From Thermococcus radiotolerans (GTDB lineage Archaea; Methanobacteriota_B; Thermococci; Thermococcales; Thermococcaceae), in assembly GCF_002214565.1 (NCBI RefSeq), contig NZ_CP015106.1, positions 1,488,001 to 1,552,000 on the forward strand: a stretch of DNA of 64,000 nucleotides, read 5' to 3'. This document shows, one piece after another, positions 1-64,000 of this stretch. How positions within the stretch are numbered: the first letter of the stretch is position 1; the number at the start of each line of letters is the position of its first letter. The notes beneath the pieces are model-generated. The model did no database searches and was not told the DNA's origin. It saw only the letters and a list, made by a program, of their open reading frames with translations. The translations under genes were made by a program, and so were the position numbers.

Positions 1-2
1 TT

Positions 3-110
3 GAGTTTGGCCTCGGAATGAGCACGGGGGAGGCCCTCTTCGTCGGTTTCGCGGCATTCAGCGGATACACCCTCCACCTGCTCCTCGACAGGGAGGTTTC
101 CCTCCTTTAA
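3..110 (+). CDS. 3' end of a gene of unknown product (partial)
   Basis: Only the last 35 codons are in the window, ending with TAA at 108-110. The frame is open from the first full codon at base 3. The peptide is hydrophobic and contains GYTLHLLLD shortly before its end, which recalls the C-terminal part of YdjM/DUF457-type membrane metal-dependent hydrolases, but this is too short to assign. It ends about 45 bases before the trxB promoter. Confidence 0.6.
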   Translation, partial: EFGLGMSTGEALFVGFAAFSGYTLHLLLDREVSLL

Positions 111-155
111 CCCACCACTTTTTGTCCCGAATTGGCACATGATTGTCCCGCAATG

Positions 156-163
156 TTTTTAAG
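156..163 (+). promoter_or_regulatory. TATA-like box upstream of trxB
   Basis: TTTTTAAG lies in the short gap after the upstream stop. An initiation site about 26 bases downstream would fall close to the trxB ribosome binding site GGAGGTGA at 186-193. Inferred from spacing only. Confidence 0.5.
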
Positions 164-199
164 TGTCCAACCCAAGGTTAGGAACCGGAGGTGAGAGAG

Positions 200-1192
200 A
201 TGTTCAGCCTGGGAGGATTCTCACGCGGAGGCGAATACGAAAACAAGACCTGGGACGTGCTCATCATCGGTGCAGGTCCGGCGGGATTCACCGCGGCGAT
301 ATACGCGGCGCGCTTCGGCCTTGAGACCCTGATACTCAGCAAGGACCTCGGAGGAAACATGGCCCTCACGGACCTGATAGAGAACTACCCCGGCTTTCCG
401 GAGGGAATCAGCGGCTCCGAACTGACCAACAGGATGCACGAGCAGGTCAAGAAGCTCGGCGTTGAGGTCATCTTCGACGAGGTTGAGCGCATAGACCCGA
501 CGGAGTGCGCCTACTACGAGGGGCCGTGCAAGTTTGCCATCAAGACCAAGAACGGCAAAGAGTACAAGGCGAAGACCATAATCATAACCGTCGGCGCCGC
601 GCCGAGAAAGCTCCACGTGCCCGGGGAGGAGGAATTCACCGGAAGGGGCGTTTCCTACTGCGCGACCTGCGACGGCCCGCTCTTCAAGGGCAAGAAGGTT
701 GTCGTCGTCGGCGGCGGAAACACCGCACTTCAGGAGGCGCTCTACCTCAAGAGCATAGGCGTCGACGTCACGCTCGTTCACAGGCGCGACAAGTTCAGGG
801 CCGACAAGATACTCCAGGACAGGTTCAAGGAGAGCGGCATTCCGGCGATACTCAACACCGTCGTGACCGAGATCAAGGGCGACGGCAAGGTCGAGGCCGT
901 GAAGCTCAGGAACCGCGTGACCGGCGAGGAGACCGAGATGCCCGTTGACGGCGTCTTCATATTCATCGGCTACGAACCCAAGACAGACTTCGTCAAGCAC
1001 CTCGGAATAACCGACGAGTACGGCTACATACCGGTCGATATGTACATGCGCACGAAGGTGAAGGGCATCTTTGCCGCGGGGGACATAACCAACGTCTTCA
1101 AGCAGATCGCGGTAGCTGTAGGTCAGGGAGCGATAGCGGCAAACTCCGCCAAGGAGCTCCTCGAGGAGTGGAACTCAAAGGTCGTGGAGTGA
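200..1192 (+). CDS. trxB: Thioredoxin reductase
   Basis: Cytoplasmic flavoprotein disulfide reductase that passes electrons from NAD(P)H through FAD to a thioredoxin or protein disulfide oxidoreductase. The sequence shows the N-terminal FAD dinucleotide motif GAGPAG, the redox-active CATC pair at about residues 154-157, a central NAD(P) motif VVGGGNTA, and a C-terminal FAD motif GIFAAGD. The length, 330 residues, is usual for the low-molecular-weight TrxR family. I chose the ATG at 200 rather than the GTG at 191, because GGAGGTGA at 186-193 overlaps that GTG and is well spaced for the ATG. From memory the T. kodakarensis orthologue is TK2100. It appears to be a single-gene transcript followed by a T-rich stretch. 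Confidence 0.95.
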   Translation: MFSLGGFSRGGEYENKTWDVLIIGAGPAGFTAAIYAARFGLETLILSKDLGGNMALTDLIENYPGFPEGISGSELTNRMHEQVKKLGVEVIFDEVERIDPTECAYYEGPCKFAIKTKNGKEYKAKTIIITVGAAPRKLHVPGEEEFTGRGVSYCATCDGPLFKGKKVVVVGGGNTALQEALYLKSIGVDVTLVHRRDKFRADKILQDRFKESGIPAILNTVVTEIKGDGKVEAVKLRNRVTGEETEMPVDGVFIFIGYEPKTDFVKHLGITDEYGYIPVDMYMRTKVKGIFAAGDITNVFKQIAVAVGQGAIAANSAKELLEEWNSKVVE

Positions 1193-1291
1193 TTTTCCAC
1201 TACCTCTCGTTCTTTTCTCTCGGCGTTTTTCGGACTGCAGTTTTGGGAATCGAGGTATTCCCCGATTCTCTCGAAAATTCTTCGGTCAAAG

Positions 1292-1320
1292 ATGTTCATT
1301 GATGAACATAGGGTTATATA
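1292..1320 (+). promoter_or_regulatory. 18-bp palindrome abutting the TATA box of the aminotransferase gene
   Basis: ATGTTCAT-TG-ATGAACAT at 1292-1309 is a perfect 8-bp inverted repeat with a 2-base centre. It is followed directly by GGTTATATA at 1312-1320, a good TATA box for the gene starting at 1352. A protein bound here would touch the BRE/TATA region, so this is a likely operator. The regulator is unknown. Confidence 0.6.
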
Positions 1321-1351
1321 GGATAAACCCCATCCCCCATCGGTGATGCAC

Positions 1352-2689
1352 ATGGTGGTTAGACCGAACGTTAAAGAACTCCCCGGACCCAAGGCCAAGG
1401 AGGTTATTGAGAAGAACTTTGAGGCCCTCGCAGTTACTACACAGGACCCGGAGACCCTCCCGATAGTCATCGACCACGGAGATGGAATCCTCGTTTACGA
1501 CGTTGATGGAAACACCTTCTACGACTTCGGAAGCGGTGTCGGCGTTCTCAACGTCGGACACGCCCACCCGAGGGTCGTCAAGGCCGTTAAGAGGCAGGCC
1601 GAGAAGTTCACCCACTTCGCTCTGAACGACTTCTTTTACGAGAACGCCATAGTACTCGCCAACAAGCTCGCCGAGCTTGCCCCGGGCGACTTCCCGAAGA
1701 AAGTGGTTTACCAGAACAGCGGTGCAGAGGCCAACGAGGCCATGATGAAGCTCGTCAAGTACGGCACCGGAAGGAAGAGGTTCATCGCCTTCTACCACGC
1801 CTTCCACGGAAGGAGCCAGGCCGTTCTCAGCCTCACCGCCAGCAAGTGGGTTCAGCAGGACAGGTTCTTTCCGACCATGCCTGGAGTCGAGCACATACCC
1901 TACCCGAACCCCTACAGGAACCCCTGGCACATAGACGGTTACGCCGAGCCGGACGAGCTCGTCAACCGCGTTATCGAGTTCATCGAGGAGTACGTCTTCA
2001 GGCACGTCCCGCCCCACGAGGTCGGAGCCATAGTCTTCGAGCCGATACAGGGTGAGGGCGGCTACGTCGTCCCGCCGAAGAACTTCTTCAAGGAGCTCAA
2101 GAAGCTCGCCGACAACTACGGGATACTCCTCGCCGACGACGAGGTTCAGATGGGCGTCGGAAGGACCGGAAAGTTCTGGGCCATCGAGCACTTCGACGTT
2201 GCACCGGACACCATCCAGTTCGGTAAGGCCATAGGCGGCGGAATCCCCTTAGCGGGTGTCGTCCACAGAGCCGATATTGCCTTTGACAAGCCGGGCAGGC
2301 ACGCCTCGACCTTCGGCGGCAACCCTGTTGCAATAGCGGCCGGAATAGAGGTCGTCGAGATAGTCAAGGAGCTCCTCCCGCACGTTCAGGAGGTTGGAGA
2401 CTACCTCCACAAGCGCCTCGAGGAGCTTCTCGAGAAGTACGAGGTCATCGGAGACGCCAGAGGTCTCGGACTTGCCCAGGCGGTCGAGATCGTCAAGAGC
2501 AAGGACACCAAGGAGAAGAACCCCAAGCTCAGGGATGCCATCGTCAAGGAGGCCGTCAAGCGCGGGCTCATACTCCTCGGCTGCGGCGACAACAGCATAA
2601 GGTTCATACCGCCGCTGACCATCAAGGAGGAGGAGATAGACGTCGCGATGGAGATATTCGAGGAGAGCCTCAAGGCCGCTCTCCAGTGA
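1352..2689 (+). CDS. Class III PLP aminotransferase, probable ornithine omega-aminotransferase
   Basis: Fold-type I PLP enzyme of the GABA/ornithine aminotransferase family, 445 residues. The PLP lysine is in FGKAIGGG (about Lys292), and the family motifs [12 protein letters not shown] and DDEVQ are all visible. Thermococcales carry several paralogues, some of which are aminotransferases and others amino-acid racemases, so sequence alone does not fix the substrate. The position just after trxB matches T. kodakarensis TK2101, which I recall as an ornithine omega-aminotransferase needed for proline synthesis. The start is ATG 1352, behind GGTGATG. GTG 1343 and ATG 1346 overlap that binding site and are less likely. 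The palindrome at 1292-1309 suggests specific regulation. Confidence 0.85.
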
Positions 2690-2792
2690 TCTCCTCCCTT
2701 TTCTCATCCATTTCCTATCAACCTCCCCAAAGTCGCGATCCCGAAAAGTCAAGTTTTTAAAGTTATAACTTGAAATTCTCTCGGTGGTGAAC

Positions 2793-3392
2793 ATGGTGGA
2801 CCTGACCGAGATGCTCGAACCCTACGGTCACTACGTGCTCGGGGGCGCTGTGGTCATTTTCCTCGCGTACGTCTGGGCAAAGAGAAAGGAGTACCAGGCA
2901 CCGGCGACGATAGCCCTCTCGGCCATCCTAGCGGCGGTCGTGGCGATAGCAACGAACCTGGTAAAGGTTCCAACACCTGCCACGGGAGGCTACATCAACT
3001 TCGGAGACACGATGGTCATGTTCTCGGCAATGGTGTTCGGCCCGGTCGTGGGTGTCTTCGCCGGAGGCGTCGGCTCGGCCCTCGGTGACATCATGGGCGG
3101 CTACGCGGGATGGGCCCCGATAACGCTAGTGGTTAAGGGCCTCGAGGGTCTTGCAATCGGATACATCGCCAGAAGGAGCGATAACGTCTCGACGATGGTC
3201 ATAGCGGGCATCGTCGGCGGCATTATAATGGTCTCCGGCTACTTCCTCTTCGAGGCGTACATGTTCGGAGTCCCCGCGGCGCTCACCGAGGTGCCAGGAA
3301 ACATACTCCAAGCCGTTACGGGAATACTCGTGGGCACGGGACTGGCAACGATAATAAAGAAGAGGTATCCGGAGGTCGTCGATTTAATTTAG
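2793..3392 (+). CDS. ECF transporter S component (vitamin uptake family)
   Basis: Integral membrane protein of about 199 residues with five or six hydrophobic segments. The stretch INFGDTMVMFSAMVFGP followed by a glycine-rich GGVGSALGDIMGGYAG segment is typical of substrate-binding S components of energy-coupling factor transporters. Such proteins bind a vitamin or precursor and use a shared EcfAAT module, which is not present here, so the substrate is unknown. The start is ATG 2793 behind GGTGGTGA. A TATA-like TTTTTAAAG lies at about 2753-2762. The stop overlaps the converging shell-like gene by four bases. Confidence 0.8.
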   Translation: MVDLTEMLEPYGHYVLGGAVVIFLAYVWAKRKEYQAPATIALSAILAAVVAIATNLVKVPTPATGGYINFGDTMVMFSAMVFGPVVGVFAGGVGSALGDIMGGYAGWAPITLVVKGLEGLAIGYIARRSDNVSTMVIAGIVGGIIMVSGYFLFEAYMFGVPAALTEVPGNILQAVTGILVGTGLATIIKKRYPEVVDLI

Positions 3393-3682
3393 ACTTCCAG
3401 CCTCTTCAATTCTTCCCACATTTCGCTTTCCTTCAGGAGAGGCTCGACGGAGATTCTCCTGGATGCCCTCTTCATCTGCCCCAGGTATTTCGAATCGGCG
3501 ACGACCGCGTCGTAGCCCAGTTCCTCGATTTTGTATATCCTCAGCCTGCAGTCCCTGAGCATTCCAGCAGCGTACTCGAGGAAGCCAGGTCCGACGAGGA
3601 GTATGTCGGGTTCGAGCCCTTCCGCCTGGAGCTCCTCAATGGCCCTGCCGAGGATGTCCTTGATCTCGTTAATTCCCTGCAT
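3389..3682 (-). CDS. Family 4 encapsulin-like small shell protein (DUF1884-like), paired with deoC
   Basis: Acidic 97-residue protein. Its ATG lies 14 bases inside the 3' end of deoC, with GGAGG inside the deoC coding region as binding site, so the two are translationally coupled. The segment [15 protein letters not shown] and the small size fit the DUF1884 group (recalled structure: Pyrococcus PF0899). This group was later proposed to be family 4 encapsulins, stand-alone versions of the HK97-fold A-domain. One recalled subgroup sits next to deoxyribose-phosphate aldolase, as here. The family assignment is from memory and local pattern. Assembly into a compartment and DeoC as cargo are inferences. 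Confidence 0.65.
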
Positions 3683-4352
3683 CCCTAGCTCCCTCCACGA
3701 TTTTTACTCCACTCGAAGTTCCAATCCTCGTTGCGCCGGCCTCTATCATCGCCAGGGCCTGCTCGTAGGTTCTGATACCCCCAGCAGCCTTGACCCCCAT
3801 CTCCGGGCCGACGACCTTTCTCATGAGCCTGACGTCCTCAACGGTGGCACCGCCGGTTCCAAAGCCGGTGGATGTCTTAACGAAGTCCGCTCCAGCTTCT
3901 TTCGCCAGCTCACAGGCCTTTACCTTCTCCTCCTCGGTGAGGTAGCAGGTCTCTATGATCACCTTGACCTTCGCGCCCCTCTCGTGGGCAACCTTGACGA
4001 CCTCGGCTATGTCCCGCCTGACGTAATCGTAATCGCCGTCCTTGAGGGCGCCGATGTTGATGACCATGTCCAGCTCATCCGCGCCGTCCTCCAGGGCCTT
4101 TCTAGCCTCTGCGACCTTCACCTCAGTCGGGGTCGCCCCGAGGGGGAAGCCTATGACGCTGGCAACCTTCACGTCGGCGTTCTTCCCGCTCAGGTAGTCC
4201 TTGGCGAGCTTGACCCGGTAGGGGTTGACGCAGACCGCGTAGAACCCGTACTCTATCGCCTCATCGCAGAGCTTCTTAATATCATCGGCGGTAGCATAGG
4301 GTTTGAGGTTCGTATGGTCAATATACTTGGCGACATCGATGTGATCACCCAT
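3669..4352 (-). CDS. deoC: Deoxyribose-phosphate aldolase
   Basis: Class I aldolase that cleaves 2-deoxyribose 5-phosphate to glyceraldehyde 3-phosphate and acetaldehyde in nucleoside breakdown. About 227 residues, with TIM-barrel family landmarks: [11 protein letters not shown] at the N-terminus, the Schiff-base region [14 protein letters not shown] with its lysine, and [13 protein letters not shown] carrying the second lysine. The start is the ATG at 4352, which has GGTGAT a few bases upstream. TTG 4364 and ATG 4358 lie in or before that site. It is followed by the overlapping shell-like gene at 3389-3682, and this pairing is the notable feature. T. kodakarensis TK2104 is the orthologue from memory. 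Confidence 0.95.
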
Positions 4353-4494
4353 AATCATCACCAATAACTACTTTCCCTGAAGGTATTTAGACTTTTTCTC
4401 CTCAAAAATGGGCAAATTATCGGAAAATCTGCAGAGTTTCATTGAATCTTCGCCGATTTGTTGGCAAAGTCTGCCATGGGATGAAGAAACCACA

Positions 4495-4809
4495 TCATCG
4501 TGTGGAATCTCCAAGCCGCTTCAGGAACTCAACGAACCTCTCCGCAACAGCTTCATCGTCCAGGATGGGCTTCTCGTTCCCGGCGGCTATGCGTTCAAGA
4601 ACCTCAACGGCGTTGTCCCAGTTCTCCTCAAGGCCCCTCCCCTTCGGAATCGGATTCCTCAGAACGTGCCATCTCCCAGTTGGCGGGTCGTAGAACAGCA
4701 CCCTGGGGATGTAGTCCAAGTCCATGAACGTGTTGTCCAGGCTGAGCTCTATCCGGAGGCCATCGACCTCGACGAAGCCATCCTCACGCAGCAGTTTCTT
4801 CCAGTCCAT
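4495..4809 (-). CDS. Hypothetical protein, 104 residues
   Basis: I do not recognise this small soluble protein. It has no signal peptide or membrane segment. It carries a WHVLRNPIPKGRGLEENW stretch and a C-terminal helix-rich part. The ATG at 4809 has no clear ribosome binding site. However, a TATA-like TTTTAAA lies about 25 bases upstream on this strand (near 4830-4837), which fits a leaderless transcript starting at or near the ATG. The upstream CGP-CTERM gene ends only 30 bases before it. Confidence 0.65.
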   Translation of the reverse strand: MDWKKLLREDGFVEVDGLRIELSLDNTFMDLDYIPRVLFYDPPTGRWHVLRNPIPKGRGLEENWDNAVEVLERIAAGNEKPILDDEAVAERFVEFLKRLGDSTR

Positions 4810-4839
4810 GGGGGAAGGTTGGAGGGGGAGTTTAAAAGC

Positions 4840-6051
4840 TCATCTCCTCCCCGCGAAGGCAGCCAGCAACGCCAGCAGAACCACAACTCCAGGTCCGCAT
4901 ATTCCGCCGGATTCCCTGGGGGACGTTTGCGAGCCCGATGGTGGAGCCGTCGCCGTCGGGCCAAAGTACGCAGTTCCGTTCGGGAGGGCGTGCTCTGAGA
5001 CCGTCCTCGAAAAGCACTTCACGAGAAGCGGATCCTTGCTCTCGTGGTACGGTATCCAGGCGTAGCTTCCGTTTTCGGTCTCGTACCACCCTATCTTCGA
5101 GTTGTGGCCGGCAAAGCCCCACTCAACAGTTTTGGCTATCTCGTCGACGTCTCCTTCATCCATTTTGACGACACCGCCCTCAATCAGCCACTCCAGCTCC
5201 GCCCGGATGGCCTTCGAGGCGTTCAACGCTCCGGGATCAACTCCGGGGACGAATTCCCCTCCCCCAATACTCTGGACAAAGGTCAGCTTCGGGTCGCATG
5301 TAATCCCGAAGGCCCCGAGGAAGTCCTTGAGGGCGGCTTCAATCTCCACATCCCCCTTGTTAACGGCAACAACGTCCACCCTCATAATCCCGGCGCGGAT
5401 GACGGATGACGGATCAAGGCCATGCTCCCTTAGGCAGGACTCAAAGGCAGGGTTGGGCTTCCAGGTGCAGAGGCCGTTGACGCAGCCGCAGCTCGTCAGC
5501 GAGAGGCAGTCGTACCAAGGCTTGTAAACGCAGGGCGTCACTATCTCCCGGGCTTCCTCTTTGGGGGCGCAGACTTCCCCGGAGCAGCCTCCCGTGGCAC
5601 AGTCGGCGTCGGAGGTGCACTCGTTGCCCATTACAGGAGTCAGCGCTATCGTGACCCCGCTTCTAACGAACGTGGTGTTGTCCCTGGTTTTCCACCCATC
5701 GGCAATGAGCCTCTCCACAGCGTCGGAGGTCAGGAAAATCGACGCGTTGAGCGCCGCGCGTGAGATGTTATAAGACTTCCACTCCAGAGGGATTCCAACC
5801 CTCACGTGGAGGCCGTCGCTTTCGTTCCAGACGAGGACGTAAAGCCTCCTATCGTAGTGGGAGCGGAAGACGAAGGTACCGTTTTCAGGGAGAACGTAAT
5901 GGACAACCTTAAAGCGCCAGAGCTCGTAGGTTATCCCGGGCTTGTTCAGAACGACTTCGACCGCGTAGGAATCTGCCGGGGTCATGCATGCCCTCACAAT
6001 GGGGGTCACCGTGAACATCAGAAGGATTATGAAAGCCATGATCCTCTTCAT
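4840..6051 (-). CDS. CGP-CTERM-anchored cysteine-rich surface protein
   Basis: Predicted exported protein of 403 residues. It has an N-terminal signal peptide ([19 protein letters not shown] then AC), and a cysteine-rich block of about ten cysteines within 65 residues near residue 145-210. It ends in [18 protein letters not shown] followed by GRR. This last part is the CGP-CTERM sorting signal of Thermococcales: a Cys-Gly-Pro motif, a transmembrane stretch and basic residues. The cysteine block resembles the 'eight-cysteine cluster' found in such anchored proteins. The start is ATG 6051, behind GGTGA. Frames that extend further upstream lack a binding site and run through the enolase promoter. 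Ligand and function are unknown. Confidence 0.85.
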
Positions 6052-6126
6052 TTTTCTCACCGAATGGACTACGACGGCCAAATATATACGCCTATTCATC
6101 GCTTCGGCTCGGATTGAAGCTAAAAC

Positions 6127-6134
6127 CTTTATAT
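6127..6134 (+). promoter_or_regulatory. TATA box of enolase
   Basis: CTTTATAT preceded by AAAAC (BRE-like). Initiation about 26 bases downstream gives a short leader containing GAGGTGAT at 6156-6163. Confidence 0.65.
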
Positions 6135-6167
6135 GCCCTGCCGGGAATATCACCCGAGGTGATTGAG

Positions 6168-7460
6168 ATGGAGAATCCCTTTGAGATAACCGGAGTCGTT
6201 GCCAGGGAGATACTCGACAGCAGGGGAAACCCAACGGTCGAGGTTGAGGTTTACACGCCGATAAGCATGGGACGCGCTGCAGTCCCGAGCGGGGCCTCAA
6301 CCGGCACCCACGAGGCCCTGGAGCTCCGCGACGGCGGGAAGCGCTACCTCGGCAAGGGCGTTAGAAGGGCCGTCGAAAACGTCAACAAGATAATCGCACC
6401 CGAGATAGTTGGTATGGACGTCACCTGGCAGAGGGACATAGACAGCCTCATGCTCGAGCTTGACGGTACCGAGAACAAGAGCAACCTCGGCGCGAACGCT
6501 ATTCTGGGCGTTTCTCTGGCAGTCGCCAAGGCCGCCGCCAATGCACTCGGCCTCCCGCTCTACCAGTACATCGGCGGAACCAACGCCTACGTCATGCCCG
6601 TTCCGATGAGCAACGTCATCAACGGCGGAGTACATGCTGGCAACGAGCTCGACTTCCAGGAGTTCATGATAATGCCCGTTGGGGCCGGCTCCTTCAGGGA
6701 AGCCATAATGTGGGTTTCAGAGACCTACCACGTTCTCAAGGGAGTTATCGCCGATAAGTACGGCAAAGACGCCGTTAACGTTGGCGACGAGGGCGGCTTC
6801 GCCCCGCCGCTGAAGGAGCCCCACGAGCCGCTTGAACTCCTCATAAAGGCCATCGAGGAGGCCGGATACAAGCCGGGAGACGAGATTGCCTTCGCCATGG
6901 ACCCGGCCTCAAGCGAGTTCTTCCACCCGGACATCGGCAAGTACGTCGTCAACGGCAAGGAGTACACCAACGCCGAGCTCCTCGAGCTCTACAAGGAGCT
7001 CGTCTCAAGCTACCCGATAGTCTCCATCGAGGACCCGTTCCACGAGGGCGACTGGGAAGGCTTCGTCATGATAACCAAGGAACTCGGAGGCAAGATACAG
7101 ATAGTCGGCGACGACCTCTTCGTCACCAACCCGAAGAGAATAAGGAAAGGCATAGAAATGGGCGCAGCGAACGCGCTCCTCCTTAAGGTGAACCAGATTG
7201 GAACCCTCAGCGAGGCCATCGATGCCGCCTACACGGCTTTCCGCGCCGGCTACGGCGTCGTCGTCTCCCACCGCTCGGGTGAGACCGAGGATTCAACCAT
7301 AGCCGACCTGGCGGTTGCCCTCAACGCCGGCCAGATAAAGACCGGTGCTCCAGCCAGGAGCGACAGGAACGCCAAGTACAACCAGCTCATAAGAATTGAA
7401 GAGGAGCTCGAGGGAATAGCGGTCTATCCGGGCAGGAAGTTCCGCAACCCCTTCCTCTGA
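6168..7460 (+). CDS. eno: Enolase (phosphopyruvate hydratase)
   Basis: Glycolytic and gluconeogenic enzyme that interconverts 2-phosphoglycerate and phosphoenolpyruvate with Mg2+. 430 residues, full length. Visible landmarks are [26 protein letters not shown], the metal ligand regions [10 protein letters not shown] and [11 protein letters not shown], the catalytic lysine region [11 protein letters not shown], and [10 protein letters not shown] near the C-terminus. The ATG at 6168 follows GAGGTGAT, and the family N-terminus begins MENPFEI. Frame codons upstream are in the promoter. It is followed by a T-rich stretch and a membrane protein gene. Confidence 0.97.
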
Positions 7461-7488
7461 TTTCTTTTCTTTAATTTTGGTGGAGCCG

Positions 7489-8157
7489 ATGGAGTTCAAG
7501 CCGGAGAAGCTCATAAGGCCCAGGCCGTTCCTCATTCTGGCTGAGTTATTCCTTCTGCTGGCGGCATTCGCCGCCACCGAGTCCTACAACGCCTCGATAG
7601 CCTGCCTCGGCGCTTCCACGGTTCTGTACTACGTAGGCATGACCGAGCTCGTGAGGGGAAGGCTCGGAAGGTGGGCGGTGAAGCGCTTCACGGTAGCGTA
7701 TCTCCTCAGGGCGCTCTCGTGGGTTCTTATGCTCGCCTCGGCGGCCTACACCTACTCGGCGGCCATAGAGAACATCTTCCCCTTCGGCCCGCAGGAGTTC
7801 GTGATAACCTCCGTGGTGGCGCTCGTGGGAGCGGGAATAAACTACCTCGCGGTCGGGATAAGGAACAGCGTGCTCTGGAAGATTGAGGGGCTGAAGATGA
7901 GCCTCTGGATGTCGAGGCTGAACTCGATAGTGCTGTTCCTCATGGCGGCGGTTCCGTTTCTGCCGGCACTCGCCAAGGCCGGCGAGGTAACCTGGCTCTT
8001 GGCAGTCCTAGCGGCCCCGATACTCGGTTCCTTCACGGTTCTCGCGATACTCGGAAAGCTGTTCTACCTCAGGTTCCTCCTGACCTTCGAGGAAACAGAA
8101 ACGTCCAGTCAGGGTTTTAAGCGGGAGGGCGGACTCCCGAAGTGGGAGGGAGACTGA
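7489..8157 (+). CDS. Multi-pass membrane protein of unknown function
   Basis: About 222 residues with roughly six hydrophobic segments and a charged C-terminal tail. I recognise no family motif. The start is taken as ATG 7489 behind GGTGGAG, and a TTG at 7477 is the alternative. The gap from enolase is only 28 bases. The TGA stop is followed directly by the ATG of a broken copy of the radical SAM gene at 8158, which carries its own GGGAGGGAGA binding site inside this gene. In an ancestor the two genes were probably directly adjacent. Confidence 0.75.
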   Translation: MEFKPEKLIRPRPFLILAELFLLLAAFAATESYNASIACLGASTVLYYVGMTELVRGRLGRWAVKRFTVAYLLRALSWVLMLASAAYTYSAAIENIFPFGPQEFVITSVVALVGAGINYLAVGIRNSVLWKIEGLKMSLWMSRLNSIVLFLMAAVPFLPALAKAGEVTWLLAVLAAPILGSFTVLAILGKLFYLRFLLTFEETETSSQGFKREGGLPKWEGD

Positions 8158-8203
8158 ATGACCAAAAAACTCAAAATTTACATTCCCGGTATCAAATTCC
8201 CCC
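8158..8203 (+). pseudogene. Truncated 5' copy of the LipS1-like radical SAM gene
   Basis: The first 15 codons here (MTKKLKIYIPGIKFP) match the first 14 of the intact gene at 8372 (MKKLKIYIPGIKFP) except for one extra codon. Beyond that, all four base differences in the shared codons are synonymous (AAA/AAG, ATT/ATC, CCC/CCA, GGT/GGC). Similarity stops abruptly and low-complexity hairpin DNA follows. The open frame runs on to 8361 with a composition unlike a protein. It is best read as the remnant of a tandem duplicate with a good ribosome binding site, not as a gene. Confidence 0.7.
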
Positions 8204-8212
8204 CGCAGGACC

Positions 8213-8344
8213 GGGGGGTTTCACCCCCCACGTCCTTGCTAACCCCCTCCCCCCGAACGTGGGGCTTCGCCCCACATAAATCGGGAAACCACGTTTCCCA
8301 AACCCTTCCTTCTCCTTTAAACACCGGAGGGGGGCAAAGCCCCC
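8213..8344 (+). repeat. Cluster of four short hairpins with 3-base loops
   Basis: Four near-perfect stem-loops follow one another: 8213-8229 (7-bp stem, loop TTC), 8259-8275 (GTGGGGC stem, loop TTC), 8283-8299 (GGGAAAC stem, loop CAC) and 8330-8344 (GGGGGC stem, loop AAA). The patch separates the broken and intact copies of the radical SAM gene. Base composition differs sharply from neighbouring genes, with long C and G runs. No coding potential is evident. Confidence 0.75.
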
Positions 8345-8371
8345 TACAACCCCCTTTCTGAGGTGAGTTAA

Positions 8372-9199
8372 ATGAAAAAGCTCAAAATCTACATTCCAGG
8401 CATCAAATTCCCCTCAATCTCTCTCACCGGTAACTACTGCGCGCTGAACTGCGCCCACTGCGGAAAACACTACCTTGAGAGCATGAGAAAGCCCACCAGA
8501 AAGAATCTGGTTGACTATTGCCTCAGCCTAGAGAGGGAGGGCTACACCGGATGCCTGCTGAGCGGTGGAATGGATTCGAGGCTCAAGGTTCCCATCGACA
8601 GGTACGCGGATGAAATCAGGGAGATAAAGCGAAGAACGAGCCTCAAGCTCAACGCCCACGTGGGGTTCATAGACGAGAACGATCTGGAGTGGGTCAGGTA
8701 CGTCGATGTCGTCTCCCTCGACTTCGTGGGCGATAACGACGTCATAAGGCGCGTTTACAAGATAGACAAAACCGTCGAGGACTACCTGAGAATCCTAGAC
8801 CTGCTCACGGGGGCGGGCGTCAGGGTGGCCCCCCACATAACCATAGGCCTCGACTTCGGCAGAATCGGCTGGGAGTACAGGGCGATAGACCTGCTGATGG
8901 AGTATCCGATAGACGTCCTCGTGCTGGACGTACTCATACCGACGAAGGGGACGGAGATGGAGAACGTTCCAAAGCCGGGCGTTGGGGATAGTCTGAAGGT
9001 CGTGAAATACGCCAGGGAGCGCTTCGACGGGGAGCTGAGCATAGGCTGCATGCGCCCGCTGGGCAGGTGGCGGGTTGACTTCGACAGGGGAGCGATTCTA
9101 GCCGGCGTTGACAGGCTGACGAATCCCCCCAGAAAAGTCATCGAATGGGCAAAGAGTGTGAGGGACGTTGAAATAATCTACGAGTGCTGCGTCATGTAG
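8372..9199 (+). CDS. Radical SAM protein, probable lipoyl synthase component LipS1
   Basis: Radical SAM enzyme of 275 residues. The cluster motif NYCALNCAHC (C-x3-C-x2-C) is at about residues 20-27, and further cysteines occur at GCMRP and at the extreme C-terminus (YECCVM). It looks like a biotin-synthase relative. In T. kodakarensis, TK2109 and TK2248 were shown to act together as a split lipoyl synthase (LipS1 and LipS2). This gene follows enolase (TK2106 from memory) at the matching place, so LipS1 is the best guess. The partner is not in the window. The ATG at 8372 has GAGGTGA upstream. A broken copy of the 5' end lies at 8158. Confidence 0.75.
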   Translation: MKKLKIYIPGIKFPSISLTGNYCALNCAHCGKHYLESMRKPTRKNLVDYCLSLEREGYTGCLLSGGMDSRLKVPIDRYADEIREIKRRTSLKLNAHVGFIDENDLEWVRYVDVVSLDFVGDNDVIRRVYKIDKTVEDYLRILDLLTGAGVRVAPHITIGLDFGRIGWEYRAIDLLMEYPIDVLVLDVLIPTKGTEMENVPKPGVGDSLKVVKYARERFDGELSIGCMRPLGRWRVDFDRGAILAGVDRLTNPPRKVIEWAKSVRDVEIIYECCVM

Positions 9200-9278
9200 G
9201 GCGCCACGATAGTGGGCTCAGGAAACCTCGCATCATCATAAAATCAGAAAGGAGAACGTCAATCATCGCCCCGGGACT

Positions 9279-9731
9279 TCATAGTTCCTCCTTAACCGTA
9301 ACGAAGGACACCATGGTTACGGTCTGTCCAACGCCCTTTATCTCTCTGAGCCGGTCCACGACTATCTTTCCAACTTCCTCCGAGCTTGGAGCACGGACTT
9401 TTATGAGGAGGTCCCACTCACCGGCTATTATGTGGACTTCGTAAACTCCCTCAAGGGCCGCTATCCTCTCAGCCACTTCCCTCTGGCTTAAACCGGAATC
9501 CGGCTCGTATCGGGCAAGTATGAACGCAGTGGTTCCAAGGTTGAGCTTCTTGTAGTTGGGTTTCACGGTGAACTTCTCTATCACGCCCTCCTCCACCAGC
9601 TTCTTGATGCGGTAGTGGACGGTCGTCCTGGGTATCCCCAGCTTTTTGCTCAGGCTCGCTATGTTCTCCCTGGCGTTCTCTTTGAGCTCCCTCAACAACC
9701 TCAAATCCGTGCCATCCAATGAAGCTACCAT
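9279..9731 (-). CDS. Lrp/AsnC family transcriptional regulator
   Basis: Feast/famine regulatory protein of about 150 residues. An N-terminal winged helix (DLRLLRELKENARENIAS, then the recognition region IPRTTVHYRIKKL) is followed by a RAM effector domain with GVYEVHIIAGEWDLLIKV. These proteins form octameric or dimeric discs and respond to amino acids. The start is uncertain: I take ATG 9731, which has GGGGGT close upstream, while ATG 9749 lacks one. It converges on the LipS1-like gene with an 80-base gap. The target genes are unknown. Confidence 0.88.
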   Translation of the reverse strand: MVASLDGTDLRLLRELKENARENIASLSKKLGIPRTTVHYRIKKLVEEGVIEKFTVKPNYKKLNLGTTAFILARYEPDSGLSQREVAERIAALEGVYEVHIIAGEWDLLIKVRAPSSEEVGKIVVDRLREIKGVGQTVTMVSFVTVKEEL

Positions 9732-9786
9732 CGCGACCCCCTTCGTCATTCGTTCAATTATAACTGTTAACTTTGGAACGATAGCC

Positions 9787-10341
9787 TTATTTAAGGTTTT
9801 CCTTTAGCCACTCAGCGAAAGCCTTAAGGGCACGTCCCCTGTGCGATATGAGGTTCTTCTCATCTGTTGTCATTTCGGCGAAAGTCTCCTCGAATCCCAG
9901 AGGTTTGAATATCGGATCGAAGCCGAAGCCGCCACTTCCCCTCGGCTCGGCCGTTATCTCTCCATCAACCCTGCCGGTGAAGAGGTGGGCCTCGCCGTCC
10001 CAGTAGGCGATGACGCTTTTGAAGTGGGCCTTCCTGTTCTCGAGGCCCTCCATCAGCTTGAGTATTCCGTCTATTCCCAGCGTCCTGTAGACGTAGGCGG
10101 AGTAGACACCGGGAAAGCCGTCAAAGGCGTCTATGAAGAGACCGGAGTCGTCCAGGAAGAAGGGACCCTCAATCTTCCCGCTCAGCCATTCAACGCCGAA
10201 GAGGGCGACTTCCTCAAGCGTATCCGCCTGTATCTCGGGGTACTCCATCCTGAGCTGATAAACCTCAACGCCGAGGGGTTCGAAGTACTTCCTCGCCTCC
10301 TCAACCTTTCCGGGGTTAGAAGTGATAAAAGCCAGCCTCAT
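9787..10341 (-). CDS. XTP/dITP pyrophosphatase (Ham1/RdgB family)
   Basis: House-cleaning enzyme that hydrolyses dITP, XTP and ITP to monophosphates, keeping deaminated purines out of DNA and RNA. 184 residues, usual for the family. The N-terminal substrate motif is [11 protein letters not shown]. The catalytic region [13 protein letters not shown] and PGVYSAY follow, with GFGFDPIF and [10 protein letters not shown] near the end. It is separated from the adenosine-specific kinase gene by about 40 bases and is probably co-transcribed with it. Confidence 0.95.
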
Positions 10342-10382
10342 GGAATCACCGAGGGGAAGTGGAAAAGAGAAATAAAAAGGTT

Positions 10383-10871
10383 TCAGTCGAACTTGTAGCC
10401 TATCCTCTCAACGAGCTCCCTGCGCTCCCTCTTGAGATCCTCATCCTCGATCCTGTTGGCGGCCTTCCCATCAACGACTCCGAGGACGCTCCTTCCCAGC
10501 TCGGTTTCAGCTATTATCACCTGGAAGGGGTTCTCGCTGGCGCCGTAGACCATCGCAACGGCCGGGTGGTTCTTGACGGCGTTGAGAACGTTTATCGGGA
10601 AGGCGTTCTTCATGAGTATCACGAAGACGTGGCCGGCACCGATCTTAAGGGCGTTTTTGGCTGCCAGCTTCTCAAGCTCCTCGTCGTTGCCCGTGAAGCG
10701 CGTCAGCTGCGGTTTGGCCTCGTTCATTGCCACACCGAACTTTATGCCCGGAACCGTCGTCAGAAGCGTCTTGGCGAGGTCGTCAACCGTGAAGATAGAG
10801 AAGTTTCCCTGGCCGATTATCACCTCGACCCCTTCGGGCTTCTCGATATCCACAACATCTATCTTTACCAT
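10383..10871 (-). CDS. Adenosine-specific kinase (DUF355 family)
   Basis: 162-residue protein of the archaeal family PF04008, described from Pyrobaculum as an adenosine-specific kinase that phosphorylates adenosine to AMP without resembling known kinases. The sequence shows [36 protein letters not shown] and [20 protein letters not shown], which are conserved across the family in my memory. The start is ATG 10871, behind GGTGGTGA. The biochemical role is less sure than the family. It lies upstream of the XTP pyrophosphatase gene on the same strand, both acting in nucleotide clean-up or salvage. Confidence 0.85.
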
Positions 10872-10941
10872 GTTCACCACCGGAAGGGTTTAATATCCAA
10901 TGATGATATAACCTTTTCGTGCGGCGGCATGGTGAGGTGAA

Positions 10942-11859
10942 ATGGGCGAACCCATTATGGACGAGCTCGAATTCCTCGTTGAAATCCTCGAGAAACATCC
11001 CCTCGACAGCCTCAAAAAAATCGCCGAGGAGGAGGGTATAGACTACTACAGGCTTAAGAGGCTGTACGACAAGTACTACGGAAAGTACCTCACCGTGAGT
11101 GCGTTCATCAGCCTCAAGCGCCTTGGACTGCGAACCTACGTCGGATTCCTAACTGTTCCGTCGGACAGGCTCCTCGAAGTGGGCCTTCGAATGAGCCAGA
11201 ATCCATTCGTTGGCTACATGAACCCGGCCTATGGATTCAAAAACGGCCTTTCGGTGATATTCTACACCCCCGACGACCAGAGGGACAGGATAGAGGAGTT
11301 CCTGTCCCAGTACTCGGAAGACTACGAGTACTACGAGGCCAGGGCATACCCGTACGACGGCGACGACAACTTTGGAGACTGGGATCTGAGCTACGATTAC
11401 GCCATTCTGCTCGACATACTCAAGTGGGACTCAAGGATGCCCATAACCGAGATGGCACGGAACCTCGGAAAGAGCAGGCCCACCGTTAGATACATGATAA
11501 ACAGGCTGAAGGAGGAGGGCATACTCCTCGACTTCGCGCCGGTGATAGACATGAACGTCCACGACAGGGCAGTCATAGGACTCACGAAAGAACTGGACGA
11601 GAAGGTTCTGGAGAGATTCAACGAGTACGAAATAATGGTGGGAGTCCTCCCCGGATACGGATACATTCTGGAGTGGTTCTTCTCCTCCAAGGAGGACCTG
11701 GGAAGCAAAGTTCTCGAGTTCAGCGCCCACGTCGAGAAGCTCCTCATAGAGTACTTCGACGAGACCTTCAAGGAGCTCAACGATAGAAACGCCAGGACCA
11801 GATATGCCAGGATGGTTAAAAAGGATGGGAGTGGCTACCGCTCCATGCTTGACTTCTAA
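10942..11859 (+). CDS. Two-domain winged-helix regulator, AsnC-like
   Basis: 305-residue putative transcriptional regulator. The N-terminal 40 residues look like a degenerate helix-turn-helix (SLKKIAEEEGIDYYRLKRLY). A complete AsnC-type winged helix sits in the middle, at about residues 155-195 (LLDILKWDSRMPITEMARNL then SRPTVRYMINRLKEEGI). Ligand-binding-like segments follow each. The double HTH and length are unlike ordinary Lrp proteins of about 150 residues. ATG 10942 follows GGTGAGGTGA. It is divergent from the adenosine kinase gene (70-base gap) and overlaps the converging SPASM gene by four bases. The target is unknown. Confidence 0.75.
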   Translation: MGEPIMDELEFLVEILEKHPLDSLKKIAEEEGIDYYRLKRLYDKYYGKYLTVSAFISLKRLGLRTYVGFLTVPSDRLLEVGLRMSQNPFVGYMNPAYGFKNGLSVIFYTPDDQRDRIEEFLSQYSEDYEYYEARAYPYDGDDNFGDWDLSYDYAILLDILKWDSRMPITEMARNLGKSRPTVRYMINRLKEEGILLDFAPVIDMNVHDRAVIGLTKELDEKVLERFNEYEIMVGVLPGYGYILEWFFSSKEDLGSKVLEFSAHVEKLLIEYFDETFKELNDRNARTRYARMVKKDGSGYRSMLDF

Positions 11860-12788
11860 AAGGCTATCTGACAGTATTCCAGGCCGTCTATCTCCCCACT
11901 CGCCTGGTACTCCAGCGCCCTGCAGTCGTGGCATATGTACTTAAACGGGCAGGTCCTGCAGGCATCGATATCGTCCTTCGTCATCTTCCAGAAGGCCTTG
12001 AGCCTCTTCTTCCTGAGCACCTTTTTGATCCCCAGTTCCTTCATGTCCCCAACGACGTAGTTCCTCAGCAGCGGGCACGGGAGGGCGTAGCCCTCGGCGG
12101 TTATCGCCATGGTGCCCGCGAGGCAGTCGTGGTACTTCTCAACGCTCGGGTTGAGTATCCTCTTGACCTCGATGACGTTGAAGTCCAGTCTCCTCGCCGA
12201 GCCCGGGAAAAGCACGTCAACGTAGATTTCTCCGGGGAAGGTGGTCTTGAGGCCCCTAAGTTCATCCAGGTGTGAGCCCTGCACCATCACCAGCGCCCCG
12301 TGGAGCCAGCTGTGGGCCTCAAGCTGGTGGAGGTTCTCGGGCGAGTACTCGAACTCGGCTATGAAACGAACACCCTCAATGGGTTCGATTGAATCCACGT
12401 CCTCAAGCCTAACGACGGCGTAAACCTCGGGAACACCTATTTCAGCCGCGTACGAGGCAACGCTGGTCAGGTATTCGACCCTGTCGTAGTTTGTGAGCCA
12501 CAGCTCCTTTCCACCGATCTCCCTGAACTCCATTATCAGCTCCTTAACTCGCTCTGGACTCAGCGGCTCGCGGCGGAGCAGGAAGGAGTTGTTTCCTATG
12601 CAGCCTATGGAGCGGGGTATCCCACCCACTTCCGAGAATCTCCCCCTGCCGGCGCCGAGTTGAACGATGAGGCGCTCAAGCTTCCCGTTGTGAGCCCTGT
12701 GACTCCAAGGAGGCTTACCGATGGAAACTATGTTGAGGGCGGTCCCCACATCAACGGCATGAGACGCATCGTAAGCTACCTTCTCCAT
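11856..12788 (-). CDS. SPASM-domain protein lacking the radical SAM cysteine motif
   Basis: 310-residue protein whose C-terminus has a full SPASM-type iron-sulfur pattern: C-x10-G-x4-C (KYHDC to ALPC), then C-x2-C-x5-C-x2-C (ACRTCPFKYICHDC) and a final cysteine near the end (EYCQIAF). The N-terminal half reads like the radical SAM barrel region, but no C-x3-C-x2-C motif exists. At the expected place there is GIPRSIGCIGNNSFLL with a single cysteine. It may bind auxiliary clusters only, or serve as a partner or scaffold. The ATG at 12788 has GGTGAG upstream. The TATA box is GTATATATA at 12822-12834 on this strand, with a large palindrome further upstream. Confidence 0.75.
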   Translation of the reverse strand: MEKVAYDASHAVDVGTALNIVSIGKPPWSHRAHNGKLERLIVQLGAGRGRFSEVGGIPRSIGCIGNNSFLLRREPLSPERVKELIMEFREIGGKELWLTNYDRVEYLTSVASYAAEIGVPEVYAVVRLEDVDSIEPIEGVRFIAEFEYSPENLHQLEAHSWLHGALVMVQGSHLDELRGLKTTFPGEIYVDVLFPGSARRLDFNVIEVKRILNPSVEKYHDCLAGTMAITAEGYALPCPLLRNYVVGDMKELGIKKVLRKKRLKAFWKMTKDDIDACRTCPFKYICHDCRALEYQASGEIDGLEYCQIAF

Positions 12789-12845
12789 TTAGCCCTCACC
12801 ATAGGAAGAAACGCCGGAATCGTATATATACTTTTTCTATTCCGA

Positions 12846-12876
12846 TTTTGCACACTACTGGCAGTAGTCTGCAAAA
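12846..12876 (-). promoter_or_regulatory. 31-bp near-perfect palindrome upstream of the SPASM gene promoter
   Basis: Arms TTTTGCACACTACT and AGTAGTCTGCAAAA flank a GGC centre, with one mismatch in 14 bp. On the minus strand it lies just upstream of the TATA box of the SPASM gene (12822-12834), where an activator might bind. It also lies 20 bases after the moaE stop, so a role as an RNA hairpin at the moaE 3' end is the alternative. Confidence 0.6.
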
Positions 12877-12896
12877 AATGGAAAAATCCACGTGGC

Positions 12897-13325
12897 TTAT
12901 TTCTCGGGCACCACCCTGTCACCCTCTATCCAAAAGGTCCCTTCGTCGGTAATCTCCCTCTTCCAGACGGGAACACGACGCTTCACCTCGTCTATGGCCC
13001 AACTGCACGCTTCGAATGCCTCCTTCCTGTGCCTCCCGCTGGCGATGATGAGTATCGTGTCCTCGCCGACCTCAAGCTCGCCGTAGCGGTGCCATATCAG
13101 CATGTCTAGGATGGGGAACCTCTCAAGGGCCTCCTTTCGAATCCTTTCCATCTCCGCCTCAGCCATCTCCTCGTATGCCTCGTATACGAGCTTCCTCACC
13201 CGCCTTCCGTGGCTTTCGTTCCTCACCCTTCCCAGGAAGAAGACGTAGCCCCCGGCCTCCGGGACGGCGATGTGTCCCAATGCCTCATTCAGGTCAAAGG
13301 CATCCTTGGTCATCCTAACCTTCAT
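12897..13325 (-). CDS. moaE: Molybdopterin synthase catalytic subunit MoaE
   Basis: MoaE transfers sulfur from the thiocarboxylated MoaD C-terminus to precursor Z to form molybdopterin. About 142 residues. Family motifs are GGYVFFLGRVRNESHGRRV, then LVYEAYEEMA, HRYGELEVGED and ASGRHRKEAFEACSWAIDEVK, with the catalytic lysine in VPVWKRE. The start is not certain: ATG 13325 or 13331 lie beside GGGGATGAGG, and I chose 13325. The MoaD-like and MoeB-like genes are 1-2 kb away on the same strand, separated by a lipoprotein gene in the opposite direction. Confidence 0.93.
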   Translation of the reverse strand: MKVRMTKDAFDLNEALGHIAVPEAGGYVFFLGRVRNESHGRRVRKLVYEAYEEMAEAEMERIRKEALERFPILDMLIWHRYGELEVGEDTILIIASGRHRKEAFEACSWAIDEVKRRVPVWKREITDEGTFWIEGDRVVPEK

Positions 13326-13423
13326 CCTCATCCCCCTAGAGACTAGGCCCAACCAAATTAAAAGCTGCCGGGTTAACGAAAAGGTTTAAGTGACCTCGAT
13401 TCCAGGAACTGTGGGTGGTTGAA

Positions 13424-14290
13424 ATGAAAAAATATGCCCTCATTCTCATTCTGATCCTGGTCACAGGACTCATGGCCGGCTGCCTTGGGGGCAACGGCTC
13501 AACGACATCGAGTCCGACGACGTCTCAGCAAACGGAGCACACTCCGTCCACGACCACAACGAGGAGCGTCTCCTCAACCACAACGACCCAGTCGCCGACG
13601 GGGACCCCCAGGGAGATCACGACGGACGAGCTCCTCGCGGGAGTTTCTGGGATAAGGCAGTTCACCTACACGGCCAACGCCGAGGTGTCCATGCTCGTCA
13701 TCGTGAAGCAGGGAAACCTTACCCAGAGGGACAACGTGACGCTCGCGATAGAGGAAACCGGTTACATGGACTTTGAATCGTGGAGCGCCTGGATAAACAC
13801 CACGACCATCAGCGTTCCAGACAACGCCTCCACGAACACGTCCAGAATCGTGGTCAACAACGTCACGTACATCATGACCCCGATGGGATGGGTAAAGGCC
13901 ACCGATCCGGCGACTGCAGAGTTCATGTGGAGGTACAACTTGGTGAGCCTCGCGAGGGAGTACCTCAAGAGAACCCCGGACGAGAGGGAGAACGGAGAGA
14001 AGCTCGTGCTCAGATACTACCTGAACGACCAGGAGGTGGCCCCACTGGCCATGATGTACTTCGCCGCGACCCAGGACACCCAGATAAGCGTGAAGAACGG
14101 TGTCCTTGAGCTCTACTTCGACGGTGCCAACCTGATCGGGGGGAGGATAAGCTTCTCGGTCAGCACGAAGACCTCGATAGACGATCCGACGATAGGGAAG
14201 ATGACGATAACCCAGGACGGTTCGTGGAGCGAGACAATAACCATAACGTCGGTGAACGAAAAGAGAAAGGTCACGGAGCCCTCTACCTGA
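13424..14290 (+). CDS. Exported lipoprotein with Thr/Ser-rich linker, unknown function
   Basis: 288-residue protein with a lipoprotein signal sequence (MKKYALILILILVTGLMAGC) whose lipobox is LMAGC. A Ser/Thr-rich linker of about 45 residues follows, then a folded domain from about residue 65 with several N-x-T/S sequons. It is probably tethered to the outer face of the membrane. I do not recognise the domain. ATG 13424 follows GGTGGTTGA. A TATA-like GGTTTAAG lies at about 13382-13390. Its 3' end overlaps the converging MoeB-like gene by eight bases, and it interrupts the mo-cofactor gene group. Confidence 0.8.
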   Translation: MKKYALILILILVTGLMAGCLGGNGSTTSSPTTSQQTEHTPSTTTTRSVSSTTTTQSPTGTPREITTDELLAGVSGIRQFTYTANAEVSMLVIVKQGNLTQRDNVTLAIEETGYMDFESWSAWINTTTISVPDNASTNTSRIVVNNVTYIMTPMGWVKATDPATAEFMWRYNLVSLAREYLKRTPDERENGEKLVLRYYLNDQEVAPLAMMYFAATQDTQISVKNGVLELYFDGANLIGGRISFSVSTKTSIDDPTIGKMTITQDGSWSETITITSVNEKRKVTEPST

Positions 14291-14981
14291 GCTCAACGAC
14301 GTCGAAGGTGTTGAAGGCCAAGTCAACTATGAGCAGCTTGTTGAGGAGCGGCTCGCCGATCCCGGTGAGCAGCTTCACAACCTCCATCGCCTGAATCGTT
14401 CCGATGACTCCAGCGGTCGCGCCGAGTATCGGGAACTTTCCGCTCTTTTCCCCCACATTTGGAAATATTTCCCTCAGGCTCTTCGTGAACCCAGGCACCA
14501 CGGTGGTGACCTGCCCGAAGGTTCCCTCGACCGCGCCGTGAACCAGGGGGATTCTGGCCTTTTGGGCGTAATCATCGAGCAGGAACCTCGTTTCGAAGTT
14601 GTCGAGGCAGTCAACGATGACGTCAACGCCGTCCAGGACTTTTTCGATGTTCTCCGCCGTTAACCGACCAACGAAGGTCTTTATCCGTATGTCCGGGTTG
14701 AAGCGCTCCAGCTTCCACTTTGCGGAGATGGGCTTCGGGTTCTTTCCAATGTCCTCCTCCCAGTGGAGTATCTGCCTGTTGAGGTTGCTCAGCTCAGGCT
14801 TTTGCTCGTCCACGAGGAGGATGGTGCCTATCCCCGCCGCCGCCAGGTAATACGCCACCGGGCTCCCAAGGCCGCCGACGCCAACGACGGCTACCTTTGA
14901 GGCCTTAAGCTTCTCCTGGCCCTCCTCTCCAAAAATCATTATCTGCCTGTCGTAGCGCTCAAGCTCCCTATCGCTCAGCAT
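14283..14981 (-). CDS. MoeB/ThiF/UbaA-type E1-like adenylyltransferase
   Basis: Activates the C-terminal Gly-Gly of a ubiquitin-like sulfur carrier by adenylation. 232 residues with the Rossmann nucleotide motif VVGVGGLGSPVAYYLA, the NLNRQILH motif with its arginine, and DCLDNFETRFLLDDYA. The zinc-binding CxxC pairs of many MoeB proteins are absent, as in several archaeal versions. It starts at ATG 14981, one base after the stop of the MoaD-like gene, so the two form an operon and almost surely act together. Roles in molybdopterin synthesis, tRNA thiolation or protein tagging (SAMP pathway) cannot be separated from sequence. Confidence 0.9.
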   Translation of the reverse strand: MLSDRELERYDRQIMIFGEEGQEKLKASKVAVVGVGGLGSPVAYYLAAAGIGTILLVDEQKPELSNLNRQILHWEEDIGKNPKPISAKWKLERFNPDIRIKTFVGRLTAENIEKVLDGVDVIVDCLDNFETRFLLDDYAQKARIPLVHGAVEGTFGQVTTVVPGFTKSLREIFPNVGEKSGKFPILGATAGVIGTIQAMEVVKLLTGIGEPLLNKLLIVDLAFNTFDVVELR

Positions 14982-14982
14982 C

Positions 14983-15249
14983 TCAACCACCACTCACCGG
15001 TGGAAACAAGGCCACCACATCTCCATCCTGCAACACGTCATCAAAACCCACGTAGCGGCCGTTTCGGGAGACGTTGACGTCCGCCAGGTCGTCATCTTCG
15101 GCGAAGACCTCCGTCCTGAGAACCGGGTGCCTCTCCTTCAGCAACTCTATGAGCTCCCTGACCGTTATGCCATTCGGAGCTTCCAGCTCCTCCTCCCCAG
15201 TACCAACGATGGAGCGGAATCTGGCGAAATAGCGAACCTTAATCCTCAT
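14983..15249 (-). CDS. MoaD/SAMP-like ubiquitin-fold sulfur carrier
   Basis: 88-residue beta-grasp protein ending in PPVSGG, the C-terminal diglycine needed for adenylation and thiocarboxylate formation. The N-terminus MRIKVRYFARFR and the segment DVVALFPPVSGG are typical of MoaD. ATG 15249 follows GGTGGTG. The MoeB-like activating enzyme gene begins one base after the stop. It is the likely sulfur donor for the MoaE encoded at 12897-13325 and may also serve as a SAMP modifier. Confidence 0.92.
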   Translation of the reverse strand: MRIKVRYFARFRSIVGTGEEELEAPNGITVRELIELLKERHPVLRTEVFAEDDDLADVNVSRNGRYVGFDDVLQDGDVVALFPPVSGG

Positions 15250-15305
15250 GCACACCACCGAAAAGGGTTGGAGGGGAAGTTAAAAAGGATTGCTGGACGG
15301 CTCCC

Positions 15306-15824
15306 CTACCACGGCACGCTCTTCCAGCCCATTCTGTAGGCGAAGTAGTTTGCGCCCCAGTGGATGAAGGGCGAGACGACGAGGAGGAAGATTATCTGGC
15401 CAGAGCTCAGGGTCTTGACAGGATAGGCAAGTGCAAGGGCAGCTATGAGGAAACCCAGCTGATCCAGGCCTATGGCCGGGGCCCCGCGCGGCAGGTTCGC
15501 GCGTCTCTTGAGGAAGCTCCCGATTAAATCTCCCAGGAGGGCACCGAGGGCCAGGAGGAACGCAAGAAGGGCTGCCGTTTTCAGGTTTCCGTAAAAGTCC
15601 GGGGTTAAGAAGTACTGGACGAGTCCCGTCAGCGTGCCGCACGCCAAGCCTCCGAAGAAGCCCCTCCACGTCTTTCCGTCGCCAAGAATTCTCCGTCCAT
15701 CGCGCCAGTTCCTGCCACCGTCTATCGGCAGCCCTCCCCCAAGCAACACCGGCGAACCGTTGGCAACGTAGGCGGGCAGTATGTACCAGAAGGCCCACAG
15801 GAGAGATGAGAGTGACGCCGTCAT
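15306..15824 (-). CDS. carS: CDP-archaeol synthase (CarS)
   Basis: Integral membrane enzyme that uses CTP to convert unsaturated archaeol phosphate (2,3-bis-O-geranylgeranyl-glycerol 1-phosphate) into its CDP-activated form, the branch point for archaeal polar lipids. 172 residues with about five membrane segments. The conserved cytoplasmic motifs are PIDGGRNWRDGRRILGDGKT followed by WRGFFGG, and DSFLKRR-like GSFLKRRANLPRGAPAIGLDQ. The ATG at 15824 follows GGTGA. The enzyme assignment is from recall of the family and these motifs. Confidence 0.9.
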   Translation of the reverse strand: MTASLSSLLWAFWYILPAYVANGSPVLLGGGLPIDGGRNWRDGRRILGDGKTWRGFFGGLACGTLTGLVQYFLTPDFYGNLKTAALLAFLLALGALLGDLIGSFLKRRANLPRGAPAIGLDQLGFLIAALALAYPVKTLSSGQIIFLLVVSPFIHWGANYFAYRMGWKSVPW

Positions 15825-15863
15825 AATTTCACCCGATTTGATTATTGAAAGCCGGTTTTAAAA

Positions 15864-16385
15864 CTAGCGATTTTCACCGGATTCGAGGCAGTTGAGCAGC
15901 CTCTCCAAGACCTCCTCGTCCTCGTGCTCGATGAGGAACCTAATAATCCTCTCGGCGAGCGCGTTCCTCCTCATCACTAACGTGATGCTCTCACGTATTG
16001 ACTCCGCCTCCTCGCCTTCTTCGCCTTCGAGCTCCTTCAAAGCCCTCTCGAGGTTGGCCCTTGTCTGCTGTATGTCCTCCATTATCTTCCCGTAGTAGGC
16101 GGCCTGGCGCCATTCCCTCAGAAGCTTGGTGGCGCGGAAGTAGGCCTTCTTGTCGCCGGGCTTTTTGATCCTCACAACGAGCCCTATGCGCTCCATGAAC
16201 TTGAGGGCGGTGCTCACGTGGGAGAGGGAATATCCAGTCGCCTCGGCGATCTCACCCAGGCTCATCGGTTCCCTAGCCAGAAAGAGAACCCCGTATATGT
16301 AACCGTAAAGCTCGTTGAAACCGAACCTTCTCGCGGCCCCTGCAAAATGATCCATGATTATCCTCTTAGCCTCATCCACACCCAT
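15864..16385 (-). CDS. GbsR/MarR-like winged-helix regulator
   Basis: 173-residue DNA-binding protein. A winged helix spans residues about 30-80 (PMSLGEIAEATGYSLSHVST then FMERIGLVVRIKK), followed by a helical, charged C-terminus with coiled-coil character. It is transcribed away from the RND exporter gene at 16505, with a 119-base intergenic region. That region contains a perfect 24-base palindrome at 16469-16492 between the exporter's TATA box and start, so local repression of the exporter is the simplest model. The start is ATG 16385, as GAGGTGTTGG directly precedes it. The inducer is unknown. Confidence 0.82.
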   Translation of the reverse strand: MGVDEAKRIIMDHFAGAARRFGFNELYGYIYGVLFLAREPMSLGEIAEATGYSLSHVSTALKFMERIGLVVRIKKPGDKKAYFRATKLLREWRQAAYYGKIMEDIQQTRANLERALKELEGEEGEEAESIRESITLVMRRNALAERIIRFLIEHEDEEVLERLLNCLESGENR

Positions 16386-16468
16386 GACCAACACCTCGAT
16401 TTATACCATCGCCGAAACGGAGTATACCAATCAACTGACAAAAGGTTTTTAAGGTTTCGCATATTTAA

Positions 16469-16492
16469 AACTTTCGGAAGTTTCCGAAAGTT
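16469..16492 (+). promoter_or_regulatory. Perfect palindromic operator in the RND exporter promoter
   Basis: AACTTTCGGA-AGTT-TCCGAAAGTT is a perfect 10-bp inverted repeat with a 4-base centre. It overlaps the 3' side of the TATA-like ATATTTAAAA (16461-16470) and ends 12 bases before the exporter start at 16505. Binding here would block initiation of the exporter operon. The divergent MarR/GbsR-like gene is the obvious candidate regulator. Confidence 0.8.
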
Positions 16493-16504
16493 GGGGGAGA
16501 AAGC

Positions 16505-18772
16505 ATGAAACTGCTGAGGGGCGCCGCGAGAGTCATCGTGAGGTACAGGGTGGCCTTTGCGCTAATCGCCATATTTCTGCTAGTCGTTTCGATATACGGC
16601 ATCCAGAACCTCCGCTTTGAGAGCGACCTCAGAACCATGCTGCCCGAGAACCATCCTGCCATAACCGACTACACGACCCTCCAGAACGAGTTTCAGAGCG
16701 GCGACAGCACGCTGATAGTCGTCAAGGTGGACTCGATAGAACCCGGCGGCGTCTACGACATCCGCGACCCGAAGGTCATAGAGGCCGTTTACGAGCTCGA
16801 GCAGAGGCTCCGGCAAAGGGAGTACGTAACGGACACCATGAGCATCGCCGACATCTACATGCAGGTTCTCGGAAGGCTTCCAAAGACAGAGGAGGAGGCA
16901 AAGTTCGTCCTCGACATGCTCCCGCCGGAGGAGAGGTACCAGCTCGTCAGCAGGGACTACACGACGACAATAATAGCCGTGACGATAAGCAGGGAGAAGA
17001 AAACGGAGACCCTGGTGAGGGCCTACAAGGGCATAGAGGAGGACATAAACGACGTCAAGTTCCCGAAAAACGTTGAAGTCATCCAGACGGGGAACATCGG
17101 CATAACCTACCGCATACTGGAACTCCTCCAGAGCGACCTCAACAAGACGATGGCCATCTCCTTCATCCTCGTCATAGCCCTGCTCCTGTACTTCTACCGC
17201 TCTCCCGTCAAGGCCGTCATTCCGCTCATCCCACTCATCTTCGGTGTCACGATGACGCTCGGCTTCATGGGGCTGATGAACATCCCCCTCGATCTGGCCA
17301 CGACCACAATAGGCGCGATGCTCATTGGAATGGGAATAGACTACGGAATCCACGTAACCAACCGCTATTACGAGGAGCGCGGCAAGGGAAGGAGCATAGA
17401 AGAAGCGGCCGAGGAAGCGGTCGCAGAGACCGGAAAAGCCCTCCTCGGTGCGGCGCTTACCACCATAGCGGGCTTCGCCGCGATGTACCTTTCCAGCCTT
17501 CCGATGCTCCACCACCTGGCCACCGCGCTGATTCTCGGTTTAAGTTTAGCCGCACTCAACGCCGTCGTGATAACCCCCGCCGTCATAATCCTCGAAGAGG
17601 ACATCATGAAGAAACTGAAGGGACACTACGTGGTTCCGGAGGTTCGCTCGCACTCCGGCCTCGTGGGGAAGGTATTCCATAACCTCGGAGAGACCATCAG
17701 GAAAAAGCCGGTTGCATTTCTCGCGGCGGTGTTCCTGATAACCCTCTTCTTCGGCTACGGGATAACCCAGGTAACCACTGAGGTCAGACTCGAGAAGTTC
17801 GTCCCCAAGGGAATGCCGGAGATAGAGGCCCTCATGGACATCAGGAGTGACTTCGGCGGCCAGGACGAGCTGTACGTCCTGGTCAAGGCCAACGACGTCA
17901 GGAACCCCGCCATCGTCAGGGGCATCTACCGCTTTGAGAATCAGGTAAAAGCGGACTCATACTACAACGGCGTCTTCGACTCGGAGAGCATCGCCGACGT
18001 CGTGCATCGCGAGTACGGGTACATCCCAAACGAGGAGGGGAAGATAAAGGAGGCGCTCGGTGACTACCAGGGCGTCAGCATGGTCTCCAGCGACTACTCG
18101 ATGACCATCGTCAAGTTCAAGGGGGACTTCGGGGGAGAGAGCATGGACGACTTCAGGAGGATAATGCGCTATTTCGAGGAGGAAACCGTGAGGGCGCAGG
18201 ATACCGAGTTTCCACCGGGCACGAGGCTCTCTCTCACGGGGGACATATACCTGAACTACGTCCTCGACCAGCTCACGAAGGTCGAGATAAACCGCATCTC
18301 GATGTACGGAACCGTTTTCGTGGTGTTGATAGTGCTCCTCCTCTTCAGGCGGCCCAAGGTTTCGATGGCGATGATAACACCGATGTTCCTAGGCGCCCTC
18401 TGGACGGTTGGATTTATGGGCTGGGCCGGGATACCGTTCACTCAGAGTCTGGCCGGAGTCATCTCAATGATAGTCGGCCTGGGCGTTGACTACGGCATGC
18501 ACCTCACCCACCGCTTCCTCGAAGAGATGAACGAGGGCAACCCCAGGCCGATAGTCACGTCGGTTGAGAGCGTCGGGCCGGGCATACTGGCCGGCGCCCT
18601 GACAACGGCCGGCGGCTTTCTAGCTTTGCTCGCCGGTGAGCTGCCGACCATACACGACTTTGGAACGACACTCGCCTTTGGAATATTCGCATCCATGTTT
18701 GCCGCTTACCTCGTAACCCCTGCGCTGCTGCAGGTCTTTTATGGAAGGAACATCGGAGGTGGTAGGGAATGA
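16505..18772 (+). CDS. MMPL/RND family exporter (HAE3-like)
   Basis: 755-residue integral membrane transporter with the duplicated layout of RND proteins: one N-terminal helix, a large external loop, five or six helices, then a second helix, loop and helix set. Motifs GIDYGIHVTNRYYEE and VGLGVDYGMHLTHRF mark the two pore-lining helix regions that carry proton-relay acidic residues. Archaeal members of this HAE3-type group are thought to export hydrophobic compounds. GGGGGAG precedes ATG 16505. The next gene overlaps its end by four bases (ATGA), so exporter and surface protein are made together. Confidence 0.9.
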   Translation: MKLLRGAARVIVRYRVAFALIAIFLLVVSIYGIQNLRFESDLRTMLPENHPAITDYTTLQNEFQSGDSTLIVVKVDSIEPGGVYDIRDPKVIEAVYELEQRLRQREYVTDTMSIADIYMQVLGRLPKTEEEAKFVLDMLPPEERYQLVSRDYTTTIIAVTISREKKTETLVRAYKGIEEDINDVKFPKNVEVIQTGNIGITYRILELLQSDLNKTMAISFILVIALLLYFYRSPVKAVIPLIPLIFGVTMTLGFMGLMNIPLDLATTTIGAMLIGMGIDYGIHVTNRYYEERGKGRSIEEAAEEAVAETGKALLGAALTTIAGFAAMYLSSLPMLHHLATALILGLSLAALNAVVITPAVIILEEDIMKKLKGHYVVPEVRSHSGLVGKVFHNLGETIRKKPVAFLAAVFLITLFFGYGITQVTTEVRLEKFVPKGMPEIEALMDIRSDFGGQDELYVLVKANDVRNPAIVRGIYRFENQVKADSYYNGVFDSESIADVVHREYGYIPNEEGKIKEALGDYQGVSMVSSDYSMTIVKFKGDFGGESMDDFRRIMRYFEEETVRAQDTEFPPGTRLSLTGDIYLNYVLDQLTKVEINRISMYGTVFVVLIVLLLFRRPKVSMAMITPMFLGALWTVGFMGWAGIPFTQSLAGVISMIVGLGVDYGMHLTHRFLEEMNEGNPRPIVTSVESVGPGILAGALTTAGGFLALLAGELPTIHDFGTTLAFGIFASMFAAYLVTPALLQVFYGRNIGGGRE

Positions 18773-21138
18773 AAAAGATTGGACTGATCCTCGGACTGAT
18801 GCTCATCACCGCAATGCTATCCGGGGGCGTGAGCGCATCAACCGGAAGTCCCCTCTTCGAGGGCTACCTGAGCAAGGGTGAGGCGATTCTCGTCGGCCCG
18901 CTGATAGTGACCCTCACGGACACCCAGAAGGACTACGGGAGCGGTGACTACTACGCCTTCCTCATGATAATGAAGGATGGAAGGATACTCAACGCTGAGT
19001 ACAAGACGATACTCGTGCCCGATCCGCAGAAGATAAGAAGGCTTCTCCTCGATCCGGAGTTCCTCCTGGCTATGGCCGAAACCCAGGGCTACGACGTGAC
19101 ACAGTGCGAGCAGTACGTGAACAACACTGCCGAGTTTAACGCCTGTCTGATCTCAACGGCCTACGGATTCTACCAGTGGCTCAACTCGGCATCCCCGAAG
19201 GAGATAGGGGAGGCTGTCGTGAAGACAATAGAGGAGCACCCCGAACTTGGGATAAGCAAGGAAGACATCCTGATGGAGATAATGTACCCCAAGGTAACCC
19301 CCGTCAGGGAGGGGGAGACGGTAGAGGTCAACGTTGACAACCGAACGGTCTACGTGACGGTCAACGAGGTCTATCCGAACGGGGTCAGGATAAGCATGAG
19401 TGGGCCCCCCGAGTGGAGGGCAGCGACCGCCCCTGGAATGATAATCTCGAGCGTTGAGATGCCGAGCACGGTTCAGCCAGGTGATACTGTCACGATCAAG
19501 GTCCATCTGAGGAACGAGGGCGCCCTGAAGGTGCGCTACATCAACGTCTTCGTCACGCCCACGCCAATGAGCTTCAACGACAGCTCCTCAATAGCGAGCG
19601 CGGTCTCGATGGCCCTCAGCCAGAGCGGGGTGTCGCAGAGCGTCTTCTATCCTGAGGGAAGCGCCGTGCAGTACATCGAGTACCTCGAGGGCAAGGAGAA
19701 TGCAACGATGACCTTCAGGATAAAGATAAACCCCAACGCCGACGTTGGAACGTACCCGCTCTACGTGGGGGTCATCTATTTCACCGGCCTGGGGGCGAAC
19801 ATGCGCATGGTGCAGAGCTACAACTTCGTGGCGCTCACAGTCAAGAAGCCCAGAGAAGCTTTCATCGAGATAACCAAGGTCGAGACCGAACCCATGGAGA
19901 TAAGCCCCGGGGACACCTTCACCGTGCGCTTTACCCTTGAGAACACCGGGGCGGAGCCCGTTAAGGCCCTCAGCCTTAAGATAAGCTCCTATAAGGTGCC
20001 GGTCCAGGGCGAGATAAAGAACGTCGACCTCTCGGCGCTCTCGCAGCTCCCAATCCAGGGAAGCGAGCAGCTTACCGGAAGCCTCCAAGATGCGCTCAAT
20101 CAGATAATGGCCCAGCTCGCCAAGCAGAACATAGAGGCCTTCCTGCCCATCGGGGAGGACAACGTGAAATATGTAGCCCAACTTCAGCCGGGGGGGAGGG
20201 TCACCCTCGAGTTCAGAATCAAGGCCAACGACAGGCTGGAGAACGGCATATACCCGCTCAGGATAGAGCTGAAGTACCTGACGGAGCCGAACGAGAAGGA
20301 GATAACCGACGAGAGGCTGGTCGGAATAGACGTGACCGGAAGGGCCCAGCTGATACTCTCAAAGGTCTCAACGTCGCCCGGCAAGATAATCCCCGGGACG
20401 GACAACGTCGAGGTCGACTTCCAGGTGGACAACGTCGGAACCGGGACTGCAAGGACGATAATAGTCAAACCCATGCCGCAGTGGCCCTTCTCGCTCAGCG
20501 AGAGCAGCGAGCAGGTCATCGGTCTGGGAAGCCTGGGAAAAGGCGACTCCGCCCAGTCATCCTTCAAGATAAACGTCGCCGAGAACGCCAGTTCGGGAAC
20601 CTACGAGATACCCCTGCTCGTGACCTACACCAACGACCTCGGCATGGCGAAGAACATAACCCTCAAGGTCCCGATTATAATCGGCTCCAAGCCCAACATC
20701 GAGGTCGTCAGCGTGCGCTTCGACCCGGAACCGCTCCAGGGGGAGACGGTCAACGTCTACGTCAAGCTGAAGAACACAGGCGGTGAGAAGGCCACCAGCG
20801 TGCTCATCGAGGGAGTCGTGAAGGCCGACCAGCCATTCACGCTGGACAAGAGAACCGACTACGTCGGAGATCTCGCCCCTGGGGCAACCGGCGAGGGCGT
20901 GATCGTCCTGAGGATAGACGGAAACGCTATTCCAAAGGACTACAACATCCAGCTTCGCATAAGGGCCGTGGGCGATCCAACTCAGGGTGACGACAACGTC
21001 TACGTCTTCGAGAGAACCGTGACCGTTACGGTGGAGAAGAACACGAAGACGAGGACTAACCTCAGGAACCTCGCGATAGTCATCGGCGCCCTGGTCGTCA
21101 TAGCGGTGGTCTACACATACAGGAAGAGGTCGGGATGA
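18769..21138 (+). CDS. Membrane-anchored S-layer-like protein partnered with the RND exporter (COG1361-like)
   Basis: 789-residue exported protein. It has a signal peptide (MKKIGLILGLMLITAMLSGG), an N-terminal domain, then several CARDB/NEW3-like immunoglobulin-type modules with recurring 'LRNEGALKVRYINV', 'ENTGAEPVKALSLKI', 'DNVGTGTARTIIV' and 'KNTGGEKATSVLI' patterns. A C-terminal membrane helix with YRKRSG at the end anchors it. COG1361-type proteins commonly follow HAE3 RND genes in archaea. It may be an extracellular collar for the exporter, by inference. The start codon overlaps the exporter stop. Confidence 0.85.
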   Translation: MKKIGLILGLMLITAMLSGGVSASTGSPLFEGYLSKGEAILVGPLIVTLTDTQKDYGSGDYYAFLMIMKDGRILNAEYKTILVPDPQKIRRLLLDPEFLLAMAETQGYDVTQCEQYVNNTAEFNACLISTAYGFYQWLNSASPKEIGEAVVKTIEEHPELGISKEDILMEIMYPKVTPVREGETVEVNVDNRTVYVTVNEVYPNGVRISMSGPPEWRAATAPGMIISSVEMPSTVQPGDTVTIKVHLRNEGALKVRYINVFVTPTPMSFNDSSSIASAVSMALSQSGVSQSVFYPEGSAVQYIEYLEGKENATMTFRIKINPNADVGTYPLYVGVIYFTGLGANMRMVQSYNFVALTVKKPREAFIEITKVETEPMEISPGDTFTVRFTLENTGAEPVKALSLKISSYKVPVQGEIKNVDLSALSQLPIQGSEQLTGSLQDALNQIMAQLAKQNIEAFLPIGEDNVKYVAQLQPGGRVTLEFRIKANDRLENGIYPLRIELKYLTEPNEKEITDERLVGIDVTGRAQLILSKVSTSPGKIIPGTDNVEVDFQVDNVGTGTARTIIVKPMPQWPFSLSESSEQVIGLGSLGKGDSAQSSFKINVAENASSGTYEIPLLVTYTNDLGMAKNITLKVPIIIGSKPNIEVVSVRFDPEPLQGETVNVYVKLKNTGGEKATSVLIEGVVKADQPFTLDKRTDYVGDLAPGATGEGVIVLRIDGNAIPKDYNIQLRIRAVGDPTQGDDNVYVFERTVTVTVEKNTKTRTNLRNLAIVIGALVVIAVVYTYRKRSG

Positions 21139-21200
21139 CCCCAGCGGACGTTGGAAACCTTTAAACGCATTTCGAAGAATGAAACATTATGGTGAAAAGA

Positions 21201-22109
21201 ATGAACTGGAAGCTGGTGATACTCGGGGTCGTGCTGATACTCATCGTCTGGATTGGATACGTGGTCTACGCCGCAGTGACGGCCCATCCCACGGTCCACG
21301 CCACCTGGGGCTACGTGGACGAGAAGACGACCGAAATATGGGTCGAGGCAAAGCTCAGCAAGCCACTGCTCGTTCCTGCTGAGATAGAGAACCTGAGCCT
21401 GAGCTTCATGGGGATACCCGTTGCCAGGGTCGCGAGGTTCGACTACGGGGCAACGAGAACCGACGTAAACATGGCGATAGTCATAGACAACGGAAATCTG
21501 GTGCGCTCCCTCGTGGCCTACCTGGACAACGGCCAGACCGGCGATGTCGAGCTCAAACTCAAGGGGAGCCTCCTCAAGGTTATCCCAATCAACGCCGACA
21601 TAAAGCAGGTCATCAGCGAGGACATCCTCGCGTACCTCAACTTCACCGCAGACAGCAAGGAACTCGCGGGTGGACTCGTCAAGAGCCCCGCACTGGTCGA
21701 GACAACCTTCGACTGGGCCGGTGAGCAGGACGGGAAGGCAGTCCTAATAGCCCACATGAAGTTCTACAACCCCAACTCCTACAGGATTCCGATAGGGAAC
21801 GTGAGCTTCGACATGTACGCCAACGACGTGAAAATCGGCTACGGAAAAACCGTCGAGACCGTGGTTCTCCCGCCCAAGGGCTACGCTACGCTGGACGTAG
21901 AGACCTTCATAGAGGAGGACGCCCTCCCAGAGGTCTGGGCCACCCACGTAAAGAACGGTGAGGTCAGCAAGGTCAGGGCGGACATATACCTGGACATCAC
22001 CGTCCTCGGCAGGGAGTACAGCATCAAGCTGGCAAGCTACGAGGAGACCGTGCAGACCGACATCATGGGCGGCATCAACGACATGCTGGAGAGCCTCCTC
22101 TCCGGATGA
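21201..22109 (+). CDS. LEA14/WHy-domain membrane-anchored protein
   Basis: 302-residue protein with one N-terminal membrane anchor (WKLVILGVVLILIVWIGYVV). Two LEA14-like beta domains follow, at about residues 35-145 and 160-290. The second contains the typical HMKFYNPNSYRIPIGNVSF pattern. WHy/LEA14 domains are linked to stress tolerance in plants and are common in archaea with unknown roles. The start is ATG 21201, preceded by GGTGAAAAG. ATG 21189 lacks a site. Its own TATA-like CTTTAAAC lies at about 21158-21165, so it may be transcribed apart from the exporter operon. Confidence 0.8.
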   Translation: MNWKLVILGVVLILIVWIGYVVYAAVTAHPTVHATWGYVDEKTTEIWVEAKLSKPLLVPAEIENLSLSFMGIPVARVARFDYGATRTDVNMAIVIDNGNLVRSLVAYLDNGQTGDVELKLKGSLLKVIPINADIKQVISEDILAYLNFTADSKELAGGLVKSPALVETTFDWAGEQDGKAVLIAHMKFYNPNSYRIPIGNVSFDMYANDVKIGYGKTVETVVLPPKGYATLDVETFIEEDALPEVWATHVKNGEVSKVRADIYLDITVLGREYSIKLASYEETVQTDIMGGINDMLESLLSG

Positions 22110-22151
22110 AGGTTTTTAAGGCCCCCATCTTTTCCATTTCTGGTGAGAGAA

Positions 22152-22670
22152 ATGAACGTGAGAGAGATTCACAAGTTCCTCAACGAGATGTGGGAGAGCA
22201 TGTTCACCCTCAACGAGGAGCTTAAGCTCGAGCTCCCGAAGGAGGGCTTCAGGGTAGAGGACGTTGAGGAGGCCTTCGGTGCCTACATCTTCCTGGACGG
22301 CGAGTGGAGGCTAATGAAGTACCCCCACCCGGCCTTCGAGATAAAGCCCCAGATTGAGGTTGGCGCGACGCCGGAGAGCTACTACTTCGTGGTTGCGGTT
22401 CCGAAGGAGAGGATAAACGAGAACTTCGTCGGCCTGTTCATCGAGCTCTTTCCGAGGAGCTTCATATACGGCGCCCAGGACTTTCTCAGCGATGTATACA
22501 ACTGGAGGCGCGACGGAAGGGTCTCCCCGAGGGAGATACTCGAGAAGATTGAAGCCAGCGATGAGAAGCTCTTCCAGTTCGAGGCGAACTTCGGCAGCGT
22601 CGAGGCGCTGAAGCGAGGGCTCATGAGACTCATAGAGACCGGCAAGCGCTTCGAAATCTTCGATCTCTGA
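22152..22670 (+). CDS. DUF3201-like protein of unknown function
   Basis: 172-residue soluble acidic protein, beginning MNVREIHKFLNEMW. It resembles the Thermococcales-restricted DUF3201 family as I recall it. There is no signal, membrane segment or catalytic motif that I can name. ATG 22152 follows GGTGAGAGA, and a TATA-like TTTTTAAGG lies at 22113-22121. The stop is nine bases before the tRNA methyltransferase gene, so they are probably one transcript. The family name is tentative. Confidence 0.75.
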   Translation: MNVREIHKFLNEMWESMFTLNEELKLELPKEGFRVEDVEEAFGAYIFLDGEWRLMKYPHPAFEIKPQIEVGATPESYYFVVAVPKERINENFVGLFIELFPRSFIYGAQDFLSDVYNWRRDGRVSPREILEKIEASDEKLFQFEANFGSVEALKRGLMRLIETGKRFEIFDL

Positions 22671-22679
22671 GGTGTCCCC

Positions 22680-23828
22680 ATGTACGCCGAGGCTTTCCCC
22701 GAGGAGCTGAGGGAGTACTACCGGAGGCTCTTCGGGGGCGAGGCTGAGGAGATCATGTCCTCGCTCAGAACGCCGGTGGAGAAGTACTACATCCGCGTGA
22801 ACACGCTGAAGACGAGCAGGGGAAAGCTCATGGCGATACTCAGAAGGGAGGGCCTCAAGCCGAAGCGAAGCCCCTACCTGAAGGAGGGCATATACTTCGA
22901 GCGCGAGGGCCCGAACTTCCCCGATGACTACGAGCCCGGTCTACCGGTCGTCCGCGCCAACAAGTTCGCGAGCGAGAGCGTCTACCAGGGTGCGATGCTC
23001 TACGCTCCCGGCGTTCTCCAGGCGGACAAAAAAATCAAGCCCGGCGACGAGGTGGAGATACGCGACCCGAGGGGGCTTCTGGTTGGAATAGGCGTCGCCA
23101 GAATGAGCGCCAAGGAGATGATAATATCCACACGGGGTTTAGCTGTTGAGGTCACCCTGCCGAAGTTCAAGCTCCCCAGTCTGAGCGAGCTGGAGTCCTT
23201 CAAGGAGGGCCTCTTCTACGCCCAGAGCCTGCCGTCCATGGTGGTCGCCCACGTTCTGGAGCCGAGCGAGGAGGAGCTGATAGTGGACATGGCAGCCGCC
23301 CCCGGCGGAAAGACGAGCCACATAGCCCAGCTGATGCAGAACAGGGGCGAGATAATAGCGATGGACAAGTCCAAGAACAGGCTGAAAAAGATGGAGGAGG
23401 AACTGAAGAGGCTCGGCGTGAAGACCGTCAAGCCCATCCACATGGACTCACGGAAGCTCCCGGAGTTGGGAATCGAGGCGGACAAGATACTCCTCGACGC
23501 ACCGTGCACGGCTCTGGGTATACGGCCGAAGCTCTGGGAGAGCAGGACGCCGAAGGACATAGAAGCCACCGCGCGCTACCAGAGGCACTTCATCAACGCC
23601 GCCATAAAATCTCTCAGGAGGGGCGGCGTTCTCGTCTACTCGACCTGCACGCTGAGTTATGAAGAGAACGAGGCCAACGTGAAGTACATTCTCGGCAAAG
23701 GTTTAAAGCTCGAAGAGCAGAGCATCTTTATAGGTTCGAGCGGTATGGGCATAGATGAGGTTCAGAGGTTCTATCCGAACAGGCACCTGACCCAGGGCTT
23801 CTTCATAGCCAGGTTCAGGAAGGTGTAG
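22680..23828 (+). CDS. RNA (cytosine-C5) methyltransferase with PUA domain, NSUN6-like
   Basis: 382-residue NOL1/NOP2/Sun family enzyme. An N-terminal region is followed by a PUA domain (about residues 95-155, with GAMLYAPGVLQADKKIKPGDEV). Then comes a Rossmann methyltransferase core: SAM-binding AAAPGGKTSHIAQLM, DAPCTALG with the release cysteine, and the catalytic cysteine in YSTCTLSYEENE. It matches the architecture of archaeal NSun6 (Pyrococcus PH1991 from memory), which methylates C72 of tRNA, so that is the preferred substrate guess. It is flanked by the DUF3201-like and flippase-like genes with gaps of nine and two bases, which suggests one operon. Confidence 0.88.
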   Translation: MYAEAFPEELREYYRRLFGGEAEEIMSSLRTPVEKYYIRVNTLKTSRGKLMAILRREGLKPKRSPYLKEGIYFEREGPNFPDDYEPGLPVVRANKFASESVYQGAMLYAPGVLQADKKIKPGDEVEIRDPRGLLVGIGVARMSAKEMIISTRGLAVEVTLPKFKLPSLSELESFKEGLFYAQSLPSMVVAHVLEPSEEELIVDMAAAPGGKTSHIAQLMQNRGEIIAMDKSKNRLKKMEEELKRLGVKTVKPIHMDSRKLPELGIEADKILLDAPCTALGIRPKLWESRTPKDIEATARYQRHFINAAIKSLRRGGVLVYSTCTLSYEENEANVKYILGKGLKLEEQSIFIGSSGMGIDEVQRFYPNRHLTQGFFIARFRKV

Positions 23829-23830
23829 GC

Positions 23831-24889
23831 ATGGACTGGAAGAAGTACTCCCTCCTGGGCCTCGGCCTGCTCATAATAATCTTCCTAGTCTGGTGGGCAG
23901 GATTAGAGGACGTCATCGAGATACTGAAGGGCGCGAGACTGGAGTACTTCGTGCTGGCAATTCTGGCCTACGTCGCGGCCGTCATCATGTGGGCGCTGCG
24001 CTGGCGCGTCCTGCTAAAGAGCCTCGGCATAGAGGCACCCTTCAGGACCATAGTGGCCGGTCTCTTCGTCGGAGTCTTCATAAACAACGTGACCCCCGGC
24101 GCCAGGGGCGGCGGCGAGCCTGTTAGGATGTACTACATCTCGAAACACACGAAGCAACCCTACGGCCACGTTTTTGCCACGATAATGATGGACAGGATAA
24201 TGGACGTCATCCCGGTCGTAGTCATGCTCCTCCTCTCGACGGTCTACGTCTACAACCTCGGTTCGTTCTCGCTCACGCTGACACTCCTCCTCCTGGATAT
24301 CTTCTTCGCCATAATAACCCTCGCCACCGTTGGAATACTCCTGAGCGAGAAGAAGACCAAGGGCATTCTCTACTGGTTCTATCGCCTCTTCGGGAGGATA
24401 ATGCCCAAGAAGGCCGCCAAGTACGAGGAGAAGTTCGTCCATGCCGTCGAGGTTAGCGTTCCCCAGTTCCAGGAGAACTTCAAGCTCCTGATGAGGCACA
24501 AGGTGGCCTTCACGCTGTCGCTGATTTACTCATTCGCCTTCTGGTTCCTCGTTCTGCTCCGCTCCTACTTCATTTTCATCAGCATAAACAGCCCGATAAA
24601 GCTCCTCGACGTCATGGTCGTCCAGATGATAGGCATCGTCGTCGGGATGTTCATGATAATCCCGGGCGGAGCGGGAATAATAGAGGCCATAAACTCGGCA
24701 GTTTACGTTCTCCTGGGGATAAACAAGGAGATAGCGGTGACCGCGACGCTGCTGGAGAGGCTGATATCCTACTGGGCGCCGACGGCGATAGGGGCAGGCA
24801 TAATGACACACTTCGGCATCAAGGTGAGCCAGGACAAAAAGAGGCTGGAAGCGGAGGACGACAAGGATATAAACGATGAACCCCAATAA
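23831..24889 (+). CDS. Flippase-like integral membrane protein (UPF0104/AglD region family), copy 1
   Basis: 352-residue membrane protein with about eight helices of the lysylphosphatidylglycerol-synthase TM region/UPF0104 family. Family landmarks include WALRWRVLLKSLGI, the TPGARGGGEPVRMYYI loop, MMDRIMDVIPV and the [19 protein letters not shown] motif. Members are thought to move lipid-linked sugars or phospholipids across the membrane, but the substrate is unknown. It begins two bases after the methyltransferase stop and is followed by a close paralogue. Substrate choice cannot be read from sequence. Confidence 0.85.
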   Translation: MDWKKYSLLGLGLLIIIFLVWWAGLEDVIEILKGARLEYFVLAILAYVAAVIMWALRWRVLLKSLGIEAPFRTIVAGLFVGVFINNVTPGARGGGEPVRMYYISKHTKQPYGHVFATIMMDRIMDVIPVVVMLLLSTVYVYNLGSFSLTLTLLLLDIFFAIITLATVGILLSEKKTKGILYWFYRLFGRIMPKKAAKYEEKFVHAVEVSVPQFQENFKLLMRHKVAFTLSLIYSFAFWFLVLLRSYFIFISINSPIKLLDVMVVQMIGIVVGMFMIIPGGAGIIEAINSAVYVLLGINKEIAVTATLLERLISYWAPTAIGAGIMTHFGIKVSQDKKRLEAEDDKDINDEPQ

Positions 24890-24909
24890 CGGGTTTGACG
24901 GTGTACATC

Positions 24910-25989
24910 ATGGACTGGAAAAAAGCAGTTTTTTTCATCGGAGCGCTCATAGTCATAGGCGCCCTCATCAACTGGGCGGGAGCCCAGGGAATAGCCGAAA
25001 TCCTCCGGGATTCGGACATTGAGTACTTCCTCCTCGCCATCCTCGTTTACGTTCTCACACTCGTTGCCTGGGCGCTGCGCTGGAAGGTTCTCCTCAAGGG
25101 GCTCGGGATAAAGGCCCCATTCAGGGCGGTTTTCTCGGCCATATTCGTCGGTATGTTCTTCAACAACATCAGTCCCGGCGCCAAGGGGCTGGGCGAGTTC
25201 ATAAGGGTTTACTACCTCGCGAAGAGAGTGAAGAGCCCCTACGGCCCGATGACGGCGAGCGTTATGATGGACAGGATTCTTGACCTCGTTCCCATCGCCG
25301 TGATGATGGTCGCCGCGACCTTCCACGTCTACCGACTCGGCGAGACCGGCCTTACAATCCTCATAATAGTCCTCGATGCGGTTCTCATAGCCTTCTCCGC
25401 CCTCGTGATATGGCTCCTCATGAGCGAGACCAAGGCCCCCGGGGCAGTCTGGTGGATCTACAGGCTCTACCACAGGATATCCACGAGAAGGGCCGAGAAA
25501 CGCAAGGCCTCCTTCCGGAACATTGCAGAGGTCACCATCCCGAGGCTCCAGTCGGACTTCAGAATTCTCTCACAGGACAAGATGGCGACCGCCGTGGCGC
25601 TCTTCCACTCCTTCGTGTACTGGGGGCTGACGATACTCCGCTACTACCTCGTCTTTCTGGCCATAAAATACCCGATAGCCCCGATGGACATAACCGTCGT
25701 CCTGGTAGTGTCCATGGTCGTCGGGATGTTCGCGATAGTGCCCGGAGGGGCCGGAATAATCGAGGCCGTTAACTCAGCGGTCTTCATAGCCCTCGGAATA
25801 AACCCTGAACACGCGGTCACCGGGGTCCTCCTGGAGAGGCTCATATCCTACTGGGGCCCAACGGTCATAGGCTCCTTCGTGACCGCCGGCTACGAGGCCG
25901 AGATTCCAGAGGAGGAGCTCCCACTCCCGGCCCCGGATGAGGGAACCCTGAAGAAGAAAATGGAAGAGAAGGGGGAAAGCGAAACATGA
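24910..25989 (+). CDS. Flippase-like integral membrane protein (UPF0104 family), copy 2
   Basis: Tandem paralogue of the preceding gene, 359 residues with the same motifs in the same order: [42 protein letters not shown] and [19 protein letters not shown]. The loop motif differs (GLGEFIRV versus GGGEPVRM), which may reflect a different substrate. The start is ATG 24910 behind GGTGTAC, about 20 bases after the first copy's stop. Its stop overlaps the NAD kinase ATG by four bases. Confidence 0.85.
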
Positions 25990-26822
25990 AGTTCGGGATA
26001 GTTGCCAGAAGGGACAAGAAGGCCGCACTCAAGCTCGCATACCGCGTCTACGATTTCCTAAAGGTCAGCGGGTACGACGTCTGCGTGGACAGCGAGACCC
26101 ACAGGCACCTCCCGGAGTTCCAGGAGGAGGACGTCTGCCCGCTCGAGGACTTCGACGTGGACTTCATCATCGTCATCGGCGGCGATGGAACGATACTGAG
26201 GGTGGAGCACAGAACCAAGAAGGACATACCGATACTGGGCATCAACATGGGCACCCTGGGATTCCTCACGGAAGTGGAGCCCCACGAGGCCTTCTTCGCC
26301 CTCAGTAAGCTCCTTGAAGGGGATTATCACTTGGACGAGCGCATAAAGCTCAGGACCTACCTGAATGGGAGAAACATCGTTCCCGACGCTCTGAACGAGG
26401 TCGCGGTTCTGACGGGAATCCCCGGCAAGATAATCCACCTCAAGTACTACATAGACGGCGGCCTTGCCGACGAGATAAGGGCCGACGGACTGATAGTCTC
26501 GACGCCGACGGGCTCCACGGGCTACGCCATGAGCGTCGGTGGCCCTTTCGTTGACCCCCGGCTGGATGTGATGGTTATCGCACCAATAGCGCCGATAGCC
26601 CTCAGCTCGCGGCCAATGATAGTGCCCTCGTACAGCAGGATAGACATCAAGAACATAGCCCTCACGAGGGAGATAATCCTCGCCATAGACGGACAGTTCT
26701 ACACCTACCTGGAACCGGGAACCGAGATAACAGTGAGGCTCTCCCCAAGAAAGGCCAAGTTCGTGAGGTTCACGAGGGAGGTGTACCCAAAGTACACGAT
26801 GAAGATCAAGAGGAAGTTCTGA
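25986..26822 (+). CDS. nadK: NAD kinase
   Basis: Makes NADP+ from NAD+ using ATP or polyphosphate. 278 residues, typical of archaeal PpnK. The GGDGT motif ([15 protein letters not shown]) and the NE/D motif (ALNEVAVL) mark the diacylglycerol kinase-like N-domain. [19 protein letters not shown] is the conserved C-domain glycine-rich segment. The start overlaps the previous stop by four bases (ATGA). It converges on the DUF835 gene with a 17-base overlap. Confidence 0.95.
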
Positions 26823-27584
26823 TGAGCTCCTTCAGGTCCTTTACGGGAGCAAATTCTCTTTTCAGCATCATAAGCTCCCTATCCCCAACGGTTGACTGAT
26901 CCACTATAAGGAGCACCGTCGAGCCGGCCTCCACCGCGTAGTCCCTGAGCGTCGAGAGGAACCGGAACACGGAGTGGAAGTCGTTGTAGAGTATCAGAAC
27001 CTCAAGGCAGTCTATGACGACCAGCCTCCCCCCGCTCTGCAGGAACTTCACCGCGCTGTCCAGGATTACGTGGAGCTTCGTGGGGCCGACGCCGCTTTCA
27101 CTAGCCTGGGTTATCCAGAGGGCCTGGACACGGTCGCAGAACTCTTTGTACTTCCAAGGGCTTCTTGTCACCACTAGCGCCGGAACCTCGCAACTTCCGA
27201 GAAACTCAAAGATCTCATCGCGTTCCCCTAGGTACAGAAAGCCTCCAGGAGGAAGGTTTCCGTCGCGGATTTCTCCGGACGGAAGGGGAAATATCCTCCG
27301 CTCAACACTACGGATGTAGTTTATGATGCCGTACGCGACCCCAACTATCGAGAAGAAGTAGAGCGCTCCCTCTAGCGGCGCGAAGGATTCCGGATTGGCA
27401 GCGAAGTCGTCAGCCACATCCATAAGTCGCCCGATGGATGCCAGGAGAAGGGAGAAGGCAGTGACGACCAGAAAACGGTTCAATGGCTCCTCGTAGCGGT
27501 TGATCCGCCTGAGGGCATAGAACGCTGCATAGCCTATCACCAAAAGGAGAATGACGTCCGAGATGAAGACCAGCGGGGGCACCA

Positions 27585-27585
<1 letters not shown>
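26806..27585 (-). CDS. DUF835 family membrane protein
   Basis: 259-residue protein. The N-terminal third has three or four membrane helices (starting [19 protein letters not shown]). The C-terminal part is a soluble alpha/beta domain resembling DUF835, with [14 protein letters not shown], a [10 protein letters not shown] segment, [19 protein letters not shown] and [11 protein letters not shown]. This domain looks RecA- or Rossmann-like but has no Walker lysine that I can find. DUF835 proteins are common in Thermococcales and have no assigned role. The start, ATG 27585, overlaps the kae1 stop as TGATG, so the genes are translationally coupled. Confidence 0.8.
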
Positions 27586-29153
<1,568 letters not shown>

Positions 29154-29171
29154 TTATAAAAAAGATGAGGC

Positions 29172-30488
29172 TCAGCACCTCGCGAGCCAGGCGAGGGCTT
29201 TGGCGGCCCGCTCGGGGGTCGGGAAGTTCTTGACCCCATGCCCCTCCAGCAGCTGGACCCCGTCCCTTACGAGCTCTCCGGCCATGAAGTTGACGATGAC
29301 CGGCTTGTCGCAGTCGGCCTCGATTACCGCCCGGGCTATCTCCTCGCTGGGCAGGAATATGGGCGGCACGCAGATGACGAGGAGGGAATCCACGTTCCCA
29401 TCCCTGCAAACGACCTCGATGGTTTTCCTGTACCTCTCGTAGTCGGCATCCGCTATCAGGTCTATCGGGTTCTTCACCGAGCACTGGGGCGGGAGGAAGG
29501 AGCGGAGTTCATTGACGGTTTCATCGCTCAGCCTGGCCATCTCAAGGCCCAATCTTTCGAGCTTGTCCGTTGCGAGAACGCCCGGGCCGCCAGAGTTGGT
29601 GATGACCACCACGCGCTTTCCGGCTTTGGAATACATCTCGAAGGCCTTCGCGGCATCGAAGAGTTCCTCCATCTCCTCAACCTCGATGGCGCCGGCCTGC
29701 TTGAAGGCCGCGCGGTAAATCTCGTAGCTCCCCGCGAGCGAGCCGGTGTGAGAAGCGGCCGCCCTGGCCCCGCCAGCGCTCTTGCCGGCCTTGAGGATTA
29801 TGACGGGCTTTCTTTTAGTGGCATAGCGGAGCGCCTTCAAAAACCGCCGGCCATCTTTAACTCCCTCGATGTAGAGCGCTATCGCCTTCGTGTTCTCGTC
29901 GTCGGCGAAGTACTTCAAAAAGTCGCTCTCGTTCAAATCGGATGCGTTTCCATAGGAAACGAAGGCCGAAAAGCCGATGCCCTCGTCGTTGCCCATCGCC
30001 AAAGCCGCCCCTCCAAAGGCACCGCTCTGGCTGATGAGGGTCAGCCCTCCGAGCCTAACGCGAACCTCAAAGGAGCCGAAGAACTTCCCGTGGACACCGA
30101 AGATGCCGGCGCAGTTCGGTCCGATGATTCTGACGCTGTGCTTTCTCGCCTTTTCAACCAGCTCGCGCTCAAGATCAGCGTTCCCAACCTCCGAGAAGCC
30201 GGCGCTTATGACGACGGCGCCCTTGATTAGAGGGCCGATATCATCAATGAGCCCCGGCACGAACTTTGCCGGAATCGCGATTATGGCGGTATCAACGGGT
30301 TCCTCAAGCCCCCCACGGATTTCGAAGGTTCTCCCTGCGACCTCGACGGTTCCACCCTTCGGGTTGACCGGGATTATCTTTCCCTCGAAGCCGCCCTCGA
30401 CGATGTTTCTTAGGATTTCGTACGCTATGGCCCCCTTTTTGAACGAGCCGAACACCGCGACGCTGGAAGGATAAAAGAAGAAGTCCAT
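29172..30488 (-). CDS. ADP-forming acyl-CoA synthetase, alpha subunit (orphan)
   Basis: 438-residue alpha subunit of the NDP-forming acetyl/acyl-CoA synthetase family, which couples acyl-CoA cleavage to ATP synthesis in peptide fermentation. CoA-binding Rossmann start: FFYPSSVAVFGSFKKGA, where the usual GAS is GSF. Later ISQSGAFGGAAL and the phosphorylated histidine in AASHTGSLAGSYEI (about His247). No beta subunit is adjacent. It matches TK2127 from memory, one of five alpha paralogues in T. kodakarensis, whose substrate I do not know. It starts at the base after the upstream gene's stop (TGA-ATG), in an operon with an exported protein. Confidence 0.88.
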   Translation of the reverse strand: MDFFFYPSSVAVFGSFKKGAIAYEILRNIVEGGFEGKIIPVNPKGGTVEVAGRTFEIRGGLEEPVDTAIIAIPAKFVPGLIDDIGPLIKGAVVISAGFSEVGNADLERELVEKARKHSVRIIGPNCAGIFGVHGKFFGSFEVRVRLGGLTLISQSGAFGGAALAMGNDEGIGFSAFVSYGNASDLNESDFLKYFADDENTKAIALYIEGVKDGRRFLKALRYATKRKPVIILKAGKSAGGARAAASHTGSLAGSYEIYRAAFKQAGAIEVEEMEELFDAAKAFEMYSKAGKRVVVITNSGGPGVLATDKLERLGLEMARLSDETVNELRSFLPPQCSVKNPIDLIADADYERYRKTIEVVCRDGNVDSLLVICVPPIFLPSEEIARAVIEADCDKPVIVNFMAGELVRDGVQLLEGHGVKNFPTPERAAKALAWLARC

Positions 30489-31682
30489 TCACTCACCTCC
30501 ACCCTCATCTTCCTCAGGGGACTCCTGCTCCTCAGATTCGGGGGAAGGCTCTTCCTCCCCGGGCTCCTCAGGCTCGGTCTCCGTTTCTTCCTTGGTCCCC
30601 CGTCTCTTCACTACGATGAGGACGGCCACCACAACGAGGACAGCCGCGATTCCGTAGGCGTAGAACCGGTAGGTTGACTTCTTCTCGGTTACAGTTATTA
30701 TGATGGTGTGGTCCGGAGCGACAACGTAGCTGCCGCCCACGACGGAGATGCTGTCGAATGCACCGGGGAGCTTCACCATCGCCTTCCATATCTTTTCAGA
30801 AGACGTCTCCTTGTAGGCAACCTCCGGCCTGGCGATGCCTATAACCACCAGGGAGCCGTTTTCCTGGCGGGTGTCGATGCTCATTATGTTCATCGTGGCC
30901 TTGAAGCTCGCGAGGAGCTGGCTGATTATCACGGGGGTCGCGTTGGCGCCAGTGAAGGTCGCGTTGAACTGGACGTAGCCCTCGTGGGGGTCGTACTGAA
31001 GGGATATCTCCTTCCTGGTGGCGTTTAGGAACCTAACGTACGAGTATACGCGGGTGTAGAGCTCTATCAGGGGGATAAAGTCCCCGTTGTTCCACACGGC
31101 AACGTTGTCGCTCAGGTCGTCCGGAACGGGAGCGAGGTTGGCTATCTCGTAGTCCTGCGGGAGGATGAGGGTGAGCCTGTTCCATGTGTAGTCGAAGACG
31201 TGGCCCTTGTACACGAAGTCCAGGTTTCCGGTAGCGGGACACCGGAGCGTCTTTCCATCGCTGACGAGGAAGTTCGTAACCGCGAAGGTCACGACGGCGG
31301 ACCAGTTGTCAAGGACCTTAACAGGCCCCCCAGACGGGAGGTATATTGTGCTGCTTACGTTGGCCGCTTCGTATCTCTTCTCAAGGTTGTCCTTCATGTT
31401 GTCGTAGACCAGCTCCTTCACAAAGCTCTTGAACTCCTCGTTGGCTGCGGTTGTGTTGTTGGAGGCCAAATAGTCGAAGTAGGCCCTGTAATGCGGATCT
31501 GTGAGAACCACGTACATCTTGAACGTCCCGAGCCACGTCGAGGTGTTCTCAATGACAACTGGAGCAACCTTGATGGTCATGTCTATCTTGAAGAGAGGCT
31601 GGGCGTTGCCTGCGGCCCCGACCTCACCGGCGAGCGGAGTGAGGAGAAGAACGATGAGTATGAGCGCCACGAATCGCCTCAT
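30489..31682 (-). CDS. Exported, membrane-anchored protein with acidic tail, unknown function
   Basis: 397-residue protein with signal peptide (MRRFVALILIVLLLTPLAGE), an extracellular domain with several N-x-T/S sequons, and one C-terminal membrane helix (FYAYGIAAVLVVVAVLIVV). The cytoplasmic tail of about 40 residues is very rich in Glu and Pro. I do not recognise the ectodomain. GGAGGTGATT precedes ATG 31682. It is directly followed, without a gap, by the acyl-CoA synthetase alpha gene. This odd pairing of a surface protein with a soluble enzyme subunit hints at linked expression only. Confidence 0.8.
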   Translation of the reverse strand: MRRFVALILIVLLLTPLAGEVGAAGNAQPLFKIDMTIKVAPVVIENTSTWLGTFKMYVVLTDPHYRAYFDYLASNNTTAANEEFKSFVKELVYDNMKDNLEKRYEAANVSSTIYLPSGGPVKVLDNWSAVVTFAVTNFLVSDGKTLRCPATGNLDFVYKGHVFDYTWNRLTLILPQDYEIANLAPVPDDLSDNVAVWNNGDFIPLIELYTRVYSYVRFLNATRKEISLQYDPHEGYVQFNATFTGANATPVIISQLLASFKATMNIMSIDTRQENGSLVVIGIARPEVAYKETSSEKIWKAMVKLPGAFDSISVVGGSYVVAPDHTIIITVTEKKSTYRFYAYGIAAVLVVVAVLIVVKRRGTKEETETEPEEPGEEEPSPESEEQESPEEDEGGGE

Positions 31683-31754
31683 TCAATCACCTCCACGGGA
31701 ATCTTCCACCGGCGATAAAAAAGCTTATTGGTTCCTCCGCCTAAGTTTTCCCCC

Positions 31755-32970
<1,216 letters not shown>

Positions 32971-33005
32971 GCCTTTTCTAACTTTTAAGCCCGGGGAGGC
33001 TTAAG

Positions 33006-33014
33006 ATTTATAAG
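33006..33014 (+). promoter_or_regulatory. TATA box of tRNA-Gln
   Basis: ATTTATAAG is centred about 30 bases before the first base of the mature tRNA, the usual place for an archaeal tRNA promoter. Confidence 0.65.
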
Positions 33015-33039
33015 CTCGGACTCGGCTTTTCTATCGGGC

Positions 33040-33115
33040 AGCCCCGTGGTGTAGCGGCCAAGCATGCGGGACTTTGGATCCCGCGACCCGGGTTCGAATC
33101 CCGGCGGGGCTACCA
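33040..33115 (+). tRNA. tRNA-Gln (anticodon UUG)
   Basis: A 76-base cloverleaf. The acceptor stem is AGCCCCG (33040-33046) paired with CGGGGCT. The anticodon loop is CTTTGGA between CGGGA and TCCCG, giving anticodon TTG. The T arm is CCGGG-TTCGAAT-CCCGG. The CCA end is encoded (33113-33115). No intron. Confidence 0.95.
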
Positions 33116-33749
33116 TAGAAACTTTTGCCAAGCAAAAGTTTCATCAAAGTTGGTAGCTCCTTTTGAAAGGCTGATTCCAGGTGATTTTTTTCTTTGAGTG
33201 GCTGTCTTGGAAGTGAGAACTTTCCTAGTTGTTTCCTAATTGAGGGTTTAACTTTAAAATCAACGCCTCTTGGGCGTCAAGAGAGAATAAACCCCATTTC
33301 AATAGACTTTTTCAGAGCGTTCTCGCCTGAAAATAGACATTTGACGTATAAAATCAGTCTGTATGGGGCGTTCTTTATGAGGAGTTACATGCTTTTGGTC
33401 AAGCTTTGCGCAAGCAAAGGTTGCTAGGGGTTAATGCCCCCACACCCCCAGAAACTTCACGAAGGCGAAGTTTGACCAAGTTGGTGATTCTTTTGTGAAG
33501 TGCTCTTTTGAGAGGTTTGCCTTTTTGAGTGTGCGGTTTTTAGTGAAGAATTCCTTTGAAAATGCCTTATTAAAGTGGGTTTACTTCCCCGCGCTCCGTT
33601 GGAGCGTTTTTAGAGTCAAACCCGCGTTTTCGAGGGGCTTTGAATCGTGAATTCCTGCTTGAAAATGCCTGTTGAGATTGCAAGCCTTTTCTCAGTTGGC
33701 TTTTTGGGAGGAATCGCAAACTTTGATGAAACTTTGCTAGGCAAAGTTT
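33116..33749. repeat. AT-rich gene-free stretch bounded by inverted copies of a palindromic element
   Basis: About 630 bases without a convincing gene. Element copy 1 at 33118-33153 contains GAAACTTTTG-ccaag-CAAAAGTTTC then ATCAAAGTTGG. Copy 3, inverted, at 33717-33750 contains GAAACTTTGC-tag-GCAAAGTTTC preceded by CAAACTTTGAT. Copy 2 at 33451-33484 is a diverged direct copy. A further hairpin, CTTTGC-gcaa-GCAAAG, lies at about 33405-33420. A direct pair GAATTCCTTTGAAAATGCCT (33548-33567) and a near copy (33649-33670) also occur. It has the look of a decayed element beside the tRNA. Confidence 0.65.
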
Positions 33750-34442
33750 CTAGAAAGCAAACTCCTCCACGCTGAACTCTTCCATGACCCTCTCGAAGTC
33801 CGTCTCTGGAGCGTAGGTAAAGCCGCACGTGGTGCACTTCAAAACTCCGTTCTCCTCACTTAGCGGTGAGAAGCAGACGGGACAGCGGTACTCCTCACGG
33901 CTCAGCCCCTCGTAAACCTCGTCCTTCATGACGAGCAGGTTCAGCTCGGCCTCCCAGTCCTCGTGGAGCATCCCCCAGTAGGGAGTCTCCACAGGATAGA
34001 AGTCCTCAAGAATAAGGGCGTTTATTCCGATGCCCCTAATTCCAGGGGGGAGCTTGCCGGTTGGCTCTATGCTCACCACGTACTGGTCGTAGAACTCGAT
34101 TCTCTCGGCCCTAACCGTCAGGCCGCGGGAGAGCCTTGAGCGGAGGGGAATCACCTGAAGGAAGAGGCTCTCCTTGTCAACGTCCCAGCTCGCGCTTATT
34201 GAAACGCTCCCCTTCGTGAAGAACTGAGTTATGTACCTATCATCGCGCTCCTCGCCGGCGAGGTGAAAGCCCAGCTTGCCCATGGCCCTTCCGAGGAAGT
34301 TCGGCCTTGGAAGCTTCCGATAGTTCACCAGATACTCACCTATCCAGCCGGCCAAGGGCATAGAATAGCCTATGAACGCCTGCCTCTGAACCCGCAGGTA
34401 GGCCACGCTGGGCAGTAATTTGAACCCTGAGTTCATCCCCAT
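33750..34442 (-). CDS. Protein with C-terminal zinc ribbon, unknown function
   Basis: About 230 residues. The last 45 hold a zinc ribbon with CPVC and CTTC pairs 16 residues apart. The N-terminal 180 residues are unrecognised, with a GYSMPLAGWIGEYL segment and mixed beta structure. It has its own promoter: ATATATAT at about 34463-34472 on this strand lies 26 bases before ATG 34442, which fits a leaderless transcript. ATG 34436 is the alternative start. It follows the DP2 gene downstream on the same strand, but with this separate promoter. Its stop overlaps the inverted element described for 33116-33749. Confidence 0.7.
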   Translation of the reverse strand: MGMNSGFKLLPSVAYLRVQRQAFIGYSMPLAGWIGEYLVNYRKLPRPNFLGRAMGKLGFHLAGEERDDRYITQFFTKGSVSISASWDVDKESLFLQVIPLRSRLSRGLTVRAERIEFYDQYVVSIEPTGKLPPGIRGIGINALILEDFYPVETPYWGMLHEDWEAELNLLVMKDEVYEGLSREEYRCPVCFSPLSEENGVLKCTTCGFTYAPETDFERVMEEFSVEEFAF

Positions 34443-34485
34443 CAAAGAAAGAGCGACGTAATGATATATATGATTAACGGAAAGG

Positions 34486-37400
34486 CTAAGAACCGAAGAA
34501 CTCGTCGAGGCTTATGCCCTTCTTTTTCTTCTTCATGGCCGCCTTTTCCTTCTTGACTGCTTTTTCAAACCCCTGTGAGGGCTTTATCTTCTTTTCAGAG
34601 CGCTTGGAGGTCTTCTTGGATTCCTTCTTTTTCTCGGTCTTAGCACTCTTCTTGAGTTTCCCGTTTGCCCTCAGCTCGTCGAGGTAGCCGTTCCTCCCGT
34701 TGGATTTGCCCGTCCTTTCCTTTATCATCTTCTCGCATACATCGGCTGAAAAGCCCATCAGGGTTCTCTGCCGCTCGGGGAAGACGTTCTCGAAGAGGGA
34801 CTTTATGTCCTTCTCGGTCAGGCATATCCTCTGCCTCGTGTAGTCTAGGACGCTGTACTTCGTAACGAGCATCTTGGCGGTCGGAAGGTACTTCTCTATG
34901 GCGCCTTTGCTGACGGTAAGGACTATTTTACCGCCGCACTTGGGACACTTGCCGGTCAGCGGAGGCCTTCTGTATTTGGTGTTGCACTTCACACAGCGGA
35001 ACTCCTGCCGAGTGAAGCTCCTCAGGTTGCCCCTCAAGTCCGGAACGAGGTGGGAGTTGATTATCGTCTCGGCCACGTGGTGCTCATCAACCGCCCTTAT
35101 GCGTTCCGCCAGGGCCAACTGGCGCTCCACCTTCTCGACCATATCGCCGAGCTGTTTGTACAGGCTCATCTTCGGGCCGAGGCCGATGTCGTCCGTGTCG
35201 TGGGTAAACTTCAGGCCCTCGTACATCTCCGGCTTGCCTAGCCTGTCCTCCACACGCTCGATGAACTTAATCTCCTTCGGGGACTTCATCTCATAGGTGG
35301 CGCCGTAGAATTCCAGTGGATAGTAGCGGACGACGTCCATGTTGTGAACCTCACTGTCAACCTCGCGCGGGTCGAGACGGGTGGTGACGACCAGCGGCGC
35401 GTCCATCTTGCCGCCGCGCTTCTCAGGGAGGTAGTACTTGCTGAAGTTGAGCAGGGCATCGAGGAGGAGCATCACGGCATCTTCGTCGCCGTCGCAGTTC
35501 CTCCTCTTCGCCGCGTGATAATACGGGTGTGCATAACCTACGAGGACGTCGGAGAAGCCTATTATCCTGCCTATGATTCCAGCGGAGGTATGTGGAGCCA
35601 AACCGATAACGAGATGGCCGACGAGGTCTTCCATCTTCTCGGCGTTGTAGAACCTCGGCAGGCCGTAGAACTTCTCCAGGAGGTCGTCTATGAAGCGGGC
35701 CACCTTGAGGAGGTACCTTCCAGCCTCGTAGGGCAGTATGACGTCCTGAACGCGGAGCTCGAGTATCTGGTCGTCCCTCTCCAGGGGCTTGCCCTCGAAG
35801 TCGTGGGTGTAGCCGAGTTCGCGGAGCTTTTCAACGCTCGTGCCTATCTCCTTTGGCTTGAAGTGGGTTATCGGGGCGTCGGTGGCGTCGAAACGAATGG
35901 TGCCGTCTTTAAAGACGTAGACGTCGTTTTTAGCCCTCAGCAGGCCCTTCTCCAGGGGCTCGGCCATCTTGTAGCCCGAGGTCATACCCTGGACGCCCTT
36001 GAGCTTGTCGATGCCGTAGACCTTGACGTTCTCCATCGCCGCGCGGAGAAGTTCGGAGGGCTTTATGGTCCTCCTCGCGTAGGGCTTCAGCTCCATGCCG
36101 CACTTGGGACAGCGGAAGTCGAAGTTCTCGGCCTCGTCCTGGGAGTAGTCGACGTTGCACTTGGCACAGTGCCAGAGGAGTTCCTTCCTCGTTCCACAGC
36201 GCGGGCAGATGTGCTCCGGCCCGATGTGGCCGCAACTAGGGCACTTGAAGAAGGCTATCTCCACGCTCGTTACCTTTCCTTCCTCGGCGGCCTTCTTGAT
36301 GTCCCTGCTCGAGCCGCCGGCGAGACCGATCGGGAAGAGAACCTGAACGGGCGGCTTCATCTTCCTCTCCTTGGCCTTCTCGGGCCGGCCCATGCGAGCT
36401 CCGATCCAGCTTATCCCCCTGTCACGGAGCTTTATCCGGTTGTTTTCGTTGATGATGTCTATGGTGGTGTGGAAGGGCTTCGCCTTGAACTCCCATTCGA
36501 GGTTGCCGAGAGGCGTGAGCAGGGCGGCACTCCACGGATAATCGACCACTATAACCTTCTTCCTGTCCCCAGTTCTCTCAAGCCTGTGGGGGAGGCCGAG
36601 AAGTTCAAGGTAGCGTTTGATTCTGGCGTCGTTCTCCAAAACTATTTTTCTCGCGAACTTGTTCTTCATGTGCTCGTCCCACTCGATCTGAGCACCGACC
36701 AGAGCCCTCTGGAGCTCCTCAACTTCCTCTGGCCCCAGGGTGTTCCAGTAGAGGGTGTAATAAGGGTGAAGGGGAACATCGAGAACCTTTGATATGTGTA
36801 TGGCATCCTCGACGCTCGGCCTCACGCGGAGCGGGTCCCTCAGGAGGTTCCCGAGAAAGTCCGGATCGAGTTCGATGTATTCCGCGGCCTCCTCGATGGC
36901 GTCGCGCGGATTGTCTTCAAAGGGCCTGAGCTCAACCTCGTAGGTCTCGGCCATCGCCCTGGCGAACTCCTGGATCCACCATTCCTCGGCATAGTTGGCC
37001 GGGAGAAGCGTCTGGTTGTTCTCCACGAAGTCTCCAAAGTTGACCAGCGCGTCGCCAACGTAGAGTATCTCCTCGATTTTATCCCTTATTCTAAGGGCGG
37101 TCTGGTAATCGTCCACCCTTATCACGCTTCCGTCCTTGAGCTTGACTATGGGCCCCTCAACCGTCGTTGCGGGCGTCACTATACACCCCTTGCCCGGCCT
37201 TTCCGTCTTCATCTGAGTTCCAATCGCTATGAACTCGTCGAGGACGAGCATGGTGGCGGGATTGACGCTCCAGGTGGCGAATCCACTGACGCGAGAGCGG
37301 CCATATCTGAGCCTGAAGCCGCCGTTCCTCGACGGCTCGGCGAAGAGCGGCCTTCCACCGATTATCTCCTTCGTGTACTTTTTGTTGGGGGCTATGTTTG

Positions 37401-38379
37401 CCCTAAAGCGCTCATAGAGTTCGTAGTAGAAGCCCTTCTCAACTTTCTCCTCAATCCCTTCCTTTGCACCGAAATCCTCGGCCTTGGACTCTGTGGGCTT
37501 GGAATCCTCCGCCTTCTTGCCCTTCTCCTTGGCCTCGACGAACTCCTTTATCCAGTCCCAGCCGTCAACACCCATCTTGTCTATGTACTTGACGAGCTTC
37601 TTCGCCTTCTGAAGGACACCCTCGGCCAAGACGAGAATCGCACCGCCGCGAAGGTGGTTGGTCTCAACGCCAGGGACGTCCCTGTGGGAAACCTCAACTT
37701 TATCGGTCTCTTCGCCGGTTATCTCGATGGGAATGTTCTTCATGGCCAGCCTTACTTCATCCGCTTCCGGATGGTACTGCAGCCTCGTAACGGCGCGGTG
37801 ATAGAGGTCTATCTCCTCTACCATCCTCTCTATGTGCTTCTCGCTGGGCTTGAAGCGGTCGAGGCCGAGCTTTTTGCGAACGTAATCCCCAACGAGGACG
37901 CTTAAAGCTTGAGCGGTTCCACCCGAACTCCTTATCGGGCCAGCGTAGTAGAGGGCCAGGTATTCGCTGTTGTCGGCCCACTCGTTGCGCTTGATTTTAA
38001 CATCGGCTATTCCCTCCAGGGGGGCGGAAACGATACCCTCCGTGAGTATCGCGAGTGCCGTTCTCACCGCCTGCTCAGCATAGCGCTCCTTGCTCCCAAG
38101 GTCGCCGAACTTTCCGTCTATAATCTCATCAACGACCTTGAGGGCCGCAAGCTCCTTTCCGTACTCCTTGACGAGGACGCGTATCCTCTCGGCCACACCC
38201 TTCGGGCCGACGAGGCTCTCAACACGGCCGGCCATGTCGGTCGCCTGGGGCACTTCGACCTCGAGGCTGGGGTCCTTTCCCTGCTCGCGGGCCTTTCTCG
38301 CTATCTCGTAGGCCCTGTCTATCTCGCGCTGGAGGGATTCGAAGTAAGCCTTCATTTCAGGGGAATGTATCTCGCCCAT
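34486..38379 (-). CDS. polC: DNA polymerase II (family D) large subunit DP2
   Basis: Catalytic subunit of the archaeal replicative D-family polymerase, about 1,297 residues. The catalytic double-psi barrel carries the acidic motif RRNCDGDEDAVM near residue 960. Zinc-binding CPSC/CPRC, CAKC and CPKC clusters lie near residues 710-770, and another (CVKCNTKY then CPKCGG) lies near 1170. The C-terminus is Lys-rich and ends ISLDEFFGS, a PCNA-binding-like motif. The intein found in some Pyrococcus DP2 genes is absent. I take ATG 38379 as start, one base after the DP1 stop and behind GAGGGTG. GTG 38394 is possible. Confidence 0.97.
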   Translation of the reverse strand: MGEIHSPEMKAYFESLQREIDRAYEIARKAREQGKDPSLEVEVPQATDMAGRVESLVGPKGVAERIRVLVKEYGKELAALKVVDEIIDGKFGDLGSKERYAEQAVRTALAILTEGIVSAPLEGIADVKIKRNEWADNSEYLALYYAGPIRSSGGTAQALSVLVGDYVRKKLGLDRFKPSEKHIERMVEEIDLYHRAVTRLQYHPEADEVRLAMKNIPIEITGEETDKVEVSHRDVPGVETNHLRGGAILVLAEGVLQKAKKLVKYIDKMGVDGWDWIKEFVEAKEKGKKAEDSKPTESKAEDFGAKEGIEEKVEKGFYYELYERFRANIAPNKKYTKEIIGGRPLFAEPSRNGGFRLRYGRSRVSGFATWSVNPATMLVLDEFIAIGTQMKTERPGKGCIVTPATTVEGPIVKLKDGSVIRVDDYQTALRIRDKIEEILYVGDALVNFGDFVENNQTLLPANYAEEWWIQEFARAMAETYEVELRPFEDNPRDAIEEAAEYIELDPDFLGNLLRDPLRVRPSVEDAIHISKVLDVPLHPYYTLYWNTLGPEEVEELQRALVGAQIEWDEHMKNKFARKIVLENDARIKRYLELLGLPHRLERTGDRKKVIVVDYPWSAALLTPLGNLEWEFKAKPFHTTIDIINENNRIKLRDRGISWIGARMGRPEKAKERKMKPPVQVLFPIGLAGGSSRDIKKAAEEGKVTSVEIAFFKCPSCGHIGPEHICPRCGTRKELLWHCAKCNVDYSQDEAENFDFRCPKCGMELKPYARRTIKPSELLRAAMENVKVYGIDKLKGVQGMTSGYKMAEPLEKGLLRAKNDVYVFKDGTIRFDATDAPITHFKPKEIGTSVEKLRELGYTHDFEGKPLERDDQILELRVQDVILPYEAGRYLLKVARFIDDLLEKFYGLPRFYNAEKMEDLVGHLVIGLAPHTSAGIIGRIIGFSDVLVGYAHPYYHAAKRRNCDGDEDAVMLLLDALLNFSKYYLPEKRGGKMDAPLVVTTRLDPREVDSEVHNMDVVRYYPLEFYGATYEMKSPKEIKFIERVEDRLGKPEMYEGLKFTHDTDDIGLGPKMSLYKQLGDMVEKVERQLALAERIRAVDEHHVAETIINSHLVPDLRGNLRSFTRQEFRCVKCNTKYRRPPLTGKCPKCGGKIVLTVSKGAIEKYLPTAKMLVTKYSVLDYTRQRICLTEKDIKSLFENVFPERQRTLMGFSADVCEKMIKERTGKSNGRNGYLDELRANGKLKKSAKTEKKKESKKTSKRSEKKIKPSQGFEKAVKKEKAAMKKKKKGISLDEFFGS

Positions 38380-38380
38380 C

Positions 38381-40489
38381 TCAGACACCCTCACAGTACT
38401 GGTCGAACCTTATGACCGCCCTCAGCCTGGCGGTCTCGATGTCGATTATCGGAACCCTCGCCGGTGTTGGGACTATGTTCACCATCTTCTGGAACTCGGT
38501 CTGGGCCTGCCAGGTGCCGGTGTTTATCAGAAAAACGCCGTTGTACATCTTGTACTGCATAACGTGGACGTGACCGGCCTGGAAGAGGTCGGGGACGGAC
38601 TCTATGACGAGGGTATCCTCGGAGTCTGGAGCGATTGGAACCTTCTCACCGAAGGTCGGTGCGAGGTGCCTCAGCTTCAGCAGGTCGAGCATCGCCTCGG
38701 CCGGCCTGTGGTGGCTCCTGTTCGGGATGAAGTTGACGACGTCCTCGATTCCCCTTCCGTGGGCTATGAGGAAATCCCTTCCGTGGAGCCGTATCACGGC
38801 GGGGTTGCTTATTATGACAGCGTTCTTGAGCTTGAGAAGGGGTCTGGCGTATTCTTCGTAGAAGCCCGGCTGTGGGATGGCGGTTCTGGCGGCGTCGTGG
38901 TTGCCGGGACCGATGAACATGGTTATGTGATCTGGCACGTTGCTCAGCAGATTCGCGAGCGCCTCGTACTGGTCGAAGATGTCAGGAATTGCCAGCTCGT
39001 TGTACTGGCCGGGGTAGATACCAATGCCATCGACAACGTCACCCGCGATCACCATGTACTTTATTCTGCTCACGAACTCCTCCTCGGCCTTGTTATTGAC
39101 ATCGCCGTTGAGCCACTCGAGGAAGCGCATGAAAGCCTTCTCGCAGAACTTGTTTGAGCCTACGTGGATGTCGCTGAGAAGAACGGCGTAGACCTTCTCC
39201 TCGAGGGGCGGCTTCTCCCGCTTGAACTTGGGAACGTCGGGGAGGAATATCTTGTTGGCGAAGAATATGCCCCTACCGGAGTAGCGTCCACGGAAGGCTA
39301 TAACAGCGTCAGGCATTATCTGGAAGAACTTCTTGCTCTCCTCGTTGTTGCGGTTTATAAAGACCTTGATGACGCCCGTGTTGTCCTCCACCTCGAACAT
39401 GTAGCCCTTCGCAGTCTCACGCTTGCTGTTAACGAGGCCGATGATGGTTACCTCGTCCTCGCCCCTAACGTAGCCCAGCTTGGCTATGTCTATCACACCG
39501 CCAATCTCGGGGTTCTCGCGGAGGATTCTGCGCATCTTCTTGAGCCTGCTCCTGAAGTAGTCGGAGTAGACCTTGATTATGACTTCTCCCTCTTTACCCG
39601 CGGCGTTCTTGGCCTTTGGGAGGGCGAACTTAACGTTCTTCACGTCGAACGTTACCTCGTACTCGTCGGGAATCTCCTTTGCCCTGTAGTGGAAACCGTC
39701 TCTTGGAGAGAGCTTGAGATCTGCGTAAACGGAGTAGCTCTTCTCTTCCTCAGGGACCTCTTCACCCACGTACGCTATGGGAACACCGTAATCACCGTAG
39801 ACTATCTTAGGCTTGACGCCGTTTCCATTTTCTTCCCCGTTCACGTAGCCGTTATCGTAGCCGTTGCCGTTCTCGGCCGGAACTTCCTCAACGGTAGTCT
39901 CACCTTCCATGGGAAGGACTTCCTCCGGAGCCTCGGAAGAAGTGGCCCCCTCAATCCCGGTTTCAGATTTAAAGCTCTCAACGGCCTCTTCCGTCTCAGC
40001 ATCTCCAGTGGAAATGGAACTCTCCCCCTCAGAAAAACTGCCTTCTTCCCCCTCCAATGCAGGAATTTCAGATGTTTTCTCGCCGCTTTCAGTGGGAGTT
40101 CCAGTGGAAATGAACGTCTGGGAAGCATCGCTCGAAGAAGGAACGAATTCCGCCGTTTGGGTTGTTGAGGCAATCAAACCGCTGGATTCACCGGGAACAG
40201 ACGTTTCCACAGGAGTTTCGCTAGCAGGAGGAACCTCCGGGGAGATGTGTTCTTCAACGGTGGGCGACTCCACGGCCAAAGACTCTGCGGGGCTTTCCAT
40301 TGGAGGGGCACCCTTCTGCGACAGAAAATCTTTTGCCAGTGCGGAGTCTATCACGAAGGTTCCCTTTGCCTTTGCAAACTTTATGAGCTCCGCGAGCGTG
40401 AAGTCTCTCTTATAGGCATCGACGAGAAGGTAGTAAGCCGAAGGGGTGATTAGATAGTTATTGGACATCAGATCCTCGATCAGACCCAT
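38381..40489 (-). CDS. polB: DNA polymerase II (family D) small subunit DP1
   Basis: Proofreading 3'-5' exonuclease subunit of PolD, 702 residues. An N-terminal helical domain (residues 1-65) is joined by a long acidic, Ser/Thr/Glu-rich disordered linker (about 65-235) to an OB fold and a calcineurin-like phosphoesterase. The metal motifs are SDIHVGS (about 442), GDVVDG (about 483), GNHD (about 530) and GHVH (about 640). The ATG overlaps the cdc6 stop as TGATG. The linker encodes ISTG twice, each from an ORB-like TTTCCACTGGA (see 40004 and 40099). Confidence 0.97.
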   Translation of the reverse strand: MGLIEDLMSNNYLITPSAYYLLVDAYKRDFTLAELIKFAKAKGTFVIDSALAKDFLSQKGAPPMESPAESLAVESPTVEEHISPEVPPASETPVETSVPGESSGLIASTTQTAEFVPSSSDASQTFISTGTPTESGEKTSEIPALEGEEGSFSEGESSISTGDAETEEAVESFKSETGIEGATSSEAPEEVLPMEGETTVEEVPAENGNGYDNGYVNGEENGNGVKPKIVYGDYGVPIAYVGEEVPEEEKSYSVYADLKLSPRDGFHYRAKEIPDEYEVTFDVKNVKFALPKAKNAAGKEGEVIIKVYSDYFRSRLKKMRRILRENPEIGGVIDIAKLGYVRGEDEVTIIGLVNSKRETAKGYMFEVEDNTGVIKVFINRNNEESKKFFQIMPDAVIAFRGRYSGRGIFFANKIFLPDVPKFKREKPPLEEKVYAVLLSDIHVGSNKFCEKAFMRFLEWLNGDVNNKAEEEFVSRIKYMVIAGDVVDGIGIYPGQYNELAIPDIFDQYEALANLLSNVPDHITMFIGPGNHDAARTAIPQPGFYEEYARPLLKLKNAVIISNPAVIRLHGRDFLIAHGRGIEDVVNFIPNRSHHRPAEAMLDLLKLRHLAPTFGEKVPIAPDSEDTLVIESVPDLFQAGHVHVMQYKMYNGVFLINTGTWQAQTEFQKMVNIVPTPARVPIIDIETARLRAVIRFDQYCEGV
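40004..40014 (+). repeat. mini-ORB inside the DP1 linker (1)
   Basis: TCCAGTGGAAA followed by TGGAACTC, close to the origin box at 43939. It encodes ISTG in DP1 on the opposite strand. Confidence 0.6.
40099..40122 (+). repeat. ORB-like site inside the DP1 linker (2)
   Basis: TTCCAGTGGAAATGAA then CGTCTGGG. This is nearly the full origin box of 43939-43970, with a shortened G tract. It encodes ISTG in DP1 on the opposite strand. Confidence 0.65.
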
Positions 40490-41736
40490 CAGAGCAGCCT
40501 CCTCTGGCGGGACATGCTCACGGTGAGCACGGTCTGAAGTTGGTGGTCATGACGGTATATGTTCTTAACCTTATAAGGGGTTACGTTCAGGCGAATCTCC
40601 TTGGTCCTTCCATAGCGGCCCTTGCTGACGACCTTGGCGTTGATGATGCCGAGCATGTCGAGCTCGTTTATCAGGTCACTCACGCGCCTCTGGGTTAGGG
40701 GTTCGAGGTCTATGTGATCGCAGAGGGATTTGTAAACCGAGTAAACGTCACCGGTGTTGGCCGGAAGCTCGCCGTTCTCGTCGAGGAGAACTATGGCGTA
40801 GAGGAGAACCTTCGAGTGGAGCGGGAGGGTCTTGATAACTTCCTCCATGGTATCCTGCTCTATCTTCTCCTGCGCCTTCCAGACGTGCCTCTCCGTGACC
40901 TTGCTTGCACCCTCGCGCTCGGCTATCTCACCGGCAACGCGGAGAAGGTCAAGGGCGCGCCGAGCATCGCCGTGCTCCCTCGCGGCCAAAGCCGCACAGA
41001 GGGGAACGACTCCGTCGTCCAGAACGCCCTCGTTGAACGCGCTCTCGGCACGCTGCATGAGTATGTCCCTGAGCTGATTGGCGTCGTATGGCGGGAAGAC
41101 AACCTCCTCCTCGCTCAAGCTCGAGAGAACGCGCGCATCGAGGTACTCCTTGAACTTGAGGTCGTTGGAGATGCCTATTATGCTCACTTTGGCAAGGTGA
41201 AGCTCCGTGTTTATCCTCGTGAGGGAATACAGTATATCGTCGCCGCTCTTTTTGATGAGCTTGTCTATCTCGTCCAGAACTATTATGACGAAGCGCTCCT
41301 TGGCATCTATAACCTCTTTGAGCTTGGCGTAGACCTCGTCCGTCGGCCAGCCGACGAGGGGAACCTCGACACCGCTCTCGAGCTTGAAGTAGTTCACGAT
41401 GTTGGCCAGAACGCGGTACTGGGTGTCAACTATCTCGCAGTTGACGTATATGACATCCACGGGGACGTTATATTTCTGGGATATCTTTTTGAGCTCCTCA
41501 GTCACGAACTTGATGGTTACGGTCTTACCGGTTCCGGTCTTCCCGTAGACAAAAACGTTGGAGGGGGTCTCACCGCGGAGAACGGGAACCAGGATATGAG
41601 CAAGGTTCTCGATCTGCTCACGCCTGTGAGGAAGCTCCTTAGGCGTGTAACTGTGCCTGAGAACCTCCTTATTCTTAAAGATCTTCTTGGCGTGAAGGTA
41701 CTTCTCAAAGATTGAATCGAGGTAATTGTCGTCCAT
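40489..41736 (-). CDS. cdc6: Origin recognition/initiator protein Cdc6/Orc1
   Basis: AAA+ initiator that binds ORB sites at oriC and helps load MCM. 415 residues. Walker A is VYGKTGTGKTVT (about residues 64-72), and Walker B is VIIVLDEIDKL (about 150). Sensor motifs follow, and the C-terminal winged-helix domain (from about 310) binds the ORB dyad. ATG 41736 is preceded by GGTGG. A mini-ORB lies directly upstream of that site (41750-41760), which suggests autoregulation. It is the first gene of an overlapped operon with DP1 and DP2. No intein. Confidence 0.97.
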   Translation of the reverse strand: MDDNYLDSIFEKYLHAKKIFKNKEVLRHSYTPKELPHRREQIENLAHILVPVLRGETPSNVFVYGKTGTGKTVTIKFVTEELKKISQKYNVPVDVIYVNCEIVDTQYRVLANIVNYFKLESGVEVPLVGWPTDEVYAKLKEVIDAKERFVIIVLDEIDKLIKKSGDDILYSLTRINTELHLAKVSIIGISNDLKFKEYLDARVLSSLSEEEVVFPPYDANQLRDILMQRAESAFNEGVLDDGVVPLCAALAAREHGDARRALDLLRVAGEIAEREGASKVTERHVWKAQEKIEQDTMEEVIKTLPLHSKVLLYAIVLLDENGELPANTGDVYSVYKSLCDHIDLEPLTQRRVSDLINELDMLGIINAKVVSKGRYGRTKEIRLNVTPYKVKNIYRHDHQLQTVLTVSMSRQRRLL

Positions 41737-41749
41737 AGGAACCACCCAC

Positions 41750-41760
41750 TCCACTGGAAA
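41750..41760 (-). promoter_or_regulatory. mini-ORB in the cdc6 5' region
   Basis: TTTCCAGTGGA on the minus strand, ending about 13 bases before the cdc6 ATG and just upstream of its ribosome binding site. Cdc6 bound here could affect its own expression. Inferred. Confidence 0.6.
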
Positions 41761-42014
41761 TCCAGCCCCATCGCTGATTTTTATTCAGGTAATCTGCAAT
41801 TTGTTGAATATGTGATAATTTTAAGATTTACAGTTGTCAACCAGCCAATTTAATCGAAGAGATCTTGAATGTCAAACATGTGCTCCAGAGGAAGCACCGG
41901 ATGCAGAGGAAAGCATAGATAATCGAGCCAAGGGGTTTATATGCCTTGTTGAACAGGAGAATGTAAAAAGCCGAGGAGAAAATAGAAGAGATAATCAAAG
42001 AAAAGAAGGCAAAA
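41761..42014. other. Intergenic region upstream of cdc6
   Basis: About 250 AT-rich bases without a gene. On the minus strand a TATA-like CTTAAAATTATC lies near 41812-41824, a plausible cdc6 promoter. Another TTTATATGCC lies at about 41936-41946 on the plus strand with no gene after it. No ORB dyad other than 41750-41760 is clear here. Confidence 0.5.
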
Positions 42015-42626
42015 TCACTCTTCCCCGTCCGCAGGCTCCTCTTCCATAGCTTCAAGAACGGCGTCGAGAAGCTCCTTCGCGTCCTTCTCCGCGAGTCCAA
42101 CCTTGACCGTGAGGAACTCCATGAGCTGCTCGTAGGTGTAACCCTTCTGAATCCTCTCAAGGAGCATGAGGACTATGCGGTCAAACATCCTGTCAACGAA
42201 CTCCTCTTCGAGGCCTAGGGCGGAAACTCCGGAGAGAAGGCCAACCGCGAGGGCCGTCAGAGCGTCGTTGAACTCGTCCTTGCCGAGGGTCTTCTTGTCC
42301 AGATCAACCCGGATGTTAACTACATCGTTCGGCCTCCCGAGGCTGAACTTCATCATGTATATCCTGTCGTTCAGCTCAAGAAGCGTGTGGTAAACGTAGA
42401 GCCTGTCCTCGTCGTTCATGCCGTAGGTCTCAAGACTCGTCGGTATCACAAGGTGAACGAACTCGTCCGAGAACATAACCACTAGAGTGAACGGCATCTT
42501 CGGATGCTCGGCCACGTACATCGACTTGTCAACCGCCTTAACCTCCCACGGAAGGTCAACTATGTCGGCGGCATCCTCGCTGCCCGACCTAAGCCACTCA
42601 AGAACCTGGGTTTCAATATCAGTCAC
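42015..42626 (-). CDS. Origin-linked protein of unknown function, paralogue 1
   Basis: 203-residue acidic soluble protein. It shares a common plan with the next gene: WLRSGSEDAADIVDLPW, then MYVAEHPKMPF, a beta-rich region with VHLVIPTSLETY, RVDLDKKTLGKDEFNDALTAL, and a helical C-terminus. The N-terminal part recalls YbjN/type III chaperone-like folds, with low confidence. The start is GTG 42626, preceded by GAGGTGATTT. Position between cdc6 and oriC, in tandem with its paralogue, hints at a link to replication or its control, but nothing in the sequence shows DNA binding. Confidence 0.75.
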   Translation of the reverse strand: MTDIETQVLEWLRSGSEDAADIVDLPWEVKAVDKSMYVAEHPKMPFTLVVMFSDEFVHLVIPTSLETYGMNDEDRLYVYHTLLELNDRIYMMKFSLGRPNDVVNIRVDLDKKTLGKDEFNDALTALAVGLLSGVSALGLEEEFVDRMFDRIVLMLLERIQKGYTYEQLMEFLTVKVGLAEKDAKELLDAVLEAMEEEPADGEE

Positions 42627-42771
42627 ACAAATCACCTCAAGGTTCTAAATGAGAAAGAGTTAATAAAGGTATCGGCAATGAAAGATTCAAACATCGGGCT
42701 CAGAGGTTCTAAAAACGTATACATCGATACTCGAACATTTTAGATGTTGGAAAGAAAAATCCCAAAGAGGA

Positions 42772-43395
42772 TCAGAAATAGCCAACGTCCTTTCCCTGCT
42801 CCTCCATCTCTTTCTTGACCGCAAACACCTCGTTGAGAAGGTTTTTGGCGTCCTCAACGCTCATGCCGACCTTAACTGTGAGGAACCTCATGAGCTCATC
42901 CCTGTTGGCGCCGCGTTCAACCCTCTCCAGCACCATCCCAACGATGCGGTCAAAGAGTTCCTTCGCAAAGGCCTCCTCCAGACCCAGGGCCGAAACCGCG
43001 GACATCAGACCTATGAGGAGCGCGGTCAGTGCATCGTTGAACTCCGCCTTGCCGAGGGTCTTCTTGTCCAGGTCAACGCGGAGGTAAACGTCATCGTCCA
43101 TGCCCGAGAGAGTGAACTTCATGAGGTTCACCTGGTCGTTGAGACGAAGGAGGGTATGATACACCCTAAGTTTCTCGTCCTTCGTCATGGAGAAAGTTTC
43201 GAGGCCCAGAGGGACGAGCAGATGGATAAAGTCCTCCGAAAACGTCACCAGCAGCGAGAACGGCATCCTCGGGTGCTCCGCCACGTACATGCCGGACCCC
43301 ATCCTTCGGATGGACCACGGGAGGTCAACTATGTCCTCGGCAGTATCGTTGCCTGCCTTGAGCCACTCCAGAACGAGGTTTTCGATCTCCTCCAT
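42772..43395 (-). CDS. Origin-linked protein of unknown function, paralogue 2
   Basis: 207-residue tandem duplicate of the preceding gene with the same ordered motifs (WLKAGNDTAEDIVDLPW, MYVAEHPRMPF, RVDLDKKTLGKAEFNDALTAL, KVGMSVEDAKNLL). The block LDKKTLGK-x-EFNDALTAL is almost invariant between the two, so it is likely the functional core. ATG 43395 follows GGTGGTTC. The frame is open upstream to 43563, but that part is unlike the paralogue and runs through ORB-like sequence, so it is not included. It borders oriC directly. Confidence 0.78.
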   Translation of the reverse strand: MEEIENLVLEWLKAGNDTAEDIVDLPWSIRRMGSGMYVAEHPRMPFSLLVTFSEDFIHLLVPLGLETFSMTKDEKLRVYHTLLRLNDQVNLMKFTLSGMDDDVYLRVDLDKKTLGKAEFNDALTALLIGLMSAVSALGLEEAFAKELFDRIVGMVLERVERGANRDELMRFLTVKVGMSVEDAKNLLNEVFAVKKEMEEQGKDVGYF

Positions 43396-43451
43396 GCGAA
43401 CCACCAGTAGAAATTGGGCAAAGGGGTTAATAACGTTACACTCGAAACAGG

Positions 43452-43476
43452 TTTCCACCGGAAGCGAAGGGGTTTT
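43452..43476 (+). repeat. ORB-like site at the left of oriC
   Basis: TTTCCACCGGAAGCGAA followed by GGGGTTTT: dyad then G tract in the plus orientation. Diverged relative to the two main boxes. Confidence 0.6.
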
Positions 43477-43656
43477 CAGCACACTTCTGTACTCCGAAAG
43501 TTTCCATTTGTAAACGAACAGATGAACCCATTCGTCCACTTCCACTGAAAGGAGAATGAACATGAATGAACATCAAAAAGCATACATCATAGCCCATGAA
43601 AGGGCATTTTGGGAAAACATCAATGTTAACATTACGGCAAAAAGATTAACGAAATT

Positions 43657-43686
43657 AACCCCCAGGGAGTTTCGTTTCCTGTGGAG
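43657..43686 (-). repeat. Origin recognition box 1
   Basis: On the minus strand: CTCCACAGGAAACGAAACTC followed by CCTGGGGGTT. It matches the archaeal ORB layout of imperfect dyad, A-rich centre and G string. Confidence 0.85.
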
Positions 43687-43773
43687 CGGGGTTATTGCTA
43701 CTCCCCAATACTGCTTGTACTTTTGGTGAAACTCTCCCGTCTTCTCTACAACTTCTAATATTTATACATTTTC

Positions 43774-43788
43774 ATGAACAATGTTCAT
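43774..43788. promoter_or_regulatory. 15-base palindrome in the AT-rich core of oriC
   Basis: ATGAAC-AAT-GTTCAT. The inner TGAAC-AAT-GTTCA has the 5-3-5 layout of feast/famine (Lrp-type) sites. The same half site, GTTCAT/ATGAAC, builds the palindrome at 1292-1309. Function unknown. Confidence 0.5.
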
Positions 43789-43938
43789 AAAAAAGATGCA
43801 ATTTAAAGTAGTGATGAAAGATAGTTCAGTAAGTCACCAACACTCTTTAAAAATTGTGAATTTGCTCTTTGTAATCTGCCTTATAAATCCCCCTTTCCAT
43901 ATCCATTGGCCTCAAATCCGTCCATAGTCAAAACTGGG

Positions 43939-43970
43939 TTCCAGTGGAAATGAAACTCTGGGGGGTCATT
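43939..43970 (+). repeat. Origin recognition box 2
   Basis: TTCCAGTGGAAATGAAACTC followed by TGGGGGGTCATT. Full ORB with dyad and G string, inverted relative to box 1. Confidence 0.88.
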
Positions 43971-43996
43971 CAGATGGACATCGAAAAAGACCTCTG

Positions 43997-44009
43997 TTTC
44001 CACTGGAAA
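43997..44009. repeat. mini-ORB at the right of oriC
   Basis: TTTCCACTGGAAA, a perfect dyad without a G string, 30 bases after box 2. Confidence 0.75.
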
Positions 44010-44079
44010 AATGAGTCCATCCGTGGATGTACTGGGACATGGGTGATAATTTTTTAAAGCAGGTGTCATAGTGTACACC

Positions 44080-45096
44080 ATGATTCCGGTACCGCTCGTG
44101 CGAAGACTTCTCAGGATGAAGGTCAAGGTCAGCAGGAACCGGCTTCTCCAAATAGCGGCGCTTGTGCTCCTGCTGGCGATCATTTTTGCTTTCCTGTTCA
44201 TGTATTTCGAGAACGTGGGATTTTATACAGCTTTTTACTGGGCGGTCATAACGATGGCCACAATCGGCTATGGGGATATAACGCCCCAGACCGAGGCCGG
44301 CCGCGCCGTGGCGATGGTCGCTGCCGTTGCCGGAATCTCGACTTTTACGGCCCTCGTTTCCATTCTGGCTGAATACTTCATTTCATCGTCTCTAAGGAGG
44401 ATGATGGGCATGCACAGCGTTAGATATTCTGGACACTACGTGATAATCGGCCGCGGGAGCAGCATCCCGAGCTGCGTGGGTGAGCTCATGTCCGCGATTT
44501 CCAATGGAGAGGTAGAGATGAGGCCCATAGTGGTGGTCTTTCCCGACGAGAGCGAGAGGAAGAAGGTTGAGCTTCCAGAGGAAGTGGAGGTCCTCATAGG
44601 CGACCCCACGAATCCGGAAACGCTGGAACGCGCCCACGTGAGGGAGGCGTCCTACGTCATCCTCGCCCTGGAGGACGACTCGAAGTCCGTCTTCACGACC
44701 CTCATGGTGAAGCGCATGTCTAAAGCGAAGGTCTTCGTCGAGGCCCTCCGCGGGGAGAGCATGGAGCTGCTCAAAGGTGCTGGGGCCGACAGGGTGATAC
44801 TCAGCAGGAGTCTCGCGGGGAGACTTCTCGCAAGCTCCGTTTTCGAGCCCGAGGTGGTGGACGTCATAGACGATCTTACCACGGCTGCCGGCGGCTACGA
44901 TATCTCCGTTCTGGAGCGCAGAGACCTGTGGGGCATTCCCTACGTCGAGGCCATGAAGCGCCTCCACGACGAGGGCTACTTCCTCCTCGGTTACTACAAG
45001 GAAAAGCCCGTTCTCAATCCTGCACTGAATGAGGAGATTCCCGAAGGGTCCAAACTGATCGTCATAAAGCCCGGCTCTTCCAGTGGAAAAAGGTGA
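44080..45096 (+). CDS. Potassium channel with TrkA-N (RCK) domain
   Basis: 338-residue two-helix ion channel. The first helix (LLQIAALVLLLAIIFAFLFMYF) is followed by a pore loop with selectivity filter TMATIGYGD, a second helix, and a cytoplasmic TrkA-N/RCK domain starting HYVIIGRGSS with a degenerate nucleotide-binding pattern. A TrkA-C-like segment follows (ISVLERRDLWGIPYVEAM). It resembles MthK/Kch-type channels gated by ligands. I take ATG 44080. A TATA-like TTTTTTAAAG centred near 44055 lies about 25 bases upstream, so the mRNA is probably leaderless. The last codons overlap a mini-ORB (45078-45089). Confidence 0.88.
   Translation: MIPVPLVRRLLRMKVKVSRNRLLQIAALVLLLAIIFAFLFMYFENVGFYTAFYWAVITMATIGYGDITPQTEAGRAVAMVAAVAGISTFTALVSILAEYFISSSLRRMMGMHSVRYSGHYVIIGRGSSIPSCVGELMSAISNGEVEMRPIVVVFPDESERKKVELPEEVEVLIGDPTNPETLERAHVREASYVILALEDDSKSVFTTLMVKRMSKAKVFVEALRGESMELLKGAGADRVILSRSLAGRLLASSVFEPEVVDVIDDLTTAAGGYDISVLERRDLWGIPYVEAMKRLHDEGYFLLGYYKEKPVLNPALNEEIPEGSKLIVIKPGSSSGKR
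45078..45089 (+). repeat. mini-ORB at the 3' end of the potassium channel gene
   Basis: TTCCAGTGGAAA, 12-base dyad without a G string, overlapping the last codons of the channel gene. Confidence 0.6.
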
Positions 45097-45226
45097 TGGT
45101 ATTGCCCCATCACTCTTGCTTCCGGATTGTGTATCCAGTCTAGATTGAAACGACCAAGTGGGGGCGCGAATTTGCACTATTTCCCAATACTCGGCAGTTT
45201 TGTCCTCCGCTCCACGGGAAAGAAAA

Positions 45227-45236
45227 GTATATAACC
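45227..45236 (+). promoter_or_regulatory. TATA box of radA
   Basis: AAGTATATAA lies about 52 bases before the radA ATG, giving a short leader with GGGTGAGTGAG as binding site. The rest of the 187-base gap holds no gene. Confidence 0.65.
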
Positions 45237-45283
45237 CTTCGGCTTTTTACCCCTATGAAAGGTAGCCGTAGCGGGTGAGTGAG

Positions 45284-46345
45284 ATGCCAAGGAAGAAGGC
45301 TGAGGATGAAATAAAAGAGCTCGAAGAGTTTGAGGAGCTCGATGTCGTTGAGGAGTCCCCGTCAAGCTCAACCAAGAAAAAGAAGGAGAAGGAAATAAAG
45401 ACCCTTGAAGACCTCCCAGGCGTTGGTCCTGCCACTGCCGAAAAGCTTCGCGAGGCCGGCTACGACAGCATCGAGGCCATAGCCGTTGCCTCCCCAATGG
45501 AGCTCAAGGAGATAGCGGGAATAAGTGAGGGTGCAGCGCTCAAGATAATCCAGGCCGCTAGAGAGGCCGCCAACATAGGAACCTTCATGCGAGCAGACGA
45601 GTACATGGAGAAGCGCAGAACCATAGGCAGGATTTCCACTGGAAGCAAGAGCCTCGACAAACTCGTTGGCGGCGGAGTCGAGACGCAGGCCATAACCGAG
45701 GTCTTCGGTGAGTTCGGTTCCGGAAAGACCCAGCTGGCGCACACCCTTGCGGTGATGGTTCAGCTCCCAGAGGAAGAGGGCGGCCTTCACGGTTCGGTCA
45801 TATGGATAGACACCGAGAACACCTTCAGGCCCGAGAGGGTAAGACAGATCGCCGAGAACCGCGGCCTCGACCCCGAGGAGACGCTCAAGAACATCTACGT
45901 GGCGAGGGCCTTCAACAGCAACCACCAGATGCTCCTCATCGAGAAGGCCGAGGAGATAATCAAGGAGAAGGCCGAGACCGATAGGCCGGTAAAGCTTCTG
46001 GTCGTCGATTCGCTCATGGCCCACTTCAGGAGCGAGTACGTCGGCAGGGGAACCCTCGCCGAGAGGCAGCAGAAGCTGGCCAAGCACCTCTCTGACCTGC
46101 ACAGGATAGCTGACCTCTACGACATAGCTGTCTTCGTTACCAACCAGGTGCAGGCTAAGCCCGATGCCTTCTTCGGCGACCCCACGAGGCCCGTTGGTGG
46201 CCACATCCTAGCCCACAGTGCAACCCTAAGAATCTACCTGAGGAAGGGCAAGGCCGGCAAGCGCGTAGCCAGGCTCATAGACAGCCCCCACCTCCCAGAG
46301 GGTGAGGCAATCTTTAGGATAACCGACAAGGGCATCGAGGACTGA
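45284..46345 (+). CDS. radA: DNA repair and recombination protein RadA
   Basis: Archaeal RecA/Rad51 recombinase that forms filaments on single-stranded DNA and performs strand exchange. 353 residues. An acidic and lysine-rich N-terminus is followed by a helix-hairpin-helix domain ([20 protein letters not shown], about residues 45-65). The ATPase core has Walker [10 protein letters not shown] (about 147-155) and Walker [12 protein letters not shown] (about 240). No intein, unlike some Pyrococcus RadA genes. ATG 45284 follows GGTGAGTGAG. A mini-ORB is embedded in the coding sequence at 45633-45645 and encodes ISTG. Confidence 0.97.
45633..45645 (-). repeat. mini-ORB inside radA
   Basis: TTTCCACTGGAAG on the plus strand, encoding the RadA residues STGS region (RISTGSKSL). 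The surrounding residues are conserved in RadA, so this match may be coincidental. Confidence 0.45.
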
Positions 46346-46380
46346 GTTAGCTTTTTAACCCCTCTTCTTTACCCCATTTC

Positions 46381-47133
46381 ATGTCAAAGGTTGAGGCCGT
46401 TCAGAACCCCTCCCGCGATGAACTCATGAGGATGGTCGATTCCGCCCTGTCGTCCGAGGCAATGCTGACGATATTTGCCCGCTGCAGGGTGCACTACGAT
46501 GGAAGGGCCAAGAGCGAGCTCGGCTCCGGAGACAGGGTGATAATAATCAAGCCCGATGGCGCTTTTCTCATCCACCAGAGCAAGAAGCGGGAACCCGTCA
46601 ACTGGCAGCCGCCTGGGAGCTTCGTAACGGTTGGGGAGCGCGATGGCGTAATCATCCTCCGCTCCGTGAGGAGGAAGCCGAAGGAGACCCTCGAGGTCGA
46701 GCTTGAGGAGGTCTATCTGGTCTCCCTGTTCAAGGCCGAGGACTACGAGGAGCTTGCTTTGACAGGCAGCGAGGCAGAGATGGCGGAGATGATATTTGGA
46801 AACCCCGAACTCATCGAGCCTGGCTTCAAGCCTCTCTTCAGGGAAAAGCAGATCGGCCACGGCATAGTGGACATCCTCGGACGCGACAGGGACGGCAACC
46901 TCGTCGTCCTCGAGCTGAAGCGCAGAAAGGCAGACCTGCATGCCGTCAGCCAGCTTAAGCGCTACGTTGAGGCCCTGAGCAGGGAGCATGGGAACGTTAG
47001 AGGGATACTCGTTGCCCCGTCCCTGACCTCCGGTGCAAAGAAACTCCTCGAAAAGGAGGGCCTTGAGTTCAGGAAGGTTCAGCCACCGAAGAGGGAAAAG
47101 CTCGGAAAAGGTCGGCAGAAAACCCTGTTTTAG
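46381..47133 (+). CDS. nucS: Mismatch endonuclease NucS/EndoMS
   Basis: PCNA-linked endonuclease that cuts both strands at mismatches (G-T, T-T, G-G), giving Thermococcales a MutS-independent mismatch repair route. 250 residues. The N-terminal DNA-binding domain is followed by a RecB-like nuclease core with VDILGRDRDGNLVVLELKRRKA (Asp, Glu-x-Lys catalytic set) and QLKRYVEAL. The C-terminal tail ends GRQKTLF, a PCNA-interacting PIP box. No ribosome binding site is seen. A TATA-like CTTTTTAACC 25-30 bases upstream of ATG 46381 suggests a leaderless transcript. It lies next to radA, as in other Thermococcales. Confidence 0.95.
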   Translation: MSKVEAVQNPSRDELMRMVDSALSSEAMLTIFARCRVHYDGRAKSELGSGDRVIIIKPDGAFLIHQSKKREPVNWQPPGSFVTVGERDGVIILRSVRRKPKETLEVELEEVYLVSLFKAEDYEELALTGSEAEMAEMIFGNPELIEPGFKPLFREKQIGHGIVDILGRDRDGNLVVLELKRRKADLHAVSQLKRYVEALSREHGNVRGILVAPSLTSGAKKLLEKEGLEFRKVQPPKREKLGKGRQKTLF

Positions 47134-47510
47134 CCTATGTCCATCTCCTGCGGCAGCATCTCACGGACTCTGACCACCAGCACCGTGTTCCTTTTCCTCA
47201 CTTCAACTATTCTGCCGAGGCCGAGGAGCCTCACCTGCGCCCGGCACACGGTCACTTCCCTCTCGTCGCTCTCCTCCCATGGGATCCTCTGCTCCATGCT
47301 CTCCAGGCGGAGTATCTCCGCGAGAAGCCCCTCCGTGCCCACCGTGACATCCTGGAAGGTCTCGTAGGTGAGGAAGATCCTTCCGAGCTCGCGGGCCCTT
47401 TCGAGCGCGATAACGTTCCTCGCGCTCCTTATCTCCAGGGTCTTGTACGGGCTCCTCAAAAGCTCATCGAGAACCCGTCTCGCGATTCCGGCGAGAGTTA
47501 TCGCCTCCAT
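47130..47510 (-). CDS. DUF473-like protein
   Basis: 126-residue protein beginning MEAITLAGIARRVLDELLRS and containing TLEIRSARNVIALERARE and a FLTYETFQDVTVGTEGLLAEI segment. This matches my recollection of the archaeal DUF473 family, whose function is unknown. It converges on nucS with an overlap of three or four bases. Upstream, nine bases separate it from the PbaB-like gene, so they are co-transcribed. Confidence 0.8.
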   Translation of the reverse strand: MEAITLAGIARRVLDELLRSPYKTLEIRSARNVIALERARELGRIFLTYETFQDVTVGTEGLLAEILRLESMEQRIPWEESDEREVTVCRAQVRLLGLGRIVEVRKRNTVLVVRVREMLPQEMDIG

Positions 47511-47519
47511 ACTCTCACC

Positions 47520-48248
47520 TCACAGGTAGATGCTCTCGTACTGCTTCTCGGCCTTTCTCCTGGCCTGCTCCATCTGCTCGTGCATCTTCCTCAGCTGGGC
47601 CTCTATCATCTCCGCCTCCTTGAGCAGGGGCTCCGTTGAGACCTCTATCGGCGTCAGCTTCTTCAGAACCTCTATGACGTTCGCAGCTGCCCTCGGGTCG
47701 GGTCTGTCCCCGAAGGTCTCTCCCAACAGCACGTAGGCGTCGAGTTTTTCCTTGCTTGCCTCCCAAAGGAGCTTTCCACTCATTCCCATTATCGAACCGT
47801 ACTGGAGGATTTTTACTCCCAGATTCTCGAGCTCCCTGTTCAGCTCTTCCTTGGCCCCAACTCCCCAGACGTCCATCTTCTCCTTGAAGAGGCCTATGCC
47901 TATGCCTCCGAGGGATACGATCTTGTCGGCCCTCATGTCCTTGAGGTACCTCACGAGCTCCCGGGCTATCTCGCTCACCAGGGTGGGCGGGACGTAGATG
48001 TCCGCCACGGCGAGTATTATGTTGTCCTTCCCGTAGAACCTGAGAGGAGGGTTGGGCTTTCCGTCGAGTATCAGCGCCATGGGCGGGATGAACGGGCTCT
48101 CCACGTAGCCTATCATCTCCATTCCAAGCTCCTTCGCTAGGAAGTTCGCCGCTATGTGGCCGACCAGGCCTATCCCGGGGTAGCCCTCTATCAGGATGGG
48201 GTTCTTTATCTCCGGGAGCACTATTTTCACCGGTCCCCCGTTGTCCAT
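47520..48248 (-). CDS. PAC2-family proteasome assembly chaperone, PbaB-like
   Basis: 242-residue PAC2-domain protein. The N-terminal segment NPILIEGYPGIGLVGHIAANFL is the family signature. GRPDPRAA-like DRPDPRAAANVIEVLKKL is followed by a C-terminal coiled coil (EAEMIEAQLRKMHEQMEQAR). It ends ESIYL, which fits the hydrophobic-Tyr-any (HbYX) tail that docks into the 20S proteasome alpha ring. Pyrococcus PbaB behaves this way as recalled. So a role as ATP-independent proteasome chaperone or activator is likely. ATG 48248 follows GGGGGTGAGAG. Confidence 0.85.
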   Translation of the reverse strand: MDNGGPVKIVLPEIKNPILIEGYPGIGLVGHIAANFLAKELGMEMIGYVESPFIPPMALILDGKPNPPLRFYGKDNIILAVADIYVPPTLVSEIARELVRYLKDMRADKIVSLGGIGIGLFKEKMDVWGVGAKEELNRELENLGVKILQYGSIMGMSGKLLWEASKEKLDAYVLLGETFGDRPDPRAAANVIEVLKKLTPIEVSTEPLLKEAEMIEAQLRKMHEQMEQARRKAEKQYESIYL

Positions 48249-48302
48249 GCTCTCACCCCCACGAAAGGATTTAATTCCAAAAGGTTATTAAATTTTTGCC
48301 CT

Positions 48303-48518
48303 CTACCGGACGGTGCTCCCCTTCAGTTCCGCCTTTATCTTCCACTCGTACCAGATGAAGCCTCCGATTATCCAACCTACCATAAACGTCACAAACCAGC
48401 CGGCTGAGGGTCTAACTCCCGAACCCAGAAGATGGAACATGAGGAAAGTCCCCACGAACCAGCCGATGATGCCCGCGAACGTCCAGGATACGAGCCATCT
48501 GCCGAGACCGGCCGGCAT
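48303..48518 (-). CDS. Small membrane protein, unknown
   Basis: 71 residues with two hydrophobic helices: SWTFAGIIGWFVGTFLMFHL and GWFVTFMVGWIIGGFIW. A short basic tail follows. I recognise no family. Its ribosome binding site is weak (GGGGAT), so the start is less certain. It lies between the PbaB-like gene (same strand, 54-base gap) and the divergent MTA phosphorylase gene. The intergenic region to its right holds an ORB-like site. Confidence 0.6.
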   Translation of the reverse strand: MPAGLGRWLVSWTFAGIIGWFVGTFLMFHLLGSGVRPSAGWFVTFMVGWIIGGFIWYEWKIKAELKGSTVR

Positions 48519-48567
48519 TTCAAATCCCCGTATGCCCCTTGGTCTTCATCGCCTTAAGCTTTATTCC

Positions 48568-48589
48568 GAGTTTCATTTCCACTGGAAAA
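48568..48589 (-). repeat. ORB-like site between the small membrane protein and MTA phosphorylase genes
   Basis: On the minus strand: TTTTCCAGTGGAAATGAAAC then TC. It shares 20 bases or nearly so with origin box 2 but lacks the G string. Lies 4.6 kb from oriC, overlapping the upstream promoter region. Confidence 0.65.
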
Positions 48590-48634
48590 GCAACCCTTAA
48601 ATAACTCGGGCTTTATTTTTACAGGGTGATGTCT

Positions 48635-49408
48635 ATGGTGAAGATTGGTATCATTGGTGGTTCGGGCGTTTACGGCGTCTTCGAGCCGAAAGAGACAGTC
48701 AAGGTCCACACCCCCTACGGCAGGCCTTCGGCTCCAGTGGAAATCGGCGAAATCGAGGGCGTTGAGGTTGCCTTCATACCCCGCCACGGCAAGAACCACG
48801 AGTTCCCGCCGCATGAAGTGCCATACAGGGCGAACATCTGGGCTCTCCATGAGCTCGGCGTTGAGCGCGTAATAGGCGTTACCGCCGTTGGCTCGCTCCG
48901 CGAGGAGTACAAGCCCGGTGACATAGTGGTAACCGACCAGTTCATAGACTTCACGAAGAAGAGGGACTACACCTTCTACAACGGGCCCAGGGTTGCCCAC
49001 GTTTCCATGGCCGACCCCTTCTGCCCTGAGATGAGGAAGATATTCTACGAGACCGCCAAGGATCTCGGCTTCCCTGTCCACGAGAAGGGCACCTACGTCT
49101 GCATCGAGGGGCCGCGCTTTTCCACGAGGGCAGAGAGCTTCATGTTCAGGCAGTACGCCCACATAATCGGAATGACGCTCGTCCCGGAGATAAACCTCGC
49201 CAGGGAGCTGGGTATGTGCTACGCGAACATCGCGACGGTTACGGACTACGACGTCTGGGCCGACAAGCCGGTAGATGCTCAAGAGGTCCTCAAGGTCATG
49301 GCCGAGAACAACTACAAGGTCCAGGAACTGCTCAAGAAGGCCATCCCGCTCATTCCTGAGGAGAGGAAGTGCGGCTGCGCCGACGTGCTGAAGAGCATGT
49401 TCGTCTGA
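48635..49408 (+). CDS. mtnP: S-methyl-5'-thioadenosine phosphorylase
   Basis: Phosphorolyses methylthioadenosine to adenine and 5-methylthioribose 1-phosphate in methionine salvage. 257 residues of the PNP family. Motifs: phosphate-binding [53 protein letters not shown] and a final substrate region [11 protein letters not shown]. The C-terminal KCGCAD cysteines recall the CxC disulfides that stabilise hyperthermophilic MTA phosphorylases. ATG 48635 follows GGTGATG. The MTA/SAH deaminase gene lies 63 bases downstream on the same strand, acting on the same compound. Confidence 0.95.
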
Positions 49409-49471
49409 TTCCTTTTCTCCGACACCTTTTTAACTTCCAGGGGAAACACACCTTCTTAAAAGGTGATGCTC

Positions 49472-50746
49472 ATGAGCATTCTCATCAAAAACGGGCGCGT
49501 TATCTACGGCGAGAACTTTGAGGTCGTTGAGGCCGACCTTCTCATAGAAGGAAACCGCATCGTCAAGGTTGCCAAGGAGGTAACTGAAGCCGCAGACACC
49601 GTCATCGATGCCAAGGGAAAGGTGGTTTCTCCAGGCTTCGTGAACCTGCACACCCACTCCCCGATGGGCCTCTTCCGCGGTCTCGCCGACGATCTGCCCC
49701 TCATGGACTGGCTCCAGAACCACATATGGCCGCGTGAGGCAAAGCTCACGAGGGAATACACCAAGGTTGGAGCCTACCTCGGCGCGCTGGAGATGATAAA
49801 GACCGGAACGACGGCTTTTCTCGACATGTATTTCTTCATGGATGCCGTTGCCGAAGTCGTGGAGGAATCCGGCCTCAGGGGCTACCTCTCCTATGGGATG
49901 ATAGACCTCGGGGACCCCGAGAAGACCGAGAAGGAGATAAAAGAGGCCCTTCGCACGATGGAGTTCATAGAGAAGCTCGGCTCCGACAGGGTTCACTTCG
50001 TCTTTGGCCCTCATGCCCCCTACACCTGCTCGATAGCCCTGCTCAAGGAGGTCAGGAAGCTGGCGAACGAGCACGGAAAGCTTATCACCATTCACGTGAG
50101 CGAGACGATGGCGGAGATAGGCCAGATAACCGAGCGCTACGGAAAGAGCCCTGTAGTTCTACTTGATGAAATCGGCTTCTTCGGGAGTGATGTAATCATA
50201 GCCCATGGCGTCTGGCTCGACAGCAGGGACATACAGATTCTCGCGAGGCACGGCGTCACCGTCGCCCACAACCCGGCCAGCAACATGAAGCTCGCGAGCG
50301 GGGTGATGCCCCTCCAGAGGCTCCTAAACGCGGGCGTAAACGTCGGCCTCGGTACCGATGGTGCCGCCAGCAACAACAACCTCGATATGCTCGACGAGAT
50401 GAAGCTTGCCGCTCTCATTCACAAGGTTCACAACCTCGACCCGACGGTGGCGGACGCCAAGACGGTCTTCAGGATGGCCACAGTAAACGGTGCCAAAGCC
50501 CTGCGCCTCAACGCCGGCGTCATAAAGGAGGGCTACCTGGCGGATGTAGCAATCATCGACTTTAACCAGCCCCACCTCCGCCCCGTGAACAACGTGGTCA
50601 GCCACCTCGTCTACTCGGCCAGCGGAAACGACGTCGAGACAACGATAGTGGACGGAAAAATCCTCATGCTCGACCGCGAGGTCCTCACGCTCGACGAGGA
50701 GAAAATCCTTGACGAGGCCGAAAAAACGATAGAGAAGCTGGCTTAG
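49472..50746 (+). CDS. mtaD: 5'-methylthioadenosine/S-adenosylhomocysteine deaminase
   Basis: Amidohydrolase that deaminates MTA and SAH to the inosine forms. 424 residues of the TrzA/AtzA family. Zn ligands are in VNLHTHSPMGL, the GPHAPYTCS region, a later ITIHVSET histidine, IAHGVWLD, and the aspartate in GLGTDGAASNN. The enzyme assignment rests on these motifs and on its place behind MTA phosphorylase. A related guanine or cytosine-type deaminase is the less likely alternative. ATG 49472 follows GGTGATG. Confidence 0.9.
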   Translation: MSILIKNGRVIYGENFEVVEADLLIEGNRIVKVAKEVTEAADTVIDAKGKVVSPGFVNLHTHSPMGLFRGLADDLPLMDWLQNHIWPREAKLTREYTKVGAYLGALEMIKTGTTAFLDMYFFMDAVAEVVEESGLRGYLSYGMIDLGDPEKTEKEIKEALRTMEFIEKLGSDRVHFVFGPHAPYTCSIALLKEVRKLANEHGKLITIHVSETMAEIGQITERYGKSPVVLLDEIGFFGSDVIIAHGVWLDSRDIQILARHGVTVAHNPASNMKLASGVMPLQRLLNAGVNVGLGTDGAASNNNLDMLDEMKLAALIHKVHNLDPTVADAKTVFRMATVNGAKALRLNAGVIKEGYLADVAIIDFNQPHLRPVNNVVSHLVYSASGNDVETTIVDGKILMLDREVLTLDEEKILDEAEKTIEKLA

Positions 50747-50747
50747 C

Positions 50748-51566
50748 TCAGAGGCTGGCCAGCCAGTCTGGGTTTACCTCAACGGGCCTTTCCTTTTCCA
50801 CCCACACCCTGAGCTTTCTGTACATGGCTGCCCCAGCGACACCTGAGATTACGTTCGACAGGCCCGTTATGAGGCCGTCGATCAGGCCCGCCAGCAGGGC
50901 CCCAGTAAAGCCCCTGGCAACGAGGGAGGTCATGAAAACAAGCCCTCCGGCCGCGGCCCCGATGCCAACGATAACAGCTCCCATCATGGCCCCGAAGACG
51001 AAGACCTCCTTGGCGTTGTCCAGGGCGGTTCCGATTATTCCCAGTCCCTCCCCGAAATCCTTGGTCCATATGTACGCTGGAATCATCATGGTGATTATCC
51101 CCATCAGGAAGATCGCCGGGGGCAGTCCAAGCAGTCCCGCTATCACGTACCTCGTTGTTCCGGAGAGCGCGTAGTACGCCAGTATCGCGGGGAAGAGCAT
51201 GAGACCGCCGACTATGAGGATGACGATTCCGTAAACGATGCCCACCAAGAGGGCCAGTATTCCCCCGGTTATGGACTCCTTAATGAGAGCCAACTCCTCG
51301 AAGGGTATGTCCTTTTTGTGGTAGTAGAAGGCCTTGGTGGGATAGTATATTACGGTGAGCCTGATGAGCAGGGCAATGAGGACGAGGAGAGCCGCAATGC
51401 CAAGGTTTAGATTGGGACTGTAATCCACAGGCCTCATATCAGTGTTGAATCCTGAGATGGCCAAGAGCACACCAGCTATCCCTGACGCCGTAACAGGATA
51501 CCTCCATATCTTCCCGTCCTCGGAGATGGATGCAATGGTTTCCCCCAGCGCCTCGAACGCCCTCAT
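50748..51566 (-). CDS. Multi-pass membrane protein of unknown function
   Basis: 272-residue protein with about seven hydrophobic segments, rich in Gly, Ala and Ile (for example GILALLVGIVYGIVILIVGG and FVFGAMMGAVIVGIGAAAGG). An N-terminal soluble stretch of about 25 residues is followed by an odd DMRPVDYSPNLN loop. I recognise no family. ATG 51566 follows GGTGGTGGA. Upstream codons in frame lack a site. It converges tail to tail with the deaminase gene, with one base between. Confidence 0.75.
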   Translation of the reverse strand: MRAFEALGETIASISEDGKIWRYPVTASGIAGVLLAISGFNTDMRPVDYSPNLNLGIAALLVLIALLIRLTVIYYPTKAFYYHKKDIPFEELALIKESITGGILALLVGIVYGIVILIVGGLMLFPAILAYYALSGTTRYVIAGLLGLPPAIFLMGIITMMIPAYIWTKDFGEGLGIIGTALDNAKEVFVFGAMMGAVIVGIGAAAGGLVFMTSLVARGFTGALLAGLIDGLITGLSNVISGVAGAAMYRKLRVWVEKERPVEVNPDWLASL

Positions 51567-51702
51567 TCCACCACCACAGTTCATAGGCTTCACTCGTATT
51601 TAACTGTTACTGTTTTAAGTTGTATGTTGTGAAAAGCTTGCTTAGTAATTGCTCGCGCAAGGGTTAAATTCCTCCCGAGTAATCCTTGGAACGGTGAGTC
51701 CG

Positions 51703-52254
51703 ATGGTCTCCTTCGAGATTGCCCGTGGGGACATAACCCACTTCCCGGCTGAGGCTATAGTCAACGCCGCCAACCGCTATCTGGAACACGGCGGGGGCGT
51801 CGCCTACGCCATAGCTAAAGCGGCCGCTGGGAACGCCCGCGAGTACATCAGGATAAGTAAGGAAGCCATGAGGGAGCAGCTCGGAAAAAGCTCCATCGAG
51901 CACGGGGAGGTAGTTGTGACTCCTGCGATGAGGCTTGAGGAGTACGGAATCAGGTACGTCATCCACACGGTCGGGCCCTACTGCGGTGGCGTCTGGGACG
52001 ATGATAAGAAAGAAAAGCTCAGAAAGGCAATTCTCGGTGCGCTGAGAAAGGCCGACGAGCTCGGCATCAAAACGATAGCGTTTCCGGCCATAAGCGCCGG
52101 CATCTACGGCTGTCCCCTCGAGGAAGTTGTTAGGACGTTCAAGGAGACGGTCGAGGAGTTCTCAAAGGAAGCTAAGGGCGTGGAGAAGGTCTATCTCGTG
52201 CTGTACTCCGGGAGGGATTACAGAACCGCAGTTGAAACCCTCGGCTTGCACTAG
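51703..52254 (+). CDS. Macrodomain protein (ADP-ribose binding or processing)
   Basis: 183-residue stand-alone macrodomain. The N-terminal EIARGDITHFPAEAIVNAANRYLEHGGGVAYAIAKAAG-type pattern (split by residue changes here) contains the ADP-ribose loop NAAN and the GGGVA loop. VIHTVGP and FPAISAGIYGCPLEE complete the ligand pocket. Such proteins bind ADP-ribose or remove mono-ADP-ribose or O-acetyl groups. The actual substrate is not known. ATG 51703 follows GGTGAG. A TATA-like region precedes it in a 136-base gap. Confidence 0.92.
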   Translation: MVSFEIARGDITHFPAEAIVNAANRYLEHGGGVAYAIAKAAAGNAREYIRISKEAMREQLGKSSIEHGEVVVTPAMRLEEYGIRYVIHTVGPYCGGVWDDDKKEKLRKAILGALRKADELGIKTIAFPAISAGIYGCPLEEVVRTFKETVEEFSKEAKGVEKVYLVLYSGRDYRTAVETLGLH

Positions 52255-52320
52255 CACTTTAAACGTTATGTGGTGGAAAAATATATAACCCTGCAAGTTG
52301 AAACTTTGCTGGGACGTGCG

Positions 52321-52587
52321 ATGTCGTGCGAAAAGATTGAGGAACTCATCAGGAGACTCGCTCTTGGATTTGTCACGCTATTCTTGGCTGGTTTTTTGGT
52401 TCTATACTATGCCATCAGAAAACTGATCTGTGCATCAACTGATCTATGTTCTCCGAGTCCTTGGCCAAGAACGTCGGACATAAGCAGTATTGACATGCTC
52501 GTTATGATCTTCGTCGTTTCCGTTGTTTTCTTTTCCGGCCTCTGGTATCTCTCGTCCAACAGAACGGAAAAATCTGATAGGAAATAG
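52321..52587 (+). CDS. Small two-helix membrane protein, unknown
   Basis: 88 residues. Two hydrophobic helices: LGFVTLFLAGFLVLYYAI and MLVMIFVVSVVFFSGLWYL, linked by a Ser/Pro-rich loop with cysteines. Preceded by a TATA box AAAATATATAACC at about 52276-52288, which puts initiation 20 or so bases before ATG 52321. Its start is taken there, behind weak GGGACGTG. The frame is open upstream to 52270 but that part includes the promoter. AT-richer than its neighbours. A coding function is likely but not certain. Confidence 0.55.
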   Translation: MSCEKIEELIRRLALGFVTLFLAGFLVLYYAIRKLICASTDLCSPSPWPRTSDISSIDMLVMIFVVSVVFFSGLWYLSSNRTEKSDRK

Positions 52588-52601
52588 CGGGTGCATCGTC
52601 T

Positions 52602-53039
52602 ATGGAACGTGAGAATAGTATGAGTGGAGGGAACAATCCTTCCCTTTCCCCTTGGCTGCCTTTCCTTATACTCTTCCGGCTCGGTTTTCGCTTCGTCACG
52701 CTCCTCGATCCCATCATCGGCATAGTGCTTTTCTACAACGCTCCCCTCTTGCTGCATCTTCCCAGATTCGTCGCCTTGGGTTACCCGCTCCTCATGGGCA
52801 TCGCTGAGGTTTATCTTACGGTGGTTCTCAAGAGGGGGAAGTTTCCAGTCAGGCTACTTCTGGCGTATTTCATCATAGCCGTCGTCTTTGAGTTCCCCGC
52901 CGTCGTCATTGAGTCCTCCTACGTGGCGATTGAGAGTGGGGCAAGCGGGATTCTCATATTTGTCCTGATGTGGTACATCACGGCTCCCCTCGGCCTGCTC
53001 CTCGTCCTGACCTCGTATCGCTCATGGAAAACCCCTTAA
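52602..53039 (+). CDS. Small multi-pass membrane protein, unknown
   Basis: 145 residues with about four hydrophobic helices, beginning at LSPWLPFLILFRLGF. Composition is rich in Leu, Ile, Val and Phe. ATG 52602 has GGGTG ten bases upstream. A second ATG at 52620 is possible, behind GTGAGAATA. It follows the two-helix protein by 14 bases and precedes nnr by 32 bases, so all three may share a transcript. No family recognised. Confidence 0.6.
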   Translation: MERENSMSGGNNPSLSPWLPFLILFRLGFRFVTLLDPIIGIVLFYNAPLLLHLPRFVALGYPLLMGIAEVYLTVVLKRGKFPVRLLLAYFIIAVVFEFPAVVIESSYVAIESGASGILIFVLMWYITAPLGLLLVLTSYRSWKTP

Positions 53040-53071
53040 CCTTTGAGTCTGAAATTTCTCCGGTGGTGCTC

Positions 53072-54514
53072 ATGCGCATTGAAGACGTTTACATCTGGGA
53101 CATAAACGCCAAGTGGCTTGGGATTACGCCTTACCAGCTCATGGAAAATGCCGGCGCTGGAGTTGCCAGAACGATTGAGGAAAAGTTTGGGAAGGGCCTC
53201 AAGATAGCCGTCTTCTCCGGAACTGGCAACAACGGCGGCGACGGCTTCGTCGTTGCAAGACATCTCAGCTTCGAGAACGAGGTCACGCTCTTCCTCGTGG
53301 GGGACGAGGCAAAGATTAGGAGCGAGGAAGCCAGGCACAACTGGGAAATTCTAAAGGGTCTCGACTTCGTGAAAATCAAGGTTCTGAAGGACTCGGCCTA
53401 CATAAAAGAGCTCGACCTGAGCGGTTACGACGTCATCGTTGACGCCCTTCTTGGGGCAGGCACAAAGGGCGAACCAAGGGAGCCGATACGCTCCGCGATA
53501 GATAAGATTAACGAATACGCGGGAAGGGCGAAGATAGTCAGCGTCGATCTGCCGAGCGGCTACCCCAGTGCCGTTCGCGTTAAGGCCGACTTCGCGGTGA
53601 CCTTCCAGTGGGACAAGGAGGAGTACAAGGGCTTTGAAAGGATAATCGCCAAAATCGGCTATCCGAAGGAGCTCTACCACCTCGTCGGGCCCGGTGATGC
53701 CAAGTTCGCGCTCAGGAAGAAGGGCGAGCACAAGGGTCAGAACGGTAAGTTGCTCGTCATCGGCGGCAGTGAGGACTACTACGGCGCCCCATATCTCGCT
53801 TCCAAGGCCGCAAGCTACCTCGTCGATTTGGTTTATCTGGCAATGCCCTCTGAACCAGCGGAGAGAATAAGTGACCCCGATTTAATCCTCAGACCTATTG
53901 AAGGGAGGAACTTCTCGCCGGATCACGTCCATGAACTCCTGAGCATGGCTGAAAAGGCCGACGCCGTCGTTATCGGCCCCGGAATCGGCCTCGCCGAGGA
54001 GACGAAGGAGTTCGTGAGGGAATTCATAAAACGCTGCGAAAAGCCGATGGTCATGGACGCCGACGGCCTAAAGGCGGTGGCAGAAGATTTGAGCGTTCTC
54101 GATGGGAAGACCTTCGTCTTAACTCCGCACGCGGGCGAGTTCGGGATTCTCTTTGACGTGAAGCCCGAGGGTTCGCTCATGGAGAAGGCCAAGGTGGTGA
54201 CGGAAAAGGCCGGCGAGGTCGGCGGCGTTATCCTTCTCAAAGGTGCCTACGACATCATCAGCGACGGAAGGACCTGGAAATACAACAGAACGGGGAACCG
54301 GGGCATGACCACCGGTGGAACCGGCGATGTCCTGGCAGGCCTCGTTGGCGCCCTGCTTGCGCTCGGCAACGAACCGCTCAGGGCCGCTTCAGTTGGTGCC
54401 TTCCTCAACGGCCTCGCCGGCGATATGGTGAAGGAGGAACTCGGCGAGAACTTCACGGCGTTGGAGGTTGCGAAGAAAGTTCCACATGCTGTTAAGTGGG
54501 TGATGGAGTTCTGA
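53072..54514 (+). CDS. nnr: Bifunctional NAD(P)H-hydrate epimerase and ADP-dependent dehydratase (Nnr)
   Basis: Repairs hydrated NAD(P)H (NADHX, NADPHX). 480 residues, two fused domains. The N-terminal YjeF/AIBP epimerase domain (1-210) has the GTGNNGGDGFVVARHL motif. The C-terminal ribokinase-like dehydratase domain (225-480) has IGGSEDYYGAPYLASKAA, GPGIGLAEE, DADGLKAV, LTPHAGEF and the GTGDVLAG motif. The epimerase-dehydratase fusion is usual in prokaryotes. ATG 53072 follows GGTGGTG. The coding frame is open upstream but overlaps the previous gene. Confidence 0.95.
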   Translation: MRIEDVYIWDINAKWLGITPYQLMENAGAGVARTIEEKFGKGLKIAVFSGTGNNGGDGFVVARHLSFENEVTLFLVGDEAKIRSEEARHNWEILKGLDFVKIKVLKDSAYIKELDLSGYDVIVDALLGAGTKGEPREPIRSAIDKINEYAGRAKIVSVDLPSGYPSAVRVKADFAVTFQWDKEEYKGFERIIAKIGYPKELYHLVGPGDAKFALRKKGEHKGQNGKLLVIGGSEDYYGAPYLASKAASYLVDLVYLAMPSEPAERISDPDLILRPIEGRNFSPDHVHELLSMAEKADAVVIGPGIGLAEETKEFVREFIKRCEKPMVMDADGLKAVAEDLSVLDGKTFVLTPHAGEFGILFDVKPEGSLMEKAKVVTEKAGEVGGVILLKGAYDIISDGRTWKYNRTGNRGMTTGGTGDVLAGLVGALLALGNEPLRAASVGAFLNGLAGDMVKEELGENFTALEVAKKVPHAVKWVMEF

Positions 54515-54678
54515 GGTGGTACGATGATAGGCCGCCTTTTGAAGGCCTTCCTTTTTATTTCTGTTTCTTGAATTGATGCTAGCAAGAACGAAACCTGTGT
54601 TCAACTTAAAACCACCGATGAAACTACATCACTGCTGATGTTAGAGGTAATATTGAATGGTAAGCAAAAAACAAAAAT

Positions 54679-55410
54679 TCAGTCTGTTTGGGTAAGCTTG
54701 AATTCAAGATCAAACTCAACGCTGTCACTCATGGCAACGTTGTTGATATTTATGCCATATGAAGTCCAGTTTTCATCCCATCCTAAAATGAAGCCACTTC
54801 CCTTAAATGTAATCTCCATAAGTAGAGTTACATTCTCTCCAGGTCCAAGCACAATCCCTGTGGGGATGTAGGTGTTGTTGGGGATTGAGTAGGTAGAGCT
54901 GTAATCCGTGAATTGCTTAGAAAGGATTGTCCGCTCGTACCATTGATGCTCTCCATCGTCGTTCTCATCAACATAGACAGAAATCGATAGTTGATCCCAT
55001 AATTCTCCATCCCCATAGTCTGAGGAATGCTTGTAATGCGTATACCTTTCCGTTACCTGCTCACCTTCTACATCTCCGTTCTCAATCTCGGGTTCGAGGA
55101 GACCGTTTTCGTGGCTAACTATGTTCAGAAACTTGAACGAAAGATTTCCAGGCAAAGTACCGCTGTTTTTTAGTTTGAATTTCCACGTTACTTTATCTCC
55201 GGGTGCCATGTTCGATACTTCAAAATGTATCACATTGGGATCGTCTACCCAGTGAGTTCCATTCCATACTTTCAAATCAAGAGTTCCGGCCGCGATAACG
55301 TTTCCTGAGCTGGTTTCTGTGTCACTAAAAACTGAGAACGTTCCTGCTCCTCCAAGAATACTGATGGCCAACACCGCTACAATAACCACCACGAGTGGAA
55401 ATCTCCTCAT
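54679..55410 (-). CDS. TasA/camelysin-like exported protein (SipW-type signal)
   Basis: 243-residue secreted protein. The signal peptide MRRFPLVVVIVAVLAISILG is followed by GAGTFSVFSDTETSSGNVIAAGTLDLKVW, the typical start of TasA/CalY (camelysin) proteins, whose cleavage is often done by SipW-like signal peptidases. Fold: beta sandwich with FEVSNMAPGDKVTWKFKLKNSG. Archaeal TasA relatives build bundling pili by donor-strand complementation in Pyrobaculum. No SipW or second pilin gene is adjacent, so polymer formation is inferred only. Lower GC than neighbours. ATG 55410 follows GGAGGAAT. Confidence 0.8.
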   Translation of the reverse strand: MRRFPLVVVIVAVLAISILGGAGTFSVFSDTETSSGNVIAAGTLDLKVWNGTHWVDDPNVIHFEVSNMAPGDKVTWKFKLKNSGTLPGNLSFKFLNIVSHENGLLEPEIENGDVEGEQVTERYTHYKHSSDYGDGELWDQLSISVYVDENDDGEHQWYERTILSKQFTDYSSTYSIPNNTYIPTGIVLGPGENVTLLMEITFKGSGFILGWDENWTSYGININNVAMSDSVEFDLEFKLTQTD

Positions 55411-55565
55411 AGGATATTCCTCCATAGGCTATATGTTATAGATCCGCCTTTTGTATTTACACACTTTTATTGACCAGCATGGTATATTTAACTTGTGTAA
55501 TAAAAATCCGTAACAAACTTTCGAAACAAAGTTACGGTGTTGAGACTTAAAGATGCCAGAAGAAC
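55411..55565. other. AT-rich intergenic region upstream of the TasA-like gene
   Basis: 155 bases with TATA-like stretches for the minus strand (for example TGTAAATAC near 55450-55458). CCGTAAC and GTTACGG form an inverted pair at 55507-55536 around TTTCGAAA. No gene seen. Confidence 0.45.
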
Positions 55566-56123
55566 TTAGAACTCAACCAGCTCCTTTACCTTCTCTGCCT
55601 TTTCACAGAGCTCACAGCTCTGGAGGAAAACCAGCATGTTGAGGAGGTGGAAGAGTTCTATCTCTGTCAGGTCGATGCCCGCCTGGGATATCCTCTTAAT
55701 CACCGGCTGGGAATTTAGTTCTATCTCGTTTAGAACATCCTTGGCAAGCTTCTTGAGCTTCTCCCGGTCCCCTATTTTGAATCCAGCCTTTTCCAGAACA
55801 TCGACCAGCTTTTCGGCTTCCACCTGGAGGTAGGCCTGCCTGAACTCCTCGATGCTCTCGTCTGGGTCCGCCTTTATGAGGAACAGCCTGGCGCTCCTCG
55901 CGTAAACCCGCTCGTTCCCATGGACCTCAAGCTCTTCCACGAGGCCGGCGTTCTCCAGAATCTTTATGTGCCGGTATATCGTTGTCCTGTCCTTCCCTAT
56001 GGCGTCGCTGAGCTCGTTGATGGTCATGGGGTGCTCTCTAAGCAGTTGAAGAATTTTAAAGCGGGTTTCATCGGAGAGCACCCTTACCCTTTCCGGCTCG
56101 GTTATTATGAGGACTTCCTTCAC
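55566..56123 (-). CDS. ArsR-type winged-helix regulator
   Basis: 185-residue DNA-binding protein. The winged helix is at residues 15-75 (RVLSDETRFKILQLLREHPM then LSDAIGKDRTTIYRHIKILENAGLVEEL). A helical C-terminal domain of about 110 residues contains a CELCEKAE pair of cysteines near the end. GTG 56123 begins one base after the DUF211 stop, so they are coupled. The regulator resembles the one encoded at 56454-57029 in layout, with a similar N-terminal domain and a different C-terminus. The targets and ligand are unknown. Confidence 0.82.
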   Translation of the reverse strand: MKEVLIITEPERVRVLSDETRFKILQLLREHPMTINELSDAIGKDRTTIYRHIKILENAGLVEELEVHGNERVYARSARLFLIKADPDESIEEFRQAYLQVEAEKLVDVLEKAGFKIGDREKLKKLAKDVLNEIELNSQPVIKRISQAGIDLTEIELFHLLNMLVFLQSCELCEKAEKVKELVEF

Positions 56124-56429
56124 TCAATACTCCTCCAGCTTGTCCTGGGGAGTCTCTCCCTCTTCGACGATCTTCTTGCCGGCAGCCACCATGTCTATGC
56201 TGTGCACCACGCCGCCGAACTCCTCGATGGTCCTGACTATCTCGTCGTAGTCGAGGTTGTCGCCGACCATCGTTATCTTAACGTTCTCGGTTTCCTTGTC
56301 TATCTCGACGAGGGTTATGTTGACGCCGTCAACGCCCTCGAGCTCGCTTAGTCCGAGCGCCAGCTCCGTCACCATGGGCTGGTGCGGCTTAAGCACGTCC
56401 AGCACTAGAAGTCGTATACCCTTCGCCAT
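56124..56429 (-). CDS. DUF211 family protein
   Basis: 101 residues, acidic, beginning MAKGIRLLVLDVLKPHQPMV and containing a ferredoxin-like beta-alpha-beta pattern (VDGVNITLVEIDKETENVKI). It matches the archaeal DUF211 family (PF02680), small proteins of unknown function that may bind metal ions and oligomerise. It ends directly before the ArsR-type gene and begins 25 bases after the second ArsR-type gene. The group looks like one transcript. Confidence 0.88.
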   Translation of the reverse strand: MAKGIRLLVLDVLKPHQPMVTELALGLSELEGVDGVNITLVEIDKETENVKITMVGDNLDYDEIVRTIEEFGGVVHSIDMVAAGKKIVEEGETPQDKLEEY

Positions 56430-56453
56430 ATCCCATCGCTTCTCCTTTCGGCG

Positions 56454-57029
56454 TCATTTTTTAAGTATTTCTCCCAGCTTCTTGAGGAGCTCTAGGGTCT
56501 CCTCGTCCCGACCCATCCTGGCCATGGCCAGCCACTCGATGGCGTGGATGATGTCCTCGTTGGAGAAGTCCTTGAGGGCCTCTTCGTTGGCCTCTATCTC
56601 CTTCGATATCTCCGTCTTGTACTCGTGCTCCTTTGCCAGGAGGCTGTCCATGACGTCGAGCAGCTCCTCACCGTCGAACTCGTAGCCAAGGGCCTTGAAT
56701 ATCTCCAGCTTTATCTTGAGCCTTGAGCGGGCGAAGTAGCGGAGCTCCTCGTCTCCGAGGTACATGTTGATGTAGAACGCATCGGCCGTTCTTCCATAGT
56801 ACTTCTCCACAAGGTTGCCCTTCATCTCCGTCCTCTTGACCTCGACCAGGCCGGCCTCCTTGAGCTTCTCGATGTGGTGGTATATCGTCTGGGGCGTCTT
56901 CCCCAGTATCTCGCTCAGCTGGGAGATGGTCATCTCCTTGTTGCGGAGCAGCCCGAGTATCTTCCTCCTCGTGTCCTCAAGCATCAGCTTTATAACTTCC
57001 GGGTCTGTTATGACCTTAACCTTCGCCAT
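56454..57029 (-). CDS. ArsR-type winged-helix regulator (PH1932-like)
   Basis: 191-residue regulator. The winged helix spans residues about 10-75 (LMLEDTRRKILGLLRNKEMT then ISQLSEILGKTPQTIYHHIE). The helical C-terminal region continues with FARSRLKIKLEIFKALGYEF and NEDIIHAIEWLAMARMGRDE. It closely resembles Pyrococcus PH1932, which has a known structure (1ULY) as I recall, and whose role is unknown to me. ATG 57029 follows GGTGGTGGA. Its promoter lies in the intergenic region with the divergent acyl-CoA synthetase gene. Confidence 0.85.
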   Translation of the reverse strand: MAKVKVITDPEVIKLMLEDTRRKILGLLRNKEMTISQLSEILGKTPQTIYHHIEKLKEAGLVEVKRTEMKGNLVEKYYGRTADAFYINMYLGDEELRYFARSRLKIKLEIFKALGYEFDGEELLDVMDSLLAKEHEYKTEISKEIEANEEALKDFSNEDIIHAIEWLAMARMGRDEETLELLKKLGEILKK

Positions 57030-57100
57030 TTCCACCACCCAATTTAAACGTTCTAATGCCTCTTTTAACGTTATGGCATATAACCCTTTTGCTTCCCGCT

Positions 57101-57165
57101 ACCTTTATATACGTAAAGGTCATGGTTCATTAGGGCCGTAGCTGGACAAAATATCCAGCACCCGG
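57101..57165 (+). ncRNA. Candidate small structured RNA with its own promoter
   Basis: The palindromic CCTTTA-TATACG-TAAAGG at 57101-57118 contains a strong TATA box usable in both directions. Rightward initiation would be near 57128. The next bases form a hairpin: GGG..., GCTGGA (57140s), loop of seven, TCCAGC, CCC. No open frame follows. The acyl-CoA synthetase gene downstream has its own TATA-like CTTAAATAT at 57189-57197. It may be a small RNA or an upstream leader. Speculative. Confidence 0.35.
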
Positions 57166-57229
57166 ATGTACCCATCTGTGGAGGAAGGCTTAAATATGGG
57201 CTCCCGAAAAACCTTCGGAGGTGGACAAG

Positions 57230-58639
57230 ATGGAGGCTCCAAGGCTCGATTTCCTGTTTTACCCAAGGAGTGTCGCTGTCATCGGGGCGTCAAACGTCCC
57301 CGGAAAGATAGGGAACTCGATAATGCGCTCGATAACGCTCAACTTCAGCGGAAAGGTCTACGCCGTCAACGTCAAGGGCGGTGAGGTCGAGGTCAACGGG
57401 AAGAAGTTCCCGGTTTACAGGAGCATTAAGGAGATACCGGACGAGGTTGACGTCGCGGTCATAGCGGTTCCGGCCAGGTTCGTTCCTGATGTCATAGATG
57501 AGTGCGGCGAGAAGGGGGTTAAGAGCGCCGTCGTCATCTCGGCGGGCTTTAAAGAGGCCGGAAGGGTCGAACTCGAGGAGGAGCTCGTCAGGCGCGCCAG
57601 AAAGTGGGGAATCCGCGTCGTTGGTCCGAACTGCCTCGGCGTTACGAATCTCGAGAACGGCTTCGACTGCAACTTTAACCCGCCGGAGAGGCAGGCCAGG
57701 CCGCCCTTCGGGAAGGTCGCCTTCATGAGCCAGAGCGGTGCCTTCGGCGCTGCAATCCTCGACTGGGCCGCCAGCCACAAGATAGGCATGAGCAAGTTCA
57801 TCAGCCTCGGCAACATGGCAGACCTGGACGAGAGCGACTTCATAGCCTATCTCGGCGAGGATGAGAAGACCGGCGTCATCACCGGCTACATCGAGGGCGT
57901 CAAGGACGGAAGGAAGTTCTTCAACGTTGCCAAGGAGGTCACGCTCAAGAAGCCCATAATCATCCTCAAGGCGGGAAGGACGGAGGCCGGCGCCAAGGCT
58001 GCCGCAAGCCACACCGGTTCACTCGCGGGTTCCTTCAAGATATACGAGGCCGCCTTTGAGCAGACCGGCGTCCTGAGCGCCAAGAGCATGCGCCAGCTCT
58101 TCAACTACGCGAAGGTTCTCGCCATGCAGAAGCCGGCGAAGGGCAACAGGGTCGCGATAGTCACCAACGGCGGCGGTGCAGGAGTCATGATGAGCGACGG
58201 CCTGCTCGAGAAGGGAATGAAGCTCGCCGAGCTGAGCGATGAGACCAACCGGAAGTTCAGGGAGGCCATAGAGAGGGGTGAGCTTCCGGAGCACATGAGC
58301 TACAAGAACCCCATCGACATCATCGGCGACGCCCCGTCGAGCCGCTATGAGATAGCGATGCGCTACGCGCTGGAGGATGAAAACGTTGACGTCCTCGTCG
58401 TCATAGCGCTCTTCCAGAGCCCGGCCCTCGATGAGGGAATCGTCGAGGCGATGGCCAGGATGCAGGAGTACGGCAAGCCGATAGTCTTCGTGGCCCCAGG
58501 TGGAGACTACCCGCACAAGATGGCCAGGAACATTGAGCTCAAGGGCGTTCCCGTCTACGAGACCGTCGAGGACGGCGTCGATGCGGTCTATGCCCTCGTC
58601 AAGTACGGCGAGTGGCTGAGGGAGAACGGGAAGCTCTGA
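57230..58639 (+). CDS. ADP-forming acyl-CoA synthetase, alpha subunit
   Basis: 469-residue alpha subunit of the NDP-forming acetyl/acyl-CoA synthetases, which conserve energy as ATP in peptide and sugar fermentation. CoA-binding motif FLFYPRSVAVIGASNVPGKI, later FMSQSGAFGAAILDW and the phosphorylated histidine in AASHTGSLAGSFKI (about His261). No beta subunit gene is adjacent. From locus position it could be TK1880, reported as the succinyl-CoA synthetase alpha subunit, but I cannot confirm substrate from sequence. The paralogue at 29172 is clearly more diverged. ATG 57230 follows GGAGGTGGA. Confidence 0.9.
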   Translation: MEAPRLDFLFYPRSVAVIGASNVPGKIGNSIMRSITLNFSGKVYAVNVKGGEVEVNGKKFPVYRSIKEIPDEVDVAVIAVPARFVPDVIDECGEKGVKSAVVISAGFKEAGRVELEEELVRRARKWGIRVVGPNCLGVTNLENGFDCNFNPPERQARPPFGKVAFMSQSGAFGAAILDWAASHKIGMSKFISLGNMADLDESDFIAYLGEDEKTGVITGYIEGVKDGRKFFNVAKEVTLKKPIIILKAGRTEAGAKAAASHTGSLAGSFKIYEAAFEQTGVLSAKSMRQLFNYAKVLAMQKPAKGNRVAIVTNGGGAGVMMSDGLLEKGMKLAELSDETNRKFREAIERGELPEHMSYKNPIDIIGDAPSSRYEIAMRYALEDENVDVLVVIALFQSPALDEGIVEAMARMQEYGKPIVFVAPGGDYPHKMARNIELKGVPVYETVEDGVDAVYALVKYGEWLRENGKL

Positions 58640-58749
58640 TTCTTCTTAGCCTTTTCTCCCGTTTTCGCTATCTCTGACTACAATTCTCGTGATGGAATCC
58701 TTTGACCTTAACATTCGAAAGGTTAATTAACCCCTTCCTTCGAGTTACT

Positions 58750-59775
58750 ATGGGCGGTTCGATGAGACTACTCCCTTTGGTACTCGTGCCGTTGCCTCTG
58801 ATCCCCTTGGTCAGTGCCGGGCTGTACTACGGGGGAGAAAGCTTCAAGTACTCCACCAGCTTCATCGTGGAGAACGTTTCCGCTGTTACACTCCCGGGAG
58901 GAACTGCATGGGTGGAGGACAAGCACATCCGTATTTTTGAGGTACGAATCCTTCCCAGGAACCAGAGCCAGCTCATAGGCCTTACCATGAACCTTTCGTC
59001 CTCAGGGAGGATCTACTGGGTTGACTGCATCGTGAGCCAAGCGGCGGGGAACTACACATCACCGGCGATTCTGTACCGCACTTCCGAGGGCTACACGGCC
59101 TCGTGCGACTTCAGGAGTGTGTGGGGTGAACTGACCGATATTCTTCCAGTTGACCCGTCCTACCTTCGTTTCTTCAAGGGGAATGAGTTTAACGTTTCCT
59201 TGAAATTCATTGTGGGTGAAAACGCCTCAGTTCGCGTGGAGGGACTTAAAGCCTTCCTGTACCGCTCGAAGGAGCCAACGAATTTCGTTGTACTGGAAAC
59301 CCCCGACGGCTACGAGCTGAAGATCGAGCCTGTGAAGTTCTCATCCTTTGTCATTCGGGCTTCCTTCAGAGAAGATGCCGTCCTGAGTTTTCTCGGAAGC
59401 AACGATGACTCCGACGGCATGAACCTCACGTTCCAGCGCTGCAACTGGAGCGACTACGGCGGTGTTATCGTACAGTTCATCTCCGATGATCCGCGCGTTC
59501 CTTACAAAGGCCGCCATTTACTGGTTGATACCTTTGACTGCTCAGAGATTGTTCAATCTCAAATTCCGGATTTCAAGAGAAGATGGGCGGTCTTTGATGG
59601 AATACACGTTCGGAAACTGGATGACGTCAGGAGTGTGTTCTTCGCGGGCACCCTTTACGATCCGCCGACCGGAAGGGAGGAACTGAGGTACTGGGGTGTT
59701 TGGCTTGGCCTTTCCCTTCTCATAGGGCTTGCAATAGGCATCGGCGTTGGATGGGTTCTCTGGAAAAGGCGGTGA
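58750..59775 (+). CDS. Exported membrane-anchored protein, unknown function
   Basis: 341-residue protein. The signal sequence is MRLLPLVLVPLPLIPLVSAG. The ectodomain is about 280 residues, with several N-x-S/T sites and four or five cysteines. A C-terminal membrane helix follows (YWGVWLGLSLLIGLAIGIGVGWVL) with a WKRR stop-transfer. I recognise no family. A TATA-like GGTTAATTAACC at 58723-58734 lies about 24 bases before ATG 58750, which fits a leaderless start there. ATG 58762 is the alternative. Confidence 0.72.
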   Translation: MGGSMRLLPLVLVPLPLIPLVSAGLYYGGESFKYSTSFIVENVSAVTLPGGTAWVEDKHIRIFEVRILPRNQSQLIGLTMNLSSSGRIYWVDCIVSQAAGNYTSPAILYRTSEGYTASCDFRSVWGELTDILPVDPSYLRFFKGNEFNVSLKFIVGENASVRVEGLKAFLYRSKEPTNFVVLETPDGYELKIEPVKFSSFVIRASFREDAVLSFLGSNDDSDGMNLTFQRCNWSDYGGVIVQFISDDPRVPYKGRHLLVDTFDCSEIVQSQIPDFKRRWAVFDGIHVRKLDDVRSVFFAGTLYDPPTGREELRYWGVWLGLSLLIGLAIGIGVGWVLWKRR

Positions 59776-59793
59776 TTTGAAACCATCCAAAAA

Positions 59794-59801
59794 CTTTAAA
59801 T
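59794..59801 (+). promoter_or_regulatory. TATA box of trpS (and of the leader peptide)
   Basis: CTTTAAAT preceded by A-rich BRE-like CAAAAA. Its centre is about 27 bases before the A of the ATG at 59825, so the transcript likely starts at that ATG. Confidence 0.65.
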
Positions 59802-59824
59802 CCCCTTCTTCCCTTTCTCTTCCC

Positions 59825-59854
59825 ATGCCCGGTGATTGCTTTTGGCCTTGGTGA
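59825..59854 (+). CDS. Candidate 9-codon Trp-rich leader peptide of trpS
   Basis: ATG-CCC-GGT-GAT-TGC-TTT-TGG and then CCT-TGG-TGA encodes MPGDCFWPW. Two of the last three codons are Trp and the second is directly before the stop. It sits at the predicted start of the trpS mRNA, so it would be translated as a leaderless message. The RNA after it can pair in competing ways: AAGCC at 59854-59858 with upstream GGC-c-TT (44-49) or with GGCTT at 59874-59878. This suggests control by Trp or Trp-tRNA supply. No such system is established in Thermococcales to my knowledge. Speculative. Confidence 0.4.
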   Translation: MPGDCFWPW

Positions 59855-59884
59855 AGCCTTGCTCTTCTGCCCCGGCTTAGCCTT

Positions 59885-59905
59885 GGGTTTCGTTTCCACT
59901 GGAAA
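59885..59905 (-). repeat. ORB-like site in the trpS leader
   Basis: On the minus strand: TTTCCAGTGGAAACGAAACC then C. The first 19 bases of the core are identical to the site at 32220-32238. It lies 16 kb from oriC, between the leader peptide and the trpS ribosome binding site. Confidence 0.6.
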
Positions 59906-59919
59906 TGGAGGTGTTTTGA

Positions 59920-61077
59920 ATGGACGACGCGTTTAAGGTCACCCCATGGGACGTTGAGGGAATGGTAGACTACGCGAAGCTGATAGAAGAATTCGGAACA
60001 AGCCCGCTGACGGATGAACTGCTTGAGAAAACTGCCAGGCTGACCACGAGTGAACTGCCCATCTACTTCAGGAGGAGGTTCTTCTTCTCCCACAGGGACT
60101 ACGACAAGGTTCTGGAGGATTATGAGAACGGTAAGGGCTTCTTCCTCTACACGGGGAGGGGTCCGAGCGGCCCGATGCACATAGGCCACATCATTCCGTT
60201 CTTCGCCACCAAGTGGCTCCAGGAGAAGTTCGGCGTCAACCTCTACGTCCAGATAACCGACGACGAGAAGTTCCTCTTCAAGGAGAGGCTCACCTTCGAC
60301 GACACGAAGAGATGGGCCTACGACAACATCCTCGACATCATAGCGGTCGGCTTCGACCCGGACAAGACCTTCATCTTCCAGGACAGCGAGTTCACAAAGA
60401 TTTACGAGATGGCGATACCGATAGCGAAGAAGATAAACTACTCGATGGCCAAAGCGGTCTTCGGCTTCACCGAGCAGAGCAAGATCGGAATGATTTTCTA
60501 CCCGGCGATTCAGGCAGCCCCGACATTCTTCGAGAGGAAGCGCTGTTTAATCCCGGCGGCAATTGATCAGGACCCATACTGGAGGCTCCAGAGGGACTTC
60601 GCCGAGAGCCTTGGTTATTACAAGACGGCGGCGATTCACTCCAAGTTCGTGCCCGGTTTGATGGGCCTCGAGGGCAAGATGAGCGCCTCAAAGCCAGAGA
60701 CTGCAGTCTACCTCACCGACGACCCGGAGGAGGCCGGCAAGAAGATATGGAAGTACGCCCTCACCGGTGGGAGGGCCACCGCGAAGGAGCAGCGTGAGAA
60801 GGGTGGCGAACCGGAGAAGTGCGTCGTCTTCAAGTGGTTCGAGATATTCTTCGAGCCCGACGACAAGAAGCTCATGGAACGCTACCACGCATGCAAGAGC
60901 GGTGAGCTCCTCTGCGGCCAGTGCAAGCGCGAGCTGATCGAGCGCGTTCAGGCCTTCCTAAAGGAGCACCAGAAGAAGCGTAAAGAGGCCGAGAAGAAGG
61001 TCGAGAAGTTCAAGTACACCGGTGAGCTGGCGAGGGAGCAGTGGGAGAAGAGCATTCCCGAGCCGCTGAAGGGCTGA
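59920..61077 (+). CDS. trpS: Tryptophanyl-tRNA synthetase
   Basis: Class I aminoacyl-tRNA synthetase that charges tRNA-Trp. 385 residues. HIGH-type motif in GPSGPMHIGHIIPFF, KMSKS-type motif in GLEGKMSASKPETA, and a C-terminal extension with a CKSGELLCGQCKRELIERV cysteine set. It is the archaeal/eukaryotic type. ATG 59920 follows GGAGGTG. Upstream is a 95-base leader with a candidate Trp-rich leader peptide and an ORB-like site. A TATA-like box and short leader precede the next gene, so trpS may be monocistronic. Confidence 0.96.
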   Translation: MDDAFKVTPWDVEGMVDYAKLIEEFGTSPLTDELLEKTARLTTSELPIYFRRRFFFSHRDYDKVLEDYENGKGFFLYTGRGPSGPMHIGHIIPFFATKWLQEKFGVNLYVQITDDEKFLFKERLTFDDTKRWAYDNILDIIAVGFDPDKTFIFQDSEFTKIYEMAIPIAKKINYSMAKAVFGFTEQSKIGMIFYPAIQAAPTFFERKRCLIPAAIDQDPYWRLQRDFAESLGYYKTAAIHSKFVPGLMGLEGKMSASKPETAVYLTDDPEEAGKKIWKYALTGGRATAKEQREKGGEPEKCVVFKWFEIFFEPDDKKLMERYHACKSGELLCGQCKRELIERVQAFLKEHQKKRKEAEKKVEKFKYTGELAREQWEKSIPEPLKG

Positions 61078-61149
61078 ACTGGATTTTTAATCCATTTTCT
61101 CGAAACTTTTTTATACCTCCGGATGTTAACTTTTACTGGTGGGTTAAAG

Positions 61150-62955
61150 GTGAGAAAGACCCTTCTCGCCGTCTTGATAATCCTCGTGGTTCTCGTGAGC
61201 GGCTGCCTTGGAGGGGAGGCAACTACCGGCACTACCCCAACCGGATCGGCCTCGAGTACAGTCTCGTCCGTCCAATCCTCTGGCCCCCAGTACAAGGCTC
61301 CTCCTCTGAGGTTCATCTATCCCGAAGAACCGGCCAACGTAAACATGAGTCTTGAAGACCTGATTGAACTTCTCCAGGAGAACAGGATTGAATTGTCCAA
61401 TAAACGGCATTCGGTTGTGTCCTACTCCCAGTATGGAAACATCAGCGTGAACTATACGGATGGCGTCTTCAGGGGCAGATACGACTTCGTCCTCACGAAT
61501 TTCACGTCGGGACCGCTTTATCTTGCTGTCTTCGTCACCCCGAAGGACCCAATAACCCTCAACGTCACCATCGAAGGCGTTCCTTTGGATTTCTCAAGGA
61601 TGAATGCTTACAGGTGGGTCAATGAAGATGGCGTTGGCTTTAAGATTTACGAGGTGAACGTCTCGACGAACCTCAGCGAGCTCCATGGAGTTGCCCACTA
61701 CGAGTTCCGCTACCTTGAGAACGAGGACTACCTGCGTGAGATGTGGAGGAAGAACGTTCTCATTGGAACCGACTTCTCTTGGTGGGAGTTCGCCTCGAAG
61801 AACGCGACCATAACGGTAATCCCAACGTTCCCAGAGAACACGGTTTTTGTGCTGTCAGAGTGGGGCATAGTCCGTTCGGGCATGAAGGTCGTTTACAGCG
61901 GTTCCCTTAAGCCCTATGAGGGATTCACGCTCTACATTCCAGACATGGAGTGGAAGAGCTTTCACTGGAACGGGGTAAACTTCACCGTCTATTTCACTAG
62001 GGGAATATACAGCGATGAGGGTTTTGATTTGGTTAAGAAGGAGTTCACATTCGCCATGGGGCTGTACAGCAACCTGACGGGAGTTCTTCCCCTTGAGAGA
62101 TTCGATGCCGTCTTTTTCCCCGGTTTGCAGAGGATGATGTACAAACGCTTCAGGAGAAAGCCTCTGGGGATGGACGTGGGGCACGTTATACTCGTGGAAT
62201 GCCTCGTTGACATGAAAGACTCCGCGGTAAACTATGCCTCTCTAATTTTCCACGAACTCGCCCACGAGTGGGCCGGCTATTACGCGTCCTTCGGCCACTT
62301 CAACGAACCGCTGGCAACTTTTATGCAGATGGAGGCGTACGGAAGGTGGAACCCCGAGGACTACGTCTCATGGCTGAACCAAAACGAGTACACGACGCTG
62401 GAATACGGGGGTAGTGCGCCCTTCTACGATGTGGTGAATGACCCGAGGAAGTATCCCGGCTCATTCGTCATCCTCTACTGGAAGGGTGCCTTCGTGATCC
62501 GCTCCCTCAAGTTCATCCTGGGCGATGAAAAGTTCTCGGAAGGCCTTAGACAGCTCTTTGAGGAATGCCACGCCGCCCAGTGTAACGTCACATCGTTTGA
62601 AGAGATATTCGAGAACGTTTCTGGCGAAGATCTCGGCTGGTTCTTCGATGAGTGGTTCAACTCCACGCTCTTCCCGGACTACAACATCACAAACCTGAGC
62701 CTCTCACAGGCAGGGGACGGTTACAACCTGACCTTCACCATAGTTGACGCCAGCAACTTCGCGATGCCGGTTCCGATTAGGATTGTCATGGAGAACGGGG
62801 ACTCTCTCGATACCCGGGTGTGGGTTAACAGGACCGCGGAGGTTTCACTCCGCCTCGAAGACCGGCCGGTCAAGATAATAATCGACCCCGAGGAGTTCAT
62901 TGCGAACATAAATCGGAAGTTCGAGGTGAATGGAATAGCCGTGGAGGTTAACTGA
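61150..62955 (+). CDS. Lipoprotein M1-type metallopeptidase
   Basis: 601-residue exported lipoprotein. The signal sequence ends in the lipobox LVSGC (about residue 19-20). A Thr/Ser-rich linker is followed by a beta-rich domain and a gluzincin catalytic domain with HELAHEWAGYY (His368 and His372 with Glu369) and a second glutamate in FNEPLATFMQ 18-20 residues later, as in M1 aminopeptidases. It is probably an extracellular peptidase feeding peptide fermentation. I take GTG 61150 as start, because GGTGGG lies just upstream. A tandem paralogue follows after nine bases. Confidence 0.87.
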   Translation: MRKTLLAVLIILVVLVSGCLGGEATTGTTPTGSASSTVSSVQSSGPQYKAPPLRFIYPEEPANVNMSLEDLIELLQENRIELSNKRHSVVSYSQYGNISVNYTDGVFRGRYDFVLTNFTSGPLYLAVFVTPKDPITLNVTIEGVPLDFSRMNAYRWVNEDGVGFKIYEVNVSTNLSELHGVAHYEFRYLENEDYLREMWRKNVLIGTDFSWWEFASKNATITVIPTFPENTVFVLSEWGIVRSGMKVVYSGSLKPYEGFTLYIPDMEWKSFHWNGVNFTVYFTRGIYSDEGFDLVKKEFTFAMGLYSNLTGVLPLERFDAVFFPGLQRMMYKRFRRKPLGMDVGHVILVECLVDMKDSAVNYASLIFHELAHEWAGYYASFGHFNEPLATFMQMEAYGRWNPEDYVSWLNQNEYTTLEYGGSAPFYDVVNDPRKYPGSFVILYWKGAFVIRSLKFILGDEKFSEGLRQLFEECHAAQCNVTSFEEIFENVSGEDLGWFFDEWFNSTLFPDYNITNLSLSQAGDGYNLTFTIVDASNFAMPVPIRIVMENGDSLDTRVWVNRTAEVSLRLEDRPVKIIIDPEEFIANINRKFEVNGIAVEVN

Positions 62956-62964
62956 GGTGATGGC

Positions 62965-64000
62965 ATGAAGCGTCTCTTTGTTTTTCTCCTTGTTTTTATG
63001 GTTCTTGCGAGCGGCTGTCTCGACGGGAATACTTCAACGGGCACGCCTTCAAGCACTCCACCTGAAGTTGAAACCACTTCAACGACTTCTGTGAGGCAGG
63101 TTCCTCCTGTGGAATTCCTCTACCCGGAGAAGCCCGAGATCGTTAACCTGACGCTGGAAGATGCAACTGAGTTTTTCCAGGAAAGGTATTCGCGCGTTTC
63201 CTACTCCCAGTTCGGCAACATAACTGTCAACTACTCGGGTGGTGTCTTCACTGGAGTTTACCGCTTTGTGCTCACGAACTTCACGGACAGGACGCTCTAC
63301 TTGGCCGTGCTTAAGACTGCAGATGAGCCGATAAAACTGAACATAACCATCGAGGGTGTTCCCCTAAACCTTTCCCGCGTTGACAGGTATATCCTGTTTG
63401 ATGAAGGGGTTGGGATAGAGTTCTACGCTGTTAACGTCTCCACGAACTTGACGACCCTCAGAGGGGTTGCGCGCTACGAGCTCCGCCATCTGGGAAACGA
63501 GGTGTACATATCCCAAATGGCAAGTCGGGGTATTGACTTTGGAACCGACTTTTCGTGCTGGAGTTTTGCCTCAAAAAACGCGAGTATTACCGTGACTCTC
63601 AGCTTTCCCAAAGATACCGTCTTCGTACTGTTTAGGAACGGCGTTATCCACTCTGGAATGAAAGTTGTTTACACCTCCCCCCTTCGTCCATACGGGGGTT
63701 TTGTGCTGTACCTCCCGGATCTGGAGTGGAAGAGCTTTGAGTGGGACGGGGTCAACTTTACCGTGTACTTTGCTTCCCAGGATTACAGTGAGGCGGGCTT
63801 CGGTCTGGTCCAAAAGGAGCTGACCTTTGTGATGGAATTGTACAGCAACCTGACGGGGATTCTTCCGGTTCAAAAGTTCGACGTCTTTTTTGTCCCCAAT
63901 CTCAATAGAATTTTGTACAAACGCTTTAGATGGGCCTCTGTGGGGACGAATCGTGGGCAGGTCGTACTTGTGGACTGTAGAGTCAATATTGAGGACTCTG
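62965..64000 (+). CDS. Lipoprotein M1-type metallopeptidase, paralogue (cut by window end)
   Basis: Tandem duplicate of the gene at 61150, beginning MKRLFVFLLVFMVLASGC (lipobox LASGC) and sharing the ordered segments VSYSQFGNITVNYSGGVF, VSTNLTTLRGVARYE, GTDFSCWSFASKNASITV and ELYSNLTGILPV. At least 345 residues are in frame to the window end with no stop. The catalytic HExxH region lies beyond the window. GAGGTGATG precedes ATG 62965. Two copies in a row suggest different peptide preferences. Confidence 0.87.
   Translation, partial: MKRLFVFLLVFMVLASGCLDGNTSTGTPSSTPPEVETTSTTSVRQVPPVEFLYPEKPEIVNLTLEDATEFFQERYSRVSYSQFGNITVNYSGGVFTGVYRFVLTNFTDRTLYLAVLKTADEPIKLNITIEGVPLNLSRVDRYILFDEGVGIEFYAVNVSTNLTTLRGVARYELRHLGNEVYISQMASRGIDFGTDFSCWSFASKNASITVTLSFPKDTVFVLFRNGVIHSGMKVVYTSPLRPYGGFVLYLPDLEWKSFEWDGVNFTVYFASQDYSEAGFGLVQKELTFVMELYSNLTGILPVQKFDVFFVPNLNRILYKRFRWASVGTNRGQVVLVDCRVNIEDS

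Follow-up and report, generated by a model that had tools for sequence, protein, structure and literature searches.

Most studies treat the auxiliary clusters of SPASM proteins as accessories to a radical. SuiB and SkfB, radical SAM maturases of RiPPs, are intact radical SAM enzymes. In CteB-type maturases an open auxiliary cluster I (AuxI) site binds the substrate (PMC10452713). The heme synthase AhbD (TIGR04545) has the radical SAM motif and acts on iron-coproporphyrin; its SPASM domain has a two-cluster layout with the published spacing CX2CX5CX2C, as opposed to a CX3C at the end (PMC10452713). SPASM proteins without a radical SAM motif are also known. GwsS of the grasp-with-spasm systems (TIGR04193) is of this kind, and the one GwsS that we compared, from an Elizabethkingia plasmid, carries no CX3CX2C motif and gives no Radical_SAM match. 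By their names, the GeoRSP SPASM protein (TIGR04304) and the TIGR04150 pseudo-radical-SAM protein are further SPASM proteins in which an active radical SAM domain is missing or separate.

The window analysed here is a 64,000-nucleotide stretch of the genome of Thermococcus radiotolerans, a Thermococcaceae genome of one contig and 1.87 Mb. On its sequence, one gene in the window encodes an archaeal variant of this GwsS-type kind, with the following features.

11856-12788, minus strand: pseudo-radical-SAM/SPASM gene, 310 aa, with its stop codon at 11856-11858.
11871-12143, minus strand: SPASM domain, residues 216-306 (PF13186, TIGR04085, TIGR04193), with seven cysteines, all invariant.
12144-12674, minus strand: predicted N-terminal radical SAM-like barrel, residues 39-215 (AlphaFold2 and Foldseek; no Pfam match).
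12600-12602, minus strand: codon of Cys63, the sole N-terminal cysteine, invariant in 70/70 orthologs.
12483-12491, minus strand: codons of N100-Y101-D102, at the expected place of the GGE motif (register from hhalign).

A first-pass annotation had read a complete SPASM cysteine pattern in this protein, and the family models bear it out: PF13186 scores 33.7 bits against a cut-off of 21.5, and TIGR04085, the model that the annotation had proposed to align, scores 36 bits against 27. The cysteines are spaced C222-x10-G-x4-C238 ... C277-x2-C280-x5-C286-x2-C289-x16-C306, which is the seven-cysteine pattern CX9-15GX4C ... CX2CX5CX2-3C ... C with the AhbD spacing. The annotation had also claimed that the C-x3-C-x2-C motif is missing and that a single cysteine, C63 in GIPRSIGCIGNN, is left in the N-terminal region. 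Both statements hold throughout the family. Orthologs are present in 74/74 near-complete Thermococcaceae genomes, and matches to the protein in 93 of 94 overall, a count in which a few fragmentary genomes gave just a piece or a different SPASM protein. C63 and all the SPASM cysteines (C222, C238, C277, C280, C286, C289 and C306) are invariant in the 70 orthologs that were aligned, as are K25-P-P-W28, G45/G47/G49, R59, S60, N66, Y101, D102, D130, E145, D191, P195, S197 and H287-D288. Because all 70 keep C63 and none restores CX3CX2C, we rule out that the motif was obscured by a frameshift, a sequencing error or a wrong start; the last two were among the outcomes that the annotation had named as overturning its reading. 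Even with the threshold set at E 0.1, the Pfam Radical_SAM model (PF04055) matches neither this protein nor a single one of the 32 orthologs searched; as controls, the same search matched the neighbouring LipS1 and plasmid radical SAM/SPASM proteins, one of them slightly below the cut-off.

The class-level search covered 115 genomes, and the phylum-level search spanned the identical 115. In the rest of the class, matches are confined to the SPASM part, and the ten radical SAM/SPASM proteins that were read there all have CX3CX2C. No full-length relative was found outside the Thermococcaceae, the contig scan having used two short peptide patterns that are blind to diverged relatives, and viral contigs held none. 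By the searches done, the protein is a conserved pseudo-radical-SAM protein specific to the Thermococcaceae. The literature searched contained nothing on the locus or on pseudo-radical-SAM SPASM proteins.

With HMMER, no known family matches the N-terminal half significantly, and direct comparison with GwsS or with canonical radical SAM proteins gives no match either. An AlphaFold2 prediction from 32 orthologs, a moderate model from a shallow alignment (mean pLDDT 77.8), has six beta/alpha units over residues 39-194. The predicted fold, a putative partial (beta/alpha)6 barrel, resembles radical SAM enzymes; Foldseek ranks 1 to 6 are, in order, SuiB, DesII, AbmM, SkfB, DesII and viperin, with E 5e-4 to 1e-2, probability 0.91-1.00 (1.00 for SuiB and SkfB) and TM at most 0.46. 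Unlike the intact SuiB and SkfB, the archaeal protein has no cluster motif. A short and weak hhalign alignment to a canonical radical SAM/SPASM profile scores 27.2 over residues 73-99 and places them in the helix 1-strand 2 register; 0/150 column shuffles scored as well, the best reaching 25.8. These results bear on the proposal that the N-terminal half is an unrelated domain fused to SPASM and does not descend from a radical SAM barrel. Such a fusion would explain why no ortholog gives a Radical_SAM sequence match and why the TM is about 0.46, but it sits poorly with six leading structural matches that are all radical SAM enzymes, with the six beta/alpha units and with the shuffle control, and we consider it improbable. 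The radical SAM-like character of the N-terminal half comes from structure prediction only, and the earlier statement that the rest of the barrel seems kept stands for the predicted fold alone.

After strand 2, where the weak alignment would place the SAM-binding GGE, the protein has N-Y-D (Y101 and D102 invariant, N100 in 69/70 orthologs). The cluster motif and the GGE both appear to have been lost, with other polar residues invariant. Together, the family-wide loss of the motif, the invariant SPASM cysteines and the predicted fold make a pseudo-enzyme that retains auxiliary-cluster ligands well supported as a reading of sequence and model. That part of the first-pass interpretation stands, and its suggestions of a docking partner or of a new use for the clusters are both possible readings of the sequence; it had overlooked the apparent replacement of GGE by N-Y-D, and a shared promoter element tied to a regulator gene that is described below.

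AhbD offers a template for the clusters, since comparison with it assigns SPASM cysteines to AuxI and AuxII (PMC10452713). By this analogy C277, C280, C286 and C306 should be the AuxII ligands, whereas C222, C238 and C289 would be those of AuxI, where the fourth cysteine is missing. That fourth position may be open, or it may be filled by Cys63 as a putative ligand. The protein probably carries two clusters, both of them auxiliary, and lacks the SAM-binding one.

The SPASM domain most like its own belongs to GwsS. TIGR04193 is the best NCBIfam match (64.2 bits, cut-off 175, SPASM part only) and is matched by all 32 orthologs. The archaeal protein and the Elizabethkingia GwsS have the same overall layout and the common signature FxxxWxxTKDxIxxCxxCxFxYICxDCRA, with 31% identity over 86 aa; they differ in that the host here is archaeal, the score is 64 of 175 bits and the N-terminal halves cannot be aligned. 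A search at E 0.001 found no GwsG partner (ATP-grasp, TIGR04192) anywhere in the genome. The SPASM gene has no precursor peptide, ATP-grasp or exporter gene next to it, nor do RiPP genes flank it in three further genera. Membership in the grasp-with-spasm family was rejected on the score below the 175-bit cut-off and the missing GwsG; with no RiPP genes and unalignable N-terminal halves as well, the sequence is therefore GwsS-like in kind and not that of a GwsS member. TIGR04304 and TIGR04150 gave weak matches in some orthologs, with scores far below cut-off, and stand for different systems that were compared by model name. The AhbD model matches the SPASM part weakly (22.9 bits).

The surroundings of the gene contain four further features.

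10942-11859, plus strand: convergent tandem HTH-RAM (fused double Lrp) gene, a probable regulator.
12823-12845, minus strand: conserved TCGGAATAG and BRE/TATA box (AAAAAGTATATATA) of the SPASM gene.
12846-12876, no strand: 31-bp palindrome TTTTGCAnACTACTnnnAGTAGTnTGCAAAA upstream of the SPASM gene, a probable operator.
12897-13352, minus strand: MoaE gene, directly upstream, a frequent conserved neighbour (PF02391; synteny).

In the tandem-Lrp protein an Lrp-type HTH is followed by a predicted RAM fold. HTH_24 scores 38.5 bits, the second HTH matches LrpA at E 2e-9, and the predicted structure has two HTH-RAM halves (pLDDT 92.5). The archaeal Lrp activators Ptr2, LysM and Ss-LrpB have the same type of HTH and a site directly upstream of the BRE (PMC2995911), but here two HTH-RAM halves are fused in one chain and the PDB counterpart is an enzyme: the nearest fold is the siroheme decarboxylase NirDL (E 9e-12), followed by Lrp regulators. 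This fold match, together with the matches of the NirJ2 and AhbD models to the SPASM part, could be taken to mean that the two genes are a remnant tetrapyrrole pair, a NirDL-like decarboxylase and a NirJ/AhbD-like relic. Tetrapyrrole synthesis needs HemB, and this genome has no HemB (PF00490), which is present in 11/14 control genomes. TIGR04193 also outscores NirJ2 and AhbD in the window protein, and the neighbour's HTH matches Lrp regulators by sequence while its gene tracks the promoter element. A tetrapyrrole pair is accordingly disfavoured, and we regard it as very improbable.

The first 39 nt of the coding region of LipS1, a neighbour in the window, lie at 8375-8413 and have a second copy of 90% identity 211 bp upstream, at 8164-8202, where it starts a short ORF (8158-8413 region). 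The repeat suggests that a duplication or insertion took place recently at the start of the gene.

The promoter and large upstream palindrome claimed by the first-pass annotation are both real. A palindrome of 31 bp is not expected even once in the shuffled window, and it looks like an operator. It is followed by TCGGAATAGAAAAAGTATATATA, and about nine bases separate its end from the BRE-like stretch. The binding sites of archaeal Lrp activators lie a few bases upstream of the BRE (PMC2995911), and since the palindrome is similarly placed, a tandem-Lrp regulator acting there would more likely be an activator than a repressor.

The promoter element was scored over 49 fixed positions (maximum 49), and the SPASM gene of the window scores 49. 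Scores of 32-49 were obtained for SPASM genes that lie beside the tandem-Lrp gene or, in genus g3, have it elsewhere in the genome; the lowest, 32, was in G001, and the g4 copies adjoining the regulator gave 34-36. The g4 SPASM loci that were fetched without an adjoining regulator scored 21-26, a set that includes one second copy from a genome with the regulator beside its other copy. A shuffled 5-kb sequence gave a best score of 27. Seven g4 genomes have no regulator gene. The promoter element goes with the regulator gene and is absent at the examined loci that lack it.

Some g4 genomes have two SPASM genes, one adjoining the regulator and the other adjoining MoaE. The two g4 kinds (L036-L038, L070 and L089 versus L041, L052, L068, L069, L090, L091, L094 and L095) have diverged and form separate well-supported clades. 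In G077 the MoaE-side copy is broken; in G078 it is the regulator-side copy, and fragments of the regulator remain. This reciprocal decay leaves one intact gene in each genome, which suggests a required function that one copy of either kind can supply.

With a looser operator pattern, 39/41 Thermococcus genomes give one or more matches, and with its mirror-image control none does. Thirty-three sites that do not belong to SPASM genes (L140-L172) were read. All keep the operator-to-TATA spacing, with scores of 34-45; the sites were picked by pattern match, so the scores are not independent evidence, whereas the consistency of the downstream genes is. Fifteen of the 33 precede a lipoprotein gene of about 268 aa (assigned for L158 from the gene's start and its surroundings), 12 precede a large ORF of secreted-protein type (assigned for L147 from its size) and 6 precede other ORFs; at three of these 6 an apparent moeA (judged by eye) is close by. 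Neither Pfam nor NCBIfam gives a match for the co-regulated lipoprotein, and one of the large secreted-type proteins has a CARDB repeat. The window genome has only one further near-match, a weaker one (score 37), at a lipoprotein gene (G000:C1, ~832 kb). By these sequence patterns the SPASM gene, the lipoprotein and the large secreted protein form a probable small regulon, which is recognised here together with the SPASM promoter element. The lipoprotein gene at 13415 in the window was rejected as the co-regulated lipoprotein, having no operator in front and a chance-level match. The large secreted proteins, which like the lipoprotein belong to no known family, are 800-1100 aa long and have the motif NDPYxxFWEILNRExELV. 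The sites L148, L149 and L170 (G023, G028 and G025) are those near a gene that resembles moeA; in G023 and G028 the shared element is followed by short ORFs of 71-73 aa, possible small coding genes.

The conserved MoaE neighbour points elsewhere and counts against the explanation that we prefer below. MoaE and the SPASM gene are adjacent in most genera, including g3, whose other neighbours are lost, and this adjacency and the three regulon sites near an apparent moeA would suit a tungsto/molybdopterin accessory protein that works with MoaE. Against such a partnership, MoaE is not adjacent in g2, in g6 or at the g4 copies beside the regulator, the promoter element belongs to the SPASM gene and is not common to MoaE, and the known partner, MoaD, is already encoded nearby. 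We give this role a low probability.

The best explanation overall, which in our judgement is about equally apt to prove right or wrong, is that of a pseudo-radical-SAM protein under tandem-Lrp control that handles a protein or peptide in a cell-envelope process. The protein would descend from a radical SAM/SPASM enzyme that lost its [4Fe-4S]-SAM site (CX3CX2C and GGE), and should make no 5'-deoxyadenosyl radical. The retained SPASM ligands would hold auxiliary clusters I and II, and R59, S60, C63, N66, Y101, D102, D130, E145 and D191, near strand ends in the model, suggest substrate binding. The tandem-Lrp protein probably binds the palindrome upstream of the BRE/TATA box, probably as an activator, and would control the SPASM gene together with the lipoprotein and the large secreted protein. 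The SPASM protein may then act as a non-radical Fe-S maturase or as a substrate-presenting chaperone for a protein or peptide. This explanation builds on the cysteine pattern, the conservation, the predicted fold, the promoter element and its sharing; cluster binding, the loss of radical chemistry, operator binding by the regulator and its sign, and the role itself are what it would add to them. Since the relatives are peptide maturases and the co-regulated proteins are secreted, our leading guess is a role in the cell envelope or in the handling of secreted proteins. Co-regulation alone is no proof of partnership, and the secreted proteins are candidate partners.

The same polar residues, and an AuxI site with three cysteines (cf. 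PMC10452713), would also suit a non-radical metabolic enzyme in which the open AuxI iron, Cys63 and the polar side chains transform a small anionic metabolite. Neither a protein nor a peptide would be its partner, and that metabolite would be what the regulator senses; RAM domains of Lrp proteins do bind small molecules (PMC2995911), and the SPASM gene has no RiPP cassette around it. Yet the nearest SPASM domains belong to peptide maturases, and an enzyme of this sort would not predict a promoter element common to secreted proteins. We think it possible but doubtful.

Returning to a pseudo-radical-SAM protein that handles a protein or peptide, its boldest form is a family-wide archaeal system in which such a protein, with auxiliary-type clusters only, no SAM radical and under tandem-Lrp control, modifies or chaperones the co-regulated secreted proteins. 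We rate this form as unlikely, but if true, it would define a non-radical function of a SPASM protein outside peptide cassettes. A conserved family that has given up the radical site but keeps the auxiliary ligands offers a natural way to learn what these clusters do alone. The co-regulated genes are direct partner candidates, and Thermococcus kodakarensis is genetically tractable.
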